Assembly (NCBI GenBank): GCA_025363815.1
Contig: JANYLB010000036.1
Span: 62,001-126,000 of the forward strand
Length of the DNA: 64,000 nt
Origin: Actinomycetes bacterium
GTDB lineage: Bacteria; Actinomycetota; Acidimicrobiia; IMCC26256; JANYLB01
Direction: 5' to 3'
Shown here: one piece after another, positions 1 to 64,000 of the stretch
Numbering within the stretch: position 1 is the first letter of the stretch
Layout of the letters: each line of letters begins with the position of its first letter
Notes under the pieces: generated by a model
What the model saw: only the letters and a program-made list of their open reading frames with translations
Database searches by the model: none
Told to the model about the DNA's origin: nothing
Translations under genes and position numbers: made by a program

Positions 1-1
1 G

Positions 2-403
2 TTCCAGCACTTTGGATTGCTCGGGAGCCTGACCGCGCTCGAGAACGTCGAGTTGGCGATGGCGGTTGCGTCTACACCCCGGCGGCAGCGTTCGGCCAGA
101 GCCCGCGAGCTGCTCGATGCCGTCGGGCTCTCCGCCCGGGCAGATCACCTTCCGTCGGCGCTCAGCGGTGGCGAGAGCCAACGGGTCGCGATCGCCCGGG
201 CGCTCGCCAATGCTCCTCGCCTGCTGCTCGCCGACGAACCGACCGGAAATCTCGACGACGAGTCGTCGGCGCTCGTGCTCGATCTCCTCGCGGCATCGGC
301 CGATGGTCACGGCTGCACCATCGTCGTCGCGACCCACGACGAAGCGGTTGCGGGGCGTTGGGATCGCCGTCTCGTGCTCGACGACGGCGTGCTCGGCTCT
401 TGA
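2..403 (+). CDS. ABC transporter ATP-binding protein (MacB/LolD type), 5' truncated
   Basis: C-terminal 133 residues of an ABC ATPase whose start lies before the window. The reading frame is open from base 2 and begins FQHFGLLGSLTALENVELAM, the Q-loop region of LolD/MacB ATPases. The signature motif LSGGESQRVAIARALA, Walker B (LLLADEPTGNLD) and the H-loop (VATHDE) follow in order. The Walker A motif is upstream and not visible. ATPases of this group power export or extraction of lipoproteins, peptides or small molecules together with an FtsX-fold permease, which is the next gene and overlaps this one at TTGA. Family certain, substrate unknown. Confidence 0.93.
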   Translation, partial: FQHFGLLGSLTALENVELAMAVASTPRRQRSARARELLDAVGLSARADHLPSALSGGESQRVAIARALANAPRLLLADEPTGNLDDESSALVLDLLAASADGHGCTIVVATHDEAVAGRWDRRLVLDDGVLGS

Positions 404-1752
404 ACTGGTCCGATGGGTTCGTGATGGCCGTCCGCAGCATCCGACGTCGTTTCGGTCGGACGGTGCTCACAGTTGCTGCGGTCGCGTTGGCCGCCGCGTT
501 GCTCACCTCGCTGCTGATCGCGGTGAGCTCAGCCCGGAGCCGGGTCTTCGACGCGGTCTCCAAGGGCGGTCCTCTCACCGGGATCCAGGTGTTCCCCGAC
601 ACCCCCGACTTCGGCCAGATTGACAGCGACGCCGCCAAGCTTGGAAGGCCCCGTCCGATCGATGACGCCGCACGTCGACGCATCGCCGCGCTACCCGGCG
701 TCAAGTCGGTCGTGGCCCTCATCAGCTCGAGCGTCTACATCGTCGCGCCGCCACCTCCCCAGCTGAAACGACCAAGCCGTCGCAACATCGCCCAGGTCGA
801 GCCGTTCCGAGGCATACTCAGCGGCGTCGACATGCGACGCGTCGGTGAGCTTCCGATCACCCTGCTCGCCGGCCATCTCCCGATGCCGGGGTCCTTGCAC
901 GAGATCGCGGTGACCGACTCGTACCTCCGGGCGGTCGGGCTGAAGGGCACCGACGCGAAGTCCGTTTTGGGGAGCGAGGTCGAGTTCGGAGCACCGAGAC
1001 TGTTCTCGGTCGACGGTCAGTCGACGGTACGCGGGCGCTGGACCAGGAGCACGGTCGTTGCGGTGGTCGCGGCCCAGGGCACGTCGGGGGAGCTCATCGG
1101 CTCGCTGTCACAGGTCCAGGCGGCTCGCGCGTGGACGGCGGCCAGCGACGTCGCGGGCGACCCCGAGGCGCAACGGTTCGCTGACCAACTGGGCGGCGGC
1201 TCGAAGTACAGCGCCTTGTTCGTCGTGACCAACGGCTTCGACAGCGTCGGTTCGACGCGGGCGGCTATCACCAAGATCGGGTTTTCGTCGAGCGCGCCCG
1301 AGAGCCTGATCGCCTCGGTCCGGCGCTACAGCCAGGTCGTCGAGATCGTCCTCACCGCGATCGGCCTGATCGCGTTGGGAATCGCGGCACTGGGAATCGC
1401 GAACGCGATGCTCGCCGCGGTGCGCGAACGGCGACGCGAGATCGGGGTTCTCAAGGCCATCGGAGCTAGAGATCGCGACGTTCGTCGGGTGTTCCTGGTC
1501 GAGGCGGGCCTCCTCGGCATCGCCGGTGGAGTCGTCGGTACTGGGTTCGGCTACGTGCTCGCCCGTATCGTCGGCCTCGCGGTGAACAACTACCTCAGAG
1601 GACAGGGTCTTGCCGGTGTGCACATAGGTTTTCCGGTCACGATCGTCGCCGCCGGCATCTTCGGTTCGGGGCTCCTCGCGCTGGTCGCAGGAACGGTTCC
1701 GGCGCAACGGGCAGCGCGACTTCCGGCGCGCCGGGCGATGGGCGACGGGTGA
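400..1752 (+). CDS. FtsX-like ABC transporter permease (MacB family)
   Basis: Predicted 450-residue membrane protein, partner of the upstream ATPase. One membrane segment lies near residues 20-43, followed by a large extracytoplasmic domain, then three segments near 313-338, 366-395 and 415-437, which is the FtsX/MacB topology. The cytoplasmic coupling motif (RERRREIGVLKAIGA) sits between segments 2 and 3. I chose the TTG at 400 because it overlaps the upstream TGA (TTGA) and gives the usual N-terminus (NWSDGFVMAVRSIRRR); ATG at 424 is the alternative but would cut into it. The downstream lipoprotein gene overlaps the stop codon (GTGA), so the three genes are one operon. Confidence 0.9.
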   Translation: MNWSDGFVMAVRSIRRRFGRTVLTVAAVALAAALLTSLLIAVSSARSRVFDAVSKGGPLTGIQVFPDTPDFGQIDSDAAKLGRPRPIDDAARRRIAALPGVKSVVALISSSVYIVAPPPPQLKRPSRRNIAQVEPFRGILSGVDMRRVGELPITLLAGHLPMPGSLHEIAVTDSYLRAVGLKGTDAKSVLGSEVEFGAPRLFSVDGQSTVRGRWTRSTVVAVVAAQGTSGELIGSLSQVQAARAWTAASDVAGDPEAQRFADQLGGGSKYSALFVVTNGFDSVGSTRAAITKIGFSSSAPESLIASVRRYSQVVEIVLTAIGLIALGIAALGIANAMLAAVRERRREIGVLKAIGARDRDVRRVFLVEAGLLGIAGGVVGTGFGYVLARIVGLAVNNYLRGQGLAGVHIGFPVTIVAAGIFGSGLLALVAGTVPAQRAARLPARRAMGDG

Positions 1753-2411
1753 GCATCCGCCGTTCGACAGCGATTCCTGTCGTCTGGTTGGCACTTGTGC
1801 TCTCGGTGGCGTTTGCCGGATGTGATCCCAGCCCTCACGCAGCACCGGTTCTACGGGGACGTGGCCGCCCGTCGCTCTACGTCGCGCTCGGCGGCGGCGA
1901 TGTGTACGGCGGCAGAACTGGTCTGACGAGCGCGTGGCCACAGATTCTGTTCCGGACCGCGCTGCCAATCACGACGACCTTCGTCAATCTGGCCGGTCGA
2001 CGCGAAGGTGTTGCCGATGTGCTCCGGGGGCAGGTCGGAGCAGCGCGGCTGCTCCGACCCGAGCTCGTGACCATCACCGTCGCCGACGACGCCGAGCGCG
2101 GGACGGCCCCGGCGGAGGTGGAAGCGGATCTCGACGCCGTCGTGCGGCGGTTGCGGATGGGGACGACGACTCGGGTGCTGATCGGGACCGTTCCGCCCGA
2201 CGCAGCCGCGCCCGAAGTGGTGGCCCGACTGAACGCAGTGGTCACCCGGGTCGCTCTGGGTGCGGGCGCGACGGTCGTGGATCTCGCCGGGGTACAGGCA
2301 ACGGATCCGACGGTCCGGGGGCGTCAGATCGCGGCCGCATTCGCCGCGAGGCTCTGGGTGGGTCGATCTGGAAGTTTGGTCACACCGGGCGGGTTCGCCG
2401 CACAGCGATGA
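1749..2411 (+). CDS. Putative lipoprotein with degenerate SGNH-hydrolase-like fold
   Basis: 220 residues beginning at a GTG that overlaps the permease stop. The N-terminus is a lipoprotein signal (RR, hydrophobic core, then AFAGC with Cys25 as lipidation site). The rest resembles the SGNH/GDSL esterase layout: a first strand YVALGGGD where active members have GDS, and a later VTITVADDAE where active members have a GxND block. The nucleophile Ser and the oxyanion Asn appear to be missing, so it may be non-catalytic, for example a substrate-binding partner of the ABC exporter. The fold assignment is a by-eye pattern match and uncertain. Its 3' end overlaps the convergent gene by 32 nt. Confidence 0.55.
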   Translation: MSIRRSTAIPVVWLALVLSVAFAGCDPSPHAAPVLRGRGRPSLYVALGGGDVYGGRTGLTSAWPQILFRTALPITTTFVNLAGRREGVADVLRGQVGAARLLRPELVTITVADDAERGTAPAEVEADLDAVVRRLRMGTTTRVLIGTVPPDAAAPEVVARLNAVVTRVALGAGATVVDLAGVQATDPTVRGRQIAAAFAARLWVGRSGSLVTPGGFAAQR

Positions 2412-2823
2412 CCGCTAGCCACACGAGCACGAGAGCCCAGATGACACCGACCACGGTGGCTACCGCGGTCGAGTAGTCGAGTGGTTGGACCGTGCCGTTG
2501 CCGATGGCGGTCACCCGCCCGTACCCGTGCAGTGGCGCCCAACCGACCGCGACCACGATCGCGGTTGCCATCAGGCCGGCCTGCACCGGCCCGCGCCACG
2601 GGCGGGACAGGAGCCGGACGACAACGACACCGACAAGCGCGACCAGGGGCGCGATCACGAGGTCGTGGAGGAGGTCGGCACCGATGAACCATTTCGCGAA
2701 CTCGACGGGTTGGGTGGCGCCCGCGTTGATGAAAATACCGCGCAGACCGAAGACCATGATCCCGATGCCCACCACTGCGCCGATCCAGAACGCGACACCA
2801 CTCGGGGCTTCGTCGCGGCTCAC
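2380..2823 (-). CDS. Small integral membrane protein
   Basis: 147 residues with about four hydrophobic helices. I recognise no family domain. The start is the GTG at 2823, which overlaps the TGA of the upstream molybdopterin oxidoreductase (GTGA); the longer upstream frame is antisense to that gene and has no membrane character. As the last gene of the 5887-2380 operon it may anchor or serve as electron partner for the oxidoreductase, but that is inference from position only. The C-terminus RRTRPV is basic, consistent with a cytoplasmic end. Confidence 0.7.
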   Translation of the reverse strand: MSRDEAPSGVAFWIGAVVGIGIMVFGLRGIFINAGATQPVEFAKWFIGADLLHDLVIAPLVALVGVVVVRLLSRPWRGPVQAGLMATAIVVAVGWAPLHGYGRVTAIGNGTVQPLDYSTAVATVVGVIWALVLVWLAVIAVRRTRPV

Positions 2824-3986
2824 TGGACGACCAACCGTGTGACCCACTTCGTCTGCATGACCCCGGGGCGGTTCGGTCCGATGAGCCGGAGCGGGTAACC
2901 ATGGTCGAGCGCGAGCGGCTCGCCGTTCACGAGCAACGCGAGCAGGGTGTCGGGGTCGTGAGCCTGCCAGGGATTCAGGTCCGACGTGCGATAGCTCCGA
3001 TGTTGCTGAAGCGACTCGACGCGCACCTCGGCGTCGGGTGACGCGCCAGCCATCGCGAGCAGATCGCGTACTCGCACGCCGGTCCACCGCTGCGTCGTGC
3101 TCCATCCCTCGACACACGCGATCGGGAGCACGGCCGAGTGCTGGCGTAGCGCCCGGAGCTCGTCGAGACCTAATGAGAGCTCGTTGCGAACCCGACCCGT
3201 CACCGTGAGCCGATAGTCGCTCGCCTGCGATGTCTCGACCACGCCCGCGGTTCTTGCGGTGCGGTTCACCGGGAACCCCTGCGGTCCGACGTCGGGTCGT
3301 CGAGGCGCGAGGAGCGCGAGCTTGCGGAGCGGTGCGAATGTCTGGCCGACCGTGAACAGCGTGAGCAGCGCGCTGGTGCCGAAGACCGTGGCCAGGAACC
3401 GCCGTCTGTCAACGGCGTCGACCGCGTCGACCGCGCTCGGGACCGCGCTCGCCGATACCTTCCGGCTCAGGACCCGGCGGGTGGTCGTGAACTTGGCTCC
3501 GATGTGGACGACAAGCGCGCCCATCGTTAGCCAGGCCGCCCAGTAGTGCGTAACCGGGAAGTTGAATTGCCACGGGTACCAGAGGTTGATGTTCGCCAGT
3601 CCGGTGAAGAGCATGAACAAGCCACCACCGATGAGCGGCAGCAGGCTGATGCGGGCGATGAGGTGTGCCGCACTCTCGAACGGTGGCCACGAGAACAATT
3701 TCGGGTAGACGGTCCAGAGCTTCGCGGCCAGCAACGGAATCGACGCGATGCCGGTCGCGACGTGCAGGCCCTGCGTCACCCGATAGAGCCCCGCGGGACG
3801 TGACGGCAACTCAAACCAGCTAGGCGGGTTTTGAGCGAGATGGGAGTAGAGGCCGGTTGCGAAGCACACCGTGAACGTGATCCCGAGCGCGCACCCCAGG
3901 ATCGCGGCGACCTGTTCGTCGTGCAGCTTGCTCGGGAAGCTGTTCTCCCGGAACGGCCGTCGGTCGAGAACCGAAGGCCAGTTCAC
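2820..3986 (-). CDS. Molybdopterin-dependent oxidoreductase with N-terminal cytochrome-b-like membrane domain
   Basis: 388 residues in two parts. Residues about 1-215 carry several hydrophobic helices with spaced histidines (LYSH, QGLHVATG, THYWAAW, VVHIGAK), like b561/YedZ-type haem proteins. Residues about 235-388 are an oxidoreductase molybdopterin-binding domain of the sulfite oxidase/YedY superfamily: IACVEGWS with Cys291 as presumed Mo ligand, then WTGVRVRDLL and a C-terminal NRPGVMQTKWVT. A single polypeptide thus combines membrane electron carrier and Mo catalytic domain. GTG start at 3986. The substrate is unknown; YedY relatives reduce methionine sulfoxide or other oxidised groups. 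Downstream gene overlaps by 4 nt. Confidence 0.88.
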   Translation of the reverse strand: MNWPSVLDRRPFRENSFPSKLHDEQVAAILGCALGITFTVCFATGLYSHLAQNPPSWFELPSRPAGLYRVTQGLHVATGIASIPLLAAKLWTVYPKLFSWPPFESAAHLIARISLLPLIGGGLFMLFTGLANINLWYPWQFNFPVTHYWAAWLTMGALVVHIGAKFTTTRRVLSRKVSASAVPSAVDAVDAVDRRRFLATVFGTSALLTLFTVGQTFAPLRKLALLAPRRPDVGPQGFPVNRTARTAGVVETSQASDYRLTVTGRVRNELSLGLDELRALRQHSAVLPIACVEGWSTTQRWTGVRVRDLLAMAGASPDAEVRVESLQQHRSYRTSDLNPWQAHDPDTLLALLVNGEPLALDHGYPLRLIGPNRPGVMQTKWVTRLVVQ

Positions 3987-4016
3987 CGGGTCAGCCAGCT
4001 CACCGGGTCAGCCAGG
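3983..4016. repeat. 17-bp tandem duplication at a gene junction
   Basis: Two adjacent copies of a 17-bp unit beginning tcaccgggtcagccag (3983-3999 and 4000-4016, differing only at the last base). Copy one carries the GTG start of the molybdopterin oxidoreductase (complement of 3984-3986); copy two carries the TGA stop of the methyltransferase (complement of 4000-4002). Collapsing the duplication would restore a 4-nt GTGA overlap like the other junctions of this operon. Confidence 0.9.
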
Positions 4017-4578
4017 CGAACGGCCGCCCGCCGTCGTACCAGGTCTCGACTACGCGAAGGCCGGCTCCGCGCGCATGATCATCGAGGCCTTCGATGCCGA
4101 CGTGGGCCCACGAGAACCAAGGCCCGACGTGGTCGTCGGCCTCGAAGCGGACCTGTTCGACGTCGATCGTGCCGTCGGTCACGAGCTCGACGAGGAGCCG
4201 GCCGGCGGGCCGGAGCAGCGACGCGACGCGATGCAGCAAGGTGACCGGGCAACCCCCGATACCGATGTTGCCATCGAGCAGTAGCGCCGTTCCCCAACGC
4301 CCCGCGCCGGGAACGCGATCGAAGATCGACCGCTGGAGCACCGGCGCGCCACGTCGACGGGCCAGCTCGATCGCGGGCGGCGAGATGTCGATGCCGAGCG
4401 CGACGACTCCTGCGTGAGCGAGCGCGAGGACATGTCGGCCGGGTCCGCACCCGACGTCGAGCACCGGCCCGTCGACGCGCTCGAGGAGACGTTCATCGGA
4501 GGGTGAAGGCGCTTCTATCCATCGGTGAGCGGGAAGCGGGAGCACCCGTCCGGAGATGCTGCGGAGGCAGGTGGTCAC
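4000..4578 (-). CDS. Class I SAM-dependent methyltransferase
   Basis: 192 residues with the Rossmann-type SAM motif I (VLDVGCGPGRHVLAL), a motif II acidic region (GIDISPPAIELARRRG) and a later strand LLRPAGRLLVELV. The protein is compact and lacks an obvious substrate domain, so the methyl acceptor cannot be read. GTG start at 4578 overlaps the DUF2064 gene stop (GTGA), so translation is probably coupled. The neighbours, a nucleotide-sugar-like transferase, a GT2 and a membrane Mo enzyme, suggest modification of an envelope or lipid-linked glycan, which is inference. Confidence 0.85.
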   Translation of the reverse strand: MTTCLRSISGRVLPLPAHRWIEAPSPSDERLLERVDGPVLDVGCGPGRHVLALAHAGVVALGIDISPPAIELARRRGAPVLQRSIFDRVPGAGRWGTALLLDGNIGIGGCPVTLLHRVASLLRPAGRLLVELVTDGTIDVEQVRFEADDHVGPWFSWAHVGIEGLDDHARGAGLRVVETWYDGGRPFAWLTR

Positions 4579-5252
4579 GGCGCGCCCACCGCGTCGACAA
4601 GCTGTTTACCCTTGTTCGTGAGTTGCTGGTCGACCGCGGAGAACGCAACTGCGAAGCGCGATCCGGGGGCGGCTTCGGCCACGATCCGGGCATCGGCGAA
4701 CGTGTCGACGTCGCGCAGCTTGGGCAGCAGCTGCGGAATCGATCCGAGCGCGCAGAGCCGAGCCCTCTGGTGCGCACCGGTGCTCACCGTGCTCATGGGG
4801 ATCCCGATGAATGCCTCGGGGTCGGCGCGACGAAGCCCGATCGCCCACCATCCTCCGTCGACCGAGAGCCCGAGCACCGCTCCGTTTGGCCAGCGGAGCA
4901 GCTCTCGTGACGCGTGCTCGAGCATCTCGGGTGTTACTTGCGGTGTGTCCATCCCGATGAGCAACGCGGGCGGGTCGATGGTGGAAAACGCGTGCGCGAG
5001 CCGTGCATCGAGCCCACCCTCGGATTGAGGCACGACATCGAAGCCGTCGGGAAGCCACGGTCCGACGGCACCGTCGAGTGCGAGGACCCGTCGAGCGGCA
5101 GGTGTTGCCGCGACCGCCTCCAGGGTGTCGCGCAACGCTGCCTCCGCGAGCTTCGCCGCCTGCTCCGGTGTACATGGCGGGCACAAGCGTGTCTTGACTC
5201 GGCCCGCGACCGGCGCCTTCGCGATGACGATCAGCGTGACTCCGGCATTCAT
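4575..5252 (-). CDS. DUF2064 / TIGR04282-type glycosyltransferase-like protein
   Basis: 225 residues with the N-terminal strand VTLIVIAKAPVAGRVKTRLC, typical of the DUF2064 (TIGR04282) family with a nucleotide-diphospho-sugar transferase fold. A central LIGMDTPQVTPEML carries the aspartate that corresponds to a metal-binding site in related folds, and LSVDGGWWAIGLR is the family's conserved DGGxW(Y) block. The ATG at 5252 overlaps the GT2 stop (ATGA). The longer open frame upstream is antisense to the GT2 gene and was discarded. Members are often next to a GT2 gene, as here; the reaction is not established. Confidence 0.88.
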   Translation of the reverse strand: MNAGVTLIVIAKAPVAGRVKTRLCPPCTPEQAAKLAEAALRDTLEAVAATPAARRVLALDGAVGPWLPDGFDVVPQSEGGLDARLAHAFSTIDPPALLIGMDTPQVTPEMLEHASRELLRWPNGAVLGLSVDGGWWAIGLRRADPEAFIGIPMSTVSTGAHQRARLCALGSIPQLLPKLRDVDTFADARIVAEAAPGSRFAVAFSAVDQQLTNKGKQLVDAVGAP

Positions 5253-5887
5253 CGCAACAACCTCGTCATGTCTCGTACGGCCTGCGCCGTGCCGGTGACC
5301 GTTCCGGTTACCTTGGACCGGCCAATGCGGGGCGCGTAGGCGACCGGCACCTCTCCGATCCGCCAACCCTCGGCGTGGGCGCGCAGCACCATCTCCAGAG
5401 GCCACCCAAAGCGGCGATCGCGAAGACCGAGGTCGAGGAGATCGACGCGTCGGGCCGCGCGCATCGGGCCGAGATCGTGAAGGCGGATGCCGGTACGCCT
5501 TCGCAGCTCCCACGCGAGCACCGTGTTGGCGAAGCGGGCATGGATCGGCCACGAGCGCGAGGCGCTGCGGGCACCGAGCACAAGATCGGCATCTCCCTCG
5601 ACCAACCGACTGGCCACGCGTGGCAAGTCATCACCCGAAAACGATCCGTCGCAATCCATGAAGCAGATGACGTCGGCGGTCGCGGCATTCAACCCCGCCC
5701 AGCACGCGGCACCGAAGCCCCGTAGCGGTTCGACGACCACAAGCGCGCCGTGTTCGCGCGCGATCGATGCCGAACCGTCGGTCGAGCCGTTGTCGACGAC
5801 TATCGGACGGAATCCCGCCGGCAAAGTTCCGAGAACACTTGGAATCGCGCCGGCTTCGTCGAGCACAGGAAGGATCACGTCGATCAC
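5249..5887 (-). CDS. Family 2 glycosyltransferase (dolichyl-phosphate-mannose synthase-like)
   Basis: 212 residues, GTG start at 5887. GT-A features are visible: VILPVLDEAGAIPSVL at the N-terminus, IVVDNGSTDGS, and the metal-binding acidic motif ICFMDCDGSFSGDDL. There is no membrane domain, so it is a soluble or peripheral GT2 that probably uses a nucleotide sugar and a lipid-linked acceptor. It is the first gene of a five-gene minus-strand operon and is divergent from a two-component system; the 182-nt gap 5888-6069 must hold both promoters. Product family firm, donor and acceptor unknown. Confidence 0.88.
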   Translation of the reverse strand: MIDVILPVLDEAGAIPSVLGTLPAGFRPIVVDNGSTDGSASIAREHGALVVVEPLRGFGAACWAGLNAATADVICFMDCDGSFSGDDLPRVASRLVEGDADLVLGARSASRSWPIHARFANTVLAWELRRRTGIRLHDLGPMRAARRVDLLDLGLRDRRFGWPLEMVLRAHAEGWRIGEVPVAYAPRIGRSKVTGTVTGTAQAVRDMTRLLR

Positions 5888-6069
5888 GTTGTCGACCGTA
5901 CCGGTGTTTCCGTGGGTCCGAACCTGTTCCTGTGCTTACGATTCGCGAAACTCCCGACGCTGGCGCGCGCGGCCTGCCGAGCTCGTCGGTACGCTCACCT
6001 CGTGACCACGACCATCACGAGAGGCATGGGCGCGAGCGGGCTGCGCACCGAACTGGCGGTACGGTCTCC

Positions 6070-6801
6070 ATGGTGACGGATCCCTTGGAGACCGGCCCGG
6101 TCGTGACCGGCGCGCCTGCACATGTGCTCGTGGTCGAAGACGATCACACGGTGAGCGAGATCGTCGTGCGGTACCTAGAACGCGAAGGTCTGACCGTCGA
6201 CGCAGTGTTCGACGGGCAGACCGCCCTCGACCACGCCGCAATCCGATGGCCGGATCTCGTCGTGCTCGATCTGATGTTGCCCGGCATAGATGGGCTAGAG
6301 GTGTGCCGACGCCTCCGGGCCGACGCACCCGTACCGGTGATCATGCTCACCGCGAAGGGCGATGAAGACGACCGGGTGATGGGGCTGGAGCTCGGCGCCG
6401 ACGACTACATAGCGAAGCCGTTCTCGCCTAGGGAGCTCACTGCTCGTGTCAAAGCGGTACTACGGCGGGCATCGGGAACGGTGAGCGCGAGCGACGCTTT
6501 GCCAGAGATCATTCAAGCCGGCGATGTGCTCATCGAGGTCGCCGCCCACGAGGTACACCGCGATGGAGAGCTCGTCACTCTGACGGCACGGGAGTTCGAT
6601 CTGCTTGTCTTTCTCGCGTCGCAGCCGAGACACGCGTTCCGACGTGAGGATCTGCTCGAGCGCGTCTGGGGATACAGCTACGGCGACACTGCCACCGTGA
6701 CCGTCCACGTGCGGCGCCTGCGCGAGAAGCTCGAGGTCGATCCCGCCACTCCGGTGCACCTGCATACGGTCTGGGGGGTTGGATATCGGTGGGACCCGTG
6801 A
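6070..6801 (+). CDS. OmpR/PhoB-family response regulator
   Basis: 243 residues. Receiver domain at about 17-130 with acidic pair (VVEDD), phosphoacceptor Asp67 in VVLDLMLPG and Lys116 in YIAKPFSP; C-terminal winged helix with LTAREFDLLVFLA and VTVHVRRLREKLE. The start is the ATG at 6070; upstream codons in the same frame are not receiver-like. The histidine kinase follows with a 4-nt overlap. Because the system is divergent from the GT2-to-molybdopterin operon and co-directional with an NAD-epimerase, it is a good candidate regulator of both sides, which is inference. Confidence 0.93.
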   Translation: MVTDPLETGPVVTGAPAHVLVVEDDHTVSEIVVRYLEREGLTVDAVFDGQTALDHAAIRWPDLVVLDLMLPGIDGLEVCRRLRADAPVPVIMLTAKGDEDDRVMGLELGADDYIAKPFSPRELTARVKAVLRRASGTVSASDALPEIIQAGDVLIEVAAHEVHRDGELVTLTAREFDLLVFLASQPRHAFRREDLLERVWGYSYGDTATVTVHVRRLREKLEVDPATPVHLHTVWGVGYRWDP

Positions 6802-8051
6802 ACCGGCCCCGATCCTGGGTCGCGCCGATATCAGTGTCGGTGATAGGTGCGGCGGCTTGCATCGCCGCGACCGTGGCCGCATCTATGAGCACGCGCGACG
6901 CGTTCGAGTTGGTCGCCCTCGCCGGTGGGACCGCGCTCATCGCGGTAGTAGCAGGCGCCATCGCACTCAGCGCGTTGCGAACTCGTGGGCTCGGCGCGCA
7001 GATCGTGGCGCTCACCCTCACGACGATTATCGCGTTGATGGTCGGGTCGCTGGTCGCGGCGCGGGCGATGTTCATCTCGGAGCACGATCTCGCGGTGCTC
7101 GTGGTCGTGTTGCTGGCGGCCGGAACGGTCGGTGTGGTTGGTTCGCTCGTCCTCGGCGCGCGTATCGGCGCGGCGAGCTTGTCACTGGTCGACGTCGCCC
7201 GCCGGATCGGCGACGACAGCTTGGCGCCGACCTCAGCCGCGGTCGGCGTTCCCCACGAGCTTGCCCGGCTGGGAGAGGAGCTCGCGGCTATGGAGGCGCG
7301 CCTCGCGCGGGCCCGTCGTCGGGAGCAGGCGCTCGAGGCTTCGCGACGGGAGCTGGTGGCGTGGGTCTCCCACGACCTGCGAACCCCACTCGCCGGGATG
7401 CGGGCCATCGTTGAAGCGCTCGAAGACGGGGTTGTCGGCGATCCTGAAACGGTCGCCCGCTACTACAGGACCCTGCGGGAGCAGGCCGACCACCTAACTG
7501 CACTGATTGATGATCTCTTCGAGCTAAGCCGCACCCAGGCCGGAGCACTCCGGCTGCAGTTCGCCCGGATCTCGTTGAGCGACCTGGTGTCCGACGCGCT
7601 CGCGGGCTCTGCGCCGGTCGCCGCGGCCAAGGGCGTGCGCTTGGAAGGTCGTGTCGTCGGCCCGCCACCCGAGGTTGAAGCGTCGCCGCCGGAGGTGCTG
7701 CGGGTCCTGCGCAACCTCCTGGAGAACGCGATCCGTCACACTCCGAGCGATGGCAGTGTCGTGGTAGAGGCCGGTGTCGACGGCGACGCGCCCGACTGTG
7801 TCTACGTGTCGGTACGTGACACTGGCGGCGGTGTTCCTGAAGCCGATCTCGACCGGATCTTTGAGGTCGCGTTCCAGGCCGACAGGGCCCGAACTCCCGG
7901 CGGCGGTGCCGGGCTCGGGCTCGCGATTGCCAAGGGATTCGTAGAGGCCCACGATGGCGAGCTGACTGTGTGCAACGAGAACGGCGGAGCGCGCTTCACG
8001 CTGAGGCTTCCACGCGAGCGAGCGGGGGTCTCTCGGGAGCTAACGGAATGA
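6798..8051 (+). CDS. Sensor histidine kinase
   Basis: 417 residues from a GTG at 6798 that overlaps the response-regulator stop (GTGA); a GTG at 6789 is an alternative. About four hydrophobic segments lie in the first 120 residues with very short loops, so there is no large extracellular sensor and the input is probably sensed in or at the membrane. A HAMP-like linker is followed by the H-box WVSHDLRTP (His192), N-box NLLENAIRH, G1 DTGGGVP and G2 GGAGLGLAIAKG. All catalytic boxes look intact. Its stop overlaps the next gene (ATGA). Confidence 0.92.
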   Translation: MNRPRSWVAPISVSVIGAAACIAATVAASMSTRDAFELVALAGGTALIAVVAGAIALSALRTRGLGAQIVALTLTTIIALMVGSLVAARAMFISEHDLAVLVVVLLAAGTVGVVGSLVLGARIGAASLSLVDVARRIGDDSLAPTSAAVGVPHELARLGEELAAMEARLARARRREQALEASRRELVAWVSHDLRTPLAGMRAIVEALEDGVVGDPETVARYYRTLREQADHLTALIDDLFELSRTQAGALRLQFARISLSDLVSDALAGSAPVAAAKGVRLEGRVVGPPPEVEASPPEVLRVLRNLLENAIRHTPSDGSVVVEAGVDGDAPDCVYVSVRDTGGGVPEADLDRIFEVAFQADRARTPGGGAGLGLAIAKGFVEAHDGELTVCNENGGARFTLRLPRERAGVSRELTE

Positions 8052-9100
8052 AGATCCTCGTCACCGGTGGGGCCGGGTTCATCGGTTCGCACATCACCGA
8101 GGCGTTGCTCGACCGTGGTCACGAGGTGGTCGTGGTCGACTCGCTGCATCCGGCGGCGCATCACTCGAAGCCGGCTGATCTCGACCCACGCGCCGACTAC
8201 CGATGGCACAGTGTCGCTGACCGCCCCGCGCTCGCCGATGCGGTACGAGGTTGTGATGCGGTCTGTCATCAGGCAGCGATGGTCGGGCTCGGTGTCGACT
8301 TCGGCGACGTCACCGACTACGTGACCGAGAACGATCTCGGTACTGCCGCGCTGCTCCGGGTGCTCCACGACCAGGCATTCGCAGGCCGTGTAGTGCTCGC
8401 GGCCAGCATGGTGGTGTACGGCGAGGGCCGCTCACGGTGCCGGGCCCACGGACTCGTCCGGCCGGCGCCGCGCGATCCTGGTCGGCTCGCGCTCGGACTC
8501 TTCGACCCGCAGTGCCCGAGATGTGGAGGGGAGCTTACGTCGGAGGCTGTTTCCGAGGACGCACCGGTCGACCCGCGCAATGTGTACGCGGCGACCAAGT
8601 TGCACCAGGAGCATCTTGGAGCGGCGTATGCGATCGAGCACCCGAGCGTGACGGTCACCGCCCTCAGATACCACAACGTGTACGGACCGCGTATGCCCCG
8701 CGACACTCCCTACGCGGGCGTCGCGAGCATCTTCCGGAGCGCGCTCGAGCGCGGTGGGGCACCACAGGTCTTCGAAGACGGTGCCCAGATGCGCGACTTC
8801 GTCCATGTGCGCGACGTCGCGCGTTCCAACGTGCTCGCGTTGACCGGTCCCCAACCGGTGGCAGGCCCGCTCAACGTGGCCAGCGGCCATCCCCGCTCGG
8901 TTCTCTCGGTTGCCTCGGCTCTGGCCGACGCCTTCGTGGGCCCTCGCCTCGCGCCCGAGATCACGGGTTCGTGGAGACCCGGCGACGTGCGTCACGTCTT
9001 CGCGTCGACGGAGCGGGCCCGCGACCGTCTCGGATTCGTAGCCGAGGTCGACTTCTCCGACGGCATGGCGGAGTTCGCCACCACCACACTGCGTACCTGA
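8048..9100 (+). CDS. NAD-dependent epimerase/dehydratase (extended SDR) with zinc-ribbon insertion
   Basis: 350 residues. Rossmann motif GGAGFIG at 7-13 and catalytic pair Tyr180/Lys184 (NVYAATK) identify an extended SDR that acts on nucleotide sugars. Between the strand holding AASMVVYGEG and the YxxxK helix there is an insertion of about 40 residues with Cys131-x2-His134 and Cys156-x2-Cys159, spaced like a zinc ribbon. ATG at 8048 overlaps the kinase stop, so sensor, regulator and epimerase are one operon. The insertion sits over the expected substrate pocket entrance. Substrate unknown; UDP- or dTDP-hexose is the default guess. Confidence 0.88.
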   Translation: MKILVTGGAGFIGSHITEALLDRGHEVVVVDSLHPAAHHSKPADLDPRADYRWHSVADRPALADAVRGCDAVCHQAAMVGLGVDFGDVTDYVTENDLGTAALLRVLHDQAFAGRVVLAASMVVYGEGRSRCRAHGLVRPAPRDPGRLALGLFDPQCPRCGGELTSEAVSEDAPVDPRNVYAATKLHQEHLGAAYAIEHPSVTVTALRYHNVYGPRMPRDTPYAGVASIFRSALERGGAPQVFEDGAQMRDFVHVRDVARSNVLALTGPQPVAGPLNVASGHPRSVLSVASALADAFVGPRLAPEITGSWRPGDVRHVFASTERARDRLGFVAEVDFSDGMAEFATTTLRT

Positions 9101-9316
9101 TCCTCGCCGTTCTCATCTGATTCTTGGCGCGCCGGTGTCTGGTCCTCACATAGGCAATCGATAGTGGTGGCCATGACCACACCCACCTTGCCGGAGGCCT
9201 CATCGGGCTTGGCCATTCCGCCGACGTTCAACCAGACCGCGTGACCTGAACCACCCCAAACATCCGAAGCCGATTGCCCAAAAGCTCCAAGAAGAGCATG
9301 AGGAGAGGAATCTTCA

Positions 9317-10258
9317 ATGGACCCCACACCCGAGCGCGATCCGTCGCCCACCGCTGAACCCAATCAACGGTCCGTCCGCAACCGGATCACGGCCGGCGTC
9401 GCCGTAGTCGCCGTTGCGGCGGTTGCGGCGTTCGGAGCCATCGAGGCGACGTCGTCGTCGGACTCGACCGCCAACGCCGCGACTGCGACCAGCCCGAGCA
9501 CTGCCAACGCCGGTGGCCCAGGCGAGCACGGTGGCCGCGGCGGCTCCGGCCGATCCGGCCGATTCGGCCGAGGCACGTTCGGCACCATCAAGAGCATCGA
9601 TGGTTCCAAATTCAGCGTCTCCGGTCGGGGAGGCGACGTAGTGAAGGTAACGACATCCGACTCCACCACCGTCGTCACCGCCAAGGTCGGCACTCTCGCG
9701 AATGTGGTAGTCGGGGATCACGTCGGCGTCATCAGCTCGGGCACCGACGACCCGGCAGCGACCCAGTCGGTGGCCCAGCACATCATCGACAGTGCCGACA
9801 TCGCGCCCCCGAACCGGCGGGGCGGACCGAACGGCGCGCCCGGTGGAGCCGACAAGGCCGACAAGGCCGGCGGAGTCGATAGACCCGATGCCAACGAGAA
9901 GAGCGGCCCGAATGGAACCCCGCACGCCCGCGGCGGCCGGGGGTTCGATCGGGTGCACGGAGTCGTCGCGTCAATCGACGGTTCGACGCTAACGGTCACC
10001 AAGGATGACGGATCCACGGTCACCGTGACCACGACTGGCGCGACGACGGTCTCGCTGGTGAAGAAGGCGAAGGTGAGCGACCTGGCTGTCGGTGACCGGG
10101 TGATGGTGCGGGGAAAGCCCGGCTCCAAGGGCAGCACCGTCGCCGCATCCCACATCACCGAAGGCCAGCCGTTCGGACCCCGAGGAGGGCCCAACGGTGG
10201 ACCTCCCAACGGTGGACCTCCCAACGGTGGGCCTGCGAAACCTGCCGCCAACACCTGA
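9317..10258 (+). CDS. Membrane-anchored or secreted protein with two DUF5666-like domains
   Basis: 313 residues. A hydrophobic segment at about 23-45 (VAVVAVAAVAAFGA) acts as signal or anchor. It is followed by a low-complexity Gly/Arg/Ser stretch, a first small beta domain (GTFGTIKSIDGSKFSVS...VVVGDHVGVI), a Gly/Pro/Lys linker, a second copy (HGVVASIDGSTLTVT...LAVGDRVMVRG) and a Gly/Pro/Asn tail. Both copies show the DUF5666 pattern, an OB-like beta fold of unknown function. A strong purine-rich ribosome site (ggagagga) lies at 9300-9307. The 216 nt upstream (9101-9316) contain no gene that I can recognise. Confidence 0.75.
   Translation: MDPTPERDPSPTAEPNQRSVRNRITAGVAVVAVAAVAAFGAIEATSSSDSTANAATATSPSTANAGGPGEHGGRGGSGRSGRFGRGTFGTIKSIDGSKFSVSGRGGDVVKVTTSDSTTVVTAKVGTLANVVVGDHVGVISSGTDDPAATQSVAQHIIDSADIAPPNRRGGPNGAPGGADKADKAGGVDRPDANEKSGPNGTPHARGGRGFDRVHGVVASIDGSTLTVTKDDGSTVTVTTTGATTVSLVKKAKVSDLAVGDRVMVRGKPGSKGSTVAASHITEGQPFGPRGGPNGGPPNGGPPNGGPAKPAANT
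10190..10234. repeat. Three tandem 15-bp repeats inside a coding region
   Basis: Three head-to-tail copies of cccaacggtggacct (the last with one change) encode a PNGGP repeat at the C-terminus of the DUF5666 protein. The unit is a multiple of three, so copy-number change keeps the frame. Confidence 0.9.
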
Positions 10259-10277
10259 TCCCACCTAGCCGACTCTC

Positions 10278-10312
10278 AGGGGGTGACGGGCATCCGCTTG
10301 CCGTCGCCCTCT
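10278..10312. terminator. Candidate bidirectional terminator hairpin
   Basis: Arms 10278-10289 and 10301-10312 form a 12-bp stem with one mismatch and one G-U pair around an 11-nt loop. It lies between the convergent DUF5666 and P450 genes. There is no clear U-tract on either side, as is common in high-GC actinobacteria. Confidence 0.5.
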
Positions 10313-10329
10313 GGTGGTTGGTAGTTCGA

Positions 10330-11538
10330 TCAGATCCCCGCTACCTCGGTGAACATCATCGGGAGGGAGTGGGCGCCGCGCACGAGGCTCGAACCCAGCC
10401 ACTCGCCGGGGCCGGTGACCTTGTACTGCGGGCGCCGCTCGAGCAGCTCCTCGAAGAGGATCCGTGCCTCCATCCGGGCGAGCGCAGCGCCTAGGCAGAG
10501 GTGCTCACCGAATCCGAACGCAAGGTTCGGAACGGTCACGGCCCTCAGCGCGTCGAACTCGGAGGCGGTCGGCCCGAACGCGGCTTCGTCGCGGTTGCCG
10601 GACGCGTAGAGCATCACGAGGTAGTCGCCTTCGGCGATCGACGTTCCCGACAGCTCGGTCGCGCTCGTCGAGGTGCGGGCGAACTGTTGGATCGGCGTGA
10701 CCCAGCGCAGGCACTCCTCGACTGCGCCGGGGATGAGCGTGGGCTCGGCTGCGAGCTGTGCCCTGGCCGCAGGTTGCTCTGCGAGCGCAGCCATCCCGCC
10801 CGAGATCAGGTGACGCGTGGTCTCGTTGCCAGCGACGAGCAACGACATGTTGAACACCATGAGTTCGCTCGGTGTGAGCTTGCGACCGTCGATCTCGGAT
10901 TGCACGAGCAGGGAGACGATGTCGGAACCGGGCTGTTCGGCCATCGCTCGCGCGTGGTCATCGAGGAAGCTGACCAGTTCGCCGATGCTCTGCTGATCCT
11001 CGGGCGACATGGACTCTTGGCCGTCGGTCGCGGCTATGGCCGCGTCGGACCAGCGCCGGAAGTCGGTCTGGCTGTCTTCGGGAACCCCGAGCAGCTCCGC
11101 GATCACCAACACCGGCAGGGGAGCTGCGAGGAGATCGACGATGTCGACCTCTTCGTCGAACGGGATCGCCTCGATCAAGCCGACGGCGAGCCGCCGGATC
11201 GTGGTCTCCATGGGGCTGAGCGCGCGACCCGCGAACTCGCGGTTGAGGATGCGCCGCCACTGGTTGTGTCGGGGCGGGTCCATGTGCAGGATCGAACCCT
11301 CGATCGTGCCGCCGGAACGCAGGGGATCGTTGACCAACACACCCCGACCGGAGCAGAACCGCTCCGGATCACGGCTGATCTCGCGAATATCGTGGTAACG
11401 GGTGACGAGCTTCACGCCCGGCGCGCACTCGTAGATCGGGGCCTCGGCGCGGAGCCGTCCGAGGATTTCGTAATAGTCGGGTCGGAGGAAGAAGCCGGGG
11501 ACTGCGGGGTCGATGTCGAAGCGCGCCTCCTGGTCCAT
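10330..11538 (-). CDS. Cytochrome P450
   Basis: 402 residues, ATG start. The I-helix oxygen-activation motif (VAGNETTRHL), the ExxR of the K-helix (ECLRW) and the haem-thiolate loop FGFGEHLCLGAALAR are all present, so it should be an active monooxygenase of the soluble bacterial class. It begins right after the stop of the acyl-CoA ligase with no gap, so the two are co-transcribed. The context of acyl-CoA ligase, SDR and carboxymuconolactone-decarboxylase-like genes suggests oxidation of a terpenoid, steroid side chain or similar lipid; the substrate cannot be read. Confidence 0.93.
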   Translation of the reverse strand: MDQEARFDIDPAVPGFFLRPDYYEILGRLRAEAPIYECAPGVKLVTRYHDIREISRDPERFCSGRGVLVNDPLRSGGTIEGSILHMDPPRHNQWRRILNREFAGRALSPMETTIRRLAVGLIEAIPFDEEVDIVDLLAAPLPVLVIAELLGVPEDSQTDFRRWSDAAIAATDGQESMSPEDQQSIGELVSFLDDHARAMAEQPGSDIVSLLVQSEIDGRKLTPSELMVFNMSLLVAGNETTRHLISGGMAALAEQPAARAQLAAEPTLIPGAVEECLRWVTPIQQFARTSTSATELSGTSIAEGDYLVMLYASGNRDEAAFGPTASEFDALRAVTVPNLAFGFGEHLCLGAALARMEARILFEELLERRPQYKVTGPGEWLGSSLVRGAHSLPMMFTEVAGI

Positions 11539-13200
11539 TCAGCGACTTCCCGTGAGGGCAATGTCGCGACCGTGCTCGACGAACCGCCGTCGGAGCTCAA
11601 CCCGGTCGTCATCGGTCATGGCTGCGAGCGGCCCGCCCCGCTCCTGCCGCCAATGGATCGGATCGCGCCCGTCCCATCGGTCACGGCGCAACGGCGCCTT
11701 GTCGATCTTCGTCGTCGCGCCCACCGGGAGATTGCGGACCAGACGCACGTACCGGGGCCGCCACTTGGTCCCGAGATCGCGCTGGGAGTCGAGGAACGCG
11801 TCGAACGCCTCGGGGTCGAACCCAACACCGGTCGTGAGCTCGAGCGCGACCATGACCTGGTCGTCGACGGTGCGTTCGTCGGGGACGCCGTAGACGGCGA
11901 CGCCCGCGACGCCTGGGAACCGTTCGATGATGCGTTCGACGGGCGCGGCGGCGAAGTTCTCCCCGTCGACGCGGAGCCAGTCGGCGGTGCGACCGGCGAA
12001 GAAGAATATGCCGTCGGCGTTGCGGTAGCCGAGGTCACCCGACCAGTACCAACCATCGCGAACGCGTTCGCGGGTCGCCTCGGGGTTGTTGTAGTAGCCC
12101 TCGAATCCGCCGACGACGTTGCGACCCACGATCTCACCGATCGCGGCGTCGGAATTGAGCAGCTTTCCTTCGGAATCGAAGCGCGCCCGTGGGCACTCGG
12201 TGCCCGACTCGACGTCGATGATCGCGATGTCCTGGCCGTCGAGCGGCACGCCCAGCGCATCGCGCGGGATCCCCGCTTTGGGGATCATCACGATCGCGTT
12301 TTCACTCGACCCGTATCCGGCGACGACGATTGTCGCAAACCGCTTGCGGAACTGCCGTTGGTCGGTGCTCGACGATTCGGGTGCGAGCACAACTGTCAGC
12401 GGGTTGTCACTGTCGTCAGGCAGCTCCGGGGTAGCGAGGATGTACGAGAGTGCTCGGCCGACCGTGCTGAAGAACGTGCAGCCGTGCGCGCGCACGTCGG
12501 GCAGGAAGGCCGATGCCGAGAACCGGCGCTTCAGAACGATGCTCGCGCCAGAGCCGAGCGCGGGGAACAACGAAGACATGAGCGCGTTGCCGTGGAAGAG
12601 CGGCATCGCGCAGTAGAGGACGTTGTCGGGACGGAAGCCCATAGCAGCCGACGCGGCCAGGGCGACACGGCCCTGGGTCGCGAGCACCGCCTTCGGCGCT
12701 CCGCTGGAACCCGAGGTGAACAGGAGCAATAGGAGGTCGTCGGGCGTGGGGTGGTCGGTGTCGGTGTCGTAGTCGGTGTCGGTGTCGGTGTCGTAGTCGG
12801 GCGAACCGACGAGGAGCACGTGATCGCCGGCCCGGCCTAGATCGAGCCCGTCGAGCAGCTCGACCTGGGCGGCATCGGTGATGACCACAGCGCAATCGGT
12901 GTGGCGAATGTCTCGAGCCAGCTCCTCGCCGCGTCGGGTCAGGTTGAGGCCGACGACGACATGGCCGCTCAGCGCCGCGCCACCGATCAAGAAGACGAAC
13001 TCCGGGGTGTTCTCGAGCAGAACGCCGACGTGGGGGGGTTCGGCCGAGACGAGGCGTCGGAGGCGGACGGCTCGCACTTCCATCTCGTGCACCACCTCGG
13101 CCCAGGTCCAGGTCTGGCCTTCGAAGGTGAGCGCCGGCCGGTCGTCGGCGGAGCGGGCACGCACGAGTTCGGCGACCGTCGGCTCCATTGCAACCCCCAT
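11539..13200 (-). CDS. AMP-dependent acyl-CoA synthetase/ligase (FadD-like)
   Basis: 553 residues. The adenylation signature LLFTSGSSGAPKAVLAT, the aromatic/Gly motif AGYGSSENAIVM, the hinge region (YWSGDLGYRNADG) and the C-terminal catalytic lysine in TTKIDKAP are visible, so the enzyme should activate a carboxylate to the CoA thioester. A low-complexity Asp/Thr/Tyr stretch is inserted just before the P-loop. ATG at 13200 is used here; ATG at 13188 is also possible. The product could feed the co-transcribed P450 or arise from it. Chain-length or ring specificity is not evident. Confidence 0.92.
   Translation of the reverse strand: MGVAMEPTVAELVRARSADDRPALTFEGQTWTWAEVVHEMEVRAVRLRRLVSAEPPHVGVLLENTPEFVFLIGGAALSGHVVVGLNLTRRGEELARDIRHTDCAVVITDAAQVELLDGLDLGRAGDHVLLVGSPDYDTDTDTDYDTDTDHPTPDDLLLLLFTSGSSGAPKAVLATQGRVALAASAAMGFRPDNVLYCAMPLFHGNALMSSLFPALGSGASIVLKRRFSASAFLPDVRAHGCTFFSTVGRALSYILATPELPDDSDNPLTVVLAPESSSTDQRQFRKRFATIVVAGYGSSENAIVMIPKAGIPRDALGVPLDGQDIAIIDVESGTECPRARFDSEGKLLNSDAAIGEIVGRNVVGGFEGYYNNPEATRERVRDGWYWSGDLGYRNADGIFFFAGRTADWLRVDGENFAAAPVERIIERFPGVAGVAVYGVPDERTVDDQVMVALELTTGVGFDPEAFDAFLDSQRDLGTKWRPRYVRLVRNLPVGATTKIDKAPLRRDRWDGRDPIHWRQERGGPLAAMTDDDRVELRRRFVEHGRDIALTGSR
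12753..12800. repeat. Hexanucleotide microsatellite in the acyl-CoA ligase gene
   Basis: Repeats of ggtgtc interrupted by gtagtc encode alternating Asp/Thr/Tyr residues (DYDTDTDTDYDTDTD) in the ligase, immediately upstream of the ATP-binding loop. The 6-bp unit keeps the frame when it expands or contracts. Confidence 0.85.
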
Positions 13201-13326
13201 GCCGGCCGACGATACCGGCCCGACGCGCCCGACCGCTCCCCTCTGGCGGAGGGTGAGGTCGCGTCTGGCCTAAATCATCAGGAACTGGTCATTGATGCCA
13301 AAGCGTGGTTCCGCCAGCATGGGTCC

Positions 13327-13607
13327 ATGGAAGACGCCCGGCGCATCATCTTCGTCGTGTTCGACGACGTCCAGACCCTCGACGCGGCGACGTACTGGTG
13401 CTCGTACGACGAGCTCGCAAGCTTCGGGGCGAAGCCGACGGGAGACCGTGTGGTCCGGCGGGGAAAGATCATCACCGCGGCCGGGGTGTCGTCGGGCATC
13501 GACATGGGATTGACGCTGGCGGGCGAGATCGCGGGGCCGGAGGTGGCCCAGGCCATCCAGCTTGCCATCGAGTACGACCCGCAACCGCCGTTCTCAGATC
13601 GGGTCCC
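13327..13607 (+). pseudogene. Internally deleted DJ-1/PfpI-family (isonitrile-hydratase-like) gene remnant
   Basis: The frame starting at ATG 13327 gives the first strand of a DJ-1/PfpI protein (RRIIFVVFDDVQTLD) and then jumps directly to what is normally the C-terminal third: ATYWCSYDELASFGAKP, ITAAGVSSGIDMGL, AQAIQLAIEYDPQPPF. The middle of about 90-100 residues, including the nucleophile-elbow Cys, is missing, with the frame preserved across the join. The 3' end then runs on into the antisense of the convergent SDR gene, so the natural C-terminus is also lost. I read it as a remnant that still has an open frame and no longer encodes an active enzyme. Confidence 0.75.
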
Positions 13608-14375
13608 TCAGCCGACGGTCGCGATGCCTCCGTCGACGGGGATGACCGCTCCCGTCAGGTAGGAGCCGGCGCGCGACGCAAGGAAGATTGCGGTGCCGGC
13701 CATGTCGTCGGGCCGTCCGATGCGTTTCAAGGGCGCGCTCGCGGCGATCTGCTCACCGAATGACTCGAGTGTCGCGGCCATCATCTTCGACTCGAACGGC
13801 CCCGGGGCGATCGCGTTCACGGTGATGCTGGGCGCGAGTCGCTTCGCGAGATGACGCGTCAGCTGGTGCACCGCCGCCTTCGACGCCGAGTACGAGTAAG
13901 TCTCGAGCAGCGGCACCTGAATTGCGTCGATCGAGCCGATGTTGATCACGCGCGCGGGTGCCTCGGCGGTGCCGGCGGCTTCGAGTTGCGGGAGGAGGAA
14001 CTTGGTGAGATGGAAGACACCTTTGACGTTGATCGCGAGGACTTTGTCCCAAGCCGCGTCGTCGAACGTCTCGAGCGGCGCTCCCCAGGTCGCGCCGGCG
14101 TTGTTGACGAGGATGTCGAGCCGGTCCTCGCGCTCGGCAACGGCGGTGGCCAGGCGGTGGCATTCCGCCTCGGTCGAGAGGTCGGCAGGGATCGAGATGC
14201 ATTCGCCCCGTGTCGCGAGCTCAGCCGCGACGGCGTCGCACACGTCGGCCTTTCGCGATGAGATGTAGACGCGTGCACCCGCTTCGACGAAGCCCGAAGC
14301 GATCATCAGACCGATCCCACGGGACCCGCCGGTGACGAGCGCGACCTTGCCGGAGATGGAGAAGAGATCAGACAT
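13608..14375 (-). CDS. SDR family oxidoreductase
   Basis: 255 residues with TGGSRGIG cofactor loop, NNAG, catalytic Ser (INIGSID), YSYSASK with the catalytic Tyr and Lys, and a C-terminal PVDGG. This is a complete classical short-chain dehydrogenase of the FabG/gluconate-5-dehydrogenase type. The closely following CMD-like gene upstream (14390-15013, same strand, 14-nt gap) suggests co-transcription. Likely role is oxidation or reduction of a hydroxy group in the same pathway as the P450 and ligase; specificity is unknown. Confidence 0.92.
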   Translation of the reverse strand: MSDLFSISGKVALVTGGSRGIGLMIASGFVEAGARVYISSRKADVCDAVAAELATRGECISIPADLSTEAECHRLATAVAEREDRLDILVNNAGATWGAPLETFDDAAWDKVLAINVKGVFHLTKFLLPQLEAAGTAEAPARVINIGSIDAIQVPLLETYSYSASKAAVHQLTRHLAKRLAPSITVNAIAPGPFESKMMAATLESFGEQIAASAPLKRIGRPDDMAGTAIFLASRAGSYLTGAVIPVDGGIATVG

Positions 14376-14389
14376 GTAGGAGATCCTCG

Positions 14390-15013
14390 TCAGTCGGAAA
14401 TGCGGAAGGTCTGGTCGTCGCCCGGAGCGCGGACCTCGACGACCGGGTCGTCGCGGTCGTCGAACTCGGTTCGCAGCGCCCGCGACATCACCGCGTGCAT
14501 CATGTAGAGCGACGTGATGTAGGTGAGCTCGAGGATCTCCTCGTCGGAGAGCTGCTCTCGCAGCGCGTCGAACACGCCTTCGTCGACCCGACCGTGGTCA
14601 AGGGCAAGGGCATCGGTGTAGGCCAACACCGCCCGTTCGATCGGGGTGTAGCAACTTGCGGCCGACCAGTGTGGAATCGCCGCAATCTTCTCCTCGTCGA
14701 CTCCTTCGGTGCGCAGCGACTTGCAGTGCTGGGAAAAGACGAACTGACTACCGCTGGCCCATCCGACCCGGCACTGCGCGAGCTCCCGGAGCTGCGGATC
14801 GAGTGACCTCTGCGGGTTCCGGTACAGGGCAAAGCCTGCGATGCTGTGCTCGAATATCTCGGGCACGAGCGCGAAGACCGTCCACCAATCACCGGGAGTG
14901 CCGGTGACGGTTCCCGGTTGCCCGATCGGGTCGCGATCGCCGAAGAGCATGTCGTACAGGACCAGTACCGACGGCGCGGCTTCACTGCGGGGGACCTGTC
15001 GGAGTCGAGGCAT
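14390..15013 (-). CDS. Carboxymuconolactone decarboxylase-family (AhpD-like) protein
   Basis: 207 residues from ATG 15013 (MPRLRQVPRSEA); a longer frame to 15049 exists but adds no conserved sequence. The core RELAQCRVGWASGSQFVFSQ, followed by HC and later AVLAYTDALA, is the all-helical CMD fold. In AhpD relatives a CxxC pair and a His work as a thiol peroxidase system; here the cysteines are not in a CxxC, so the chemistry may differ. It sits in the P450/ligase/SDR neighbourhood, where CMD-like proteins are common in aromatic and terpenoid catabolism. Function beyond family is not known. Confidence 0.8.
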   Translation of the reverse strand: MPRLRQVPRSEAAPSVLVLYDMLFGDRDPIGQPGTVTGTPGDWWTVFALVPEIFEHSIAGFALYRNPQRSLDPQLRELAQCRVGWASGSQFVFSQHCKSLRTEGVDEEKIAAIPHWSAASCYTPIERAVLAYTDALALDHGRVDEGVFDALREQLSDEEILELTYITSLYMMHAVMSRALRTEFDDRDDPVVEVRAPGDDQTFRISD

Positions 15014-15088
15014 GAGGCCGACGCTACCGATGCGTGACGGTTGATGCACGTGCCGAGGACGGGGTCGCTAACGTCGGTTGCCGTGGCG

Positions 15089-16102
15089 ATGGCCGATAGG
15101 ACGACGATCACACTCGACGGTCACAACGTGTCGCTCACCCACCCCGACAAAGTGCTGTTTGGCGAACGGGGCGAGACCAAGCGGGACCTCGTCCAGTACT
15201 ACGTCTCCGTGGCGGGACCTCTCATGGCGACCATGGGTGGCCGCCCAGTGATGCTGCAGCGCTTCCCCAGCGGAGTCGACGGACCATCGTTCTTTCAGAA
15301 GCGGGTTCCGAAGAACGCGCCCGATTGGTTGACGACGACGGTGGTCTCGACGCCCAACGGAACGGAGTCGGAAGCGCTGGTCGTCGCCGACCTCGCGCAC
15401 GTCGCGTGGGCCGTCAACCTCGGGTGCCTCGGGTTCCATGTGTGGCCCAACCACGCGGCGCATCCCGAGATCGCCGACGAGCTCCGTCTCGATCTCGATC
15501 CGAGCCCGGGCGTGACGTTCGACATGATCCGGGAAGCCTGTGGTGAGGTGCGGACCCTGCTCAGCGAGCATGGCATCGTCGCCTACCCGAAGACGACCGG
15601 CAACCGCGGGGTGCACATCTACGCGCGTCTGAAGCAACGGTGGACTCCCTACGACGTGCGCGCGGCGGCGGTTGCGGCGGCGCGCGAGCTCGAGCGTCGC
15701 CGTCCGGATCTCATCACCGCGAAATGGTGGAAGGAGGAGCGCGGTGAGCGCGTGTTCGTCGACTTCAACCAGAACGCCCCGCACAAGACGGTCTTCGGTG
15801 CGTGGTCAGTACGGGCCAACCCTCACGGTCAGGTGTCGACGCCACTCACCTGGGAGGACCTCGTCGACGTGGACCCGCGAGCGCTGACACTCGCCACCGT
15901 TCCCGGTCGGCTCGCGACCCAGGGCGATCCGTGGGCGCAGATGTACGACGATCCGCAATCGATCGGATCCCTGCTCGAGCAGTCGGAGCACGACATGGCC
16001 GACGGCCTGATGGATGCGCCATGGCCACCGCAGTATCCGAAGCAGCCCAACGAGCCCCCGCGGGTCTCCCCCAGCCGATCCAAGAAGCCAACTGAAGCTT
16101 GA
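15089..16102 (+). CDS. LigD-type non-homologous end-joining DNA polymerase domain protein
   Basis: 337 residues from ATG 15089 (GTG 15083 is possible). This is a stand-alone archaeo-eukaryotic primase-polymerase domain as in LigD: HPDKVLFGERGETKRDLVQYY, RPVMLQRFPSGVDG, FHVWPNHA, the metal-binding LRLDLDPSPG, the KTTGNRGVHIYAR nucleotide-binding block and VFVDFNQNAPHKT with the third carboxylate. There is no ligase or phosphoesterase domain and no ku gene in the window, so any partner is encoded elsewhere. Probable role is gap filling or nucleotide addition at DNA breaks. Domain assignment is firm. Confidence 0.9.
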   Translation: MADRTTITLDGHNVSLTHPDKVLFGERGETKRDLVQYYVSVAGPLMATMGGRPVMLQRFPSGVDGPSFFQKRVPKNAPDWLTTTVVSTPNGTESEALVVADLAHVAWAVNLGCLGFHVWPNHAAHPEIADELRLDLDPSPGVTFDMIREACGEVRTLLSEHGIVAYPKTTGNRGVHIYARLKQRWTPYDVRAAAVAAARELERRRPDLITAKWWKEERGERVFVDFNQNAPHKTVFGAWSVRANPHGQVSTPLTWEDLVDVDPRALTLATVPGRLATQGDPWAQMYDDPQSIGSLLEQSEHDMADGLMDAPWPPQYPKQPNEPPRVSPSRSKKPTEA

Positions 16103-16133
16103 CGGGGAACGACGACTGCCTCTGGTCGGGTGC

Positions 16134-16919
16134 TCAGCCGACGCGGGAGAGGTGGTGGCCGACGGCCGCGAGCCACGCGTCGCGGTTCTCCTCTTGGGGC
16201 GAGTGCGCGGCATCGGGGATCACCACGAGCTCGGCTCCGGGGATGGTCGCCGCGAGATCATCGGCCCGCCCGCGGAGAGCGTGATCGTTCACTCCCACGA
16301 TCACCGTTGTCGGGATTCTCAGGCCGGCCAGCTGATCGAGGACCGACGGATAGGTAAGGAGCTCCTCGCCGAGCTCGGTGAATGCCACCGGATCCATCTG
16401 ACCGAGCTTGGTCTGCATGCGGGCGCGTCGGGAGTCGGCGAGCGCGCCTTCGCCGAGGAAGCCCTGGATCAACTCGTACAAGGCCGATGTTCCCTGGATC
16501 CGGACCTGTTCGATCCCGGCCCGCATCATGTCGGTGTTGTCGGCACTTGCCTCTGCCGCGGTGTCCATGAGGATGAGCGACCGCACGCGCTCGGGGTGCG
16601 CAAGCGCGTAGCGCATCGAGACGATTCCGCCCATGGAGTGACCGAGCAGGTCGAAGCGATCCAGTTCGAGGTCTTCGAGCATCTCGGTCATGTCGTCGAC
16701 GAGTTGGTCGAATGTGTACGACGCGGCATCGCCGGTGTTGGGGCTGTCACCATGACCCCGATGATCAAAGGTGACGACCTGGCGATCTTCTGCCAGTGGT
16801 TCGATCACGTCGACCCAGTCGAGTGAGCTTCCGGTGAAGCCGTGGACGAGCACGAGAGGAAAGCCCTCACCGGTGCTGTCGTAGGCCAATGCGACGGTCT
16901 TGTCGGCGGCTCCGCTCAT
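16134..16919 (-). CDS. Alpha/beta hydrolase
   Basis: 261 residues: LVLVHGFTGSSLDW oxyanion region, nucleophile elbow GHSMGG, late acid (VGVNDH) and catalytic His (DAAHSPQEE). A complete alpha/beta-hydrolase catalytic triad is therefore visible. The lid region is short. It is on the same strand as, and 19 nt downstream of, adenine deaminase, so may be co-transcribed, although no metabolic link is clear. Ester, lactone or C-C hydrolase activity is possible; I cannot choose. Confidence 0.88.
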   Translation of the reverse strand: MSGAADKTVALAYDSTGEGFPLVLVHGFTGSSLDWVDVIEPLAEDRQVVTFDHRGHGDSPNTGDAASYTFDQLVDDMTEMLEDLELDRFDLLGHSMGGIVSMRYALAHPERVRSLILMDTAAEASADNTDMMRAGIEQVRIQGTSALYELIQGFLGEGALADSRRARMQTKLGQMDPVAFTELGEELLTYPSVLDQLAGLRIPTTVIVGVNDHALRGRADDLAATIPGAELVVIPDAAHSPQEENRDAWLAAVGHHLSRVG

Positions 16920-16938
16920 CTTGGTGACGGTAGTGCCG

Positions 16939-18660
16939 TCAGGGAACGACGTCGATGAGCTCGAACGCGTCGACGTCGACGAGGCCCTTGTCGGTGATTC
17001 GCAACTGAGGGATCACCGAGAGGCCGAGAAACGAGAGATTCATGAATGGCGCGGCAGCGGTGACTCCAAGATCGCGCGCGGCCGCGGTGTTCACGGTGGC
17101 GACGAGGTCGGCGATCTCACGCGCCGGGAGTGGTGACATTAGGCCACCGATCGGTAGAGCGACCTCAGCCAGTACCCGACCGTCGAGCACCGCGATCTGG
17201 CCCCCACCGATCTCGGCGAGGCGGGCGACCGCAGCCGCCATGTCGCTCGGTCCTTCCGGCCCGCGCGCGCCGACGACCATGCAGTTGTGCGCGTCGTGCG
17301 CGACAGTCGAAGCGATTGCGCCGCGGGCCAATCCGAACCCGCAGACCCAGCCCCGACCGATCCGGCCGGTTGCATGATGCCGTTCGATCACCGCGATTCT
17401 TGCCACGTCGAGCGCTCGATCGGTGACATCGAGCACCAGGTTTCGGGTCATGATCTGGCCGGGAACCAGCCCGATCACCCGAGCTGCGCCCCCTGGGGGC
17501 GGAGCGAGATCGAGATCGGCCGGGCTGGGAACGTTCCCTATGTGCACCGAGGCGAGCATCCACGCAGGTGGTGGTGTCGAGCTGACCGCGCCGGGCACGA
17601 TCGTTCCCCCGTCGACGACGAGCCGGCCTCGCTGCCACACCTGCGTCGGACGAAGCTCGGCAAGGGAATCGAACGCGAGCACGTCTGCCTGGTAGCCCGG
17701 CCCGAGCATCCCGAGGTGGTGAAGGTTGTGGTATTCCGCAGCGTTGAGCGTCGCCAGCACCAAGGCGTCTTCGAGCGTCACTCCGTGCTCGACCGCGAGA
17801 CGCACGCAGTCGTCGATATGTCCGCGCGTGAGCAGGAGATCCGGCTCCCGGTCATCGCTGCAGAGCGCGACGTTGCGGGTCCCGTGGCGCACCACCATGG
17901 GAATGAGATCGGCGAGGTTGCGACTCGCCGACCCTTCACGGATGAAGACCCACATCCCCTTGAGCCGCTTCTCCTCGGCTTCCGCGAGCTCGGTGCACTC
18001 GTGATCGGATTCGATCCCGGCGGCAAGATAGGCATCGAGCTGCTCGCCGCGGAGGCCGGGCGCGTGACCGTCGACGCGCCGTGAGCCGGCCGCGTTGATT
18101 TTGGCTACGAGGTCGGGATTACCCGCGATCACCCCTGGGAAGTTCATGACCTCGGCGACGCCGATCGCGCCGTGCTCGTCGAGCAGCTGGCGCACGTCTT
18201 CCACGCCGAGCTCGGCGCCCGCGCTCTCGAACGGCGACGCGGGCACGCAGCTCGACGCGCATACCCCGAACGTGAAGGGCAGGAGGGCCGCGGCTTCGGC
18301 CAGCGCAACCACACCGGGCACGCCGAACACGTTGGCGATCTCGTGCGGGTCGGCAGCCACGGCGGTGGTACCGCGAGGAAGCACGCTGCGCACGAACTCG
18401 TCGACCCAGAGCTTGGTCGATTCGAGGTGCATGTGCGCGTCGACGAACCCAGCAGTAAGGGCGGCGCCACCGACATCTACGGTCTGGAGCGCGTCGCGTG
18501 GCCCCCAGCCGACGACGAAACCATCACAGATCGCGAGATCGGTCGCGATCCATTCGCGCGTCGTGGGGACGAACACGCTTCCTCCCGTGAGGAGGAGATC
18601 GACCGGTACGGAGCCGCGAGCGGCGGCGACGGCGCGTGGGGATGCCGCGGGCCGCGTCAC
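16939..18660 (-). CDS. ade: Adenine deaminase
   Basis: 573 residues, GTG start. The N-terminal amidohydrolase part has the metal ligands in GFVDAHMHLESTKL, plus HGTRNVALCSDDREPD with the catalytic Asp, and ATLNAAEYHNL. The C-terminal adenine deaminase domain has VAHDAHNCMVVG and a terminal block (FMNLSFLGLSVIPQLRITD) characteristic of the Ade family rather than of other amidohydrolases. It converts adenine to hypoxanthine and ammonia in purine salvage. Length matches the family. The upstream gap contains two dyad-symmetric elements that could be operators. Confidence 0.92.
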   Translation of the reverse strand: MTRPAASPRAVAAARGSVPVDLLLTGGSVFVPTTREWIATDLAICDGFVVGWGPRDALQTVDVGGAALTAGFVDAHMHLESTKLWVDEFVRSVLPRGTTAVAADPHEIANVFGVPGVVALAEAAALLPFTFGVCASSCVPASPFESAGAELGVEDVRQLLDEHGAIGVAEVMNFPGVIAGNPDLVAKINAAGSRRVDGHAPGLRGEQLDAYLAAGIESDHECTELAEAEEKRLKGMWVFIREGSASRNLADLIPMVVRHGTRNVALCSDDREPDLLLTRGHIDDCVRLAVEHGVTLEDALVLATLNAAEYHNLHHLGMLGPGYQADVLAFDSLAELRPTQVWQRGRLVVDGGTIVPGAVSSTPPPAWMLASVHIGNVPSPADLDLAPPPGGAARVIGLVPGQIMTRNLVLDVTDRALDVARIAVIERHHATGRIGRGWVCGFGLARGAIASTVAHDAHNCMVVGARGPEGPSDMAAAVARLAEIGGGQIAVLDGRVLAEVALPIGGLMSPLPAREIADLVATVNTAAARDLGVTAAAPFMNLSFLGLSVIPQLRITDKGLVDVDAFELIDVVP

Positions 18661-18711
18661 GATCCGCCGCTGAGCGAGGAGTTGTCGCCGGGCCAGGAGA
18701 TCACTTGGTCA

Positions 18712-18747
18712 TCCACCGCGGTGGAGGTTTCCAGCACAGGTGAAACC
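18712..18747. promoter_or_regulatory. Adjacent dyad elements between ade and the SRPBCC gene
   Basis: 18712-18725 is a perfect 14-bp palindrome (tccaccgcggtgga). Immediately after it, ggtttc at 18726-18731 and gaaacc at 18742-18747 form a second inverted repeat with a 10-nt spacer. Position in the divergent gap 18661-18817 fits an operator or an RNA hairpin; no regulator gene is adjacent. Confidence 0.5.
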
Positions 18748-18817
18748 CTAGGAGAAGGGGCGGAGTGGCGAACACGAGTGCTTGTCGGGCCGGTGACATG
18801 GTCGTAGGGTCAGCTCC

Positions 18818-19285
18818 ATGGAACAAACGGTGCAGGTCGAACGCTTCATCACCGCCGATCCGAATGATCTATATGGCCTCGTCGCCGACATTGAACGCAT
18901 GGGGGAGTGGTCTACCGAGACCGAGGCATGCGAGTGGGTCGGTGGTGAGTCGGGTCCCGCCGTCGGTGCGAAGTTCCGGGGCAAGAACCGCAACGGCAAG
19001 AAGCGGTGGTCGACGATGTGCAAGGTCGTCGTCGCCGAACCCGGCAAGGAGTTCGCCTTCGACGTCACCGTTGGCCCGTTGAAGGTGGCCCGTTGGGCCT
19101 ATGTCTTCGAGCCGACCGCCGAAGGGTGTCGGGTCACCGAGACCTGGACGGATCATCGCGGTCGCATCGCGATGCTGGCGGGAAAGCCCGCGAGCGGGGT
19201 CACAGACCGGGTCAGCCACAACCGCCAGACAATGGAACAGACCCTCGAACGTCTGGCCGTGGCGGCGGAGCCTGCCGGTTTGTAG
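18818..19285 (+). CDS. SRPBCC family protein (polyketide cyclase/dehydrase-like)
   Basis: 155 residues: EQTVQVERFITADPNDLYGLVADIERMGEWS at the N-terminus (seen in pieces here) is the usual first strand and helix of the START/Bet v1-like SRPBCC fold, followed by repeated beta strands and a long C-terminal helix (SHNRQTMEQTLERLA). Such proteins bind hydrophobic ligands in a deep cavity or act as cyclases/aromatases. No catalytic residues can be identified. It is a single gene, divergent from ade. Confidence 0.85.
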   Translation: MEQTVQVERFITADPNDLYGLVADIERMGEWSTETEACEWVGGESGPAVGAKFRGKNRNGKKRWSTMCKVVVAEPGKEFAFDVTVGPLKVARWAYVFEPTAEGCRVTETWTDHRGRIAMLAGKPASGVTDRVSHNRQTMEQTLERLAVAAEPAGL

Positions 19286-19342
19286 AGCCCTGAGGTGAGG
19301 CCGCGGTTCGGATAGGGTCGGTTTATCTGCTACCGTGGTCGT

Positions 19343-19358
19343 GTTCGCTTCCGCGAAC
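19343..19358 (+). other. Hairpin in the long leader of the DEAD-box helicase gene
   Basis: gttcgc at 19343-19348 and gcgaac at 19353-19358 form a perfect 6-bp stem with a ttcc loop. It lies in the 275-nt non-coding stretch 19286-19560, in which I see no protein gene. Long structured leaders are common before DEAD-box helicase genes that respond to cold or autoregulate. Confidence 0.4.
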
Positions 19359-19560
19359 CCATCGCTTCTCAGGACTGTCCGCGGTTCCCGACGACACCAG
19401 TCGATCAGGGATCGCAGGAGAACGGTCCGTCTCGAACCTCGTTGCCCCGCCTTCTCGTTGATGGTGCGCCGCGCTGATCGGGTGAGTGCGCCGGTCCACA
19501 ACGAGCGCTCCGTACAAGGGGTGCAACGACCGCCCCGTCCCGGGGCCAAGGAGAACCAAC

Positions 19561-20745
19561 GTGTCCAGCTTCACCGATCTCGGCGTACCCGCCGACCTCG
19601 CCGCCGCGCTCAGTTCGCGCGGCATCGAATCCCCGTTTCCGGTCCAGACGGCGACCATTCCCGATCAGCTCGCCGGGCGTGATGTCTGCGGACGCGCTCC
19701 GACCGGCTCGGGCAAGACGCTCGCCTTCGGGCTGCCGCTCGTCGAGCGGGTCGGTCGCTCCAAGCCGAATCGCCCTCGCGCCCTCATCCTCGCCCCGACC
19801 CGTGAGCTCGCGGCGCAGATCGAGCGTGAGCTCGCTCCGCTGGCCAAGGTCCGCGGCCGCCGCGTGTTCTCCGTATACGGCGGAGTCGGTTACGACCCGC
19901 AGCGGCGGAACCTTCGCCGCGGTGTCGACATCCTCGTGGCCTGCCCCGGCCGGCTCGAAGACCTGATCGAGCAGCGCGTCGTTGATCTCAGCATCGTCGA
20001 GATTGTCGTCATCGACGAGGCCGACCGGATGGCTGACATGGGCTTCCTGCCCGCAGTGAAGCGCATCCTCGACGCCACCGCCGAGAAGCGTCAGACCGTG
20101 TTGTTCTCGGCCACGCTCGACGGCGACGTCGCCGTGCTCACCAAGAAGTACCAGCACGACCCGGCCCGTCACGAGGTCGAGGGTGTGGAGAACGACGGCA
20201 TGGACGCCGAGCACCGCTTCGAAGAGGTCGAGTTCCACGATCGAGTGACGCGCACCGCCGAGGTGATCGGCGCGGAGGGCGCGACGATCGTGTTCTGCCG
20301 GACGCGTCACGGCGCCGACAAGCTCGCCAAGAAGCTCGAGAGCACTGGTGTTCGGGCGGCTCCGATTCACGGTGGCCTCTCGCAGAACAAACGGGACCGT
20401 GCGCTCCAGGCGTTCCAACGCGGCTCGGTTCAGGCACTCATCGCGACCGACGTAGCCGCCCGCGGCATCCACGTCGACGACGTCGCGTGCGTCGTGCACT
20501 TCGACCCGCCGGAAGACGCCAAGACCTATGTGCACCGCTCCGGCCGCACCGCCCGCAAGGGTGCTTCCGGTGTCGTGATCTCGTTCGTCGGCGCCGACCA
20601 GCAGCGCGACAGTCGCAAGATGCGTCGCGAGCTCGGGTTCGAGACCGGCCCCGAGCCGCATCGCCCGTCGGGTGCACGCACCCATCGGGACCGTCCGGCG
20701 CGTAACAACAGGTCGCGGCAGCGCCGCACGTCGTCGGGTCGCTGA
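19561..20745 (+). CDS. DEAD/DEAH-box RNA helicase
   Basis: 394 residues from GTG 19561, which has a strong Shine-Dalgarno sequence (aaggagaa at 19549-19556). The helicase motifs appear in order: Q-motif region (PFPVQTATIPDQL), I (APTGSGKT), Ia (APTRELAAQ), II (DEAD), III (FSAT), IV (TIVFCRTRHGADKL), V (ATDVAARGIHV) and VI (HRSGRTARKG). The C-terminal tail is short and basic (RPARNNRSRQRRTSSGR), suited to RNA binding. It would unwind RNA structure in ribosome assembly or mRNA turnover. A longer in-frame start at 19486 was rejected because its extra residues are not conserved-looking and it lacks a ribosome site. Confidence 0.93.
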   Translation: MSSFTDLGVPADLAAALSSRGIESPFPVQTATIPDQLAGRDVCGRAPTGSGKTLAFGLPLVERVGRSKPNRPRALILAPTRELAAQIERELAPLAKVRGRRVFSVYGGVGYDPQRRNLRRGVDILVACPGRLEDLIEQRVVDLSIVEIVVIDEADRMADMGFLPAVKRILDATAEKRQTVLFSATLDGDVAVLTKKYQHDPARHEVEGVENDGMDAEHRFEEVEFHDRVTRTAEVIGAEGATIVFCRTRHGADKLAKKLESTGVRAAPIHGGLSQNKRDRALQAFQRGSVQALIATDVAARGIHVDDVACVVHFDPPEDAKTYVHRSGRTARKGASGVVISFVGADQQRDSRKMRRELGFETGPEPHRPSGARTHRDRPARNNRSRQRRTSSGR

Positions 20746-20823
20746 CCGATCGATCGCACCTCCCGATCGCCGCACGCAGCTGACGTTCTGGTCCGCCTCG
20801 CACGCCTCGACGAGATCGAGGCC

Positions 20824-21327
20824 GTGCAGGCGGTCGAGAAGGAAGCGGCGACGATGTTCGACGGCACCGGCCTGCTCGACGGCATCCCCGACGAACCGGC
20901 CGCGACGTCGCTCCTCACCGACGCGATCGGTGCGTCGCGGCTCTGGGTAGCGGTCGCCGACGGTGGAACGGGTGATGTGGTCGGCTTCGCGCTCGCGATC
21001 TGGTGCGGCGACGACGCCCACCTGCAGGAGCTCGACGTCCTCCCGTCGTGGGGGCGGCGTGGCATCGGGCGCCGCCTCGTGGCCGCGGTGTGCGAGTGGG
21101 CGGCCGACTCGGGCTGCGAGCGCGTGACGCTCACCACGTTCGTCGGCATCCCGTGGAACGCTCCGTTCTACGCCGGACTCGGCTTCTCGGTGCTCCCGGT
21201 CGGAACCTGGACCGACGCGCACCGCGTCGTCTGGGAGCACGAGCTCGCGATGGGCCTTGCCATGGAACAACGCGTGGTGATGGCCGCACCCCTCGGGGGC
21301 GGGCCGGTCGGCGACGGGTCCGGGTAA
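20824..21327 (+). CDS. GNAT family N-acetyltransferase
   Basis: 167 residues from the first canonical start, GTG 20824. The acetyl-CoA site motif A is clear (LQELDVLPSWGRRGIGRRLV, then AAVCEWA), and NAPFYAGLGF is motif B. The normal first strand and helix of a GNAT (VRLARLDEIEAVQAVEK) are partly encoded upstream of this GTG in the same frame, where only a CTG at 20788 could serve as start; that frame is open back to the helicase stop at 20743-20745. The real N-terminus is therefore uncertain. Acceptor unknown. Confidence 0.82.
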   Translation: MQAVEKEAATMFDGTGLLDGIPDEPAATSLLTDAIGASRLWVAVADGGTGDVVGFALAIWCGDDAHLQELDVLPSWGRRGIGRRLVAAVCEWAADSGCERVTLTTFVGIPWNAPFYAGLGFSVLPVGTWTDAHRVVWEHELAMGLAMEQRVVMAAPLGGGPVGDGSG

Positions 21328-21361
21328 CCTGGCGTTTCGCAACCAACGAGTCGGAGAGCCC

Positions 21362-22618
21362 ATGGATTCGCACGTCGCCGACGTATGGTTTCGCGTCACC
21401 GATCTCGAGGTCGTGTCCGGCTCGGGGGCGGTCGTAACCGCGGTCGACGGCACCGAGTACCTAGACTTCACGAGCGGGATCGGCGTGGTCAACACCGGCC
21501 ACTGCCATCCCGACGTGGTCGCCGCGATCCGCGACCAGGCCGGTCGCTTCATTCACGCGCAAGTCAATGTGTACCGGCATCCCCTGCTCGAAAAGCTCGG
21601 TGTACGCCTCGACGAGGTCACGCCTGACGGAATCGAGCGGTTCTTCTATGCCAACTCAGGGGCCGAAGCGGTCGAAGGCGCGGTGAAGCTCGCGCGCCAG
21701 GTCACCGGTCGCCCGCACCTGGTCGTGTTCCAGGGCAGCTTCCACGGTCGGACCGCGCAGACCATGGCGATGACGACGTCGAAGATCGGATACCGCGCCG
21801 GGCACGCGCCCCTGCCCGCGGGTGTGTTCGTCGCGCCGTTTCCGAACCCCTTTGCCACCGGCGAGTCGCAAGCCGACGCGGTCGCGCGTTGCCTCGCCGA
21901 GCTCGACCTCGTGCTCGCGACCCAGACCGCGCCGGGCGAGACCGCGGCCATGGTCATCGAGCCGGTGCTCGGCGAAGGTGGGTACCTCCCAGCTCCTCCC
22001 GGCTTCCTCGCCGGCATCGCCGAGCGGTGCCGCTCGCACGGCATCCTCTTCGTCCTCGACGAGATCCAGACCGGCTTCGGCCGGACCGGTCGCTTCTTCG
22101 CGTGCGAGGACCAGGGCGTAACTCCCGACGTGCTGATCATGGCCAAGGGCCTCGCGTCCGGGTTCCCGATCTCGGCGGTCGGTTCGTCGGCGGAGCTGAT
22201 GCGGCGGTGGCCGACGGGTTCGCACGGCGGCACCTACGGCGGGAACCCGATGGGCTGCGCGGCCGCGCTCGCGACCATCGACGTGATCGACGCACCGGGG
22301 TTCCTCGACGACGTCCGGGCGAAGGGGGCACGGCTGACTGCGGCACTGCGCGGGCTCGCCGACGAGCATCCCGCGCTCGGTGACGTTCGCGGACCGGGAC
22401 TGATGGTCGGCGCTGAGATCGTCGACGGCGCGGGGAAGCCCGACGCGGCGCGAGCCGGTGCGATCACGCGACACTGCGTCGAGCACGGCCGAGTCTTGTT
22501 CATGACCGCGGGCTCGTTCGGCAACGTCGTCCGCTGGATCCCACCGCTCGTCGCCACCGACGAACAGCTTGACGAAGGCGTCGGCGCCTTCGCGCGCGCG
22601 CTCGCGGCGACGGGCTAG
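21362..22618 (+). CDS. Class III aminotransferase (4-aminobutyrate/acetylornithine type)
   Basis: 418 residues, ATG start. Fold-type I PLP features: FFYANSGAEAVEGA (phosphate-binding loop), FHGRTAQTMA, LFVLDEIQTGFGRTG with the cofactor Asp, and the Schiff-base Lys in IMAKGLASGFPISA. The C-terminal HGRVLFMTAGSFGNVVRWIP closes the active site. The sequence resembles GABA/omega-amino-acid transaminases more than ArgD or HemL. No biosynthetic partner is adjacent, so the amino donor is uncertain. Confidence 0.9.
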   Translation: MDSHVADVWFRVTDLEVVSGSGAVVTAVDGTEYLDFTSGIGVVNTGHCHPDVVAAIRDQAGRFIHAQVNVYRHPLLEKLGVRLDEVTPDGIERFFYANSGAEAVEGAVKLARQVTGRPHLVVFQGSFHGRTAQTMAMTTSKIGYRAGHAPLPAGVFVAPFPNPFATGESQADAVARCLAELDLVLATQTAPGETAAMVIEPVLGEGGYLPAPPGFLAGIAERCRSHGILFVLDEIQTGFGRTGRFFACEDQGVTPDVLIMAKGLASGFPISAVGSSAELMRRWPTGSHGGTYGGNPMGCAAALATIDVIDAPGFLDDVRAKGARLTAALRGLADEHPALGDVRGPGLMVGAEIVDGAGKPDAARAGAITRHCVEHGRVLFMTAGSFGNVVRWIPPLVATDEQLDEGVGAFARALAATG

Positions 22619-22755
22619 CGCGACCGGGGGCCTTGGGAAAGGTCGCGCCCCAGCCTGCGCCGAACTTATCCTCGGCCACACCGCACTCGAGCTGTGCGAG
22701 CCATCGAGAACGCCAATCGGTGTCGGGCGGTAGAGTGATTCCCGGGGGTGATCAG

Positions 22756-23970
22756 ATGCCGTACGCGAGCGGGCGCGTTGTGCACGATGCAGACGCACAC
22801 ATCATGGAGACGCCGACGTGGCTGCGTGACCATGCGGATCCCGGATTGGCCGACCGGATCGATTCGCTACCTCTCGCTGGAGGTAACGAGCTGCGCCAGA
22901 CCGGCGACCCGGCCGAACAGCTCCGCGATCTTGACGCGACGTTCACACGGCTGCGCGCCGAGCACGCGTCCGATGAGTACCGCGCTGTCGAAGCCGACGA
23001 GATCATGCGTCGCAAGAACTATTCCGCAACCGGCGCGTTCGTCGCCGACGATCGTGCCCGAGCGCTTGATCTGCTCGGATTCTCGAGCCAGTTGGTATTC
23101 AACACGTTCTACAACCGGCGTCTCCACGATTGGGAGCACGGAGGCGACCTCGATTTCGCGTACGGCGTCGCCCGCGCCCACAACCGCGGGATGGTCGAGT
23201 TCTGCTCGGTCGACCCGCGGCTGCTCGCGACCGCGTACGTGCCATTGGCCGACTTCGAGCGCGCCGCGGCGATGGCCGACGAGGCGATCGCGATGGGCGC
23301 GGCGGCGCTGTTGGTCGCCTCGGGATGTCCGGCCGGTCATTCTCCGAGCCATCTAGGGCTCGATCCGGTCTGGGCCCGCGCCCAGGACGCAGGGATTCCG
23401 GTGGTGTTCCACGTCGGCGGAACGGATGATCTGATCGATGCTGACTACTTTCGCAACGGGCTCCCGGTTCCTCCCGACTTCCACGGAGGGGATGAGAACT
23501 TCCGGTCCGTTGACTACATGGGCATTCCGGGCCCGCCCGCGCAGACTCTCGCGACGATGATCTTCGACGGCGTGCTCGAGCGGTTCCCGACGTTGCGGAT
23601 CGGCGTGATCGAACAGGGCGCGATCTGGGTGCCGTCGTGGATGCGACAGATGGAGGCGGCCTTCGAGGCGTTCGGGCGCCACGAAGAACGGTTGCAGGCG
23701 CTTTCGATGCGACCCAGCGACTACGTGCGCCGCCAGGTCCGGTTCACGCCCTACCCAACCGAAGACGTCGGGTGGATCATCGGCCAGACCGGCCCCGAGG
23801 TGTGTTTGTTCTCGTCTGACTACCCGCACGTCGAAGGCGGTCGCCGCCCGGTCGAACGCTTCGAGGCCTCGCTTGGGGGTCTCAGTGCCGAGGTGCGTCA
23901 ACGCTTCTACTGCGACAATTTCCTCGACCTCATGGGTACTGCGGGAATCGCGCTCAGCCGAGCGTCGTGA
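22756..23970 (+). CDS. Amidohydrolase family protein (metal-dependent TIM barrel)
   Basis: 404 residues from ATG 22756. DADAHIMETP at the N-terminus supplies the first metal-binding residues, IPVVFHVGG a further His, and LFSSDYPHVEGG the terminal Asp and His; this is the Amidohydrolase_2 (PF04909) pattern found in decarboxylases and hydrolases such as ACMSD relatives. A second paralogue lies at 31046-32260. The role is unknown; such proteins abound in actinobacterial lipid and aromatic catabolic regions. Its 3' end overlaps the convergent isomerase-like gene by 17 nt. Confidence 0.85.
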   Translation: MPYASGRVVHDADAHIMETPTWLRDHADPGLADRIDSLPLAGGNELRQTGDPAEQLRDLDATFTRLRAEHASDEYRAVEADEIMRRKNYSATGAFVADDRARALDLLGFSSQLVFNTFYNRRLHDWEHGGDLDFAYGVARAHNRGMVEFCSVDPRLLATAYVPLADFERAAAMADEAIAMGAAALLVASGCPAGHSPSHLGLDPVWARAQDAGIPVVFHVGGTDDLIDADYFRNGLPVPPDFHGGDENFRSVDYMGIPGPPAQTLATMIFDGVLERFPTLRIGVIEQGAIWVPSWMRQMEAAFEAFGRHEERLQALSMRPSDYVRRQVRFTPYPTEDVGWIIGQTGPEVCLFSSDYPHVEGGRRPVERFEASLGGLSAEVRQRFYCDNFLDLMGTAGIALSRAS

Positions 23971-24580
23971 CAAGCTCGCGCAGCGCACGCGCGTAGGCCG
24001 GTGGGTCTTCGCAACGCCATCCGTGCTCTGGGAGATCGAAGTACTCGATCGAGAGAGCGCCCCGGTAGCCGAGCTTGTCGAGACGCGCCAGGATCCCCGC
24101 GAAATCGACGTCGCCCTCACCGGGGGGCACCTGTGCCGCGCCGGGCCGCGCATCACGGAGCTGGATGTGACCGGCGTAGGGGAGGAGCTCGGCCACGTCG
24201 CCACCCCAGCCGGTGACGTGGCCGGTATCGATGAGGAACCGGAGGCCGGGGACTTCGTCGGCGAGGGAGCGGACGCGCTCGAAGGAGTTCACGGATGCGC
24301 CGACCCACGGTTCACACAGCGCCTGGGGTGCGGCGCGCCACCAGCGCACTGTGCGCTCCCACGCGCCCTCGCCGTCGGGCGGGGCAGGGGTCGCACACCA
24401 CGTCGGTGCAGGCTTGGGGAACGCAGTCGGGCATCCGATAGGCAGTACGAGGTCGTCGGGGTCGACACCGAGCATCACGTCGATGTGGTCGAAGCCGTCG
24501 GCGCGCGCCAGTTCGGCCCGTTTAGCGACGTCGGGTTCCGATGCGTAAACGATCTCGGCGACACCGAGCGGAATGTTCAT
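23954..24580 (-). CDS. Sugar phosphate isomerase/epimerase (AP endonuclease 2-like TIM barrel)
   Basis: 208 residues from ATG 24580; the longer open frame upstream is antisense to the next gene. The xylose-isomerase-like barrel is suggested by LRFLIDTGHVTGWGG, AGHIQLRDARPG, VDFAGILARLDKLGYRG and a terminal LSIEYFDLPEHGW, which hold the usual metal-binding Glu, Asp and His positions. It is shorter than most members (about 250-290), so the N-terminal part of the barrel is reduced. The substrate is unknown. Confidence 0.78.
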   Translation of the reverse strand: MNIPLGVAEIVYASEPDVAKRAELARADGFDHIDVMLGVDPDDLVLPIGCPTAFPKPAPTWCATPAPPDGEGAWERTVRWWRAAPQALCEPWVGASVNSFERVRSLADEVPGLRFLIDTGHVTGWGGDVAELLPYAGHIQLRDARPGAAQVPPGEGDVDFAGILARLDKLGYRGALSIEYFDLPEHGWRCEDPPAYARALRELVTTLG

Positions 24581-24652
24581 ACCGAGAAACCTACGCCGCA
24601 ACCGAGGAGATCTGGAGATTCGAAGTGCGAGCCGGTGTGCGAAACTGGGGGC

Positions 24653-25498
24653 GTGACTGTCGACATCACCGGGGCGATCGATCTGCACTGCCACTACGGT
24701 CCCGATGCACACCGTCAGCGGTCGGTCACCGCGATCGAGGCCGCGGCGCAGGCCCGTGATGCCGGTCACGCCGGCGTGTTGCTCAAGTCGCACAGCGAAC
24801 CAACAGCTCAGCTCGCCCGGATCGTTGCCGAAGCTGTCGATGGTATCGGCGTGTTCGGTGGGATCTGCTGCGATCATGAGATCGGTGGCCTCAATCCGGT
24901 CGCGGTAGAGGTCGCGCTCATGCTTGGCGGCCGGATCGTGTGGTTGCCGACGCTCTCGTCGCGCCAAGATGTCGCGAACGGGGTGGCGGCGCAGCTCGGG
25001 ATTCCGGGCCCGGGCCTAGTGGTTGTCGATGACGAGGGCGGGCTCCTTCCCGAGGTGCGCGAGATAGCCGATCTCTGTCGCGATCACGGTGCCGTACTGG
25101 CGACTGGACACACAACTTCCCAAGAACACCACGTGGTCGCCCGGGAATATGCCAACCGTCAGAAGGTCCTGGTCACTCACGCGATGGAGGAGCTCGCGGG
25201 CCCCAACCTCAGCGTCGACGAATGCGCCGAGCTCGCTGAGCTGGGCGCGACGATCGAGTTGTGCGCGCTCACATGCATCGGCGCGTTGGCAACGCGACCT
25301 GTCGCCGATCTCGCCGGTGCGGCGAGACGAATCGGTGTCGACCATTGCACGGTGGCTAGTGACTACGGCCAGGCGGTGAACGATCCTCCCGCCGAGGGAT
25401 TGCAACGGTTCGCCGACGCGCTCGCAGTCGAAGGCATGTCAAGCGCCGATATCCGAATGATGGTCGCCACGAATCCAGCGGCGCTCGTCGTACGCTGA
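24653..25498 (+). CDS. DUF6282-type metal-dependent hydrolase-like protein
   Basis: 281 residues from GTG 24653. The start IDLHCHYGPD and later LLKSHSE, LATGHTTSQEHHVV, VLVTHAMEELAGPN and VASDYGQAVN give a series of His/Asp residues expected of a PHP- or amidohydrolase-like metal site. The pattern agrees with DUF6282 proteins, of unknown reaction. It ends 1 nt before the convergent MarR gene. Together with the amidohydrolases on both sides it may take part in degrading an amide or cyclic compound, but no pathway can be named. Confidence 0.65.
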   Translation: MTVDITGAIDLHCHYGPDAHRQRSVTAIEAAAQARDAGHAGVLLKSHSEPTAQLARIVAEAVDGIGVFGGICCDHEIGGLNPVAVEVALMLGGRIVWLPTLSSRQDVANGVAAQLGIPGPGLVVVDDEGGLLPEVREIADLCRDHGAVLATGHTTSQEHHVVAREYANRQKVLVTHAMEELAGPNLSVDECAELAELGATIELCALTCIGALATRPVADLAGAARRIGVDHCTVASDYGQAVNDPPAEGLQRFADALAVEGMSSADIRMMVATNPAALVVR

Positions 25499-25499
25499 A

Positions 25500-25940
25500 C
25501 TACGCGGACCGGGCGGCGGCGATCCGAGTGAGAGCGGCGGTTACCGACTGCGCCTCTCGCGCGTTCACGAAAGATCCGAGGTGCTCTTCGAGCGCGGTGT
25601 CGTAGATCGCGCGGGCAGCGCGAAAGCAAGCCCGGCCGGCACGCGTCAACATGAGCGTGGTGACCCGTCGGTCGGTAGGGTCCACCGTTCGCTTCAGCAG
25701 ACCATCGGCTTCCATGCGCTGTACCAGTCGGCTCAGGCCGGGCTGGCTGTAGCGCACGCGCATGAGCGCGTGTAGCTCGCCGATCCGGAGCCGACCCGAT
25801 GCCCGATCGAGATAGGCGAGCGCCGAGTAGCTTCCCGAGTCGATTCCCGCGTCGCGTTCGAGATCAGCGACTACATCGCGTAGCACCGGTTGGTAGACGT
25901 CGACGAGCGCGCTCCATAGCCGTGCCGCATCGCCGGCCAT
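25500..25940 (-). CDS. MarR-family transcriptional regulator
   Basis: 146 residues with a winged helix: LHALMRVRYSQPGLSRLVQRM as recognition region and the wing DPTDRRVTTLMLT. Long terminal helices for dimerisation flank it. It is the last gene of the UGSC operon (3-nt gap after the NifU-like gene), so it probably represses its own operon in response to a small ligand or oxidant; the palindrome at 27808-27821 is the likely site. No cysteine pair is evident, so sensing is more likely ligand-based. Confidence 0.88.
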   Translation of the reverse strand: MAGDAARLWSALVDVYQPVLRDVVADLERDAGIDSGSYSALAYLDRASGRLRIGELHALMRVRYSQPGLSRLVQRMEADGLLKRTVDPTDRRVTTLMLTRAGRACFRAARAIYDTALEEHLGSFVNAREAQSVTAALTRIAAARSA

Positions 25941-25943
25941 AGC

Positions 25944-26192
25944 TCAGGTCCGCGGGTCGTCGAGTACAAGCTCGAATTCACCGGCCATGCGTCGTCGGAT
26001 CGCCTGGGTGATGGTCTGGCTGAGTTGGTCGGGCGGGAGTACGCAGTCCGCGCATTCGACATTGTCGAGCCGGAGCTCGAGCCGGATGCGGAGCGTCTTC
26101 GGATCGGCCTCGAGCAGAAGGAGATCGGCACCGTCGCCGCGCAGCACGCGACCGACTTCATCGACGGCTTCGGCGATCAGCTGGGGGTCCAT
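25944..26192 (-). CDS. Small NifU-like protein with a CxxC pair
   Basis: 82 residues from ATG 26192. The layout VEVGRVLRGDGADLLLLE-like (residues 10-28) followed by LRIRLELRLDNVECADC with Cys47 and Cys50 and a C-terminal helix TITQAIRRRM matches a NifU C-terminal (Nfu) domain, which carries an iron-sulfur cluster or a redox thiol pair. The frame upstream of this ATG overlaps the 350-aa gene and was discarded. Gap to the upstream gene is 2 nt. It may deliver or receive a cluster or electrons for the UGSC protein and its partner, which is inference. Confidence 0.68.
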   Translation of the reverse strand: MDPQLIAEAVDEVGRVLRGDGADLLLLEADPKTLRIRLELRLDNVECADCVLPPDQLSQTITQAIRRRMAGEFELVLDDPRT

Positions 26193-26194
26193 GC

Positions 26195-27247
26195 TCAACC
26201 GGTGCGCCGGGCGACGGAGCTCTGCATCTGACTCTCGCCAAAGCTGGGAAGCGCGATCGCGTGCAGGCTGCCGAGACCGCCGCACACGACCGGGACGATC
26301 TGGTCAGGTCGGCCGGTGAGATAGACGCGATCGTGAGCGCCGACACGGCCCTTCGCCCGGAAGATGTTGCGGTTCGGTTCGGGCCAGAGATCGAGCGGTT
26401 GCCACGCGTGCTCGTGGAGAAATGCCTGCAGGTCAGCGAGATCGGGAAACGCGGCACCGAACCGCTCGGCCCACATTGGGTTGACCGCGAGCACGACCTC
26501 ACCGTTCTCGGCGTTGCCGAGGAACATGTTCGCCAGGGGATAGGCGAGGCTCTTCGCCAGCAGGTATAGCAAGTCGCGTGGGTCATCGTTGTGAATGTCG
26601 GCGAGCGGGAATGTTCCCTTGCCGCCGTGCACTGTGACTACGTCGACGTCGGCCGGGTAGCCGCGCCGCTGTGCGAGTGACGGCCAGGGTGACCTTTCCT
26701 CCCATTCGCCGAAGCACATCCCGAAGCGCGCCGGTTGACCGAACACCGTGCGCGAAGTCTCACCGGCGCGTTGGCCACCGATGTTGCGCAGGCAGAGCGA
26801 CACCGCGCGTCCGATGGTCATCGAGCCACGCCCCCCCGCGCCACCCATGCAGCCGGCCCGGAAGTCGATCCCGAGCGCGTCGCGTGATGGTCCGTTGGCG
26901 ATCAGCATCGGGAACACGCTCGAAGTGGTGGTCGTGAGTCCGAACGCGTTCCACTCGGGTACACAGAGTGCTTCGAGGGCGGCGAGAACGAGGGGGAACG
27001 CCTCGGGTTCGACTCCGGCCATCGCGGCATTGGCGGCGACGAGCTCAACGGTGGCGACGCCGTACTGCGGAGGCAAGACGCCGACGACGTGATCAGCCGG
27101 CTCGGCCGTGCCGGCGAGGAGCAGCTCTATTGCGGCATCGGTCGGGGGGAGTACCGGCGCGCCGTCGCCCCATTGTTCGGTGAGTGAGCGCTCGTAGAGC
27201 GCGTGCGGATCGGCCGGAACCTCGACCTGTTCGCCGGTGAGCGTCAC
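26195..27247 (-). CDS. Conserved-looking protein of unknown function, partner of UGSC protein
   Basis: 350 residues from GTG 27247, overlapping the UGSC stop (GTGA). I do not recognise a family. Notable blocks are a Gly/Cys loop FRAGCMGGAGGRGSMTIGRA, SLCLRNIGGQ, FGMCFGEWEERSPWP, VVTVHGGKGTF and a C-terminal VVCGGLGSLHAIALPSFG. The several Gly-rich loops next to cysteines suggest a cofactor- or cluster-binding enzyme; there is no signal peptide or membrane segment. Its position, coupled to a CGSC redox protein and followed by a NifU-like CxxC protein, suggests they form one redox enzyme system. Confidence 0.7.
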   Translation of the reverse strand: MTLTGEQVEVPADPHALYERSLTEQWGDGAPVLPPTDAAIELLLAGTAEPADHVVGVLPPQYGVATVELVAANAAMAGVEPEAFPLVLAALEALCVPEWNAFGLTTTTSSVFPMLIANGPSRDALGIDFRAGCMGGAGGRGSMTIGRAVSLCLRNIGGQRAGETSRTVFGQPARFGMCFGEWEERSPWPSLAQRRGYPADVDVVTVHGGKGTFPLADIHNDDPRDLLYLLAKSLAYPLANMFLGNAENGEVVLAVNPMWAERFGAAFPDLADLQAFLHEHAWQPLDLWPEPNRNIFRAKGRVGAHDRVYLTGRPDQIVPVVCGGLGSLHAIALPSFGESQMQSSVARRTG

Positions 27248-27789
27248 GCGTCGACCCCGAGCAGCTCGAGTGCCCGGGGGTAGTACTCGGCCGAGATCTC
27301 GAGCAGCTCCGCGTCGGGGCGGGCTTCGAGCGGGTAGGGGAGCACCAGCACGGAGAGATCGGCGTGACCCAGGTGCTTCGCCATGTTCCGGCCGTGGGTC
27401 GCGAACTCTTCGGTGACGACGGCGATCACGGGCCGCTCGCGTTGCTCGATCGCCACTGCGTCGGCGATGGCGAAGGAAGTGCATGAGCCGCAGGTGCCGA
27501 GCCCGACGATCGCGAAGTCCACGTTCGCGGCGAGCTCGCCGATGTGGCTCCGGTCCTTGGCGCCGGTGTCACCGACCTGGGCGTGGGTCTCGACGGTAGT
27601 TACGCCAGCGACTCCCGCATCCCAGAGCCGCTGCTCCCAGTCGGACGCGATCAGCCGCCACGATCGCCAGGCGGCGTCGGTGCGAATCCCTGCCCGGAGG
27701 CTGGTCAGTGGCGTGTCGACTCGGAACGTCGGGGCCGCGGCCTCGATTACCGGAGGAGCAGTGGGACGACGAATCAGAACGGTTTCCAT
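27244..27789 (-). CDS. UGSC-family protein, cysteine homologue of a selenoprotein family
   Basis: 181 residues from ATG 27789 (a GTG at 27795 is also in frame). The region IVGLGTCGSCTSFAIADA, with Cys100-Gly-Ser-Cys103, matches the UGSC motif of the UGSC (seleno)protein family, in which selenocysteine occupies the first position; here it is Cys, encoded without UGA. The rest (RPVIAVVTEEFATHGR, LVLPYPLEAR) fits the family's alpha/beta fold. A CxxC-like redox function is expected but no reaction is established. It is first in the operon UGSC, unknown partner, NifU-like, MarR. Confidence 0.82.
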   Translation of the reverse strand: METVLIRRPTAPPVIEAAAPTFRVDTPLTSLRAGIRTDAAWRSWRLIASDWEQRLWDAGVAGVTTVETHAQVGDTGAKDRSHIGELAANVDFAIVGLGTCGSCTSFAIADAVAIEQRERPVIAVVTEEFATHGRNMAKHLGHADLSVLVLPYPLEARPDAELLEISAEYYPRALELLGVDA

Positions 27790-27795
27790 GCCCAC

Positions 27796-27824
27796 AGCCT
27801 AGAGGTCTATGCGCCCGCATACAA
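27796..27824 (-). promoter_or_regulatory. Predicted promoter with internal palindromic operator for the UGSC operon
   Basis: On the minus strand TTGTAT (27824-27819) and TAGGCT (27801-27796) are separated by exactly 17 nt, close to a sigma-70-type -35/-10 pair. Inside lies the inverted repeat tatgcg-cc-cgcata (27808-27821). Transcription would begin about 7 nt past the -10, at or next to the ATG at 27789, so the mRNA is probably leaderless. The regulator would be the operon's own MarR. Confidence 0.5.
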
Positions 27825-27854
27825 ATGTTCAGTCGGGCCTATCCCGGCCCGGGT

Positions 27855-28616
27855 TCAGAGCCTCCCGGCATCGATGATGCGTTTCAGGAACTCCGAGGTC
27901 CGGGGGTTGGCGGGGGCCGTGAACATCTGCTCAGCGGTGCCGATCTCCGCGATCACACCGTCCTCGAGGAAGCACACCCGGTCGGCTACCTCGCGGGCGA
28001 ACGACATCTCGTGGGTGGCGAGAAGCATTGTCATGGCTTCGCCGGCGAGCTCCCTGATGAGTTCGAGCACGCTCGCGATCAGCTCGGGATCGAGCGAGCT
28101 TGTCACCTCGTCGAACAGCATCAGCTTGGGCCGCATAGCCAGAGCACGCACGATCGCCACCCGCTGCTGCTGACCCCCCGAAAGCCGGTCAGGGTACTCG
28201 TCGCGTTTTTCCCAGAGCCCGATTCGCTTCAGCAGTCCCATGGCCCTCTCATTGGCCTCCGACTTCGAGAGTCCGAGTACCTTGCGCGGCCCGAGGGTGA
28301 CGTTGTTCAGCACCGTCATGTGGGGAAAGAGGTTGAACGCTTGGAAGACGATGCCCACCTCGCGCCGGAGGAAGTTGAGCTCGACCTCGTGTTGCGAGAT
28401 GGTCATTCCGTCGATGGAGATGGTCCCGCTATCGAGAGGCAGGAGACCGTTGATGCAGCGGAGCAAAGTGCTCTTGCCCGATCCCGACGCGCCGATCAGG
28501 CAGACGACTTCGTGTTCGTCGATCACGAGATCGATGTCTTTGAGCACCTTGTGATCGCCGAACTGCTTCGACGCGTGACGCACTTCGAGCAGAGCGCCGG
28601 CCCCGTCCTTGCTCAT
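27855..28616 (-). CDS. Polar amino acid ABC transporter ATP-binding protein (GlnQ-like)
   Basis: 253 residues from ATG 28616, overlapping the permease stop (ATGA). Walker A (GASGSGKST), Q-loop (VFQAFNLFPHMTVLNN), signature (LSGGQQQRVAIVRALA), Walker B (LMLFDEVTSSLDPEL) and H-loop (LATHEM) are all intact, and FPHMTVLNNVTLGPRKV is typical of the polar amino acid uptake group. The longer upstream frame is a shadow of the permease gene. Substrate is an amino acid or related amine. Confidence 0.93.
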   Translation of the reverse strand: MSKDGAGALLEVRHASKQFGDHKVLKDIDLVIDEHEVVCLIGASGSGKSTLLRCINGLLPLDSGTISIDGMTISQHEVELNFLRREVGIVFQAFNLFPHMTVLNNVTLGPRKVLGLSKSEANERAMGLLKRIGLWEKRDEYPDRLSGGQQQRVAIVRALAMRPKLMLFDEVTSSLDPELIASVLELIRELAGEAMTMLLATHEMSFAREVADRVCFLEDGVIAEIGTAEQMFTAPANPRTSEFLKRIIDAGRL

Positions 28617-29596
28617 GCTCCGGCCTGCATGCGCTCGCGGTCGCGGCGGACGAGCCACTCGGTGAGCCTCGTCATCGGGATTGTGATCACCAGGTACAGG
28701 CACGCGAGCACGATGAATGGTGCGTACGAGAAGTGCGCGTTGGCGTAGATCCGAGCGCGTCCGTAGCCCTCGAGAATGCCGATAGTGGTGATGAGCGCCG
28801 CGTCCTTCTGCAGGCCGATGAAGTCGTTCAGCAGCGGCGGGATCACGCGCCGCACGGCCTGGGGAACGATCACGTGACCCATTGTCTGACCCCACGAGAG
28901 CCCGAGCGAGCGGCCGGCCGCAGTCTGGCTCGGGTGCACGCTCTCGATGCCGGCGCGGTACACCTCGGCAACGTAAGCGCCGTACACCAGTGATAGCGCG
29001 AGCACGCCGTAGGTGAACAAGTTGTCCGACTCGAAGGGCAACGTCGGCAGGTCGACTCCCGCGATCGGAAGCCCGAAGCCGACGATGGCGATCGTCACGA
29101 TCGCGGGTATGCCGCGGAACACGTCGGTGTACACCGCCGCGAACCAGCGTAGGGGTGTCGATGCGGTGCCGGGCATGATCCGGAAAAGCGCGACGATCAA
29201 TCCCCAGACGAGCACGACGACCTCGGCGTAGACGAAGAGACGCACGTCGATGAGGAAGCCGGCGAAGACGGTGCTGAAGCTGCCGGTGATGTCGGGGCCC
29301 TGGAAGAAGACGGTCCTCAGCGTCTTGAGGCTGTCCCATCGGGTGGCTACGAAAACCAACGCGAGCACAACGATGCCGATCGCGACGCCGATCTGACCGA
29401 GTCGTTGGGCGCGTCGCGACTGTGCGAGGCCACCGCGCTCACCGCGAGACTCGATGATGCGTCGTTCAGCTCGGCGCCCGAGGAAGATCGCGACGCCGGA
29501 GAGCAAGGCGAGCGGGATGACGAACCCGGCGATGGCGAAGCCGAAGGCCGGCCCGGCGAGTGAATCTTTTCGGGCCGTGCCCTCGCTTCGCGTCAC
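28613..29596 (-). CDS. Amino acid ABC transporter permease
   Basis: 327 residues. Two N-terminal hydrophobic segments precede the HisM/GlnP-type core, which shows FRGIPAIVTIAIVGFGLPI and the EAA-loop equivalent (YRAGIESVHPSQTAAGRSLG, then LS). About six to seven membrane helices in total. The N-terminal addition is a common variant in actinobacterial permeases. GTG start. It lies 11 nt downstream of the substrate-binding protein and overlaps the ATPase, making a complete uptake system. Confidence 0.9.
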   Translation of the reverse strand: MTRSEGTARKDSLAGPAFGFAIAGFVIPLALLSGVAIFLGRRAERRIIESRGERGGLAQSRRAQRLGQIGVAIGIVVLALVFVATRWDSLKTLRTVFFQGPDITGSFSTVFAGFLIDVRLFVYAEVVVLVWGLIVALFRIMPGTASTPLRWFAAVYTDVFRGIPAIVTIAIVGFGLPIAGVDLPTLPFESDNLFTYGVLALSLVYGAYVAEVYRAGIESVHPSQTAAGRSLGLSWGQTMGHVIVPQAVRRVIPPLLNDFIGLQKDAALITTIGILEGYGRARIYANAHFSYAPFIVLACLYLVITIPMTRLTEWLVRRDRERMQAGA

Positions 29597-29607
29597 CGTG
29601 GCTGCGT

Positions 29608-30453
29608 TCAGGGGAGTGGGATCACCGGCACGCCGTTCGGGTTCTGACCGAACGTCGGCTCGAGCTGCGTCTTGGCCAGCTTGGCCACGGTGCCGTCGGC
29701 GATCATCGCCTTGAGCACGGTGTCGAACTTGGCCCTGAGCTTCGACCCCTTCGGGAAGACCGCGCCGTACTTCTCATTGGTCTTGAACTGGCCGACGACC
29801 TTGAATGTCTGCCCGCCGTCCTGATTTGCCTGGGCCAGCAAGATCGTGGTGTCGATCATGGCTGCATCTATCTGACCGGCCTGGAGCGCGGCGAACATCT
29901 GCGACGTCTCCGGGTACTGCCGAGGCGTTTTCGTCGGCTTCAGCTTCGCGATCACTGCGTCGGCGGTGGTGCCGGTCTGGATGCCCCACTGCACGTCTTT
30001 CGCCTGCGCGGCGGTCGCGAGCGGCTTGTTGTAGCTCTTGAGCACCATCACTCCCTGGTCGCCGTCGAAGTACGGCTCCGAGAAGTCGATGACCTTGGCC
30101 CGCTCGGGCTTGATCGTCACCTGCGACAGCGCGGTGTCGAAGCCCTTCGCCTGGCCGGCGACGAGCGAGTCGAACGACACGTTGACGACTTTCACGCCCT
30201 TGGTCAGGCCGAGCCGCTTCGCGGCCTCGACCGCTATCTGGTACTCGAACCCGCCCTTCACGTCATCGGGTGACTGGGCGTCCCAGAAGCCGGGCGCCGG
30301 AAGGTTCGTCCCCACCGTGAGGGTGTTGTCGCTCACGTACTTGTACGACCCGGACGAACCCGAGCTGGTACTGGTGGATTTGTTGTCACTGCAGGCGGTC
30401 AACAGCCCAACGGACAACAGCCCGACTGAGAACAGGGTGATCCATTTGCGCAC
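29608..30453 (-). CDS. Amino acid ABC transporter substrate-binding lipoprotein
   Basis: 281 residues from GTG 30453 with a good ribosome site (GGGGAGG six nucleotides upstream). Signal peptide with lipobox (VGLLTAC), a Ser/Thr-rich linker and then the SBP_bac_3 fold: LTVGTNLPAPGFWD, GGFEYQIAVEAAKRLG, DTALSQVTIKPERAKVIDFS, EPYFDGDQGVMVL, WGIQTGTTADAVI. This is the periplasm-side receptor of the transporter. Upstream is a MarR gene on the same strand, 37 nt away, which may control it. Confidence 0.92.
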   Translation of the reverse strand: MRKWITLFSVGLLSVGLLTACSDNKSTSTSSGSSGSYKYVSDNTLTVGTNLPAPGFWDAQSPDDVKGGFEYQIAVEAAKRLGLTKGVKVVNVSFDSLVAGQAKGFDTALSQVTIKPERAKVIDFSEPYFDGDQGVMVLKSYNKPLATAAQAKDVQWGIQTGTTADAVIAKLKPTKTPRQYPETSQMFAALQAGQIDAAMIDTTILLAQANQDGGQTFKVVGQFKTNEKYGAVFPKGSKLRAKFDTVLKAMIADGTVAKLAKTQLEPTFGQNPNGVPVIPLP

Positions 30454-30490
30454 GGTGCCTCCCCACTGGGTTGGTGCAATGGGGCCAACC

Positions 30491-30991
30491 CTAGGTTGTC
30501 GCACCGCTCGCTCGCGGGACCGATGGGTGTGCTCCGGCGCCGGTTTCGCCCGCCTCGATGGCGCGGTTGGACACGAGCCCGGCCCGGAACCGGTCGAGAA
30601 ACGAGGCGAGCTGGGCCCGGTCGGCCTCGGTCCAGTCGCCGAGCGCGGCGTCGAAGTCGTCGATGACCGCGCGGTCGACCCTCGCGAGCACCCGTGTGCC
30701 CTTGGTGGTCACCGCCAGCCACGCCACGCGACCGTCACCCGGATCAGAGGTCCGGGCGATCAACCCGGCGGCTTCCAAGGGACGGAGTTGCCTACTCATC
30801 GTCGACAGATCGACGCGGACCTTGCGGGCCAGCTCCGACACGGCGATGGGGCCATTGCGCTCGAGACTCCGTAATGCTGTCAACCCGGCTCCGGTGATCG
30901 GAACCCGAGCGGCCCGAACCACCCGCTCCTTCTGGCGCGAGCTGGCCGCTGCCGCGGCGACGAACTCGGTGAACTCGAGAATCGTGCGCAG
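30491..30991 (-). CDS. MarR-family transcriptional regulator (start uncertain)
   Basis: A winged helix of MarR type: VPITGAGLTALRSLERNGPI, VSELARKVRVDLSTMSRQL (recognition helix), LIARTSDPGDGRVAWLAVT (wing), then dimerisation helices. The homologous-looking N-terminus (LRTILEFTEFVAAAA) is preceded by no ATG, GTG or TTG in frame until GTG 31069, which lies inside the divergent amidohydrolase gene. I place the start at the CTG 30991 as a working choice because a near-consensus -10 (TATACT, complement of 31041-31046) lies between the two; both alternatives remain open. Probably controls the divergent amidohydrolase and/or the downstream ABC operon. Confidence 0.72.
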   Translation of the reverse strand: MRTILEFTEFVAAAAASSRQKERVVRAARVPITGAGLTALRSLERNGPIAVSELARKVRVDLSTMSRQLRPLEAAGLIARTSDPGDGRVAWLAVTTKGTRVLARVDRAVIDDFDAALGDWTEADRAQLASFLDRFRAGLVSNRAIEAGETGAGAHPSVPRASGATT

Positions 30992-31030
30992 GTCGTCAGG
31001 CTTTGATTTCCTGGGGTTCCGAGAAGGTTG

Positions 31031-31046
31031 TATGTATGCAAGTATA
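31031..31046. promoter_or_regulatory. AT-rich imperfect palindrome, candidate MarR operator
   Basis: tatgtatgcaagtata has matching outer arms (tat/ata) and a tgca core, 10 of 16 positions symmetric. It is conspicuously AT-rich for this genome, sits between the divergent MarR and amidohydrolase genes, and overlaps a -10-like TATACT on the minus strand. Confidence 0.45.
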
Positions 31047-32260
31047 TGGTTATGCGAAGCGACGAGCACTACACGATCATCTCCGCCGACTGTCACGCCG
31101 GCGGCAGCCACGAGATGTACCGCGGGTACCTCGACCCGAAGTACGTCGATGACTTCGACGCATGGAGGGAGAAGTACAAGAACCCGTTCCGTGACCTGCA
31201 GGACGGCGGCCGGATTCGCAACTGGGACGACGACCGCCGCATCGGCGATCTCGAGGCCGACGGCGTCGTCGCCGAGGTCGTCTTCCCCAACACCGTCCCG
31301 CCGTTCTTCCCGAGCTTCATCCTCTTCGCCCGGCCTCCGAAGCCCGACGAGTACGAGCACCGACTAGCCGGGATCCGCGCCCACAATCGGTGGATGGCCG
31401 ACTTCTGCGCCCGTCATCCGGAGCGACGCGCCGGTATCGGCCAGATCTTCCTGAACGACGTCGACGACGCGATCGAAGACGTGAAGTGGATCAAGGAGCA
31501 TGGTCTGCGCGGTGGGGTGCTCATCTCAGCGGTCGCGCCCGACGTCGACTACATGAAGCCGCTGTACGACCCGATCTACGATCCGCTCTGGAAGGTGTGC
31601 GAAGACCTGGAGATCCCGGTGAACAGCCACGGTGGCACCGGGCTGCCGAACTACGGCAAGTACCCGGCAGCGGCATTGCTGTTCATCACCGAGGTGCAGT
31701 TCTACTCCCAGCGGGCGTTCGTGCAGTTGCTGTTCTCGGGCGTGTTCGAGCGGTTCCCGGAGCTCAAGTTCGTCATGACCGAGATGGGCGGCGCGTGGAT
31801 GCCGCCGATGCTCAAGCAGTTCGACGCGGTGCTCGAGCAGATCCGGACTACCGGCCGCACCGGTGAGATGCGCTACTCCGATGAGAACATCCTCCCGAAG
31901 TCGGCGACCGCGTACTACCGCCAGAACTGCTGGATGGGTGTGAGCCAGCCAGGGCGCGGCGAAGCCGCGGCCGTGACCGAGATCGGTCTCGACCGTTTCA
32001 TGTGGGGCTGCGACTACCCGCACGACGAAGGCACCGGGCCATTCACGCGTGAGCACCTTCGTCAGCTGTTCCATGACACCGATCCGGTGGAGCTACAGCA
32101 GATGCTCGCCGGGAACGCGGCGCGGCTCTATGGATTCGATCTCGACGTGCTCGCAACGTACGCGGAGAAGGTCGGACCGACTGTGGCCGAGATCGCGACT
32201 CCACTAGGCGCTTTGCCCGAGCATCCGAACGAAGCCCTGTTGAGAGCCGCAGCGGTCTGA
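31046..32260 (+). CDS. Amidohydrolase family protein (metal-dependent TIM barrel)
   Basis: 404 residues from ATG 31046 (ATG 31052 is equally possible, and TTG 31028 extends it). TIISADCHAGG supplies the first metal ligands, EIPVNSHGGTGLPNY the next His, FVMTEMGGAWMPPML a Glu block and MWGCDYPHDEGTGP the final Asp. It is a PF04909-type hydrolase or decarboxylase and a distant paralogue of 22756-23970. The gene is divergent from a MarR regulator with a likely shared operator, suggesting induction by its substrate. No substrate can be assigned. Confidence 0.85.
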   Translation: MVMRSDEHYTIISADCHAGGSHEMYRGYLDPKYVDDFDAWREKYKNPFRDLQDGGRIRNWDDDRRIGDLEADGVVAEVVFPNTVPPFFPSFILFARPPKPDEYEHRLAGIRAHNRWMADFCARHPERRAGIGQIFLNDVDDAIEDVKWIKEHGLRGGVLISAVAPDVDYMKPLYDPIYDPLWKVCEDLEIPVNSHGGTGLPNYGKYPAAALLFITEVQFYSQRAFVQLLFSGVFERFPELKFVMTEMGGAWMPPMLKQFDAVLEQIRTTGRTGEMRYSDENILPKSATAYYRQNCWMGVSQPGRGEAAAVTEIGLDRFMWGCDYPHDEGTGPFTREHLRQLFHDTDPVELQQMLAGNAARLYGFDLDVLATYAEKVGPTVAEIATPLGALPEHPNEALLRAAAV

Positions 32261-32288
32261 TCCTCTATGCAGAAGTGACAGAACTCAC

Positions 32289-33119
32289 GTGACGTTCGAT
32301 TCCCCGCCTTTCGACCCGCCTTCGATCATGCTCACCGATCGCGTCGCGTTGGTTACCGGCGCCGCGGCAGGACTTGGCCGCGCCACCGCGACGCTCTTTG
32401 CCCGGTTCGGGGCGACACTCGCGATCTGTGACCGCGAGGCAGACGGGCTCGAATCGACGCGCGCCGAGATTGCCACCGTGGGCCGGCCGGTACTCGCTCG
32501 TGTCCTCGACGTGCGCGACCCTGCTGGTGTCGATTCGTTTCTCGCCGATGTGGCCCGGGAGCTCGATCACGTCGATGTGCTCGTGAACAACGCGGGCGGC
32601 ACGTTCTTCGCGCCGTTTCTCGACGTCGGCACTGGTGGAGAAGCCGCGCTCCTTGCCGAGAACTTCACGCAGGTCACGCGGTTCGTGCGCGGGGTCGTGC
32701 CATTGATCCCCCTTGGGGGTGGCTCGATCGTAAACGTGACTTCGATCGAGGCGCACCAGGCCGCACCGGGGTTCGCGGTGTACGGAGCGATGAAGGCCGC
32801 GGTCGCGCAGCTCACCCGCAGCCTCGCCCTCGAGCTCTCGGCGCGTCGGATCCGCGTCAACGCGATCGCACCCGACGCGATCCCGACGAGTGGCGATCAT
32901 GATCTCCAGGCCTCGATGCGGGAGACGAGCTCTCGGCCCGACGGGCCGGTGTTCGAGCCGGTGGTCATGCCGCCACTTGGCTTTCTCGGTTCACCCGAAG
33001 ATGCCGGAGCGGCCGCGTTGTTCCTGGCGAGCGATCTCTCGCGCTTCGTCACCGGGACCACGATTCACGTCGACGGCGGTAACTGGGCCGCGGGTGGCTG
33101 GAGGCGAACCGAGATCTAG
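32289..33119 (+). CDS. SDR family oxidoreductase
   Basis: 276 residues from GTG 32289; ATG 32328 would begin directly at MLTDRVALVTG and is a plausible alternative. TGAAAGLGRAT cofactor loop, NNAGG, VNVTSIEAHQ with catalytic Ser, VYGAMKAA with Tyr and Lys, and THVDGG-like end (IHVDGGNWAAGGW). Complete classical SDR. It follows the amidohydrolase by 28 nt and may be co-transcribed. Its TAG stop shares the tetranucleotide CTAG with the stop of the convergent P450. Confidence 0.9.
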   Translation: MTFDSPPFDPPSIMLTDRVALVTGAAAGLGRATATLFARFGATLAICDREADGLESTRAEIATVGRPVLARVLDVRDPAGVDSFLADVARELDHVDVLVNNAGGTFFAPFLDVGTGGEAALLAENFTQVTRFVRGVVPLIPLGGGSIVNVTSIEAHQAAPGFAVYGAMKAAVAQLTRSLALELSARRIRVNAIAPDAIPTSGDHDLQASMRETSSRPDGPVFEPVVMPPLGFLGSPEDAGAAALFLASDLSRFVTGTTIHVDGGNWAAGGWRRTEI

Positions 33120-34291
33120 CTGAAGTCGAACTCGATGTGCGCTGCCTTGAGGCCGTACACGAACGGGTTCGGCATCTCTTCGATCACAGTGTTCGGGACC
33201 ATGCGCATCCCGGTCACGCGCCTTACCAACTCTTGGAGAAACAGGCGGATCTCGAGTCGGGCGAGCGATGCGCCGAGGCAGAAGTGGGTGCCGAACCCGA
33301 ACGCGATGTGTCGGTTCGGGTAGCGGGTGACATCGAGGCGTTCGGGATCGGTGAAGTGCTCGGGATCACGGTTGGCGGAGCCGTACATCAGCACCACCTG
33401 ATCGCCGGCTCGGATCGTCTCGCCCCCCAGCTCGACATCCTCGGTCGCGACGCGACACATGTTGTGGATCGGAGTGACGAAGCGGATCAGCTCTTCGGTG
33501 GCGATCTCAAGATCGGCACCGCCGCGCAAAAGATCCCACTGCTCGCGGAAGCGCACAAAGCCGAGCAACGCTCGCGCGATCACGGTGCGAGTCGTCTCCG
33601 CGCCGCCATCGAGGAGAAGGAGCGAGTCGGCGATCACCGTGTCGAGGGGCATCGGGCATCCGTCGACCTCGGCCCGGGTCCACACTGTCATCACGTCGTC
33701 GGCCGGGCAGCGCAGCTTTTCGGCGTGGAGGTCGGCCGCGGCCTGCGCGAACTCCATCGCCGCGATCATCCCGTCATCTTCGAAGTAGCGGGGCCCGCCA
33801 CCGAGGGTGATCGTGCGCTCGGACCAGCTCTGCAGATCGGGGGTGGCTTGCGCGTCGAACCCGAGAAGCTTGCCGATCATCTCCGCGGGAAGCGGTGCGG
33901 CGAGATCGCCGATGATCTCGGCCCGGCCTCCGTTCGCCTCGACACCATCGAGCAGGCGGGTGACGGTCGCCGCCACGTCGGCCTCCCAGGAGCCCACTGC
34001 CCGAGGGGTGAAGCGGCGGGCCACGAGATTCCGCCGGGCACGGTGGATGGGATCGTCGAGGCCGATCATCGCGGGGTCGGCGGGGATGTTCGGTCGGTAG
34101 CCGCCCTTCTTCTGGTCGGAGTTGATGAACAGCTCGGCGTGCTTCTCGATGAACTCCACATCGTCGTAGCGCGACACGCCCCACAGCTCGTTGACCCCGT
34201 CCCAGTACACGGGCCGGTTCTCGCGGAGCCACGCGTAGGTGGGGTACGGATCGTCGGAGTAGAAGCTCCCGTCGAGCAGATCCAGATTCAT
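33116..34291 (-). CDS. Cytochrome P450
   Basis: 391 residues from ATG 34291. I-helix LLLDGGAETTRTV, K-helix EELIRF (ExxR), PERF-region DPERLDVTRYPN and haem loop FGFGTHFCLGASLARLE are all intact. It resembles the actinobacterial CYP families that hydroxylate steroids, terpenes or alkanes. The upstream frame beyond 34291 overlaps the divergent dehydrogenase start region and was discarded. Divergent from a zinc alcohol dehydrogenase, a possible next step after hydroxylation. Confidence 0.93.
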   Translation of the reverse strand: MNLDLLDGSFYSDDPYPTYAWLRENRPVYWDGVNELWGVSRYDDVEFIEKHAELFINSDQKKGGYRPNIPADPAMIGLDDPIHRARRNLVARRFTPRAVGSWEADVAATVTRLLDGVEANGGRAEIIGDLAAPLPAEMIGKLLGFDAQATPDLQSWSERTITLGGGPRYFEDDGMIAAMEFAQAAADLHAEKLRCPADDVMTVWTRAEVDGCPMPLDTVIADSLLLLDGGAETTRTVIARALLGFVRFREQWDLLRGGADLEIATEELIRFVTPIHNMCRVATEDVELGGETIRAGDQVVLMYGSANRDPEHFTDPERLDVTRYPNRHIAFGFGTHFCLGASLARLEIRLFLQELVRRVTGMRMVPNTVIEEMPNPFVYGLKAAHIEFDFS

Positions 34292-34363
34292 GTCTGTGCC
34301 CACGAAGACGGATGATACGGCGTCGGGCCTACGATCCGTCGACCCGAGATCGAGGGAGATCCC

Positions 34364-35467
34364 ATGCGAGCAGCGATCCTGGAGGCAGTCGGCACGCCAA
34401 TCGAGATCGGCGACGTCGACCTGCGCGGGCCCCGTGCCGGCGAAGTGCTCGTTCGGATCGTGGCCTGCGGCGTGTGCCATTCCGATCTTTCCGTCATCGA
34501 TGGCTCGTTCCCGAGCCCCCTGCCGGTGGTGTTGGGACATGAAGCGGCTGGCATCGTCTGGGAGATCGGTTCCGATGTCACCACCGTGGCTCCCGGCGAC
34601 AAGGTCGTGCTCACACCACTTCCACCCTGCGGCCGCTGCTACTTCTGCACACGTGGCCAGACCACTCTGTGCGCGACGTGGGGTAGTTCGCTGTTCACGT
34701 CGCTCCTGGCCGACGGCACGAGCCCGCTTTCTCGTAACGGCGACATCGTGTACCGCGGCCTAGCCACGGCGGCTTGGGCCGAGCAGGCGATCATGCCCGA
34801 GGCCGGGGTGGTGAAGGTCGACGACGATGTGCCGCTCGAGACGGCCTGCGTGCTCGGTTGTGCGGTGCAGACCGGAGTTGGCGCAGTTCTCAACACCGCC
34901 GGCGTCGAGGAGGGCGCGACCGTGCTCGTATTGGGTGCCGGTGGCATCGGAATCGCCGTGACCCAGGGGGCGCGGCTCGCGGCGGCGTCGCGGATCATCG
35001 TGAGTGACCCTGTCGCCGAACGTCGTGAGGCCGCGCTCGGCTTTGGCGCCACCGATGTGATCGATCCGACCGATGCCGACCCGGCTGCGGTTGCGTTGGA
35101 GCTCACGGGCGGTATCGGTGTCGACTATGCGTTCGAGGCCGCGGGCCAAGCGAGCCTGATCGAACTGGGCATCGCCGCGACGCGCAGCGGCGGCACCATC
35201 GTGTGCGTCGGTGCGCCTCCTCTCGACCAGGGGATCTCGATCCCGATGGCTGTCGCCTTCACCTCGACCGAGAAGCGCCTGGTCGGCTGCCTCCTCGGCA
35301 GTGTGCACTCGCAACGCGACATCCCCCGGTTCTTGGCGCTCTGGCGCGCCGGTCGGCTTGATCTCGACGGCATGATCACATCCCGAATGCCGCTTGCGCA
35401 GACGGAAGCGGCGATCGATCGGCTTCGCAACCGCGAGGGGATCCGCACTGTTCTCACCGTCGGCTGA
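34364..35467 (+). CDS. Zinc-dependent alcohol dehydrogenase (MDR superfamily)
   Basis: 367 residues. CGVCHSD and GHEAAGIV give the catalytic zinc site, CGRCYFCTRGQTTLC the four-cysteine structural zinc site, and GAGGIGIAVTQGA the NAD(P) Rossmann loop. It matches the class III/aryl-alcohol dehydrogenase group. Placed between two P450 genes (one divergent, one 5 nt downstream), it probably oxidises alcohols made by P450 hydroxylation. Active-site residues look complete. Confidence 0.92.
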   Translation: MRAAILEAVGTPIEIGDVDLRGPRAGEVLVRIVACGVCHSDLSVIDGSFPSPLPVVLGHEAAGIVWEIGSDVTTVAPGDKVVLTPLPPCGRCYFCTRGQTTLCATWGSSLFTSLLADGTSPLSRNGDIVYRGLATAAWAEQAIMPEAGVVKVDDDVPLETACVLGCAVQTGVGAVLNTAGVEEGATVLVLGAGGIGIAVTQGARLAAASRIIVSDPVAERREAALGFGATDVIDPTDADPAAVALELTGGIGVDYAFEAAGQASLIELGIAATRSGGTIVCVGAPPLDQGISIPMAVAFTSTEKRLVGCLLGSVHSQRDIPRFLALWRAGRLDLDGMITSRMPLAQTEAAIDRLRNREGIRTVLTVG

Positions 35468-35472
35468 AGTCG

Positions 35473-36768
35473 GTGGCCCTCACGTTGCCCACGGTCCAAC
35501 CGATGCCGCCGATCGCTGCGATCGGCTTTCCGTGGGACACAACGCAAGGGTTAGATCCGGTTGCCGAGCTCAGTGCCGCGCGTGCTGATCTGGGTGACAC
35601 CTTCATCGTCGATTCCGGGCGCGACCGGTATCTCTTCGTGTTCTCTCCCGACGCAGTGCGCGATTTCTACGCGTTGGCCGAGCCAGTCGCGAGCAAGGGC
35701 ATCGCCGACTATCGGATGCTTCTGCGCAAGCTCCCCAAGGAGCTGTTCGCCAACCGCCGCACCTTTGCTCACGATCTGTTCGGCGCGCAGGATGTCGAGG
35801 GCTACCTGGCTCATCTCGACACCGCGATTTCGCGACAGATAGCTGAGCTCGGCGACGCAGGGACGATCGACTTGTTCGAGCTGTCCCGGAGGCTCGGTCA
35901 CCGGCTCGCGCTCGGGTGTTGGATGGGCGACGCCGCGGCAGAAGATCCGACGCTCGACGCGTTGATCAGGGATTTCGATCAGCTCGACGGAGCCGAGGCG
36001 TTCGTGCACCCCGAACGCATGGCCCGGGGAGAACACGATGGTGGCGAGGAAGCATTCGCCCGTGAACGCGCCGCGCTGTTGCGGGTCGAGGAAGCCGTCG
36101 CCGACCTTCTCATCGACGGCGCGCCCGATGACGGGTTCCTGGCCGAGATCGCCGGCCGCTGGGCCGACGTCGACGACGCGGAACGCGCCAGAGGGGTCGC
36201 AGGCGACGTCGTCTTGCTCCACATCGCCACCATGACGAACCTGTTCGCGGCGCTGGGCTGGACGCTAGGGCTCCTCGTGCTGCACCCCGAAGCGCGCCGG
36301 CGGGTCGAAGCCGGCGACGCCGCGTTCCTGGAGCGTTGCGAGCTCGAGGCGATCCGCCTCGGGCAGCGTTCCATCATGATGCGTTCGGTGCTCGCGCCGT
36401 GCTCCATCGCCGACGGCGACCAGACCTACCACCTCGATCCCGGGATGATCCTCGCGACGATGCTGCCGGTGACGAACTTGACTGCCGCACCCGGATTCGA
36501 TGCCTACGATCCCGACCGCTGGGACGGGCGCCGACTCCGCAACGAGGCCGCGCTCGCGGGCAAGGAGCTGGTCACCACGTTCGGCCACGGATCGCATCGC
36601 TGCCCGGCACAGCGGTTCTCGTTGTCGGCGATCGGCCGCGCGGTCAGCCGCATGGTCACGACATTCGATCTGGAACCGGAGTTCTCCACGATTCGACCGC
36701 TGCCGCGCCAGATCGGCGGGGTGGCACGGCCTGACGATCCCTGCGTAGTCGCCTACCGGCGGCGCTGA
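35473..36768 (+). CDS. Divergent cytochrome P450
   Basis: 431 residues from GTG 35473. The haem loop FGHGSHRCPAQRFSLSAI with its Cys and the K-helix ExxR (ELEAIRLG) are present, so it is a P450. The I-helix segment VVLLHIATMTNLFAAL lacks the usual (A/G)Gx(D/E)T oxygen-activation motif. Such changes are known in P450s that act without O2 activation (isomerases, peroxide users, CYP74/CYP8-like chemistry). Co-transcribed with the alcohol dehydrogenase (5-nt gap). Function unknown. Confidence 0.82.
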   Translation: MALTLPTVQPMPPIAAIGFPWDTTQGLDPVAELSAARADLGDTFIVDSGRDRYLFVFSPDAVRDFYALAEPVASKGIADYRMLLRKLPKELFANRRTFAHDLFGAQDVEGYLAHLDTAISRQIAELGDAGTIDLFELSRRLGHRLALGCWMGDAAAEDPTLDALIRDFDQLDGAEAFVHPERMARGEHDGGEEAFARERAALLRVEEAVADLLIDGAPDDGFLAEIAGRWADVDDAERARGVAGDVVLLHIATMTNLFAALGWTLGLLVLHPEARRRVEAGDAAFLERCELEAIRLGQRSIMMRSVLAPCSIADGDQTYHLDPGMILATMLPVTNLTAAPGFDAYDPDRWDGRRLRNEAALAGKELVTTFGHGSHRCPAQRFSLSAIGRAVSRMVTTFDLEPEFSTIRPLPRQIGGVARPDDPCVVAYRRR

Positions 36769-36793
36769 GACACGGGCACCGTAGGCTGCGCGC

Positions 36794-37525
36794 ATGGAGA
36801 AGCTGATCTATCTGTTGTGGGGCGATGACAAAAACCGGGAGGACGTGCGCACGAGCCTGCTCGACGAAGTCGGTCCCGCGCTCCTCGATGCGGGGGCGCG
36901 TGCCATCACCGTCAACGTGCACGACGACGCTGCCGCCGAGGCGCCGGCGCCGGTGCCCACGCCCGACGGCGAAAACCCGCTCCTGGCCGAGGTATCGACG
37001 TGGGTCGATGCCTACGACCGGCGGGGCCCGTTCGAGGATCTGCTCGCCGCGGCGGCTCCGAACGTTGCTGGGTACCTCGTGGTCGAGTCGGTCTACGACG
37101 ATTACGGAACGACGCGATGGGCCGGCCCGCGTGACTGGCCCGACGGGCAGAGATCACCCGGAGTGCTCACCGTCGGCCTGATTCACCGACCGAGCGACCT
37201 CGGCTACGACGAATGGATCGAGCGTTGGCACGGAATTCAGTCACCGCGTTCCGGTGAGCTACAACCGCGTACGCGCTACGTGCGCAACGAGGTCGTGCGC
37301 GCCCTCACCCCCGATGCGCCCGAGGTCCACGGCATCGTCGAGGAGGGCTGGCCATCGGCTGAGCACGTCGCCGATCCGATGTTGTTCTTCAACACCGGCG
37401 GCGACACCGCCGCGCTCGGCCCGCTCGTCGAGGAAATGCTCGCCAATGTGAACGCGTGCCTCGACCTCACGCGGTTCCGCAGCTCGACGATGAGCGAGTA
37501 CTTCGTGCGGAGCGCGAACATTTGA
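36794..37525 (+). CDS. EthD-like domain protein
   Basis: 243 residues, ATG start. The N-terminal strand EKLIYLLWGDDK and later VLTVGLIHRPSDLGYDEWIERWHGIQSP, RTRYVRNEVV and PEVHGIVEEGWPSAEH form two dimeric alpha-beta-barrel-like halves of the EthD/DabB type. In Rhodococcus, EthD is needed for ether degradation beside a P450, which would fit the P450 two genes upstream; the relation here is inferred. No catalytic residues can be read. Confidence 0.65.
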   Translation: MEKLIYLLWGDDKNREDVRTSLLDEVGPALLDAGARAITVNVHDDAAAEAPAPVPTPDGENPLLAEVSTWVDAYDRRGPFEDLLAAAAPNVAGYLVVESVYDDYGTTRWAGPRDWPDGQRSPGVLTVGLIHRPSDLGYDEWIERWHGIQSPRSGELQPRTRYVRNEVVRALTPDAPEVHGIVEEGWPSAEHVADPMLFFNTGGDTAALGPLVEEMLANVNACLDLTRFRSSTMSEYFVRSANI

Positions 37526-37563
37526 TCGGGTAGCCAGTTCGCGCCTGTGCGTAGCTGGGTCGG

Positions 37564-37586
37564 GCTCGCGCTCCCGGTAGGCGAGC
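37564..37586. terminator. Candidate terminator hairpin
   Basis: gctcgc (37564-37569) and gcgagc (37581-37586) form a 6-bp GC stem with an 11-nt loop in the 67-nt gap between convergent genes. No U-tract. Confidence 0.35.
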
Positions 37587-37592
37587 GTCCAT

Positions 37593-39017
37593 TCACAGGG
37601 GCGGGTTCGCGTGTCGGCGTTGGGGTTGGTGGTCGCGCTTGGTCGAGAAACGCGCGAGCGCTCCCGCGAGGTGGCGTCGGGTGTCGGCCGGGTCGATGAC
37701 CTCGTCGACGTAGCCGCGGCTCGCGGCGACCTGGGGGTTCAGGAACGCTTCCTCGTAAGCCGACTCGAGCTCCTGACGCCGACCGACCGCCTCGCTTCCG
37801 TCGCCGGTGGCCCCGCTACCCCCGCGGTCGATCCCCAGCCGTTCCTCATGCTGTTCGGCGAGGCGGAGCTCGCGACCGTGGAGGATCTGCACCGCGCCCG
37901 ATGCGCCCATCACTGCGATCTGCGCGCCCGGCCAGGCCGCGCACCAGTCGTTTCCGATCCCGCGGGAGTCCATGACGATGTACGCGCCGCCGTAGGCCTT
38001 TCGCAGCACCACCCCCAGGCGAGGTACCGACGCCGCGGTGTAGGCGTGCACCAGCTGGGCGCCGTATCGGATGATCCCGCGCCACTCGAGGTCACGACCC
38101 GGCTCGTAGCCCGGCGTGTCGACGAAGGTGACCAACGGCAAATTGAAGGCATCGCAGGACTGGACGAACCGGGCGCCCTTGCACGACGCGTCGATGTCGA
38201 GGGTTCCCGCCCGGGCCCGCGGTTGGTTGGCCACCACGCCGATGGGTCGACCGCCGAGCCGCGCGTATCCGACGACGAGGTTCGGCGCATGGTGTGGGTG
38301 GAGCTCCAGGAAGGATCCGTGATCGACGACGTCGTCGATGACCTCGGTGACGTCGTACGAGCGGTTCGGCTCCTTCGGTACCGCGGCTTCGGCCAGTGAG
38401 GTCGACCGATCGACCGGATCCGGACATGCGGTGATCGGAGGGTCGTCCAGGTGATGATCGGGCAGGTAGTCGAGCAGGGTCGCGAGCGTCTCCAACAGAT
38501 CGTCGTCGTCGACCACGAGAGTGGCGAGGCCCGAGCTCGTGGCGTGGACAGCCGCGCCGCCGAGGCTCTGAGCGTCGGTCGCCTCCGCGGTGAAGGAACG
38601 AACCTGGTCGGGTGCGCTGACGTACGCGAACGATTGCGTGGTCATTACGACATGATCGGCAAGGCCGAGCAGGAGGGCCGGGCCCGAGACGCACGCGCCG
38701 GTGACGCCCACGATGATCGGCACGACTCCGGAGAGACCCGCGAGCACACGGGCGAAGCGCCCCCATGCGTGCAACGCCGAGACCCCTTCGTTGACATCTG
38801 CTCCCGACGAATCCATGACGATCACGAGCGGCAGCCCGAGCTCGCCCGCGATCCGAGCCGCGCGTTCCGCGACCGCGCCGGACTCGAGATCGATCGCGCC
38901 GTGGCGAGCGCCACCCTCGATCTCGACGAGCACGACCCGTCGTCGGTCGAGCTCGTAGATCCACGCGCGCACTGCGTCGCTGTGGCCTCCGGCGATGGGC
39001 GTGGCGGCGAGGATCAC
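37593..39017 (-). CDS. Acyl-CoA carboxylase carboxyltransferase (beta) subunit
   Basis: 474 residues, GTG start overlapping the upstream cupin stop (GTGA). Two crotonase-fold halves: N-terminal VIVMDSSGADVNEG, IIVGVTGACVSGPALLLGLADHVVMT-type oxyanion region, and C-terminal LVTFVDTPGYEPG, KAYGGAYIVMDSRGIGNDWCAAWP-type region. That is the acetyl/propionyl-CoA carboxylase beta pattern. No biotin carboxylase or carrier subunit is nearby, so it must use one encoded elsewhere. Slightly shorter than PccB (about 510-540). Confidence 0.88.
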   Translation of the reverse strand: MILAATPIAGGHSDAVRAWIYELDRRRVVLVEIEGGARHGAIDLESGAVAERAARIAGELGLPLVIVMDSSGADVNEGVSALHAWGRFARVLAGLSGVVPIIVGVTGACVSGPALLLGLADHVVMTTQSFAYVSAPDQVRSFTAEATDAQSLGGAAVHATSSGLATLVVDDDDLLETLATLLDYLPDHHLDDPPITACPDPVDRSTSLAEAAVPKEPNRSYDVTEVIDDVVDHGSFLELHPHHAPNLVVGYARLGGRPIGVVANQPRARAGTLDIDASCKGARFVQSCDAFNLPLVTFVDTPGYEPGRDLEWRGIIRYGAQLVHAYTAASVPRLGVVLRKAYGGAYIVMDSRGIGNDWCAAWPGAQIAVMGASGAVQILHGRELRLAEQHEERLGIDRGGSGATGDGSEAVGRRQELESAYEEAFLNPQVAASRGYVDEVIDPADTRRHLAGALARFSTKRDHQPQRRHANPPL

Positions 39018-39424
39018 CGTCCTGTGACTCGATCGACGGCCATCTCGTTACGCGGGTCAGGATCCAGAGGGATAACGAGGACCCGCTGATCTCCCGGCGC
39101 GTGGGTGGTGATGTGGCCACGCCCTTCGAGGTCCTCGACGAGCACAGTCGCGCCAGGCGCCAGCTCGCGCCGGTCACCGTCACTGGTCTCGATGGTCACC
39201 GCACCGGTGAGGAAGGTGACGAGCTGTCGCCGGGGACCGTTGTGCCAGTCGGGAGCCTGCCGGGAGGCTCGGACAGTCACGAAATGGACACGATCGACCA
39301 TCAGGGGGTCGGAGACGACGAGCGGACCGACCCCCGGCTCGGCGGGGTCCTGGGCTTCGTCGAGAGTGACGTTTTCGAGGTGGGATTCGCCGTCGGGGCC
39401 GGTCCAGATTCGGAGGTAGTGCAC
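39014..39424 (-). CDS. Cupin-fold protein
   Basis: 136 residues from GTG 39424 (the frame upstream is antisense to the divergent gene). Features: VTVRASRQAPDWHNGPRRQL, VTFLTGAVTIETSDG, LAPGATVLVEDLEGRGH. These are the two cupin motifs around a beta barrel, with some metal-site His retained. It overlaps the carboxyltransferase start, so may modulate or assist that enzyme or its pathway. No specific reaction can be named. Confidence 0.72.
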   Translation of the reverse strand: MHYLRIWTGPDGESHLENVTLDEAQDPAEPGVGPLVVSDPLMVDRVHFVTVRASRQAPDWHNGPRRQLVTFLTGAVTIETSDGDRRELAPGATVLVEDLEGRGHITTHAPGDQRVLVIPLDPDPRNEMAVDRVTGR

Positions 39425-39509
39425 CCGCGCATCCTTGTCGCTCCCCCGGCCCTTCTGGTTTCGGCCAGATGCGCTGGCGCGCGTCGGGCCGGGCTGGTAG
39501 TCACAGGTC

Positions 39510-40634
39510 ATGGCCGAGGTGGAGCGAGAGACCGAGAAGCCCAAGACGTCCACGCGCGATCTCGACGACGTCCACGCTCGGCTCACCGCCTGGCTTGTCG
39601 CGCAGCTGCCCTACGGCGCCGCGCCCGAGATCGGGGCCCTCTCGCGGCCCACGAGCGGCGGGATGTCGAGCGAGACCGTGCTTTTCGATGCCACCTGGAA
39701 CGAGGAGGGCGACCAGGGTGGGTCGCGCCGATGCCGATCCCTCGTTGCCCGGCTCGCGCCGGAGGCCTCGGCGGTTCCCGTATTTCCCCGCTACGACCTC
39801 GACCGTCAGGCCCGGGTGATCCGCCTGGTCGGCGAACGCACCGGCGTCCCCGTTCCCCTGGTCCGTTGGTTCGAGCCTGATGCCGCGTCCCTCGGGTCGC
39901 CGTTCATCGTGATGGATCAGGTCGACGGGATAGCGCCTCCCGACGTCATGCCTTACAACTTTGGGAGCTGGCTGATGGAAGCCGCTCGAGTCGACCAGCG
40001 CCGACTTCAGGATGCTTCGGTCTCGATCCTTGCCGATATCCACGGCGTCGACGCGACCCCCGAGGAGCTCGCGTTCCTCGCCGTCGACGCGCCCGGTGAC
40101 TCCGCGCTCCGCCGCCATGTCAACGATCTCGTCGCCTATTACGAGTGGGTGCGGGGCGACCTCCACGTGCCCGTGATCGAGCGCGGGTTCGGATGGATCG
40201 AGGCGAACTGGCCAACCGAGGAAGGCAAGGCCGTTGTCAGCTGGGGTGATTCGCGGATCGGCAACATCTTGTACCGCGACTTCGAACCGGTCGCGGTGCT
40301 CGACTGGGAGATGGCCGCCGTCGCGCCACGCGAGGTCGATATCGGTTGGATGATCTTCATCCACGATTTCTTTGAGCACGTCGCGCGCCAGATCGAGCTG
40401 CCGGGCATGCCCCATTTCATGAGGCGCGAGGATGTCGCCGGGGTCTATGAAGCTGCGTCGGGTGTGGCGCCGCGCAACCTCGAGTTCTACGAGGTCTATG
40501 CGGCGCTACGACACGCGGTGGTGATGGCGCGCGTAACGCTGCGGGCTATCCACTTCGGAGAGTCGGAGATGCCCGACGACCGCGACGAGCTCGTACTGCA
40601 CCGTGTGCTGCTGAGCGAGATGATGAACGGATGA
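39510..40634 (+). CDS. Phosphotransferase family protein (aminoglycoside-phosphotransferase/ACAD10 fold)
   Basis: 374 residues. N-lobe ALSRPTSGGMSSETVLF (Gly loop), a lysine/arginine strand (LVARLAPEA), then the catalytic loop WGDSRIGNILYRD and metal-binding VLDWEMAAVAPREVDIGW. The brenner-type HxDxxxxN has become WGDSRIGN, as is usual in this subfamily. Relatives are linked to acyl-CoA dehydrogenases and may phosphorylate hydroxy-acyl compounds. It is followed after 7 nt by an unknown gene, so the two likely act together. Confidence 0.85.
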   Translation: MAEVERETEKPKTSTRDLDDVHARLTAWLVAQLPYGAAPEIGALSRPTSGGMSSETVLFDATWNEEGDQGGSRRCRSLVARLAPEASAVPVFPRYDLDRQARVIRLVGERTGVPVPLVRWFEPDAASLGSPFIVMDQVDGIAPPDVMPYNFGSWLMEAARVDQRRLQDASVSILADIHGVDATPEELAFLAVDAPGDSALRRHVNDLVAYYEWVRGDLHVPVIERGFGWIEANWPTEEGKAVVSWGDSRIGNILYRDFEPVAVLDWEMAAVAPREVDIGWMIFIHDFFEHVARQIELPGMPHFMRREDVAGVYEAASGVAPRNLEFYEVYAALRHAVVMARVTLRAIHFGESEMPDDRDELVLHRVLLSEMMNG

Positions 40635-40641
40635 TGAGCTC

Positions 40642-41820
40642 ATGACCACCATTGGTCCATTGGTCCCGGCCGACGAGGGCTTCTCGCACCAGATCTCCGA
40701 CACCTTCGCGTCGGTCGGCTCGAGCGATCCGTCGTGGACAGAGAAGGTCTGTGCGATGGCTGCCGCGCGCGACGGGAGCCTGCAGCTTGGCTTCGGTCTC
40801 GGCAAGTACACGAACCGAAATGTGATGGACGCCTACGCGGGGATCTCCCGAGGTGTCGAGCAGATGACGGTTCGGGCGAGTCGGCGGCTCGCGCCCGAGT
40901 CTGACCGCACGGTGATCGGACCGATCCGCTACGAGGTGCTCGAGCCGATGCGGCGGGTCCGGTTCGCGCTCGATGCCAACGACGTCCAGCCGATCGCGTT
41001 CGACTGCGTCTTCGAAGCCGCGGTGGCCCCGTTCCTCGAGGACCGGACGAACACGCGTGCCGGCTACAGAGTGTCGTCGGATCTCGTGCGCTATCACCAA
41101 ATCGGAGTCGCTTCGGGATGGGTCGAGGTCGACGGTGAGCGCACCGAGATCGAGCCCGACTCGTGGGTGTCGACCCGTGACCACTCCTGGGGCGTCCGCT
41201 ACGACGTCGGCCAACCGCTCACCGACACCGAGCCGTTCGACATGCTCGCCATCCCGGGGGTGTCGTTCCAGATGATCTGGTCGCCGATCCTCATGGAGCG
41301 GGCCGACGGATCGCGCTACGGGATGATGATGCACTACCAGATCATCCGCGCCCCCGGGCACTTCACCAAGAAGGTGATGGGGGGCATCGAGGAGCTTGAC
41401 GGCCGCTACGAGGCGTGGACCGATCTCGAGCCCGACCTCACGTTCGACCCGGTCAACCGGCGTCTGCGCGGTGGCCGCGTCTTCGGGACGACGAACTCTC
41501 CGAGCGGGGAGTCGGTCCGTCAGCTCGACATCGAAGTGATCTCCGACACCGGTTTCCATCTCGGCGCCGGGCTCTACTTCGGCTTCGACGGCCACCACCA
41601 CGGTGAATGGCGCGGGAACCTCCACGTCGAAGGCGAACGCATCCCCGACTGCAGCGACCTCGAAGCGGCCCACCGCCTCCACCAGATCCGTGACACCGTC
41701 ATCCGCGTCACCGATAACAGTGCCGAGGGCGGCGGTGCGGTGGGCTACGGAAACTGCCAACCCATCATCACCGGCGCCAACGAACAGCTGGGTCTCACCG
41801 CCGACACCACCTTCATCTAG
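40642..41820 (+). CDS. Protein of unknown function (beta-rich, lipocalin/AttH-like appearance)
   Basis: 392 residues, ATG start, no signal peptide. I do not recognise a named domain with certainty. The sequence is beta-rich with a central DSWVSTRDHSWGVRYDVG block and RGGRVFGTTNSPSGES, and a C-terminal half with HHHGEWRGNLHVEGE. This arrangement recalls AttH/CrtC-like or DUF7064/7065 proteins that occur beside phosphotransferase-family genes. Possibly a hydratase or ligand carrier for the same substrate as the upstream kinase-like protein. Its TAG stop shares CTAG with the convergent hsdM stop. Confidence 0.6.
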   Translation: MTTIGPLVPADEGFSHQISDTFASVGSSDPSWTEKVCAMAAARDGSLQLGFGLGKYTNRNVMDAYAGISRGVEQMTVRASRRLAPESDRTVIGPIRYEVLEPMRRVRFALDANDVQPIAFDCVFEAAVAPFLEDRTNTRAGYRVSSDLVRYHQIGVASGWVEVDGERTEIEPDSWVSTRDHSWGVRYDVGQPLTDTEPFDMLAIPGVSFQMIWSPILMERADGSRYGMMMHYQIIRAPGHFTKKVMGGIEELDGRYEAWTDLEPDLTFDPVNRRLRGGRVFGTTNSPSGESVRQLDIEVISDTGFHLGAGLYFGFDGHHHGEWRGNLHVEGERIPDCSDLEAAHRLHQIRDTVIRVTDNSAEGGGAVGYGNCQPIITGANEQLGLTADTTFI

Positions 41821-43322
41821 CGCGTTCGCTCAGGAGCTTCACCCGGCTCGTCCACCGGCAGCGTGGCACTGAGTTCGGTGAACTGCGCGAGGGCGGCTTC
41901 GAGCTCTTCGACGATCTCGGCCGCCAGGACACCCGGCGGGGGGAGGGTGCTGGCATCGTCGAGCGTTTCGTCGCGGAGCCAGATGAGATCGAGGTTGAGC
42001 TTGTCGCGCGCGACGAGCTCCTCGTGGCTGAACCGCTTGAACCGCTCCGACTCGACCCGCTTGGCCCGGTCTCCGGGGGAGTACGCATCGATGAACGCGG
42101 CGAGGTCGGTCTCACGGAGCGGGTTGGCCTTGAGCGTGAAGTGCAGGTTGGTGCGCAGGTCGTAGACCCACGTCTGCCGGGTCGACGGATCGGCTGACGC
42201 GGGTTTGCGGTCGAAGAACACGACGTTGGCCTTCACTCCCTGCGCGTAGAAGATGCCGGTGGGCAACCGCAGGATGGTGTGCACGTCGCATTCGTCGAGG
42301 AGACGGCGGCGGATGGTCTCACCCGCGCCGGCTTCGAAGAGGACGTTGTCGGGGAGCACCACCGCGGCGCGGCCCCCCACCTTCAACAGCGTCTTGATGT
42401 GCTGGAGGAAGTTGAGCTGCTTGTTCGACGTGGACGCCCCGAAGTCGTCACGCACGACGACGAGCGCCTCGCGCTCGGCTTGGCCGGCTTCGTTCACCAT
42501 CGTCATCGACGACTTGCGGCCGAACGGCGGATTGGCCGCGACGACGTCGACGCGCACGCCCGGATCACCGCGCAAGGAGTCGCCGACCGTCACGAGGCTC
42601 TCACCGTTCGGCGTGCCGATGCCGTGCAGGAGCAGGTTCATCGCGCACAGCCGTGCGGTGCCGTCGACGATCTCCCAACCGTGCAACGCGTCGTCGCGCA
42701 GGAAACGCTTCTCGTCGGCGTCCATCTCGGTGATGTGGCGCTCGACGATCCACTCGTGCGCGGCGAGCAGGAACCCACCGGTCCCACAGGCCGGGTCGGC
42801 GATGGTCTCGCCAGGCCGCGGCTGGAGACAGGCGATCATCGCCCGGGTGAGTGGCCGTGGCGTGAAGTACTGACCGGCGCCCGACTTCGTGTCCTCCGCG
42901 CCCTTCTGGAGCAGGCCTTCGTAGGCGTCGCCCTTCAGGTCGGCGTCGACCGCGGTCCAGGTCTCCTCGTTGATGAGGTTGACCACGAGCCGGCGGAGCT
43001 TCGCGGGATCCTGAATGCGGTTCTGGGCCTTGCGGAAGATGGTGCCGAGCGTGCCCGGTTCCTTGCCGAGGGCTTCGAGGATGTGGCGGTAGTGGACCTC
43101 GAGGTCGTCACCGTCGCGGTCGAGCAACGACTGCCACTCGAGCCCGTACGGAACCACCTCACCGAGCCCCGCCTGCTTGCGCTCCTCCGCCATCTTCAGG
43201 AACAACAGGTACGTCAGCTGCTCGACGTACTCGATCGTCGAGACCCCGTCGTCGCGCAACACGTTGCAGAAGTTCCACAACTTCTGCACCAGCTGGTTGG
43301 AGCTCTGTTCGATGGTGCTCAC
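41817..43322 (-). CDS. hsdM: Type I restriction-modification DNA methyltransferase subunit (HsdM), orphan
   Basis: 501 residues, GTG start overlapping the antitoxin stop (GTGA). HsdM_N helical domain at about 8-140, then N6-adenine methyltransferase domain with SAM motif I ADPACGTGGFLLAA and catalytic NPPFG, followed by the usual C-terminal helices. It should methylate adenine when given a specificity subunit. However, no hsdS or hsdR is present on either side: upstream is a RelE/Phd pair, downstream a convergent unrelated gene. It is translationally coupled to the antitoxin, an unusual context. Confidence 0.92.
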   Translation of the reverse strand: MSTIEQSSNQLVQKLWNFCNVLRDDGVSTIEYVEQLTYLLFLKMAEERKQAGLGEVVPYGLEWQSLLDRDGDDLEVHYRHILEALGKEPGTLGTIFRKAQNRIQDPAKLRRLVVNLINEETWTAVDADLKGDAYEGLLQKGAEDTKSGAGQYFTPRPLTRAMIACLQPRPGETIADPACGTGGFLLAAHEWIVERHITEMDADEKRFLRDDALHGWEIVDGTARLCAMNLLLHGIGTPNGESLVTVGDSLRGDPGVRVDVVAANPPFGRKSSMTMVNEAGQAEREALVVVRDDFGASTSNKQLNFLQHIKTLLKVGGRAAVVLPDNVLFEAGAGETIRRRLLDECDVHTILRLPTGIFYAQGVKANVVFFDRKPASADPSTRQTWVYDLRTNLHFTLKANPLRETDLAAFIDAYSPGDRAKRVESERFKRFSHEELVARDKLNLDLIWLRDETLDDASTLPPPGVLAAEIVEELEAALAQFTELSATLPVDEPGEAPERTR

Positions 43323-43588
43323 TCGACGAGACCGAGTTCCGACTTCACTTTGTCGTGCGAGATGCGGAGATCGGGCTCGGCCGCGCGGCTCTCGTAGACG
43401 GAGAGCCGATCGTCGAGGTCTTCCATCCGCTCGAGCAGTGCCTCGTAGCGCGCGAGGCCGATGACGACCGCGAGCGGCCGCCCGTGGCGCAGGAGAGTGA
43501 CGTCGTGGTCGGCGGAGCGGCGCACGATCTCGGGCAGCTTCGCCTTCGCGTCGGTGATGGTGAAGAGGTCATGGTTCACGGTAGACAT
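43319..43588 (-). CDS. Type II toxin-antitoxin antitoxin, Phd/YefM family
   Basis: 89 residues from ATG 43588. The N-terminal half DLFTITDAKAKLPEIVRRSA, then VTLLRHGRPLAVVIGLARYEAL, is the Phd/YefM DNA-binding fold; the C-terminal half is acidic and probably wraps the toxin. It overlaps the toxin gene by 20 nt and the hsdM gene by 4 nt. The gene order, toxin first and antitoxin second, is reversed from classical relBE. It is expected to neutralise the RelE-like toxin and repress the operon. Confidence 0.88.
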   Translation of the reverse strand: MSTVNHDLFTITDAKAKLPEIVRRSADHDVTLLRHGRPLAVVIGLARYEALLERMEDLDDRLSVYESRAAEPDLRISHDKVKSELGLVE

Positions 43589-43832
43589 CCTTGCGGTTCC
43601 CGACTCTCGTGATGGTGACGATCCGTGCGCTGTCGTCGATGACGTAGACGATCCGGAAGTCGCCTTGCCGAACCCGCCATGCGTCTCCGAGACCAGCCAA
43701 CTTCTCGGCGCCGACCGGCCGGGGTTCGTCGGCGAGTCCCTCGATTCTCGAGACGATCCGCCGCTGGTCCGGTTGCCCGATCCGCCGGAGGCTCTTGAAC
43801 GCCTTCCGCTCGTACTCCAGTTCGTAGCCCAT
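43569..43832 (-). CDS. RelE/ParE-family toxin
   Basis: 87 residues from ATG 43832; a longer frame to 43895 exists. Pattern YELEYERKAFKSLRRI, VGAEKLAGLGDAWRVRQGDF, RIVYVIDDSARIVTITRVGN, RKDVYR matches RelE mRNA interferases, with the C-terminal Arg/Lys and Tyr cluster typical of catalysis. It would cut mRNA at the ribosome when the antitoxin is lost. First gene of the toxin-antitoxin-hsdM operon; the 78 nt upstream contain the promoter. Confidence 0.9.
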   Translation of the reverse strand: MGYELEYERKAFKSLRRIGQPDQRRIVSRIEGLADEPRPVGAEKLAGLGDAWRVRQGDFRIVYVIDDSARIVTITRVGNRKDVYREP

Positions 43833-43910
43833 AACCGTACCCGACTTCTGGTCCGAAGTTTGATACCGAAAGATCGGTCCGGATGACCGCACCATCCCGG
43901 CGGCCAGACT

Positions 43911-45106
43911 TCAGGCCGCGCGGGATGCACCTGGTGGGTCGAGGCGGCGCTTTCCGGTGATGGGGTCGGGCGGGCCGAGGAGCCAGCCCTGGGTTTTTCG
44001 CCGATGGTCGGGTGAACAGATCCAGCCGAGGTTCCAGAGGGCGGTCGGCCCGCCCTTGGCGAAGTCGACCTCGCAGTGATCGAGCTCGAGATACTCGCGA
44101 CAGCCGCATCCCTCCACGAAGCACTCTCGACCGGTCACGATCATCGCGGTCCGCAACTCGGCCGGGATGTGTCGCCCGAGGTGCGCGACGGTGGTGATGT
44201 CCTTTCCCTTCTTGATGATCGCGGTGACGAACGCCTCGCCGAGTAGCTCACGGACCCACTGCGCGTTCACGGGACCGAGACCGGGGATCTCACACGTCTC
44301 ACCCGGGAGGGCGTTGCCGCGGACGACGGCCTCGTGGTCGATCACGACGTGGGTCGTGTAGCCCACGACCCCCTTCGGGGCGCTCTTCTCCTGGGTGCCC
44401 TTCGTGGTCTCGGTTTCGCCCGTCACGAGCGCAACGAGCGCGTCAGCGCGGTACGCGTCGTGCGACTCTCGGGCACCCTCGCGGTACTTCGTGTCGAACA
44501 CCTTTTCTTCTTGTGTTCGTCGATCGCGGCCTTGAGGCCACGGCCGACCTCGGGGGTGAGGCGGAAGTGGCCTTCGACCATGCCGTCGGTCGCGGTCCAC
44601 ATCTTCGGCGACCGCGCCGTGTGCTGACGCTTCGAGCGGGCGGTCGAGTCCTCGACCCGGGCTCGCGCCTCGACGCACGCGTCGTTCAACGGGGTCAGCC
44701 CGTCGGCGGCGCGCTCGATGAGCTCCGCCTGGGCGCTCGGGTCGTGCACCGCGACGTTGGCGATCATCTCCGCCTGGCGGGCCGACAACCGGCCCTCACG
44801 CACGGCCGCCTGGGTCTCGGGCAACGACTCGAGCTTGGTGGCACTGTCGATCGCCCGCTTCACCGCGCCGGTGCCGACTCCCGCGACGCGGGCGCAGAAC
44901 TCCGCGGCGCTGCGATCACCGTGGCGCACGTGCGCCTGGGTGTCGGCGACGCGCTTGGCAATCCTTCCGGTCACCCCGTCGGCGAGGCAGGTGATGGTGC
45001 CGAGCTCCTCCATGAGCTCGACGGCTTCGCGCCCCGAACAGCTCGCATCGAAGCTGCGGGCAGCAGCTTCGAGCGCAGAACGGGCGGCGAGCAGGTGCTT
45101 CTTCAT
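43911..45106 (-). pseudogene. Frameshifted DUF222/HNH endonuclease (13E12-repeat-like)
   Basis: Two overlapping frames together give one protein of about 398 residues. The upstream frame from ATG 45106 encodes the DUF222 helical domain (AFCARVAGVGTGAVKRAID, LSARQAEMIANVAVHDP) to EHKKK, and the downstream frame resumes with VFDTKYREGARESHDAYRADAL and runs through the HNH nuclease (GRECFVEGCGCREYLELDH, WNLGWICSPDHRRKT). The junction is an A-rich run at about 44501-44512, where a -1 shift is needed. It may be a real mutation, an assembly error, or much less likely programmed frameshifting. Such genes are multicopy and mobile in actinobacteria. Confidence 0.82.
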
Positions 45107-45195
45107 CTGCTGCCATTGTCCCAGGAGGGTGGGACAGTTATCTCTTGGCTACGGCCGACGGAACACCTTCACCCACCGCGAAGGCTCACCGATGG

Positions 45196-45523
45196 GTGAC
45201 CGCCGTCGGCATCGTCAGGCGACGCCCTCGAGAACGCCGATCCGTCAGCCTCGACCGAGACCCAGGCCAGGATCCTCGACGCCGGGGAAGGGTGCATCCG
45301 CCGGTTCGCCATTCGCCGCACGTCCATGGCCGAAGTGGCTCGGACCTCCGGGTTCTCGCGGGCTTGGCTCTATCGCCACTTCCCCGACAAGGAGTCACTG
45401 GTGAGCGCGGTGCTGCTGCGCACCGGCGAGGCGTTCTGGCGCACTGCGAGGGAGCACATCGACGCAGAGCCGACGTCCGATGTTTCGTCGGTCATCCGAG
45501 TCGGTCCAGCAGGTTGGCGGTGA
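45196..45523 (+). pseudogene. TetR-family regulator remnant
   Basis: An open frame encodes a TetR DNA-binding domain: STETQARILDAGEGCIRRF, RRTSMAEVARTSGFSRAWLY, RHFPDKESLVSAVLLRTGEA. It then ends about 25 residues later at 45523, so almost the whole ligand-binding domain is missing. No canonical start exists in frame upstream of the conserved part; a GTG at 45196 lies in another frame, suggesting a further frameshift near 45200-45220. The 3' end overlaps the convergent gene. Probably a decayed regulator. Confidence 0.7.
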
Positions 45524-46988
45524 TTTGTTCGACGTCGGGATCGCGCGCGACCAGGCCGTGGGTCCAGTCGGTGCATCCGGTGGTCACCACGGTCGCCCCG
45601 AGATCGGTGGTGTACGAACCGAGCACCGCATGCCCACGGGCCAATCGCTCACACGCCTCGGGCGAGTCGTCGCCGAGCACGCAGAACGCATTGAACTCGA
45701 GCTCGGAGCGGTCACCGTCGGGAACGCGGCGCAGTGCCGAGGCGCGATCGAACGGTGACGCCGGCGCCAGCGCAAGGATCTCGAAGGCGGTCGGGGTGCC
45801 ACCAACCCCGGTGGGAACCGGTCGACCGTCCACCATGGTGAAGTCGCAACCGTCGCACTCGTACCCGACCACCGTCGCGTCGGCGCCGAGCTGGTCGCCG
45901 TACTCGAGGCCGGTCCCGTCGAAGAGCCAGTGCTCCGGGCGCGTTACTTCGTACCCACCGGAGCCGCGCGGCACCCGGGTGCCGATGCGGGCGTAGCCAC
46001 CGCGCGTAAAGCTCACCCCGGTCAATGCCGCTTCGGGGCGACCGGTGATGGGATGCGACCACAATGTCGTGGTGCGCGCGGAATCGTCGGTGCCGTAGAC
46101 CGGGTCTTGCGTGAACTGCTGCTTGTAGCCGACGAGCGTGCGGCCATCGTCTTCGATGCGAACCTGCCAGTAACAGGTGTTTCCCGACAGGAACGCGGCG
46201 TGGTTCCCGGCTGCAATGTGGGCCTCGACCCGATCCCTCTGACCGGCCGACCAGTACTCGTCGTGCCCGACGCTCAGGAGCAGGCGCGCGCCGTCGACGA
46301 CCTCGGGGGACAGCTCTAGATCGGCGTTCGTGCACACGTCGATCTCGTACCCGTTGCGCTCCCCCCACGCAAGGAACGGTGCTTCGTAGTTCGGCCATCC
46401 CGCGCTTCCGGCCCACTCGGTGAGCCCGTTGAGGATGAGATAACCCACGTGACTCGACTGGCTGGGATCGGGTGGGTGCGTCACCGCGACCCGATGACCC
46501 GCGCCGGAAGGTTTCTCGAGAATGCCGGCCGCGAGTGGTCGTTCAAACGACGCGTGAGTCGCGCCGGTGTAGAGATTCGCGCCACCGAAATCGTTGTACG
46601 CGCACCAGGTGTTCGTCGACAACGGCATCAGGATCCGACGTGTCGTGCCGGGTGCGGGCCGAACGACGAAGAACGCGGTGGTACGCAGCGGCCGTCCGCT
46701 CCCATCGACCGTAGCGAGCTCGACCTCGTAGAAGCCCGATGGCCAGTCGCGGCCCGTGGTGAGCTCGGTTGCGGCCGGCCAGTTGCAACCCGACGCGACC
46801 ACGTCTACGGGTAATGGATGATGGGCGACGATGAGCCGCTCAACGCGGTTGGCAATGGTGCGCGCGGCCCCGACGCGCGTGACTGTGACGTCGACCGGAC
46901 CTGGATCCGTCGCCGACGCGTGCAGGCGTACCGGTTCTCCCGCGACGACCGATTGGGGCATGCAGTAGGCGAGCAAGCGATTGGGCAT
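45492..46988 (-). CDS. N,N-dimethylformamidase beta-subunit-like protein
   Basis: 498 residues from ATG 46988. Family blocks are clear: LSTNTWCAYNDFGGANLY, SFERPL, EIDVCTNADLEL, LLLSVGHDEYWSAGQRDRVE and AFLSGNTCYWQVRIED. These correspond to the DMFase beta/DmfA2 C-terminal domain, a fold related to glutamine amidotransferases, found in many uncharacterised actinobacterial proteins. The N-terminal part is a beta domain. No alpha subunit is adjacent, so true dimethylformamidase activity is doubtful; an amide or glycan-related hydrolase is possible. Confidence 0.78.
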   Translation of the reverse strand: MPNRLLAYCMPQSVVAGEPVRLHASATDPGPVDVTVTRVGAARTIANRVERLIVAHHPLPVDVVASGCNWPAATELTTGRDWPSGFYEVELATVDGSGRPLRTTAFFVVRPAPGTTRRILMPLSTNTWCAYNDFGGANLYTGATHASFERPLAAGILEKPSGAGHRVAVTHPPDPSQSSHVGYLILNGLTEWAGSAGWPNYEAPFLAWGERNGYEIDVCTNADLELSPEVVDGARLLLSVGHDEYWSAGQRDRVEAHIAAGNHAAFLSGNTCYWQVRIEDDGRTLVGYKQQFTQDPVYGTDDSARTTTLWSHPITGRPEAALTGVSFTRGGYARIGTRVPRGSGGYEVTRPEHWLFDGTGLEYGDQLGADATVVGYECDGCDFTMVDGRPVPTGVGGTPTAFEILALAPASPFDRASALRRVPDGDRSELEFNAFCVLGDDSPEACERLARGHAVLGSYTTDLGATVVTTGCTDWTHGLVARDPDVEQITANLLDRLG

Positions 46989-47005
46989 CCGACGAGTCTC
47001 CCGCT

Positions 47006-47881
47006 TCACCCGTGCCGTTGCGCCACGGAGTGATCCCAATCGGCCAGCAGCGTTCTCAGCCCCGTGATGAGGGGGAGGGGTTGATCGAGCATTACGTGGT
47101 GATGCGCGAGCGGTACCTCGATCACCGGCGCGACGCGGCCGAGCTGTTCATACATGTAGGCGCCGATGTCGGGCGTGACCAGGCCGAATTGGGAGCGGAA
47201 CAGCGCGACCCGGCACGTCACCTGACGCAACAGGTCGCCTGTCGGGATCGGCCGGTCGAAGATTCTGGGGTCGAACTTCCACGACCATCCTCCCTCGACC
47301 TCTCGGAGTGATGCACGGGCGATGTGGTCGAGCACGTAGGGGAGAGAGGTCGGCTGGTCGGGGACGGTGCGGAAGTGGGAAAGCCCGTCTTCAAGGGTCG
47401 AATAGACACGCAGCGGACCGAACGCGGCGCCCTCCGCGTGGGCGTCCTCTTCCGGCGCGGGGCGACGAACGGGTGAGTCGAGCACGACGATGCCGGCGAG
47501 CCGGTCGCCGTGCTCCGCGGCCGCGGTGATCGCGACCCAGCCGCCCATGCTGTGGGCCACCACCACGGGCGGACCGGCGACGCCGCCATGTTCGGCGACG
47601 GCGAGGATCTCACGCGCCCAGGTGGAGGTCGGGTAGCGGTCGCGGCGGCCGCTGTCTCCGTGGCCCGACATGTCGAGGGCGATGACGCAGCAGTCGGGCG
47701 CGATGAGTGGCGCGATGTGGTCCCACCAGTGCGCTTGGGCGGCGCCGCCGTGCACCAAGACGATCCCGGGCTTTCCGACTGGCCCCCAACGGAAGTAGTG
47801 GATGGGGCAGTTGTCGACTGAGACGTGACCCTCGGCGTGGGGAGTCGCGAGCGCGTCGAGAAACCATTCGGGGGTCTGCAC
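47006..47881 (-). CDS. Alpha/beta hydrolase
   Basis: 291 residues from GTG 47881 (VQTPEWFLDAL); a longer frame to 47941 overlaps the divergent gene's upstream region. VLVHGGAAQAHWWD oxyanion, nucleophile elbow VVAHSMGGW with the Ser, and a C-terminal APVIEVPLAHHHVML with the catalytic His. Acid residue likely in a preceding loop. 17 nt upstream of the DMFase-like gene on the same strand, so perhaps one operon. Substrate unknown. Confidence 0.86.
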   Translation of the reverse strand: MQTPEWFLDALATPHAEGHVSVDNCPIHYFRWGPVGKPGIVLVHGGAAQAHWWDHIAPLIAPDCCVIALDMSGHGDSGRRDRYPTSTWAREILAVAEHGGVAGPPVVVAHSMGGWVAITAAAEHGDRLAGIVVLDSPVRRPAPEEDAHAEGAAFGPLRVYSTLEDGLSHFRTVPDQPTSLPYVLDHIARASLREVEGGWSWKFDPRIFDRPIPTGDLLRQVTCRVALFRSQFGLVTPDIGAYMYEQLGRVAPVIEVPLAHHHVMLDQPLPLITGLRTLLADWDHSVAQRHG

Positions 47882-47945
47882 ATCTCCATGCTCACACGCC
47901 AGACTGGGCCGCTCGCCCATACAGCCTCTCGCCAGGAGCATCGCC

Positions 47946-49022
47946 GTGGCCGAACTACTTCCCGAGCTGGGCTTCTACACCCTCGCCGGTCATACGGAAT
48001 CTCCGGCAGATCTGCTCGGTGAATGTCGCGATGCCGAGCGGATCGGGCTCGGCAGCGCCTTCATCAGTGAGCGGTTCAATGTGAAGGAGGCCGCGTCGCT
48101 GACCGGTGCGGCGGCAGCGGTGACGGGCAGTCTTGGTATAGCGACCGGTGTAACCAACCACAACACCCGCCACCCGTTGGTCACGGCCGCGTGGGCGACG
48201 ACCGTGCACCGTCTGTCGGGTGGTCGCTTCGCGCTCGGGCTCGGCCGCGGTTTCGACCAGCTATTCGACGCCATTGGTCTCCCGCGGGTCACGTTCGCGC
48301 AGCTAGACGACTTCGTCGGCCTGATGAGACGGCTCTGGCGGGGCGAGACGATCTTCGGCCACGACGGGCCCGCCGGAAACTTCCCCTATCTCGGGCTCGA
48401 TGCAACATTCGACGAAGACATCCCGATCATGCTCAGCGCACTCGGGCCGAAATCGATGGCGTTCGGCGGTCGCGTGATGAACGGCGTCATTCTGCACACC
48501 TTCTTCACCGACGACGCACTCGCGCGCTGCGTCGCGCACGTGCGCCGTGGCGCAGAGGAAGCCGGTCGCGATCCGGCGTCGGTGCGGGTGTGGTCGGTGC
48601 TCGCGGTGCTGTGCGACCAACCCGAGGAGGTACGGCTACGGGCGCTCGTCGGTCGCATGGGCACCTACCTCCAGGGCTACGGCGATCTGCTCGTGCGCGT
48701 CAACGACTGGGATCCGGCGGTGCTTGAACGGTTCCGGGCCGACGAGGTGGTCGCGTCGGTCGGCGGGGCCATCGACGCCAAGGCGAACCGTGACCAGCTC
48801 GAGCACATCGCCACCCTCATCCCCGACGAGTGGCTGGCCGCTTCCGCGGTCGGATCACCCGCCGAATGCGCGCAGCGCCTACAGGATCAGTTTGCGATGG
48901 GCGCCGACGGCATCGTGATGCACGCGGCGACCCCCGAGCATCTTGCTCCCGCGGTGGCCGCGTATCGCGAGACGCGTTATCGGGCGAGCTTCGCGCATTG
49001 GAGCGCCAACCCCGGACGCTGA
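47946..49022 (+). CDS. LLM-class F420/FMN-dependent oxidoreductase (TIGR03857-like)
   Basis: 358 residues from GTG 47946. Luciferase-like monooxygenase barrel: LGSAFISERFNVKEAASL, LGIATGVTNHNTRHPLVTAA, RFALGLGRGFDQLFD, a Trp-containing MRRLWRGETI, and a C-terminal GADGIVMHAATPEHLAPAV. It resembles the TIGR03857 subfamily of probable F420-dependent enzymes in actinobacteria. A flavin or F420 substrate oxidoreductase acting on lipids or secondary metabolites is likely. Divergent from the hydrolase with 64 nt between. Confidence 0.88.
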   Translation: MAELLPELGFYTLAGHTESPADLLGECRDAERIGLGSAFISERFNVKEAASLTGAAAAVTGSLGIATGVTNHNTRHPLVTAAWATTVHRLSGGRFALGLGRGFDQLFDAIGLPRVTFAQLDDFVGLMRRLWRGETIFGHDGPAGNFPYLGLDATFDEDIPIMLSALGPKSMAFGGRVMNGVILHTFFTDDALARCVAHVRRGAEEAGRDPASVRVWSVLAVLCDQPEEVRLRALVGRMGTYLQGYGDLLVRVNDWDPAVLERFRADEVVASVGGAIDAKANRDQLEHIATLIPDEWLAASAVGSPAECAQRLQDQFAMGADGIVMHAATPEHLAPAVAAYRETRYRASFAHWSANPGR

Positions 49023-49327
49023 GGGTAGCGGCGTCACGCGCGCACCGTGGTTGCAGATCACCCGCTCGTGATGCGATACACGCGGTTCTTGGATTTGCAG
49101 TTGACATCGCGGGCGTACATGGAGAGGCTCACCACGGGGAACGGGCGCAGGATCGGATGCCGTGCTTGTCACCCGCCATAAAACTGCCGTGAGCTGCTCA
49201 TCGAATTTGGTTGAGGGGTGCGGACGACGAGCCGATTGGCCGGCTCGTCGTCCGGAACCCGAAGCTCCTGACCGGCGATTCAATCGCTCGTGACCACTGT
49301 CGCGAGTCTCCCGTGCGAGGATGACCC
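49023..49327. other. 305-nt intergenic region
   Basis: No protein gene is supported here on either strand. The stretch holds one strong perfect hairpin (49221-49254), a TTGACA-like hexamer at 49103-49108, and the upstream region of murJ. The unusually long gap between co-directional genes and the hairpin suggest termination of the LLM gene and a separate promoter for murJ, or a small structured RNA. Confidence 0.5.
49221..49254. terminator. 14-bp perfect inverted repeat, terminator-like or structured RNA
   Basis: cggacgacgagccg (49221-49234), loop attggc, and the exact complement cggctcgtcgtccg (49241-49254). Every one of 14 pairs matches. No U-run follows on either strand. Confidence 0.6.
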
Positions 49328-51055
49328 GTGGCCACGGACACCCCGGAGCAACCGCGCGCGGTGAGCCGACGCTCCTGGCGGTCGTATCTTCCGCGCCCCG
49401 AGACCGTGATGGCGCCAGACGAGGCACCCAGCGGCGCGGCCACCCGGATGGGCGCGGCCACGCTGGCCTCGCGCGGCATCGGCTTCGTCCGGGTCTGGAT
49501 GATCACCGCGGTGCTCGGTACGACCTATCTAGGCAACAGCTTCCAGGCGACCAGCTCCGTCTCGAACGTCCTGTTCGAGCTCCTCGCCGCAGGCGCGCTT
49601 TCGGCCGTGCTCGTGCCGAGCTTTGTCGAGCTTCTCGACGCCGGTGACAGACGCGACGCGGAGCGCCTCGCTTCTGGGTTGTTGGGAGTTGCGGCGCTCG
49701 GGCTCGGGATCATCGCCGTGATCGGGATGATCTTCGCCCCGTGGCTCGCGAGCGTTCTCAGCACCGGCGCGCCGGCCGGCCCTATCGCCGACCGCCAACA
49801 GGCCTTGTCGACGTTCTTCCTCCTGTTCTTCATCCCCCAGGTTGTCTTCTACGCGTTCGGAACGGTTGCGACCGGTGTCTTGTACGCGCAACGCCGCTTC
49901 GTGATCCCGGCGCTCGCACCGGTTGCCAACACGTTGATCGTGGTCGTTTTTCTCGTGATCTTCCACGTGGTCCACCCCGGCACCGGCCTCGATCTGACGT
50001 TAGGAGAGAAGCTCCTGCTGGCCGTCGGCGCGACGCTGGGTGTGCTCGGGTTCTGTGGGGTCCCGGTTGTCGCGGTACTCCGGTCGGGCTTCCGCCTGCG
50101 GGCGACGATTAGTCGCCCCGATGCACGTCTGCGGCGCATGCTCAACCTCTCCACCTGGGCGGTGTTGCAGCACATGGGGATCGGGATCCTGCTCGCGGCT
50201 TCGATCGTGATGGGGAACCAGGTCGAGGGCGGGGTGGTCGCGTATCAGTTCGCGTTCGTCGCGTTCATGGCGCCATATGCGATCCTTGCCCAGCCCGTGC
50301 ACACCACGATTCTTCCTTCGCTCTCCATCGACGCTGCCGCGGGCGACCGGCACTCCTTCGCGGGCAGGGTGCGGTGGGCGTTTGAGAGCCTCACTCTCTT
50401 GACTCTGCCGGTGGCGGCGATGATGGCTGCGCTCGCGCTCCCCGCGATGGTCGTGGTCACCGTCGGGCGCACCAGCAACGCCGACCTGCTCTCAGCCGGC
50501 CTCGCGTCCCTGGCGATCGGCCTTCTGCCGTACAGCGCGTTCCTGCTCTTCGCGCGCGCGTTCTACGCGCTCGGTGACAGTCGGACGCCGGCGGTTGTGG
50601 CGCTCATCACTGCGTCCGCAGGCGCGACGGTGATGGTCGTCGGCGCGCTCTCGTTCCACGGTGCGGCAGTCGTAGCCGCGCTCGGCATCGGCAACACCTT
50701 CGCCTACGTCTTGGGCGCGGGAGCGCTCGGAGTGCTTCTCAGCCGTCGGCTCGGCCACCGCCTCGTTCCGTATGCCGTGTGGAAGCCGCTCGTGCTGTCG
50801 ATCCTCATCGGGAGTGCGCTGTGGGTCACCGAACGCGCGATCTCGCCTGAAGGGCGGCTCACGACGCTGATCGTGCTCGTGGTGCTCGTCGCGCTGGGTG
50901 GGGCCGTGTATCTAGGGCTCCTCCGGCTCCTCTCCCGACCCGGGAACCTTGCCGGAGTCGATCCGGGCGCAATCGGCCTGCCAACAAGGCCCGGTGGGGG
51001 CACGACGATGCCAGGGCCCGGCGAGCTCGATCCCGATTTGGCCGAGGATCTGTGA
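49328..51055 (+). CDS. murJ: Lipid II flippase MurJ (MviN)
   Basis: 575 residues from GTG 49328. A cytoplasmic N-terminal tail of about 40 residues is followed by fourteen or so hydrophobic helices of the MATE/MOP flippase fold. Recognisable blocks are TLASRGIGFVRVWMI, NSFQATSSVSNVLFELLAAG (helices 1-2, central cavity), SFVELLD and FFIPQVVFYAFGTVATGVLY. MurJ moves the peptidoglycan precursor lipid II across the cytoplasmic membrane. The C-terminal tail is short with no added kinase or binding domain, unlike mycobacterial MviN. Its stop overlaps the next gene (GTGA), so both are co-translated. Confidence 0.92.
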   Translation: MATDTPEQPRAVSRRSWRSYLPRPETVMAPDEAPSGAATRMGAATLASRGIGFVRVWMITAVLGTTYLGNSFQATSSVSNVLFELLAAGALSAVLVPSFVELLDAGDRRDAERLASGLLGVAALGLGIIAVIGMIFAPWLASVLSTGAPAGPIADRQQALSTFFLLFFIPQVVFYAFGTVATGVLYAQRRFVIPALAPVANTLIVVVFLVIFHVVHPGTGLDLTLGEKLLLAVGATLGVLGFCGVPVVAVLRSGFRLRATISRPDARLRRMLNLSTWAVLQHMGIGILLAASIVMGNQVEGGVVAYQFAFVAFMAPYAILAQPVHTTILPSLSIDAAAGDRHSFAGRVRWAFESLTLLTLPVAAMMAALALPAMVVVTVGRTSNADLLSAGLASLAIGLLPYSAFLLFARAFYALGDSRTPAVVALITASAGATVMVVGALSFHGAAVVAALGIGNTFAYVLGAGALGVLLSRRLGHRLVPYAVWKPLVLSILIGSALWVTERAISPEGRLTTLIVLVVLVALGGAVYLGLLRLLSRPGNLAGVDPGAIGLPTRPGGGTTMPGPGELDPDLAEDL

Positions 51056-53397
51056 AGCGCGTCCTGGCGGTGGGTGCTGTCGCACTGGTCCTGGCGCTGG
51101 GGGGCAACGACGCGGCGGGGGCGTTGCCCGGCGCCGTCACCCCGGCAACGACATCGGCTCCCGCATCGCAGCGGGTCAACCGCGTGCTGTTCCTGTCGCT
51201 GCCTTCGGTGACCTGGGCCGACCTCGAAGCGGCCGACGCGCCGAACCTCGATCGCCTCTTCGCCCAATCGGCATTGGCCGATCTCCTCACCAGGGCCGGC
51301 GGCAAGAGGTTCTCTCTCGGAAACGGCTATGCGACTCTCGGTGCCGGTACGCGTGCGGTCGCTCCCGACGGGGTGGCAGGGGCGGGCTACGACGCGTCGG
51401 AGCGGATCTTGGGTGGTTCGGCCGCAGCGGTGTTCGCCCGGCGCAGCGGGGTCTACGTCAACGGCGGACTCGTCCAGCTCGGCATTGCCGAGATCACCGG
51501 CGCGAACGCCGCCGCCCTCTTCGACGCGAAGGTCGGCGCGTTCGCCGACGCGCTCGCCGCGAACGGGCTTGGTCGCTCGGTGATCGGCAACGCCGATGGT
51601 GCCGAGGCGGGTACGGTCACCGCCGGCGTTCCCGCGGTGCAACGGCCGGCGGTGGCCGGCTTGATGGCATCCGACGGAACGGTCCCGGGTGGCAAGGTCG
51701 ACGACACGCTCCTGGAGTCGGCACCCCGCGCCCCCTTCGGCGTCCGCCTCTCGACAAAGGCCGTCGATCAAGCCTTCGCGAACGCGTGGAAGGATCGGGG
51801 CGTCGTGCTCGTCGAGGCGTCTGATCTCCTGCGGGCTGACGGGTACCGCGCGTTCGCCAACGGCGCCACCGCGCGGCGTCAGCGCCTGGGGGCGATCGCC
51901 CATACCGACGAGATCGTCGGACGCTTGCTGAAGCGGGTCGATCCCGCACATGACGCGGTGATTGTTGCGTCTCCACTCGGGTCGCGCGCGTCGGGCGGCC
52001 TTGCCGTCGCCGCGATCCGCGCGCCGGGTGTGGCACCAGGCTTGTTGGAGTCGGCCACGACCCGTCGGAGCGGTTTCGTCGACATCGTCGACGTCGCGCC
52101 GACGGTGCTGTCGATGCTCGGCGTCGAACCGCCCGGTTCGATGGAGGGTCGGGTGATGACGACAGGGAGCGCCGGCGGGAGTGGGAATGACCGGGTCGAC
52201 TGGTTGATCCAGGCGAGTCGCGACAGCGTGTTCCGCGACAACCACCAGGGCGCCGCAGCGCTGGTACTCGTGGCGCTCAGCGCGGCATTGGCATTGGGAG
52301 CTGCGCTTGCGTTGAGCAAGTTCCGGCGTGCGTTGGTGGTCGTTGAATGGGCCGCACTCGGAGTCCTCGGATTCCTTCTCGCGACCTACGGGGCGGGGCC
52401 GCTCCACTTCGTGAGCAACGGAGGATCCAACGGCTACTGGCTATTTCTCTTCGGGGGCGCGGCCGTGTTCGCCGCGGTGTGCACGCTCATAGGGAGACGA
52501 AGCTTCTGCGATGCCCTTATCGTTGCGCTGGGCCTGACGGTCGGGGCGCACGCCGTCGACCTCGTAACCGGCGCGAACCTCGAGTTCAACACGGTGTTCG
52601 GCTACTCGGCCACGGTCGGGATCAGGGTCGCGGGTGAGGGGAACCTCACGTTCTCGGTGCTCAGCTCGGCGACGCTGTTGTTCGCGGGGCTGCTGGCGTG
52701 GCGGTGGCGTGGTCCCGCCGGTCGTGCCGTCGCGATCGCCATTCTCGTGGTGGTGTTGCTCGTGATGATGGCGCCCATGTTCGGCCAGGACTTCGGCGCG
52801 TCGGCAGCCGCGCCCGGATTCGTGCTCTTGGCGTGGTTGCTGCTCGGCCGGAAGGTCCGCTGGCGCACGGTGCTCGCTCTCGCCGGAGTCCTCATCTTCT
52901 CCGGACTCGCGATCGGGTTCATGGATCTGCTGCGTCCGACCGAGCAACGGACCCACATCGGCCGGTTCTTCGAGCAGGTGGGTCGCGACGGGCCTGCCGG
53001 CCTGTTTCTTGTTGTGCGCCGCAAGGCCGGTGAGAACCTCGCGACGTTCGGCCACACGGTCTTCATGTGGATGATCCCGGTGGCGATCGGCTTCGCGGTG
53101 ATCTATCTGTTGACCTCGCAGCCGGGAACCGTGGCCGGTCTCGTGCGTCGTATCACCACTCTCAAGGCGACGCTGCTCGCCGTGTGCATCACCGCGGTGC
53201 TCGGCTATGCGCTGAACGACTCGGGGGTGGCGATTCCGGCGATGATGGCCGTGGTCCTGGAGTGCTCAGTGGTTTTTCTCGCTGCCCGTGAGCGGAGGCG
53301 CATCCCGGAGCCCGAACCATCAGGTGAGGCGGCGCGGCGCGAGCTAGGGCTACGCGGTCGCCTCTCCGGCCGGCGTGACTGCGAGCCAGTCGGCTAG
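51052..53397 (+). CDS. Alkaline-phosphatase-fold membrane protein of unknown function, coupled to murJ
   Basis: 781 residues. Signal peptide at 1-25 (VALVLALGG), then an extracytoplasmic domain of about 350 residues with an alkaline phosphatase/sulfatase-like outline: FLSLPSVTWADLEAADAPNL at the start, LGNGYATLGAG, and FVDIVDVAPTVLSMLGVEPP near the end, the last being the usual metal-binding-region pattern of that fold. Then about ten hydrophobic helices up to residue 745. Several metal ligands of active phosphatases are hard to place, so activity is unsure. It is translationally coupled to murJ, implying a role in lipid-linked cell wall precursor handling. Confidence 0.72.
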   Translation: MKRVLAVGAVALVLALGGNDAAGALPGAVTPATTSAPASQRVNRVLFLSLPSVTWADLEAADAPNLDRLFAQSALADLLTRAGGKRFSLGNGYATLGAGTRAVAPDGVAGAGYDASERILGGSAAAVFARRSGVYVNGGLVQLGIAEITGANAAALFDAKVGAFADALAANGLGRSVIGNADGAEAGTVTAGVPAVQRPAVAGLMASDGTVPGGKVDDTLLESAPRAPFGVRLSTKAVDQAFANAWKDRGVVLVEASDLLRADGYRAFANGATARRQRLGAIAHTDEIVGRLLKRVDPAHDAVIVASPLGSRASGGLAVAAIRAPGVAPGLLESATTRRSGFVDIVDVAPTVLSMLGVEPPGSMEGRVMTTGSAGGSGNDRVDWLIQASRDSVFRDNHQGAAALVLVALSAALALGAALALSKFRRALVVVEWAALGVLGFLLATYGAGPLHFVSNGGSNGYWLFLFGGAAVFAAVCTLIGRRSFCDALIVALGLTVGAHAVDLVTGANLEFNTVFGYSATVGIRVAGEGNLTFSVLSSATLLFAGLLAWRWRGPAGRAVAIAILVVVLLVMMAPMFGQDFGASAAAPGFVLLAWLLLGRKVRWRTVLALAGVLIFSGLAIGFMDLLRPTEQRTHIGRFFEQVGRDGPAGLFLVVRRKAGENLATFGHTVFMWMIPVAIGFAVIYLLTSQPGTVAGLVRRITTLKATLLAVCITAVLGYALNDSGVAIPAMMAVVLECSVVFLAARERRRIPEPEPSGEAARRELGLRGRLSGRRDCEPVG

Positions 53398-54273
53398 CGC
53401 TACTCCGAGCGAGTCGAGCTGCGCCGCGAGCTGGGCGTTCGGCTCGCGGTAGCGCTCGGCCAGCAATTCCCGGACCCCGTCGGGAACGGTGTCGCGTGCT
53501 TCCTGCCCATTCACGCGGTAGTAGAGAGATCGCAGCCCGCGCTTCAGACCCATGTGCCGGCGGAGGAAGCCTTCGAACCGGTCATTGCCCCTCAGCGCGA
53601 CGCGTTGGAGGGAGCTGCTCTTGAAGCCGGTCGTGCGATTCTCGGCGCCGAGGTCGGCATCGATGCCCGCAGGATCGATCTCGAGCCACGACGCGATGCC
53701 CTGCAACACCGGCATTGGATCGCTGACGAGATCTTCGAAGAAGAGGAACCGCACCCGTTCGGCTCCGAGCTCGAAGATCCACGGAACCATGAAATCGGCG
53801 TATAGGCCACCCCGGTAGGCCATGAACCTCTCGTTGTCGGGATCAGCGAAGTCGGCATCGGTGAGCCGATCAGCGTGGGCCAGGTAGTCGGAGAATCCGA
53901 GCTCCGCGGGGAGCCGCAACCTGGCCTTCTGATAGTGGAAGAAGGAGATGGCGCGGCTCACCGGCTCGCGCAGGATCACGAGGACACGGGGGTCGGCGAG
54001 GACGTCGCCGATGGCCCGGGCGACGTCGGCGCCCCCATAGAAGTAAGACGGCGTCGCTTCGAGGCGCACGGTTCCGGGCGCGGCATCGGCGAAGTAGCCG
54101 TCGTAGACCGAGAGCGGCTCGCGCGGCCGCCCGTAGCGATCGGCGAGGAAATAACCGGTCTCTTTGATCGCCGACGACGCGACGCCCGGGTGGGTCGAGA
54201 ACGACGCGAAGAGCGATGTCGTGCCGGCTTTGTTCACCCCTGCTATCACAGCGTGTGTCGGCGTCATCGGCAC
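53350..54273 (-). CDS. Sulfotransferase family protein
   Basis: 307 residues. 5'-phosphosulfate-binding loop GVNKAGTTSLFASFS near the N-terminus and 3'-phosphate-binding VLVILREPVSRAISFFHYQ, both required to bind PAPS, with conserved FKSSSLQRV and EPNAQL at the C-terminus. It transfers sulfate to a carbohydrate, lipid or small molecule. The C-terminal 48 nt overlap the convergent membrane protein gene. A sulfatase lies 4 kb away at 58712, so sulfate ester turnover may be a theme of this region. Confidence 0.9.
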   Translation of the reverse strand: MPMTPTHAVIAGVNKAGTTSLFASFSTHPGVASSAIKETGYFLADRYGRPREPLSVYDGYFADAAPGTVRLEATPSYFYGGADVARAIGDVLADPRVLVILREPVSRAISFFHYQKARLRLPAELGFSDYLAHADRLTDADFADPDNERFMAYRGGLYADFMVPWIFELGAERVRFLFFEDLVSDPMPVLQGIASWLEIDPAGIDADLGAENRTTGFKSSSLQRVALRGNDRFEGFLRRHMGLKRGLRSLYYRVNGQEARDTVPDGVRELLAERYREPNAQLAAQLDSLGVALADWLAVTPAGEATA

Positions 54274-54310
54274 GGATTCCAGAAGGTGCGGAGAAAACCA
54301 GCCCGGGCGG

Positions 54311-55702
54311 TCACGCGCCCTCGGGCAGGCTTGACTGGGCGTCCATCATCCCGGCCATCACCGAACGGATGAAGTCATCGGCCTCGTCGGTCATTCCACC
54401 GGCGACGCCGCCGTAGATCGCGCCCGAAGCGGGCGCGTCGGCAGCGTGCTTCTTGGCGTAGTCGACCGCTTCTGCGAGATCGGTCGCGAACGATTCGGCG
54501 ACACCCGGTTGGGTCTGGGGCCGCGTGACAGCCATGTGGAGCGCGTTCGGATACTGCTGACCGTTGAACCGCCAGCCTCGCTGACGCATGGAGTCGTTGA
54601 CGTGGTAGATGTCGAACTCGTCGGACGTGAAGCTGAACAGGAAGGTCGGCTTGCCGAGTATCCGCAACTCCGGGTGCGAGCGGACGGCGTCTTGCATCGC
54701 GGCCGAAGTCTCGAAGATGGCTCGCGCGTAGCCGAGGTAGCCGTCATGGCCGATCGAGACCATTGCGGCCCAGGTGGCCGCGATGAGCCCTCCCGAGCGT
54801 GATCCTTCCATCCCGGGTGAGCAGTATTTCCCCCCGCTCCAGCCGGTCAGGAAGAAGTACTGAGCGTTACGAAGCGCAATATCTCGGAACGACAGGACCG
54901 AGGTGCCCTTGAACGCGTAGCCGTACTTGTGGGTGTCGGCCGAGATGCTGGTGACGCCGGGGACGCGGAAGTCGAAAGGCTCGATGTCGTAGCCGAGCTC
55001 CTCGCCGAAGGGGAGAAGGAACCCGCCGAGACAACCGTCGACGTGAAGGCCGATGCCCCGGCTCAACGCGACCTGACCCAGCTCGCCGATCGGGTCGATC
55101 GTGCCGTAGCCGTAGTTGCAGGCTGAGCCGACGATCGCGATTGTGTTCTCGTCGATCGCGCCGGCCACCCAGCCGACATCGACGGTGAGTGACTCGGGGT
55201 CGACCGGCGCGTTGCGCACCTCCACTCCGAAGAGGTGGCAGGCCTTGTCGAACGCGGGGTGCGCGGTCTCTGGCTTGACGAGGTTCGGGTGCACGACGCC
55301 GCGGGTCTGGCCGGCATGCTCCCGGTAGGCGAGCACAGCGTGGAGGATGCTGCCCGTCCCCCCGGTGGTCACGATTCCGACGGGCGTGGCGTCGGTGACC
55401 GCATCGGCGTGGAAGAGGTCGAGGGTCATGGCGATGATCTCGCCCTCGAACTTTGTCTGGCTCGGACACATGTCGCGTTGCAGCGCGTTGACGTGCGCGA
55501 ACCGGCCGAAGGCCTCGTTCATGAAGGCGTAGTGCTCGTGGTCACCGCAGTACATCGTCCCCGAGCACCTGCCCGTCTCCCAGAAGGCGTCTTCTTCGGT
55601 GGCCATCGCGTTCATCTCGGCGAGCACGTCGGCACGCGGCCGTCCCGACGCCGGGAGGGCGCGGTTGACGATGAAACGGTCCGTGTACGGGTAGTCGCTC
55701 AC
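54311..55702 (-). CDS. PLP-dependent decarboxylase/lyase (sphingosine-1-phosphate lyase-like group II)
   Basis: 463 residues from GTG 55702 with a strong ribosome site (GGAAGG) just upstream. PLP fold-type I features: [30 protein letters not shown] with the cofactor Asp, and [15 protein letters not shown] with the Schiff-base Lys after His. The sequence is closer to sphingosine-1-phosphate lyase and related decarboxylases than to GadB. The substrate may be an amino acid or phospho-amino-alcohol. Divergent from an aldo/keto reductase with 115 nt between starts. Confidence 0.88.
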
Positions 55703-55817
55703 GGGTAGGTCCTTCCGGGGGTCGGGCGGTTGCGCGCGAGGATATGGGCGATCACCCGTGCCTGCCCTATGCGCCCCTGCGCAAACTGATGTGGGCAATC
55801 CGAAGGAGCTCGATCAC

Positions 55818-56801
55818 ATGGCGTCGAAACCGGCGAAGATGCAGTACCGACGGCTGGGCCGATCGGGTCTGAAGGTCAGCGTGCTGTCGTTCGGCTCGTG
55901 GGTGACCTTCGGCGGTCAGCTCGAAGGTGAAGGCGCGGAGGCGTGCCTCCAGGCCGCCCATGACGCCGGAGTGAACTTCTTCGACAATGCCGAGGCGTAC
56001 GCGGGTGGCGAGTCGGAACGGATCATGGGCGAGGCGATCGCGCGTCTCGGGTGGGAGCGCTACTCGTACGTCATCTCGACGAAGGTCTTCTGGGGCATCC
56101 ACGGCGGACCGAACATGGCCAACACCCTGAACCGCAAGTTCCTGATGCAGGCCATCGACGGTTCGCTCGAACGCCTCGGCCTCGATTTCGTCGACGTGTT
56201 GTACTGCCACCGCGCGGATCCGAACACGCCGCTGGAGGAGACGGTGTGGGCGATGTCCGACATCATCACGAGTGGCAAGGCGCTCTACTGGGGTACCTCA
56301 GAGTGGACCGCCGACGAGATCCGGGCTGCTTGGGAGATCGCCGAGCGCCATCACCTCCACAAGCCGGTGGTCGAGCAGCCGGAGTACAACCTGCTCCACC
56401 GGCGGCGGGTAGAGAGGGAGTACGCCCGCCTTTACGACGACATCGGACTCGGCCTCACGATCTGGAGCCCGTTGGCATCGGGGCTGCTGACCGGCAAGTA
56501 CCTCGACTCGGTGCCGCAAGACAGCCGCGCCAGCCAACCTGGTTACGAGTGGCTGAAGCCGTCGGTCACCGATCCGGCTGCGAACGAGAAGGTCCGCCGT
56601 CTCGTCGGTGTAGCGGCCGATCTTGATTGTTCACCGGCCCAGCTCGCGATCGCATGGTGCGCGCACAACCCGCGCGTCTCGACGGTGATCCTGGGGGCCA
56701 GCCGGGTCGAGCAGCTGCACGAAAACCTCGGTGCCCTCGATGTGATCGCGCGACTCGACGACGACGTACTCGCGCGGATCGACGAGATCGTGGGGAGGTG
56801 A
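55818..56801 (+). CDS. Aldo/keto reductase (potassium-channel beta-subunit-like)
   Basis: 327 residues from ATG 55818 with ribosome site gaaggag at 55802-55808. Catalytic tetrad: Asp and Tyr in [14 protein letters not shown], Lys in VISTKVFWG and His in [14 protein letters not shown]-binding [14 protein letters not shown] near the C-terminus. Complete barrel of AKR6/KCAB type. Probably a cytosolic NADPH-dependent aldehyde or ketone reductase; substrate unknown. Confidence 0.92.
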
Positions 56802-56839
56802 GTCCGGCCCACTCGAGCGCGGTTGTCGGCGCTCAGGCC

Positions 56840-57181
56840 TCAGGCCTTGACCTTGGTGCGCCGCGTGCGGTGCACCATCACGGCACCGGCGCCCAGTACA
56901 CCGACGCCGATAGCGGCGATGCCTGCGACATCGCCACCGGTGAATGGCAATGAACCGCGCGTCACCTGCGCCCCGAGCACCTCGACCCCGTTGCGGCTTG
57001 GACCGGCCGGGCTCTGGGTTCTCGTCGCGGTCTCCGCGAGAACTGTCGGGGAAGGCGGAACGGGGTAGTTGTCGGCGGCGAACGCCGCGGTCGCGGGAAT
57101 CGCGGTCCCGGCGAGGACGGTCATCGCCGCGAGACTTCCGAGGAGAAACCGTCGACTCGATCGACCCGGTCCGTGTCCCAT
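56840..57181 (-). CDS. Small LPXTG cell-wall-anchored protein
   Basis: 113 residues from ATG 57181. Signal peptide (RRFLLGSLAAMTVLAGTAIP, cleavage after AFA), a 40-residue Pro/Ser/Thr-rich exposed segment, then LPFTG at 78-82, a hydrophobic helix (AGIAAIGVGVLGAGAVMV) and a basic tail RTRRTK. That is a complete sortase substrate. The mature exposed part is very short, so it may be a scaffold or a pilin-like or minor surface peptide. No sortase gene is in the window. Longer upstream frames have no matching character. Confidence 0.82.
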   Translation of the reverse strand: MGHGPGRSSRRFLLGSLAAMTVLAGTAIPATAAFAADNYPVPPSPTVLAETATRTQSPAGPSRNGVEVLGAQVTRGSLPFTGGDVAGIAAIGVGVLGAGAVMVHRTRRTKVKA

Positions 57182-57335
57182 TCCATGGCCTCCTGTAGAT
57201 GGCGCTGCCCAAGCCGGGAACCTAGCCACTTCCCGGTCTGCTGCAGCGGATCTTCGCCAGGCTATCGCGACCGGTGTTCGCGGCGACACCGAAGGCGGCC
57301 GGCACCCGACCGCCGGGTGTCCACGAGTCGGGCAC

Positions 57336-58655
57336 TCAGGTCCCCGCTTCCAGGCCGAGGGAAGCGGCCATGTGCGACCGGCGGACCTTCCCCGTGGCAC
57401 TTACCGGGATCGAATCCACGATCACCACCTGCTTCGGTCGCTTGTACGGGGCCACCCGCCCCGCGAGCCACTCGTCGACTTCAGCGGCATCGAGGTCGCC
57501 GACGACCGCGGCGCAGACACGTCGGCCCCATCGCTCGTCTTCGACGCCGAACACGACCGCATCCTGGACGCGGGGGTCGCCAAGCAGCACCCGTTCGATC
57601 TCGAGCGGGTACACGTTCATGCCCCCGGTGATGACGAGATCGTCGCGGCGTCCGTCGAGGAAGAGGTAGCCGTCGGCATCGATGCGCCCGATGTCGCCGA
57701 CGGTGAAGGCGTCACCGTCCCACGCGCTCGCGGTCTTTACCGGATCGCGCCAGTACTCGAAGCGGGCGTGACGGGGGACTTTGCACCAGATGGTCCCATC
57801 GATATCGCGTCGAAGCGTCCGACCGGGGCGGGCGCGGCCGACCGTTCCCGGCCGCGCGACCCACTCGTCGGGTGCGCAGACGGTTAACTGTCCTTCGGTC
57901 GAGCCGTAGAACTCCCAGACCGATCCGGCAGGGAACTCGTTGAGCGCTCGCTGCTTCACGAGGTCCGGACACGGCGCGCCGGCATGGGCGACTAGACGGA
58001 ACGAATCGAGCGGCGGCGGCTCCGCAAGGGCGAAGATCCGTTGGAGGTGGGCGGGCGCGACGAAAGTTGTCGTTGGGCGGTGGGTCGCGATGGCGTAGGC
58101 GACGGAAGCGGCATCGAAGGCTCCGGTGAGCACGAGAGATCCTCCGGCTGCCAGGGTGCCCGCGGCGAAGCGCAGCGGAGCCGAGTGATGGAGCGCGGAG
58201 GCGACGAGGTGCACGTCATCGGCGTCGAATCCCCAGACCGCGCGCTCCTCAGCGAGGAGCGCCGCCGCGTCGGCTTCGTCGAGCAATCCGCTCCACACGC
58301 CCTTGGGTGTGCCGGTCGTGCCGCTCGTATAGAGCATCGGGCGTGCAAGCGGCCACGGCGCGAGCTCGAACGGCGGTCCTGAGATCAGCTCGGGAAGATC
58401 ACCGTCGCGCAGGATCAGCGCCGGATCAGCGTCGGCGAGGAGCGCGCGCTGTTCGTCGGCGAGGAGACTCGGGTTGAGGAGCACGGGGACGATCCCGGTG
58501 CGCAGCGCCCCGAGTGCGGTGGCCAGGTAGGCGGGTGATCCCGGCGCGATGATCGCGACGCGATCACCGGAACCCAGCCCGCGTTGGGCGAGTGCGCCCG
58601 CCGCAGCCCGTTGATCGCGTTCGGACTCGTCGGCCGTGACGACGATGGCACTCAT
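57336..58655 (-). CDS. AMP-dependent acyl-CoA synthetase/ligase
   Basis: 439 residues from ATG 58655 (ATG 58667 is possible). Adenylation motif MLYTSGTTGTPKGVWS, EFYGSTEGQLTV, hinge GDIGRIDADGYLFLDGR, RRDDLVITGGMNVYP and the terminal catalytic lysine in SATGKVRRSH. It is about 60-100 residues shorter than most FadD proteins because of a reduced N-terminal region, yet all core motifs are present. Divergent from the sulfatase gene with 56 nt between starts. Carboxylate substrate unknown. Confidence 0.9.
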   Translation of the reverse strand: MSAIVVTADESERDQRAAAGALAQRGLGSGDRVAIIAPGSPAYLATALGALRTGIVPVLLNPSLLADEQRALLADADPALILRDGDLPELISGPPFELAPWPLARPMLYTSGTTGTPKGVWSGLLDEADAAALLAEERAVWGFDADDVHLVASALHHSAPLRFAAGTLAAGGSLVLTGAFDAASVAYAIATHRPTTTFVAPAHLQRIFALAEPPPLDSFRLVAHAGAPCPDLVKQRALNEFPAGSVWEFYGSTEGQLTVCAPDEWVARPGTVGRARPGRTLRRDIDGTIWCKVPRHARFEYWRDPVKTASAWDGDAFTVGDIGRIDADGYLFLDGRRDDLVITGGMNVYPLEIERVLLGDPRVQDAVVFGVEDERWGRRVCAAVVGDLDAAEVDEWLAGRVAPYKRPKQVVIVDSIPVSATGKVRRSHMAASLGLEAGT

Positions 58656-58711
58656 TGCTCCAATCATTGCTTGCCGGTCATCCCGGCGCCCCTTCCGGGT
58701 ACCGTGACCCC

Positions 58712-60106
58712 GTGTCGAGCGACAGCAGCAGGCCGAACATCGTGCTGATCCTCGCCGACGATATGGGCTACGGAGATTTCGGGTTCTGCAACGACGGTCG
58801 CTCGCAAACCCCCGCGATCGATCATCTAGCCGGCGAAGGCACCTGTCTTGCTCAGCACTACTCGGCGTCACCGGTCTGCGCCCCTGCCCGGGCGTCGATC
58901 CTGACCGGCCGATATCCCCACCGAACCGGCGCGATCGACACATTGGAGGGCCGGGGCCTTGACCGCATCGGTTTGGGCGAGCGGACGATCGCCGACCTCC
59001 TGGGTGCCGGCGGCTATGCGACGGGTTTGGTGGGGAAGTGGCACAACGGCGCGCTCGACGAGCGCTTCCACCCGACGCGGCGCGGCTTCGACGAGTTCGC
59101 GGGCTTCATCGGCGGATGGCAGCGCTACTGGGACTGGACCATCGAACGCGAAGGCGCCCGACTAGAGGCCGACGGCCGGTATCTCACCGACGTGCTCACC
59201 GATGAGGCCGTGGCGTTCCTCGGCCGTCATCGCCGCGAGCCGTTCTTTCTCCATCTCGCCTACAGCGCTCCGCACTTCCCGCTCGAGGCCCCCGATGCCG
59301 ACATCGAGGTGTTCCTCGACGCCGATAGGTTCACGACCGCGGTGAGTCGGATCTACGCCATGGTCCGGTCGATGGACCGGGGGATCGGCGTGGTCCTCGA
59401 CGCGCTCGACCGGCTCGGTCTCGCCGAGAACACTCTCGTGCTCGTATCGAGCGACAACGGCCCGCAGATGACGGGCGAGGGTGACGAGTCCACGGTGCGT
59501 TTCAACTGTCAGTACCGCGGGGCAAAGGGTCTCGTGTCTGAGGGCGGGATCCGACTCCCGATGATCCTGAGTTGGCCGGCTGGTCTGCCCGGTCGTCGTG
59601 AGATCGACGACCTCGTTCACTTCACCGACTGGCTGCCGACGTTGCTGAGCGCCGCAGGGGTGACGGTGCCACCCGAGCTCGGCCTCGACGGGGTGAACGT
59701 GCTGCCGCTGCTCCAAGGGGTCCCGATGGAGGTGCCTCCGGTCCGGTTCTGGCAGTGGAACCGCTACACCCCGGTCGGGAAGAGCAACGCGGCAATGCGC
59801 GACGGCCCCTGGAAGCTGGTCCGACCCGCGATCGCGGCGACGATGGAGGTCGCGCCCGGTGATCTCATGATCGACGCCGCGCTAAAGATCACCCCCGGCG
59901 CGTTCACCGAGATAAGCACCGGTCCCGAACCGGAGCGCGATGTCTCGGTGGCCGGCCCGGCGCAGCTCTTCGACCTGGCGAACGACCCATTCGAAGAGAA
60001 CGATCTCGGCGCAGCTGAGCCCGCCCGCGTCGTCCGCATGACGACGGAGCTCGAGGCGTGGTTCGCATCGGTCGAGGCCGACCGGTCGCGCGCCGTGGTC
60101 GGCTGA
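58712..60106 (+). CDS. Sulfatase (type I, formylglycine-dependent)
   Basis: 464 residues from GTG 58712 (upstream residues are outside the fold). NIVLILADDMGYGDFG gives the first metal-binding Asp pair (16-17). The formylglycine motif CAPARASILTGR has Cys56-x-Pro-x-Arg60, and GKWHNG plus SSDNGPQ supply further active-site residues. Cytoplasmic, since no signal peptide is apparent. It hydrolyses a sulfate ester after maturation by a formylglycine-generating enzyme that is not in the window. Close to a sulfotransferase. Confidence 0.9.
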   Translation: MSSDSSRPNIVLILADDMGYGDFGFCNDGRSQTPAIDHLAGEGTCLAQHYSASPVCAPARASILTGRYPHRTGAIDTLEGRGLDRIGLGERTIADLLGAGGYATGLVGKWHNGALDERFHPTRRGFDEFAGFIGGWQRYWDWTIEREGARLEADGRYLTDVLTDEAVAFLGRHRREPFFLHLAYSAPHFPLEAPDADIEVFLDADRFTTAVSRIYAMVRSMDRGIGVVLDALDRLGLAENTLVLVSSDNGPQMTGEGDESTVRFNCQYRGAKGLVSEGGIRLPMILSWPAGLPGRREIDDLVHFTDWLPTLLSAAGVTVPPELGLDGVNVLPLLQGVPMEVPPVRFWQWNRYTPVGKSNAAMRDGPWKLVRPAIAATMEVAPGDLMIDAALKITPGAFTEISTGPEPERDVSVAGPAQLFDLANDPFEENDLGAAEPARVVRMTTELEAWFASVEADRSRAVVG

Positions 60107-60119
60107 TCTCGAGCCTGAC

Positions 60120-61025
60120 TCAGCTCTTCTTGTCGTTGCCGAACATGTCGGAGTTCGGGCGAGCATCGGCCAGCAGCTTGCGCACCACTTCGTCGACCTT
60201 GGTCGGGTCGTCGATGGCCGGCGCGGTCGGGCCCCGGTGCCAGCTTTCGGCGACCGCGAGGTATGCACCCGAAGCCTCGAAGACGCGACCCGTGACACCG
60301 GCCGACTGGCTCGACGCGAGCCACGTTGCCAGCGGCGCGATCCAACGCGGGTCCATCGCGGCCTTGGTCTTCTCGTCGGCACCACCCAACCCGAGGTCCT
60401 CGGTGAGGCGGGTGAGAGCGGTCGGCGCTATCGCGTTGACCATGACGCCGTAACGCTCGAGCTCCATGGCCGCGATGATCGAGAAGCTCGCGATCCCGGC
60501 CTTCGCCGCGCCGTAGTTCGTCTGGCCGGCGTTTCCGTAAATGCCCGACGGTGATGTGGTGTTGATGATGCGGGCGTCGTTCGTCTCGCCGGACTTTGAA
60601 CGCTCACGCCAGTACGCGGCGGCGAAGCGGGAGACACCGAACGTGCCCTTCAGGTGCACCTTGATGACGGCGTCCCACTCTTCCTCGGTCATGTTCACGA
60701 GCATGCGGTCGCGCAGGATGCCTGCGTTGTTGATGATCGCGTCGAGCCCGCCGTAGGTGTCAATAGCCTGCTTGACGACCGATCCCGCGCCATCCCAGCT
60801 CGAGATGTCGTCGCCGTTGGCCACCGCCTGGCCACCGAACTCCGCGATCTCCGCCACGACATCGTGAGCAGGGCCTCCGTCGTGTCCGGTGCCGTCACGG
60901 CTACCGCCGACATCATTGACCACGACCTTGGCGCCTTCGCCCGCGAGCATCAGCGCGTACTCGCGCCCGATCCCCCGACCGGCGCCGGTCACCACTACGA
61001 CTCGTCCCTCGCACATGTCAGCCAT
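60120..61025 (-). CDS. SDR family oxidoreductase (multifunctional-enzyme-2/HSD17B4-like)
   Basis: 301 residues. TGAGRGIGREYALMLA cofactor loop, NDVGGSRDG, a distinctive GPAHDVVAEIAEFGGQAVANG, NNAGILRDRML, catalytic Ser in INTTSPSGIYGN, and TNYGAAKAGI. This is the sub-group of peroxisomal MFE-2-type 3-hydroxyacyl-CoA dehydrogenases. The extra C-terminal segment of about 60 residues (FEASGAYLAVAESWHRG) is typical of that group. It lies 127 nt downstream of the fatty-acyl-reductase-like gene, with a structured element between them. Confidence 0.88.
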   Translation of the reverse strand: MADMCEGRVVVVTGAGRGIGREYALMLAGEGAKVVVNDVGGSRDGTGHDGGPAHDVVAEIAEFGGQAVANGDDISSWDGAGSVVKQAIDTYGGLDAIINNAGILRDRMLVNMTEEEWDAVIKVHLKGTFGVSRFAAAYWRERSKSGETNDARIINTTSPSGIYGNAGQTNYGAAKAGIASFSIIAAMELERYGVMVNAIAPTALTRLTEDLGLGGADEKTKAAMDPRWIAPLATWLASSQSAGVTGRVFEASGAYLAVAESWHRGPTAPAIDDPTKVDEVVRKLLADARPNSDMFGNDKKS

Positions 61026-61093
61026 GGGGCCTATCTCTAGCAGCGGACACCCGCTCGTGGCGACCCAGGGCGGTAGCTGGCGCAGACCAACCG

Positions 61094-61142
61094 GTTCTGG
61101 TCAGGATCCTGCCGGTTCCGGCGGGGAGAACCTGACCAGAAC
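61094..61142. other. Nested inverted repeats between two minus-strand genes
   Basis: Outer arms gttctggtcagg (61094-61105) and cctgaccagaac (61131-61142) are perfect 12-bp complements. Within the 25-nt loop, gccgg-tt-ccggc (61111-61122) forms a second short stem. It probably works as a terminator for the upstream gene or as a structured RNA; no U-tract follows. Confidence 0.6.
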
Positions 61143-61152
61143 GGATAGTGGT

Positions 61153-62310
61153 TCAGGCCTCGGCGCCGTCGACGGCCGGATTGCCCGGCTTCGGACGCCC
61201 CGCGCCCCGCTTCTGCTCCAGGTGCACGATGCTGAGCGTGGCGAGGTCGTCGTCGCTGATGCGAATGGCATCGGGCGGGTCAGCACCATCGCGCGCTCGG
61301 ATGAAGTTCTTGTCGTTGCGCAGGTAAGGCCGGTAGAAGTCGAGTGCGTGGTCGAGCAGCCTGTCGTACTCGCCGAGGAGCTCGCGATCTTCGACGAGAT
61401 CGAGACGCAACCGGTCGATTGCACTCTCTGGTCCGACGCGCGCCCGCTCGATGGTGATCGGGAACGGGTTGGTGAGATGGAAGTAGCGCCCGTCGGCTCG
61501 GGCGTCGTCGGCCAGCGTGACCGCTTCCTCCACCAACACATCTATGGGTACGAGGTTGAGCGATGAATTCGGCTCCACGAGGAGCTTGACCCGGTGAGAA
61601 TCCAGGTAGCCGACCTGCTTGCGCTCCACCACCCGACAGAACCGCTCCAACCCGGCCAGGAAGCCGTAGTACCCGCTGTCAGAGCTCGAACGGTAGGTGG
61701 AGAGGGTTCCGACCACGATCGACGGACGCATGATGCGAACCCGAGCGAAGCGAGTGGCGTTCGCGACAACGACGTCTTCGCCCTGTCGCTTCGACGCCTC
61801 GTACCAGTTGTTCGGCTCGAACTCCGGGTCGTACGGCTCCTCGTGCACATCACCGACCTTGGCCCCGGCGACGTAGGCGGTGCTGATGTGGTTGAGCTCC
61901 GGAATGCCGAGTCCGGCGACGGTTTCGACGAGATTGGTAGTGCCACCGACGTTCGTGGCGACGATCTCGCCCTTGTGCTTGTCCTCGTAACGCAGCGACG
62001 CGGCGCTGTGCCAGACCTCGTCGGGCTGATTCGACTCGAGTTGGCTCCGATCCTCAGGCGTGAGTCCGAGACCCGGCGCTCCGATGTCGCCGGCCAGAGG
62101 CACGAGGCGATGGAGCTGTTCGTCGAGCCCGCCCTCGATCCCGGCGGCGTCGGCCGCGGCCCGCACCGCGGCGTGGAGCCGGGCGGTGATATCGCCCCGA
62201 GGTCGCACGAGGCAGTAGACGCGCTCGCGATCCGAGCGCAGCAGCTCGACCGCCAGACTGCTGCCGAGGAACCCCGTGGCGCCCGTGAGCAGTGCGATGC
62301 GTGAGGCCAT
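61153..62310 (-). CDS. Fatty acyl-CoA/thioester reductase-like extended SDR (NAD_binding_4)
   Basis: 385 residues. Rossmann loop LLTGATGFLGSSLA, YCLVRPRGD, WHSAASLRYEDKHKGEI, HISTAYVAGAKVG with the catalytic Ser/Thr, and NNWYEASKRQGEDVV with Tyr and Lys. These are the NAD_binding_4 features of fatty acyl-CoA reductases and carboxylic-acid reductase R domains. The C-terminal ALDFYRPYLRNDKNF recalls the end of stand-alone reductases. It may reduce acyl-CoA to fatty alcohol. Divergent from the acyltransferase/ADPS fusion with 111 nt between starts, suggesting a shared pathway. Confidence 0.78.
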   Translation of the reverse strand: MASRIALLTGATGFLGSSLAVELLRSDRERVYCLVRPRGDITARLHAAVRAAADAAGIEGGLDEQLHRLVPLAGDIGAPGLGLTPEDRSQLESNQPDEVWHSAASLRYEDKHKGEIVATNVGGTTNLVETVAGLGIPELNHISTAYVAGAKVGDVHEEPYDPEFEPNNWYEASKRQGEDVVVANATRFARVRIMRPSIVVGTLSTYRSSSDSGYYGFLAGLERFCRVVERKQVGYLDSHRVKLLVEPNSSLNLVPIDVLVEEAVTLADDARADGRYFHLTNPFPITIERARVGPESAIDRLRLDLVEDRELLGEYDRLLDHALDFYRPYLRNDKNFIRARDGADPPDAIRISDDDLATLSIVHLEQKRGAGRPKPGNPAVDGAEA

Positions 62311-62421
62311 TGGTCACCAGTCGGGGGGTCGGAAGCCCACGAACCTACCGCCGGACCGTGGCGAGCCCCCCATTCCGAGGGTGCTGGCGGTGTCTTGCCC
62401 GGGCATGGAAGCCTGTCTCCG
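62311..62421. promoter_or_regulatory. Shared divergent promoter region of the putative ether-lipid genes
   Basis: 111 nt separate the start codons of the reductase (minus) and the fusion gene (plus). Both promoters must lie here; I see no clear -35/-10 pair or palindrome. The purine stretch agggtgctgg and short hairpins are not convincing operators. Confidence 0.4.
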
Positions 62422-64000
62422 ATGACACAAGGCGCTGACGAGGAAGGAAATCGATCAGAGACGGCGGATCGGCCCTCCATTCCCCAGCGAGCGGTAGCCA
62501 TTGGGTTCGAGGTCTTCGCCCGCGCCACCTTCCGTACCCACATCACTCTCGCCGTGCGAGGGCGGGAGAAGCTCCCGTCCGGCGGGTTGGTAGTGGTGAG
62601 CAATCATTCGTCACATCTCGATGCCATCGTCTTGATGCATGTTTGCGGCGGGCCGTTCCGGCGTTTTCACCTGGCAGCGGCGGGCGACTACTTCTTCGGG
62701 TCGGCGATGGCCGAGGCGGCCGGGCGTAAGCCGTCACGGTTCGGCGCGCTGTTGCGTACCGCGCTTCGGCTCGAGCCGATGCCGGTCCGACAACTGGGCG
62801 AGACGCCGGAACGACGAGGCGCTCGTCAACGGGCGTTTGCGAGCCTCGCGGCCTCGTGTCGGGGAGGCGACGTCGTGGTGTTCTTCCCCGAGGGAGGCCG
62901 TTCGCCCGACGGCTTGATCCGACGGTTCCGCAACGGGATCGACGAGCTGAGCGCGCAGTTCGACGGCCCGATCGTGCCCATGCACATTGATGGCGCGTAC
63001 GCGTTGTGGCCCAAGGGCAAACGGTGGTCGCGCAGGGGCACGGTGACCGTGACGATCGGCGATCCGATCATCCCTGGCGCGAACGTGGCCGACGTCGACG
63101 GCGTGAAGCGACCACGATTGGCGAAGAGGCTCGAAGCAGAGGTGCGCAGACTGGCAGGCGACCCGACCGGTGAGGAGCAATCGATGGTGCAGCACATGAA
63201 GTGGTGGGGTTGGGGCGACGAGCAGGTGATGTTCACCCACGAGGACAAGCCCGACCTCGCGCCGTTCGTGCGCGAGAAGCTCGGGATCGATCTCGACGGT
63301 CCGAGAGAACAGGTCATCGACTTCGAAGAGCTCTCGATCGATGCTCCGGTCGTCAACGAGGTGTTCAGCGCGGCGCTCGCGAGCGTGTTGCGTGCCGAAC
63401 AGATCACCTCCGATCCGATGGAACGGTTGGTGCACACCTACGGCAAGAGCGTGCGCGATCTCCTGCGCGTTCGTCGTGGCGATCTCGGTCGGTTGCCCGA
63501 CGTGATTGTCTACCCCGGCACCGAAGACGACGTAGTCGCGATCATGTCGACGGCATTGGCCTACGACGTCGTCGTCATTCCGTTCGGCGGTGGCACCAAC
63601 ATCTCCGAGAGTCTCGAGCCGCCCCGCGACGAGCAACGATTCGTTCTCTCGGTCGACATGCGGAAGATGGAAGCCGTGATCGAGATCGATGACGTCGCGC
63701 GAACGGCGCGGGTGCAGGCGGGGGTCCTCGGACCGCGGCTTGAAGAGCAGCTGAACGCGAAGGGCTGGACCCTCGGACACTTCCCGGACAGCTTCACCTA
63801 CTCGACGCTAGGTGGGTGGATCGCGACCCGTTCGTCGGGAATGCAGTCCGACAAGTACGGCGACATCGCCGATATCACTCAGGCGCTGCGCGCGGTAACG
63901 CCCGCCGGCGTGCTCGTGACCCGGGCCGTGCCGTCAAAGTCGACTGGTCCCGACGTCAACCAGATGTTGCTCGGCAGCGAAGGACGCCTGGGGATCATCA
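62422..64000 (+). CDS. Fusion: PlsC-type acyltransferase + alkyl-dihydroxyacetonephosphate synthase (3' truncated)
   Basis: One uninterrupted frame from ATG 62422 to the window end (526 codons). Residues about 25-245 are a PlsC/GNPAT-type acyltransferase: NHSSHLDA with HX4D at His62-Asp67, FFPEGGRSPDG near 154-164, and PIVPMHIDGAY. From about residue 255 (MVQHMKWWGWGDEQVMF) begins an alkyl-DHAP synthase: ERLVHTYGKSVRDLLRVRRG, a PP-loop FAD domain LPDVIVYPGTEDDVVAI with IPFGGGTNISE, and GHFPDSFTYSTLGGWIATRS. I checked the linker region 63100-63200 for stops and found none. It probably makes acyl-DHAP and then exchanges the acyl for an alkyl group. Confidence 0.85.
   Translation, partial: MTQGADEEGNRSETADRPSIPQRAVAIGFEVFARATFRTHITLAVRGREKLPSGGLVVVSNHSSHLDAIVLMHVCGGPFRRFHLAAAGDYFFGSAMAEAAGRKPSRFGALLRTALRLEPMPVRQLGETPERRGARQRAFASLAASCRGGDVVVFFPEGGRSPDGLIRRFRNGIDELSAQFDGPIVPMHIDGAYALWPKGKRWSRRGTVTVTIGDPIIPGANVADVDGVKRPRLAKRLEAEVRRLAGDPTGEEQSMVQHMKWWGWGDEQVMFTHEDKPDLAPFVREKLGIDLDGPREQVIDFEELSIDAPVVNEVFSAALASVLRAEQITSDPMERLVHTYGKSVRDLLRVRRGDLGRLPDVIVYPGTEDDVVAIMSTALAYDVVVIPFGGGTNISESLEPPRDEQRFVLSVDMRKMEAVIEIDDVARTARVQAGVLGPRLEEQLNAKGWTLGHFPDSFTYSTLGGWIATRSSGMQSDKYGDIADITQALRAVTPAGVLVTRAVPSKSTGPDVNQMLLGSEGRLGII

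What the first reader, a model, noticed from the sequence alone, without database searches (positions are those of the whole stretch)
61153..64000. Putative bacterial ether-lipid module: fused DHAP acyltransferase + alkyl-DHAP synthase divergent from a fatty acyl reductase
The plus-strand frame at 62422 has no stop between a complete PlsC-type acyltransferase (HX4D, EGGRS) and an AGPS domain with its hallmark MKWWGWG entry and GHFPDSFTYSTLGGW FAD/substrate block. In animals acyl-DHAP is made by GNPAT and converted to alkyl-DHAP by AGPS with a fatty alcohol from FAR1. Here both enzymes would be one polypeptide, and a NAD_binding_4 reductase able to supply the alcohol is divergently transcribed 111 nt away. 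The direct channelling this implies is not something I know from described bacterial ether-lipid systems. The acyl acceptor (DHAP versus another) is inferred.
Basis: partly seen in the sequence, partly recalled or inferred. Interest (0 to 1): 0.82.

Follow-up and report, generated by a model that had tools for sequence, protein, structure and literature searches.

The report
Fused acyltransferase–alkyl-DHAP synthase, ether-lipid locus
An uncultured actinobacterium encodes, in one open reading frame, the two enzymes that in animals act one after the other to start ether-lipid synthesis, next to the reductase that could supply the fatty alcohol; most relatives keep the same enzymes as separate neighbouring genes, and several relatives are known to make plasmalogens.

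Summary
The gene is complete beyond the window edge: 808 aa, one frame, PlsC-type acyltransferase (AT) plus a full alkylglycerone-phosphate synthase (AGPS) domain, closest solved relative Dictyostelium AGPS (E 6e-130), active-site residues kept. It is not an assembly error: an independent Microthrixaceae MAG (L072; AT 62%, AGPS 77%) has the same fusion and the same divergent reductase. In 80 actinobacterial loci of this AGPS clade, 52 have an AT just upstream as a separate co-directional gene (often ATGA/GTGA overlap), 5 have it divergent, 1 is fused. The fused AT falls with these AGPS-linked ATs, apart from ordinary PlsC paralogues. The reductase beside AGPS is by far the strongest NAD_binding_4 hit in its genome. 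Relatives with unfused genes (Subtercola, Agreia) and Kineococcus contain dimethylacetals, the mark of plasmalogens. So an ether-lipid module is well supported; DHAP as acceptor and alcohol as reductase product remain inferred. Channelling is not shown: the linker is predicted disordered, and a strong Shine-Dalgarno before an in-frame ATG at the AGPS start, kept in L072 and matching the AGPS start of unfused close relatives, suggests free AGPS is also made. New fusion of known enzymes in a known kind of pathway.

The parts
62422..64000 (+). fused AT-AGPS gene (ATG at 62422; runs past the window to 64845, stop to 64848; 808 aa)
62551..62988 (+). PlsC-type acyltransferase domain (PF01553, residues 44-189)
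   Evidence: tree with AGPS-linked acyltransferases
63172..63177 (+). internal Shine-Dalgarno GAGGAG, 6 nt before the AGPS ATG
   Evidence: only 2.9% of internal in-frame ATGs have as strong a site
63184..64000 (+). AGPS part from in-frame ATG (residue 255): possible start of free AGPS; continues to 64845
63496..63921 (+). FAD_binding_4 domain (residues 359-500)
61153..62310 (-). divergent NAD_binding_4 (fatty acyl / thioester reductase-type) gene, 385 aa
   Evidence: same position in L072 (67% identity), L074 and L092
60120..61025 (-). short-chain dehydrogenase downstream of the reductase; possible but untested alkyl-DHAP reductase
   Evidence: L072 has a different SDR at the same place

Best explanation
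The locus makes the first dedicated intermediates of glycerol ether lipids. The N-terminal PlsC-type domain acylates DHAP (inferred), the C-terminal AGPS domain swaps the acyl group for a fatty alcohol using its FAD (by homology), and the divergent NAD_binding_4 reductase supplies that alcohol from acyl-CoA or acyl-ACP (inferred). The two enzymes are usually separate, linked genes; in this lineage the AT frame runs into AGPS without a stop. The AGPS gene's own ribosome-binding site and ATG remain inside the fused frame, so the cell probably makes both the bifunctional protein and free AGPS (inferred). The fusion more likely fixes co-production and proximity than a rigid channel. Shown here: architecture, conservation, neighbourhood, active-site residues, the internal site. 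Inferred: substrates, products, the dual output.
For: Full AGPS domain, 2uuu E 6e-130 and 4bby E 1.4e-92, active-site residues conserved. Same fusion plus divergent reductase in an independent genome, dN/dS about 0.24 over AT and 0.18 over AGPS between the two. AT beside AGPS in 52 co-directional and 5 divergent of 80 loci; AGPS-linked and fused ATs in one supported group (99/94) apart from 17 other PlsC rows, including the own genome's three. In own, L072 and Subtercola genomes the AGPS-adjacent reductase is the top NAD_binding_4 hit, 130-154 bits against at most 53 for the next. Own genome has PlsY twice and no PlsB/GNPAT C-terminal domain, so this AT is not needed for ordinary G3P acylation and no other DHAP acyltransferase of that type is present. 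All listed Subtercola species carry dimethylacetals, Agreia low amounts (PMC5945732), Kineococcus rubinsiae too (PMC7472656). Internal SD: window -8.5 kcal (2.9% of internal ATGs as strong), L072 AAGGAGG -11.4 (0.5%); unfused close relatives L092 and L074 start AGPS there with AGGAGG.
Against: No lipid data for this organism. Acceptor specificity of PlsC-type domains cannot be read from sequence. The reductase lacks the FAR C-terminal domain, and its nearest solved relative is a thioester reductase (MxaA), so it might stop at the aldehyde. No activity or protein size is known. Frankia, Kineococcus and L092 have this AGPS without an AT nearby. The linker is predicted disordered.
Confidence: 0.72

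Rival explanations
1. The AT domain is a 1-alkyl/1-acyl-G3P sn-2 acyltransferase (AGPAT) of the same pathway, not a DHAP acyltransferase; acyl-DHAP comes from another enzyme.
For: PlsC-type (PF01553), matching AGP_acyltrn only weakly; in eukaryotes and M. xanthus the DHAP acyltransferase is GNPAT-like (PMC9131029). Other PlsC genes of the genome might use DHAP.
Against: The first substrate of AGPS is acyl-DHAP and no GNPAT-type GPAT_C domain is found in the genome; the AT is tied to AGPS itself, often by overlapping codons.
Confidence: 0.3
2. Two genes in one frame: AGPS is translated mainly from its own internal start and the fusion is a minor read-on product without functional meaning.
For: Strong internal SD and ATG in both fused genomes; the same site is the plain AGPS start in L092 and L074; the AT start has no clear SD; linker disordered.
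Against: The AT has no stop codon of its own in two genomes about 62% identical in that domain; every ribosome that starts at the AT must make the fusion.
Confidence: 0.3
3. The AGPS-like domain is another FAD-dependent oxidoreductase of the FAD-oxidase_C group (e.g. glycolate or lactate oxidase type), not an ether synthase.
For: Same Pfam domains; the GlcD model matches at 131 bits.
Against: GlcD's cut-off is 567.9 bits; AGPS structures match at 314-438 bits over the whole domain with HHH, Arg and Tyr conserved; the neighbourhood is lipid genes.
Confidence: 0.04
4. The fusion is an assembly or sequencing error in the window.
For: The genome is a fragmented draft of 62 contigs.
Against: Independent MAG L072 has the same single frame with a different linker; the codon-position pattern is that of coding sequence through the linker.
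Confidence: 0.02

Closest known systems
Myxococcus xanthus MXAN_1676-1675-1674 (AGPS; FAR-GNPAT fusion; epimerase), PMC9131029
   Same: AGPS, reductase and acyltransferase encoded together in a bacterium; two of the three activities in one polypeptide
   Different: There reductase and GNPAT-like AT are fused and AGPS is separate; here a PlsC-type AT is fused to AGPS, and the reductase is separate and divergent
FARAT of Dictyostelium and Tetrahymena, PMC7375469
   Same: Fusion of two enzymes of the first ether-lipid steps; the window AGPS is closest to Dictyostelium AGPS among solved structures
   Different: FARAT joins reductase and AT, with AGPS a separate protein
Mammalian GNPAT-AGPS complex with FAR1
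   Same: Same proposed reaction order; GNPAT and AGPS act as a complex (PMC9131029)
   Different: Separate peroxisomal proteins; GNPAT is of the GPAT/PlsB type (own knowledge)
Actinobacterial SDR-AT-AGPS operons with reductase-HAD gene
   Same: Same AGPS clade, AT family and linked reductase
   Different: AT and AGPS are separate genes; an SDR and two ferritin-like proteins are added

Membership tests
Alkylglycerone-phosphate synthase (AGPS) | FAD_binding_4 plus FAD-oxidase_C, full-length match to solved AGPS | tested here: met
Alkylglycerone-phosphate synthase (AGPS) | HHH motif and the Arg and Tyr mutated in 4bc7 and 4bca | tested here: met
   Residues R571, Y727, H764-H766 align
Alkylglycerone-phosphate synthase (AGPS) | Alkyl-DHAP synthase activity | not testable with these tools
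   needs assay
PlsC-type acyltransferase (PF01553) | HX4D and EGxRS motifs, Pfam score over cut-off | tested here: met
   58.5 bits against 23
GNPAT (DHAP acyltransferase) | GPAT_C (PF19277) / PlsB-type architecture | tested here: not met
   Not in the protein's Pfam hits nor elsewhere in the genome (E. coli control rang)
GNPAT (DHAP acyltransferase) | DHAP as acceptor | not testable with these tools
   needs assay
Fatty acyl reductase FAR1-type | NAD_binding_4 domain | tested here: met
   132 bits against 20.1
Fatty acyl reductase FAR1-type | C-terminal Sterile domain (PF03015) | tested here: not met
   absent in the 385-aa protein; weak in the Subtercola counterpart
M. xanthus-type AGPS / FAR-GNPAT cluster | FAR and AT on one polypeptide | tested here: not met
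   met instead in G023 (L068)
Aerobic plasmalogen pathway | CarF/PEDS1 desaturase (PF10520) in the genome | tested here: inconclusive
   No hit in 13 genomes, but no control genome rang

The most novel reading that the evidence does not exclude
A nested, two-product gene: one frame yields a bifunctional DHAP acyltransferase/alkyl-DHAP synthase and, from a retained internal ribosome-binding site, free AGPS. It is a derived form of a so far undescribed actinobacterial aerobic ether-lipid/plasmalogen gene cluster that works without CarF.
Probability: 0.3. Interest if true: 0.68.

Novelty: new variant of a known kind. Interest (0 to 1): 0.5.

Why it matters
Plasmalogen markers have long been reported in aerobic actinobacteria such as Subtercola, with no pathway that I found described for them. 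The fused gene ties an acyltransferase to AGPS in the most direct way and, with the conserved neighbourhood, points to the gene set in cultivable relatives. It also shows a third way, besides FAR-AT fusions and separate genes, in which evolution has joined the first ether-lipid enzymes.

Tried and rejected
First pattern scan of genome contigs with the single protein found nothing; repeated with an alignment. The 'query 42-807' matches looked like many fusions but are joined pieces of adjacent genes; only L072 is a true single frame. Acidimicrobiia AGPS homologues are about 35% identical, standalone where checked and of other clades. Rfam: nothing in 20 kb. CarF search empty without a control. 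Structure of the fusion is of moderate quality (pLDDT 68) and gives no domain packing to interpret. No paper describing an AT-AGPS fusion was found in the searches made; the library holds open-licence papers only.

Full report
OBSERVATION. The window lies on contig C62 of a 2.68-Mb actinobacterial genome (89% complete, 62 contigs). The plus-strand frame with ATG at window 62422 stays open through the window end and terminates 845 bases beyond it; the protein has 808 residues. Pfam finds one acyltransferase domain (residues 44-189) and both AGPS-type FAD domains (359-500 and 537-806), all far over their cut-offs. Against solved structures the C-terminal part matches Dictyostelium AGPS over its whole length (438 bits, E 6e-130) and guinea-pig AGPS (314 bits); the SHHHG motif and the residues at the positions changed in PDB 4bc7 (Arg to His) and 4bca (Tyr to Phe) are conserved. 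The minus-strand gene 61153-62310 has a NAD_binding_4 domain (132 bits).

THE FUSION IS REAL BUT RARE. A collection-wide scan gave 80 loci of the same AGPS clade. One of them, L072 from an independently assembled Microthrixaceae MAG, has AT and AGPS in one frame (AGPS 77%, AT about 62% identical) and the same divergent reductase (67%). Between the two, substitutions concentrate at third codon positions in AT, linker and AGPS, and dN/dS is about 0.24, 0.25 and 0.18 (the linker has only 27 codons and its dS is near saturation). In the other loci the genes are separate: 52 have an AT co-directional within 1.7 kb upstream (25 groups in the listing, one unnamed), 5 Solirubrobacterales have it as divergent neighbour, 15 have none within 2 kb, 7 contigs are too short. 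Many of the separate pairs overlap by ATGA or GTGA, in a different frame. On the AGPS tree the 24 sampled adjacent-AT loci form one clade, and the two fused ones are sister to L074 and L092; these two have the divergent reductase and no AT was seen beside AGPS, though L074's contig is too short upstream to say.

THE ACYLTRANSFERASE BELONGS TO AGPS. In a tree of 53 acyltransferase domains the fused ATs, the operon ATs and the divergent-neighbour ATs fall in one supported group (99/94) that excludes 17 other PlsC paralogues, among them the three of the window's own genome. Six unlinked ATs, from Frankia, Kribbella, Microlunatus, Subtercola and the genomes of L077 and L092, also fall in it, and some may be partners in trans. 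The position of the fused pair within the group is unsure: its branch is long. The own genome has two PlsY genes and no GPAT_C domain, so ordinary glycerol-3-phosphate acylation is covered and no PlsB/GNPAT-type enzyme was found to make acyl-DHAP.

THE REDUCTASE BELONGS TOO. It sits divergently beside the fused gene in both fused genomes and beside AGPS in L092 and L074. In the own genome, the L072 genome and Subtercola vilae, the NAD_binding_4 protein of the AGPS locus is by far the best hit of its genome (132.7, 129.6 and 154.1 bits; next best 53 or less). It lacks the FAR C-terminal domain, and the nearest solved chain is the thioester reductase MxaA, so alcohol as product is inferred. In Microbacteriaceae, Jiangellaceae and Streptomycetaceae the locus reads SDR-AT-AGPS with a reductase fused to a HAD phosphatase domain, mostly divergent.

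LIPID EVIDENCE FROM RELATIVES. Four Subtercola species contain iso/anteiso dimethylacetals, together up to more than a quarter of the profile, and Agreia low amounts (PMC5945732); Kineococcus rubinsiae contains dimethylacetals read as plasmalogens (PMC7472656). All three genera carry this AGPS clade. This is an association in relatives with unfused genes, not proof for this organism. The known anaerobic plasmalogen route (plsA/plsR, PMC9702350) was not tested here.

HOW IT PROBABLY WORKS. AT acylates DHAP; AGPS replaces the acyl group with a fatty alcohol; the reductase provides the alcohol; an SDR makes alkyl-G3P (an SDR is next to the acyl reductase in both fused genomes, but not visibly the same one). 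Only architecture, conservation and active-site residues are shown; each substrate is inferred.

CHANNELLING OR TWO PRODUCTS? Residues 244-271 between the domains are predicted disordered (pLDDT below 50; whole model 68). Six nt before an in-frame ATG at the exact AGPS start lies GAGGAG in the window, and AAGGAGG lies before the AGPS ATG in L072. Of 442 internal in-frame ATGs in long frames, 2.9% and 0.5% have duplex energies as strong (many of those frames are mechanical ORFs, so the background is rough). The unfused relatives L092 and L074 begin AGPS at the same place behind AGGAGG. The simplest reading is that AGPS kept its own start inside the fused frame, so free AGPS may be made beside the fusion. 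No protein data exist.

COMPARISON. M. xanthus has AGPS beside a FAR-GNPAT fusion (PMC9131029) and Dictyostelium and Tetrahymena have FARAT (PMC7375469). G023, of the window's order, has the M. xanthus-like arrangement (L068). An AT-AGPS fusion was not found described in the papers searched. It is a new combination of known enzymes: a new variant of a known kind.

Noticed in passing
L103 6043-6930 (-) and 431-1210 (-); found in about 30 of the 80 loci: Two paralogous ~290-aa proteins lie near the reductase-HAD gene in the Subtercola-type cluster. Weak Pfam hits to Rubrerythrin, FA_desaturase_2 and COQ7, and ferritin-like folds (R2-like oxidase, stearoyl-ACP desaturase) as best structural matches, though none at E <= 0.001. 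Candidate for a missing vinyl-ether desaturase; not found in the window's genome or in Kineococcus rubinsiae.
   Followed up: partly
L068 9077-14624 (genome G023, same order): AGPS of the animal-like clade followed by a reductase-acyltransferase fusion (1028-aa frame) and an epimerase: the same order as M. xanthus MXAN_1676-1674.
   Followed up: partly
L103 3650-6046 (-) and relatives: NAD_binding_4 reductase fused to a C-terminal HAD phosphatase domain, linked to AT-AGPS in many actinomycetes.
   Followed up: no
Genomes of L083 (Frankia QA3, AT at L156) and L092 (AT at L161): AGPS without a neighbouring AT, but an AT elsewhere in the genome falls in the AGPS-linked AT group: possible partner in trans.
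   Followed up: partly
window 57336-58943 (-): Acyl-CoA synthetase-like gene (AMP-binding) about 2 kb from the reductase gene; could supply acyl-CoA, no conservation of the link tested.
   Followed up: no
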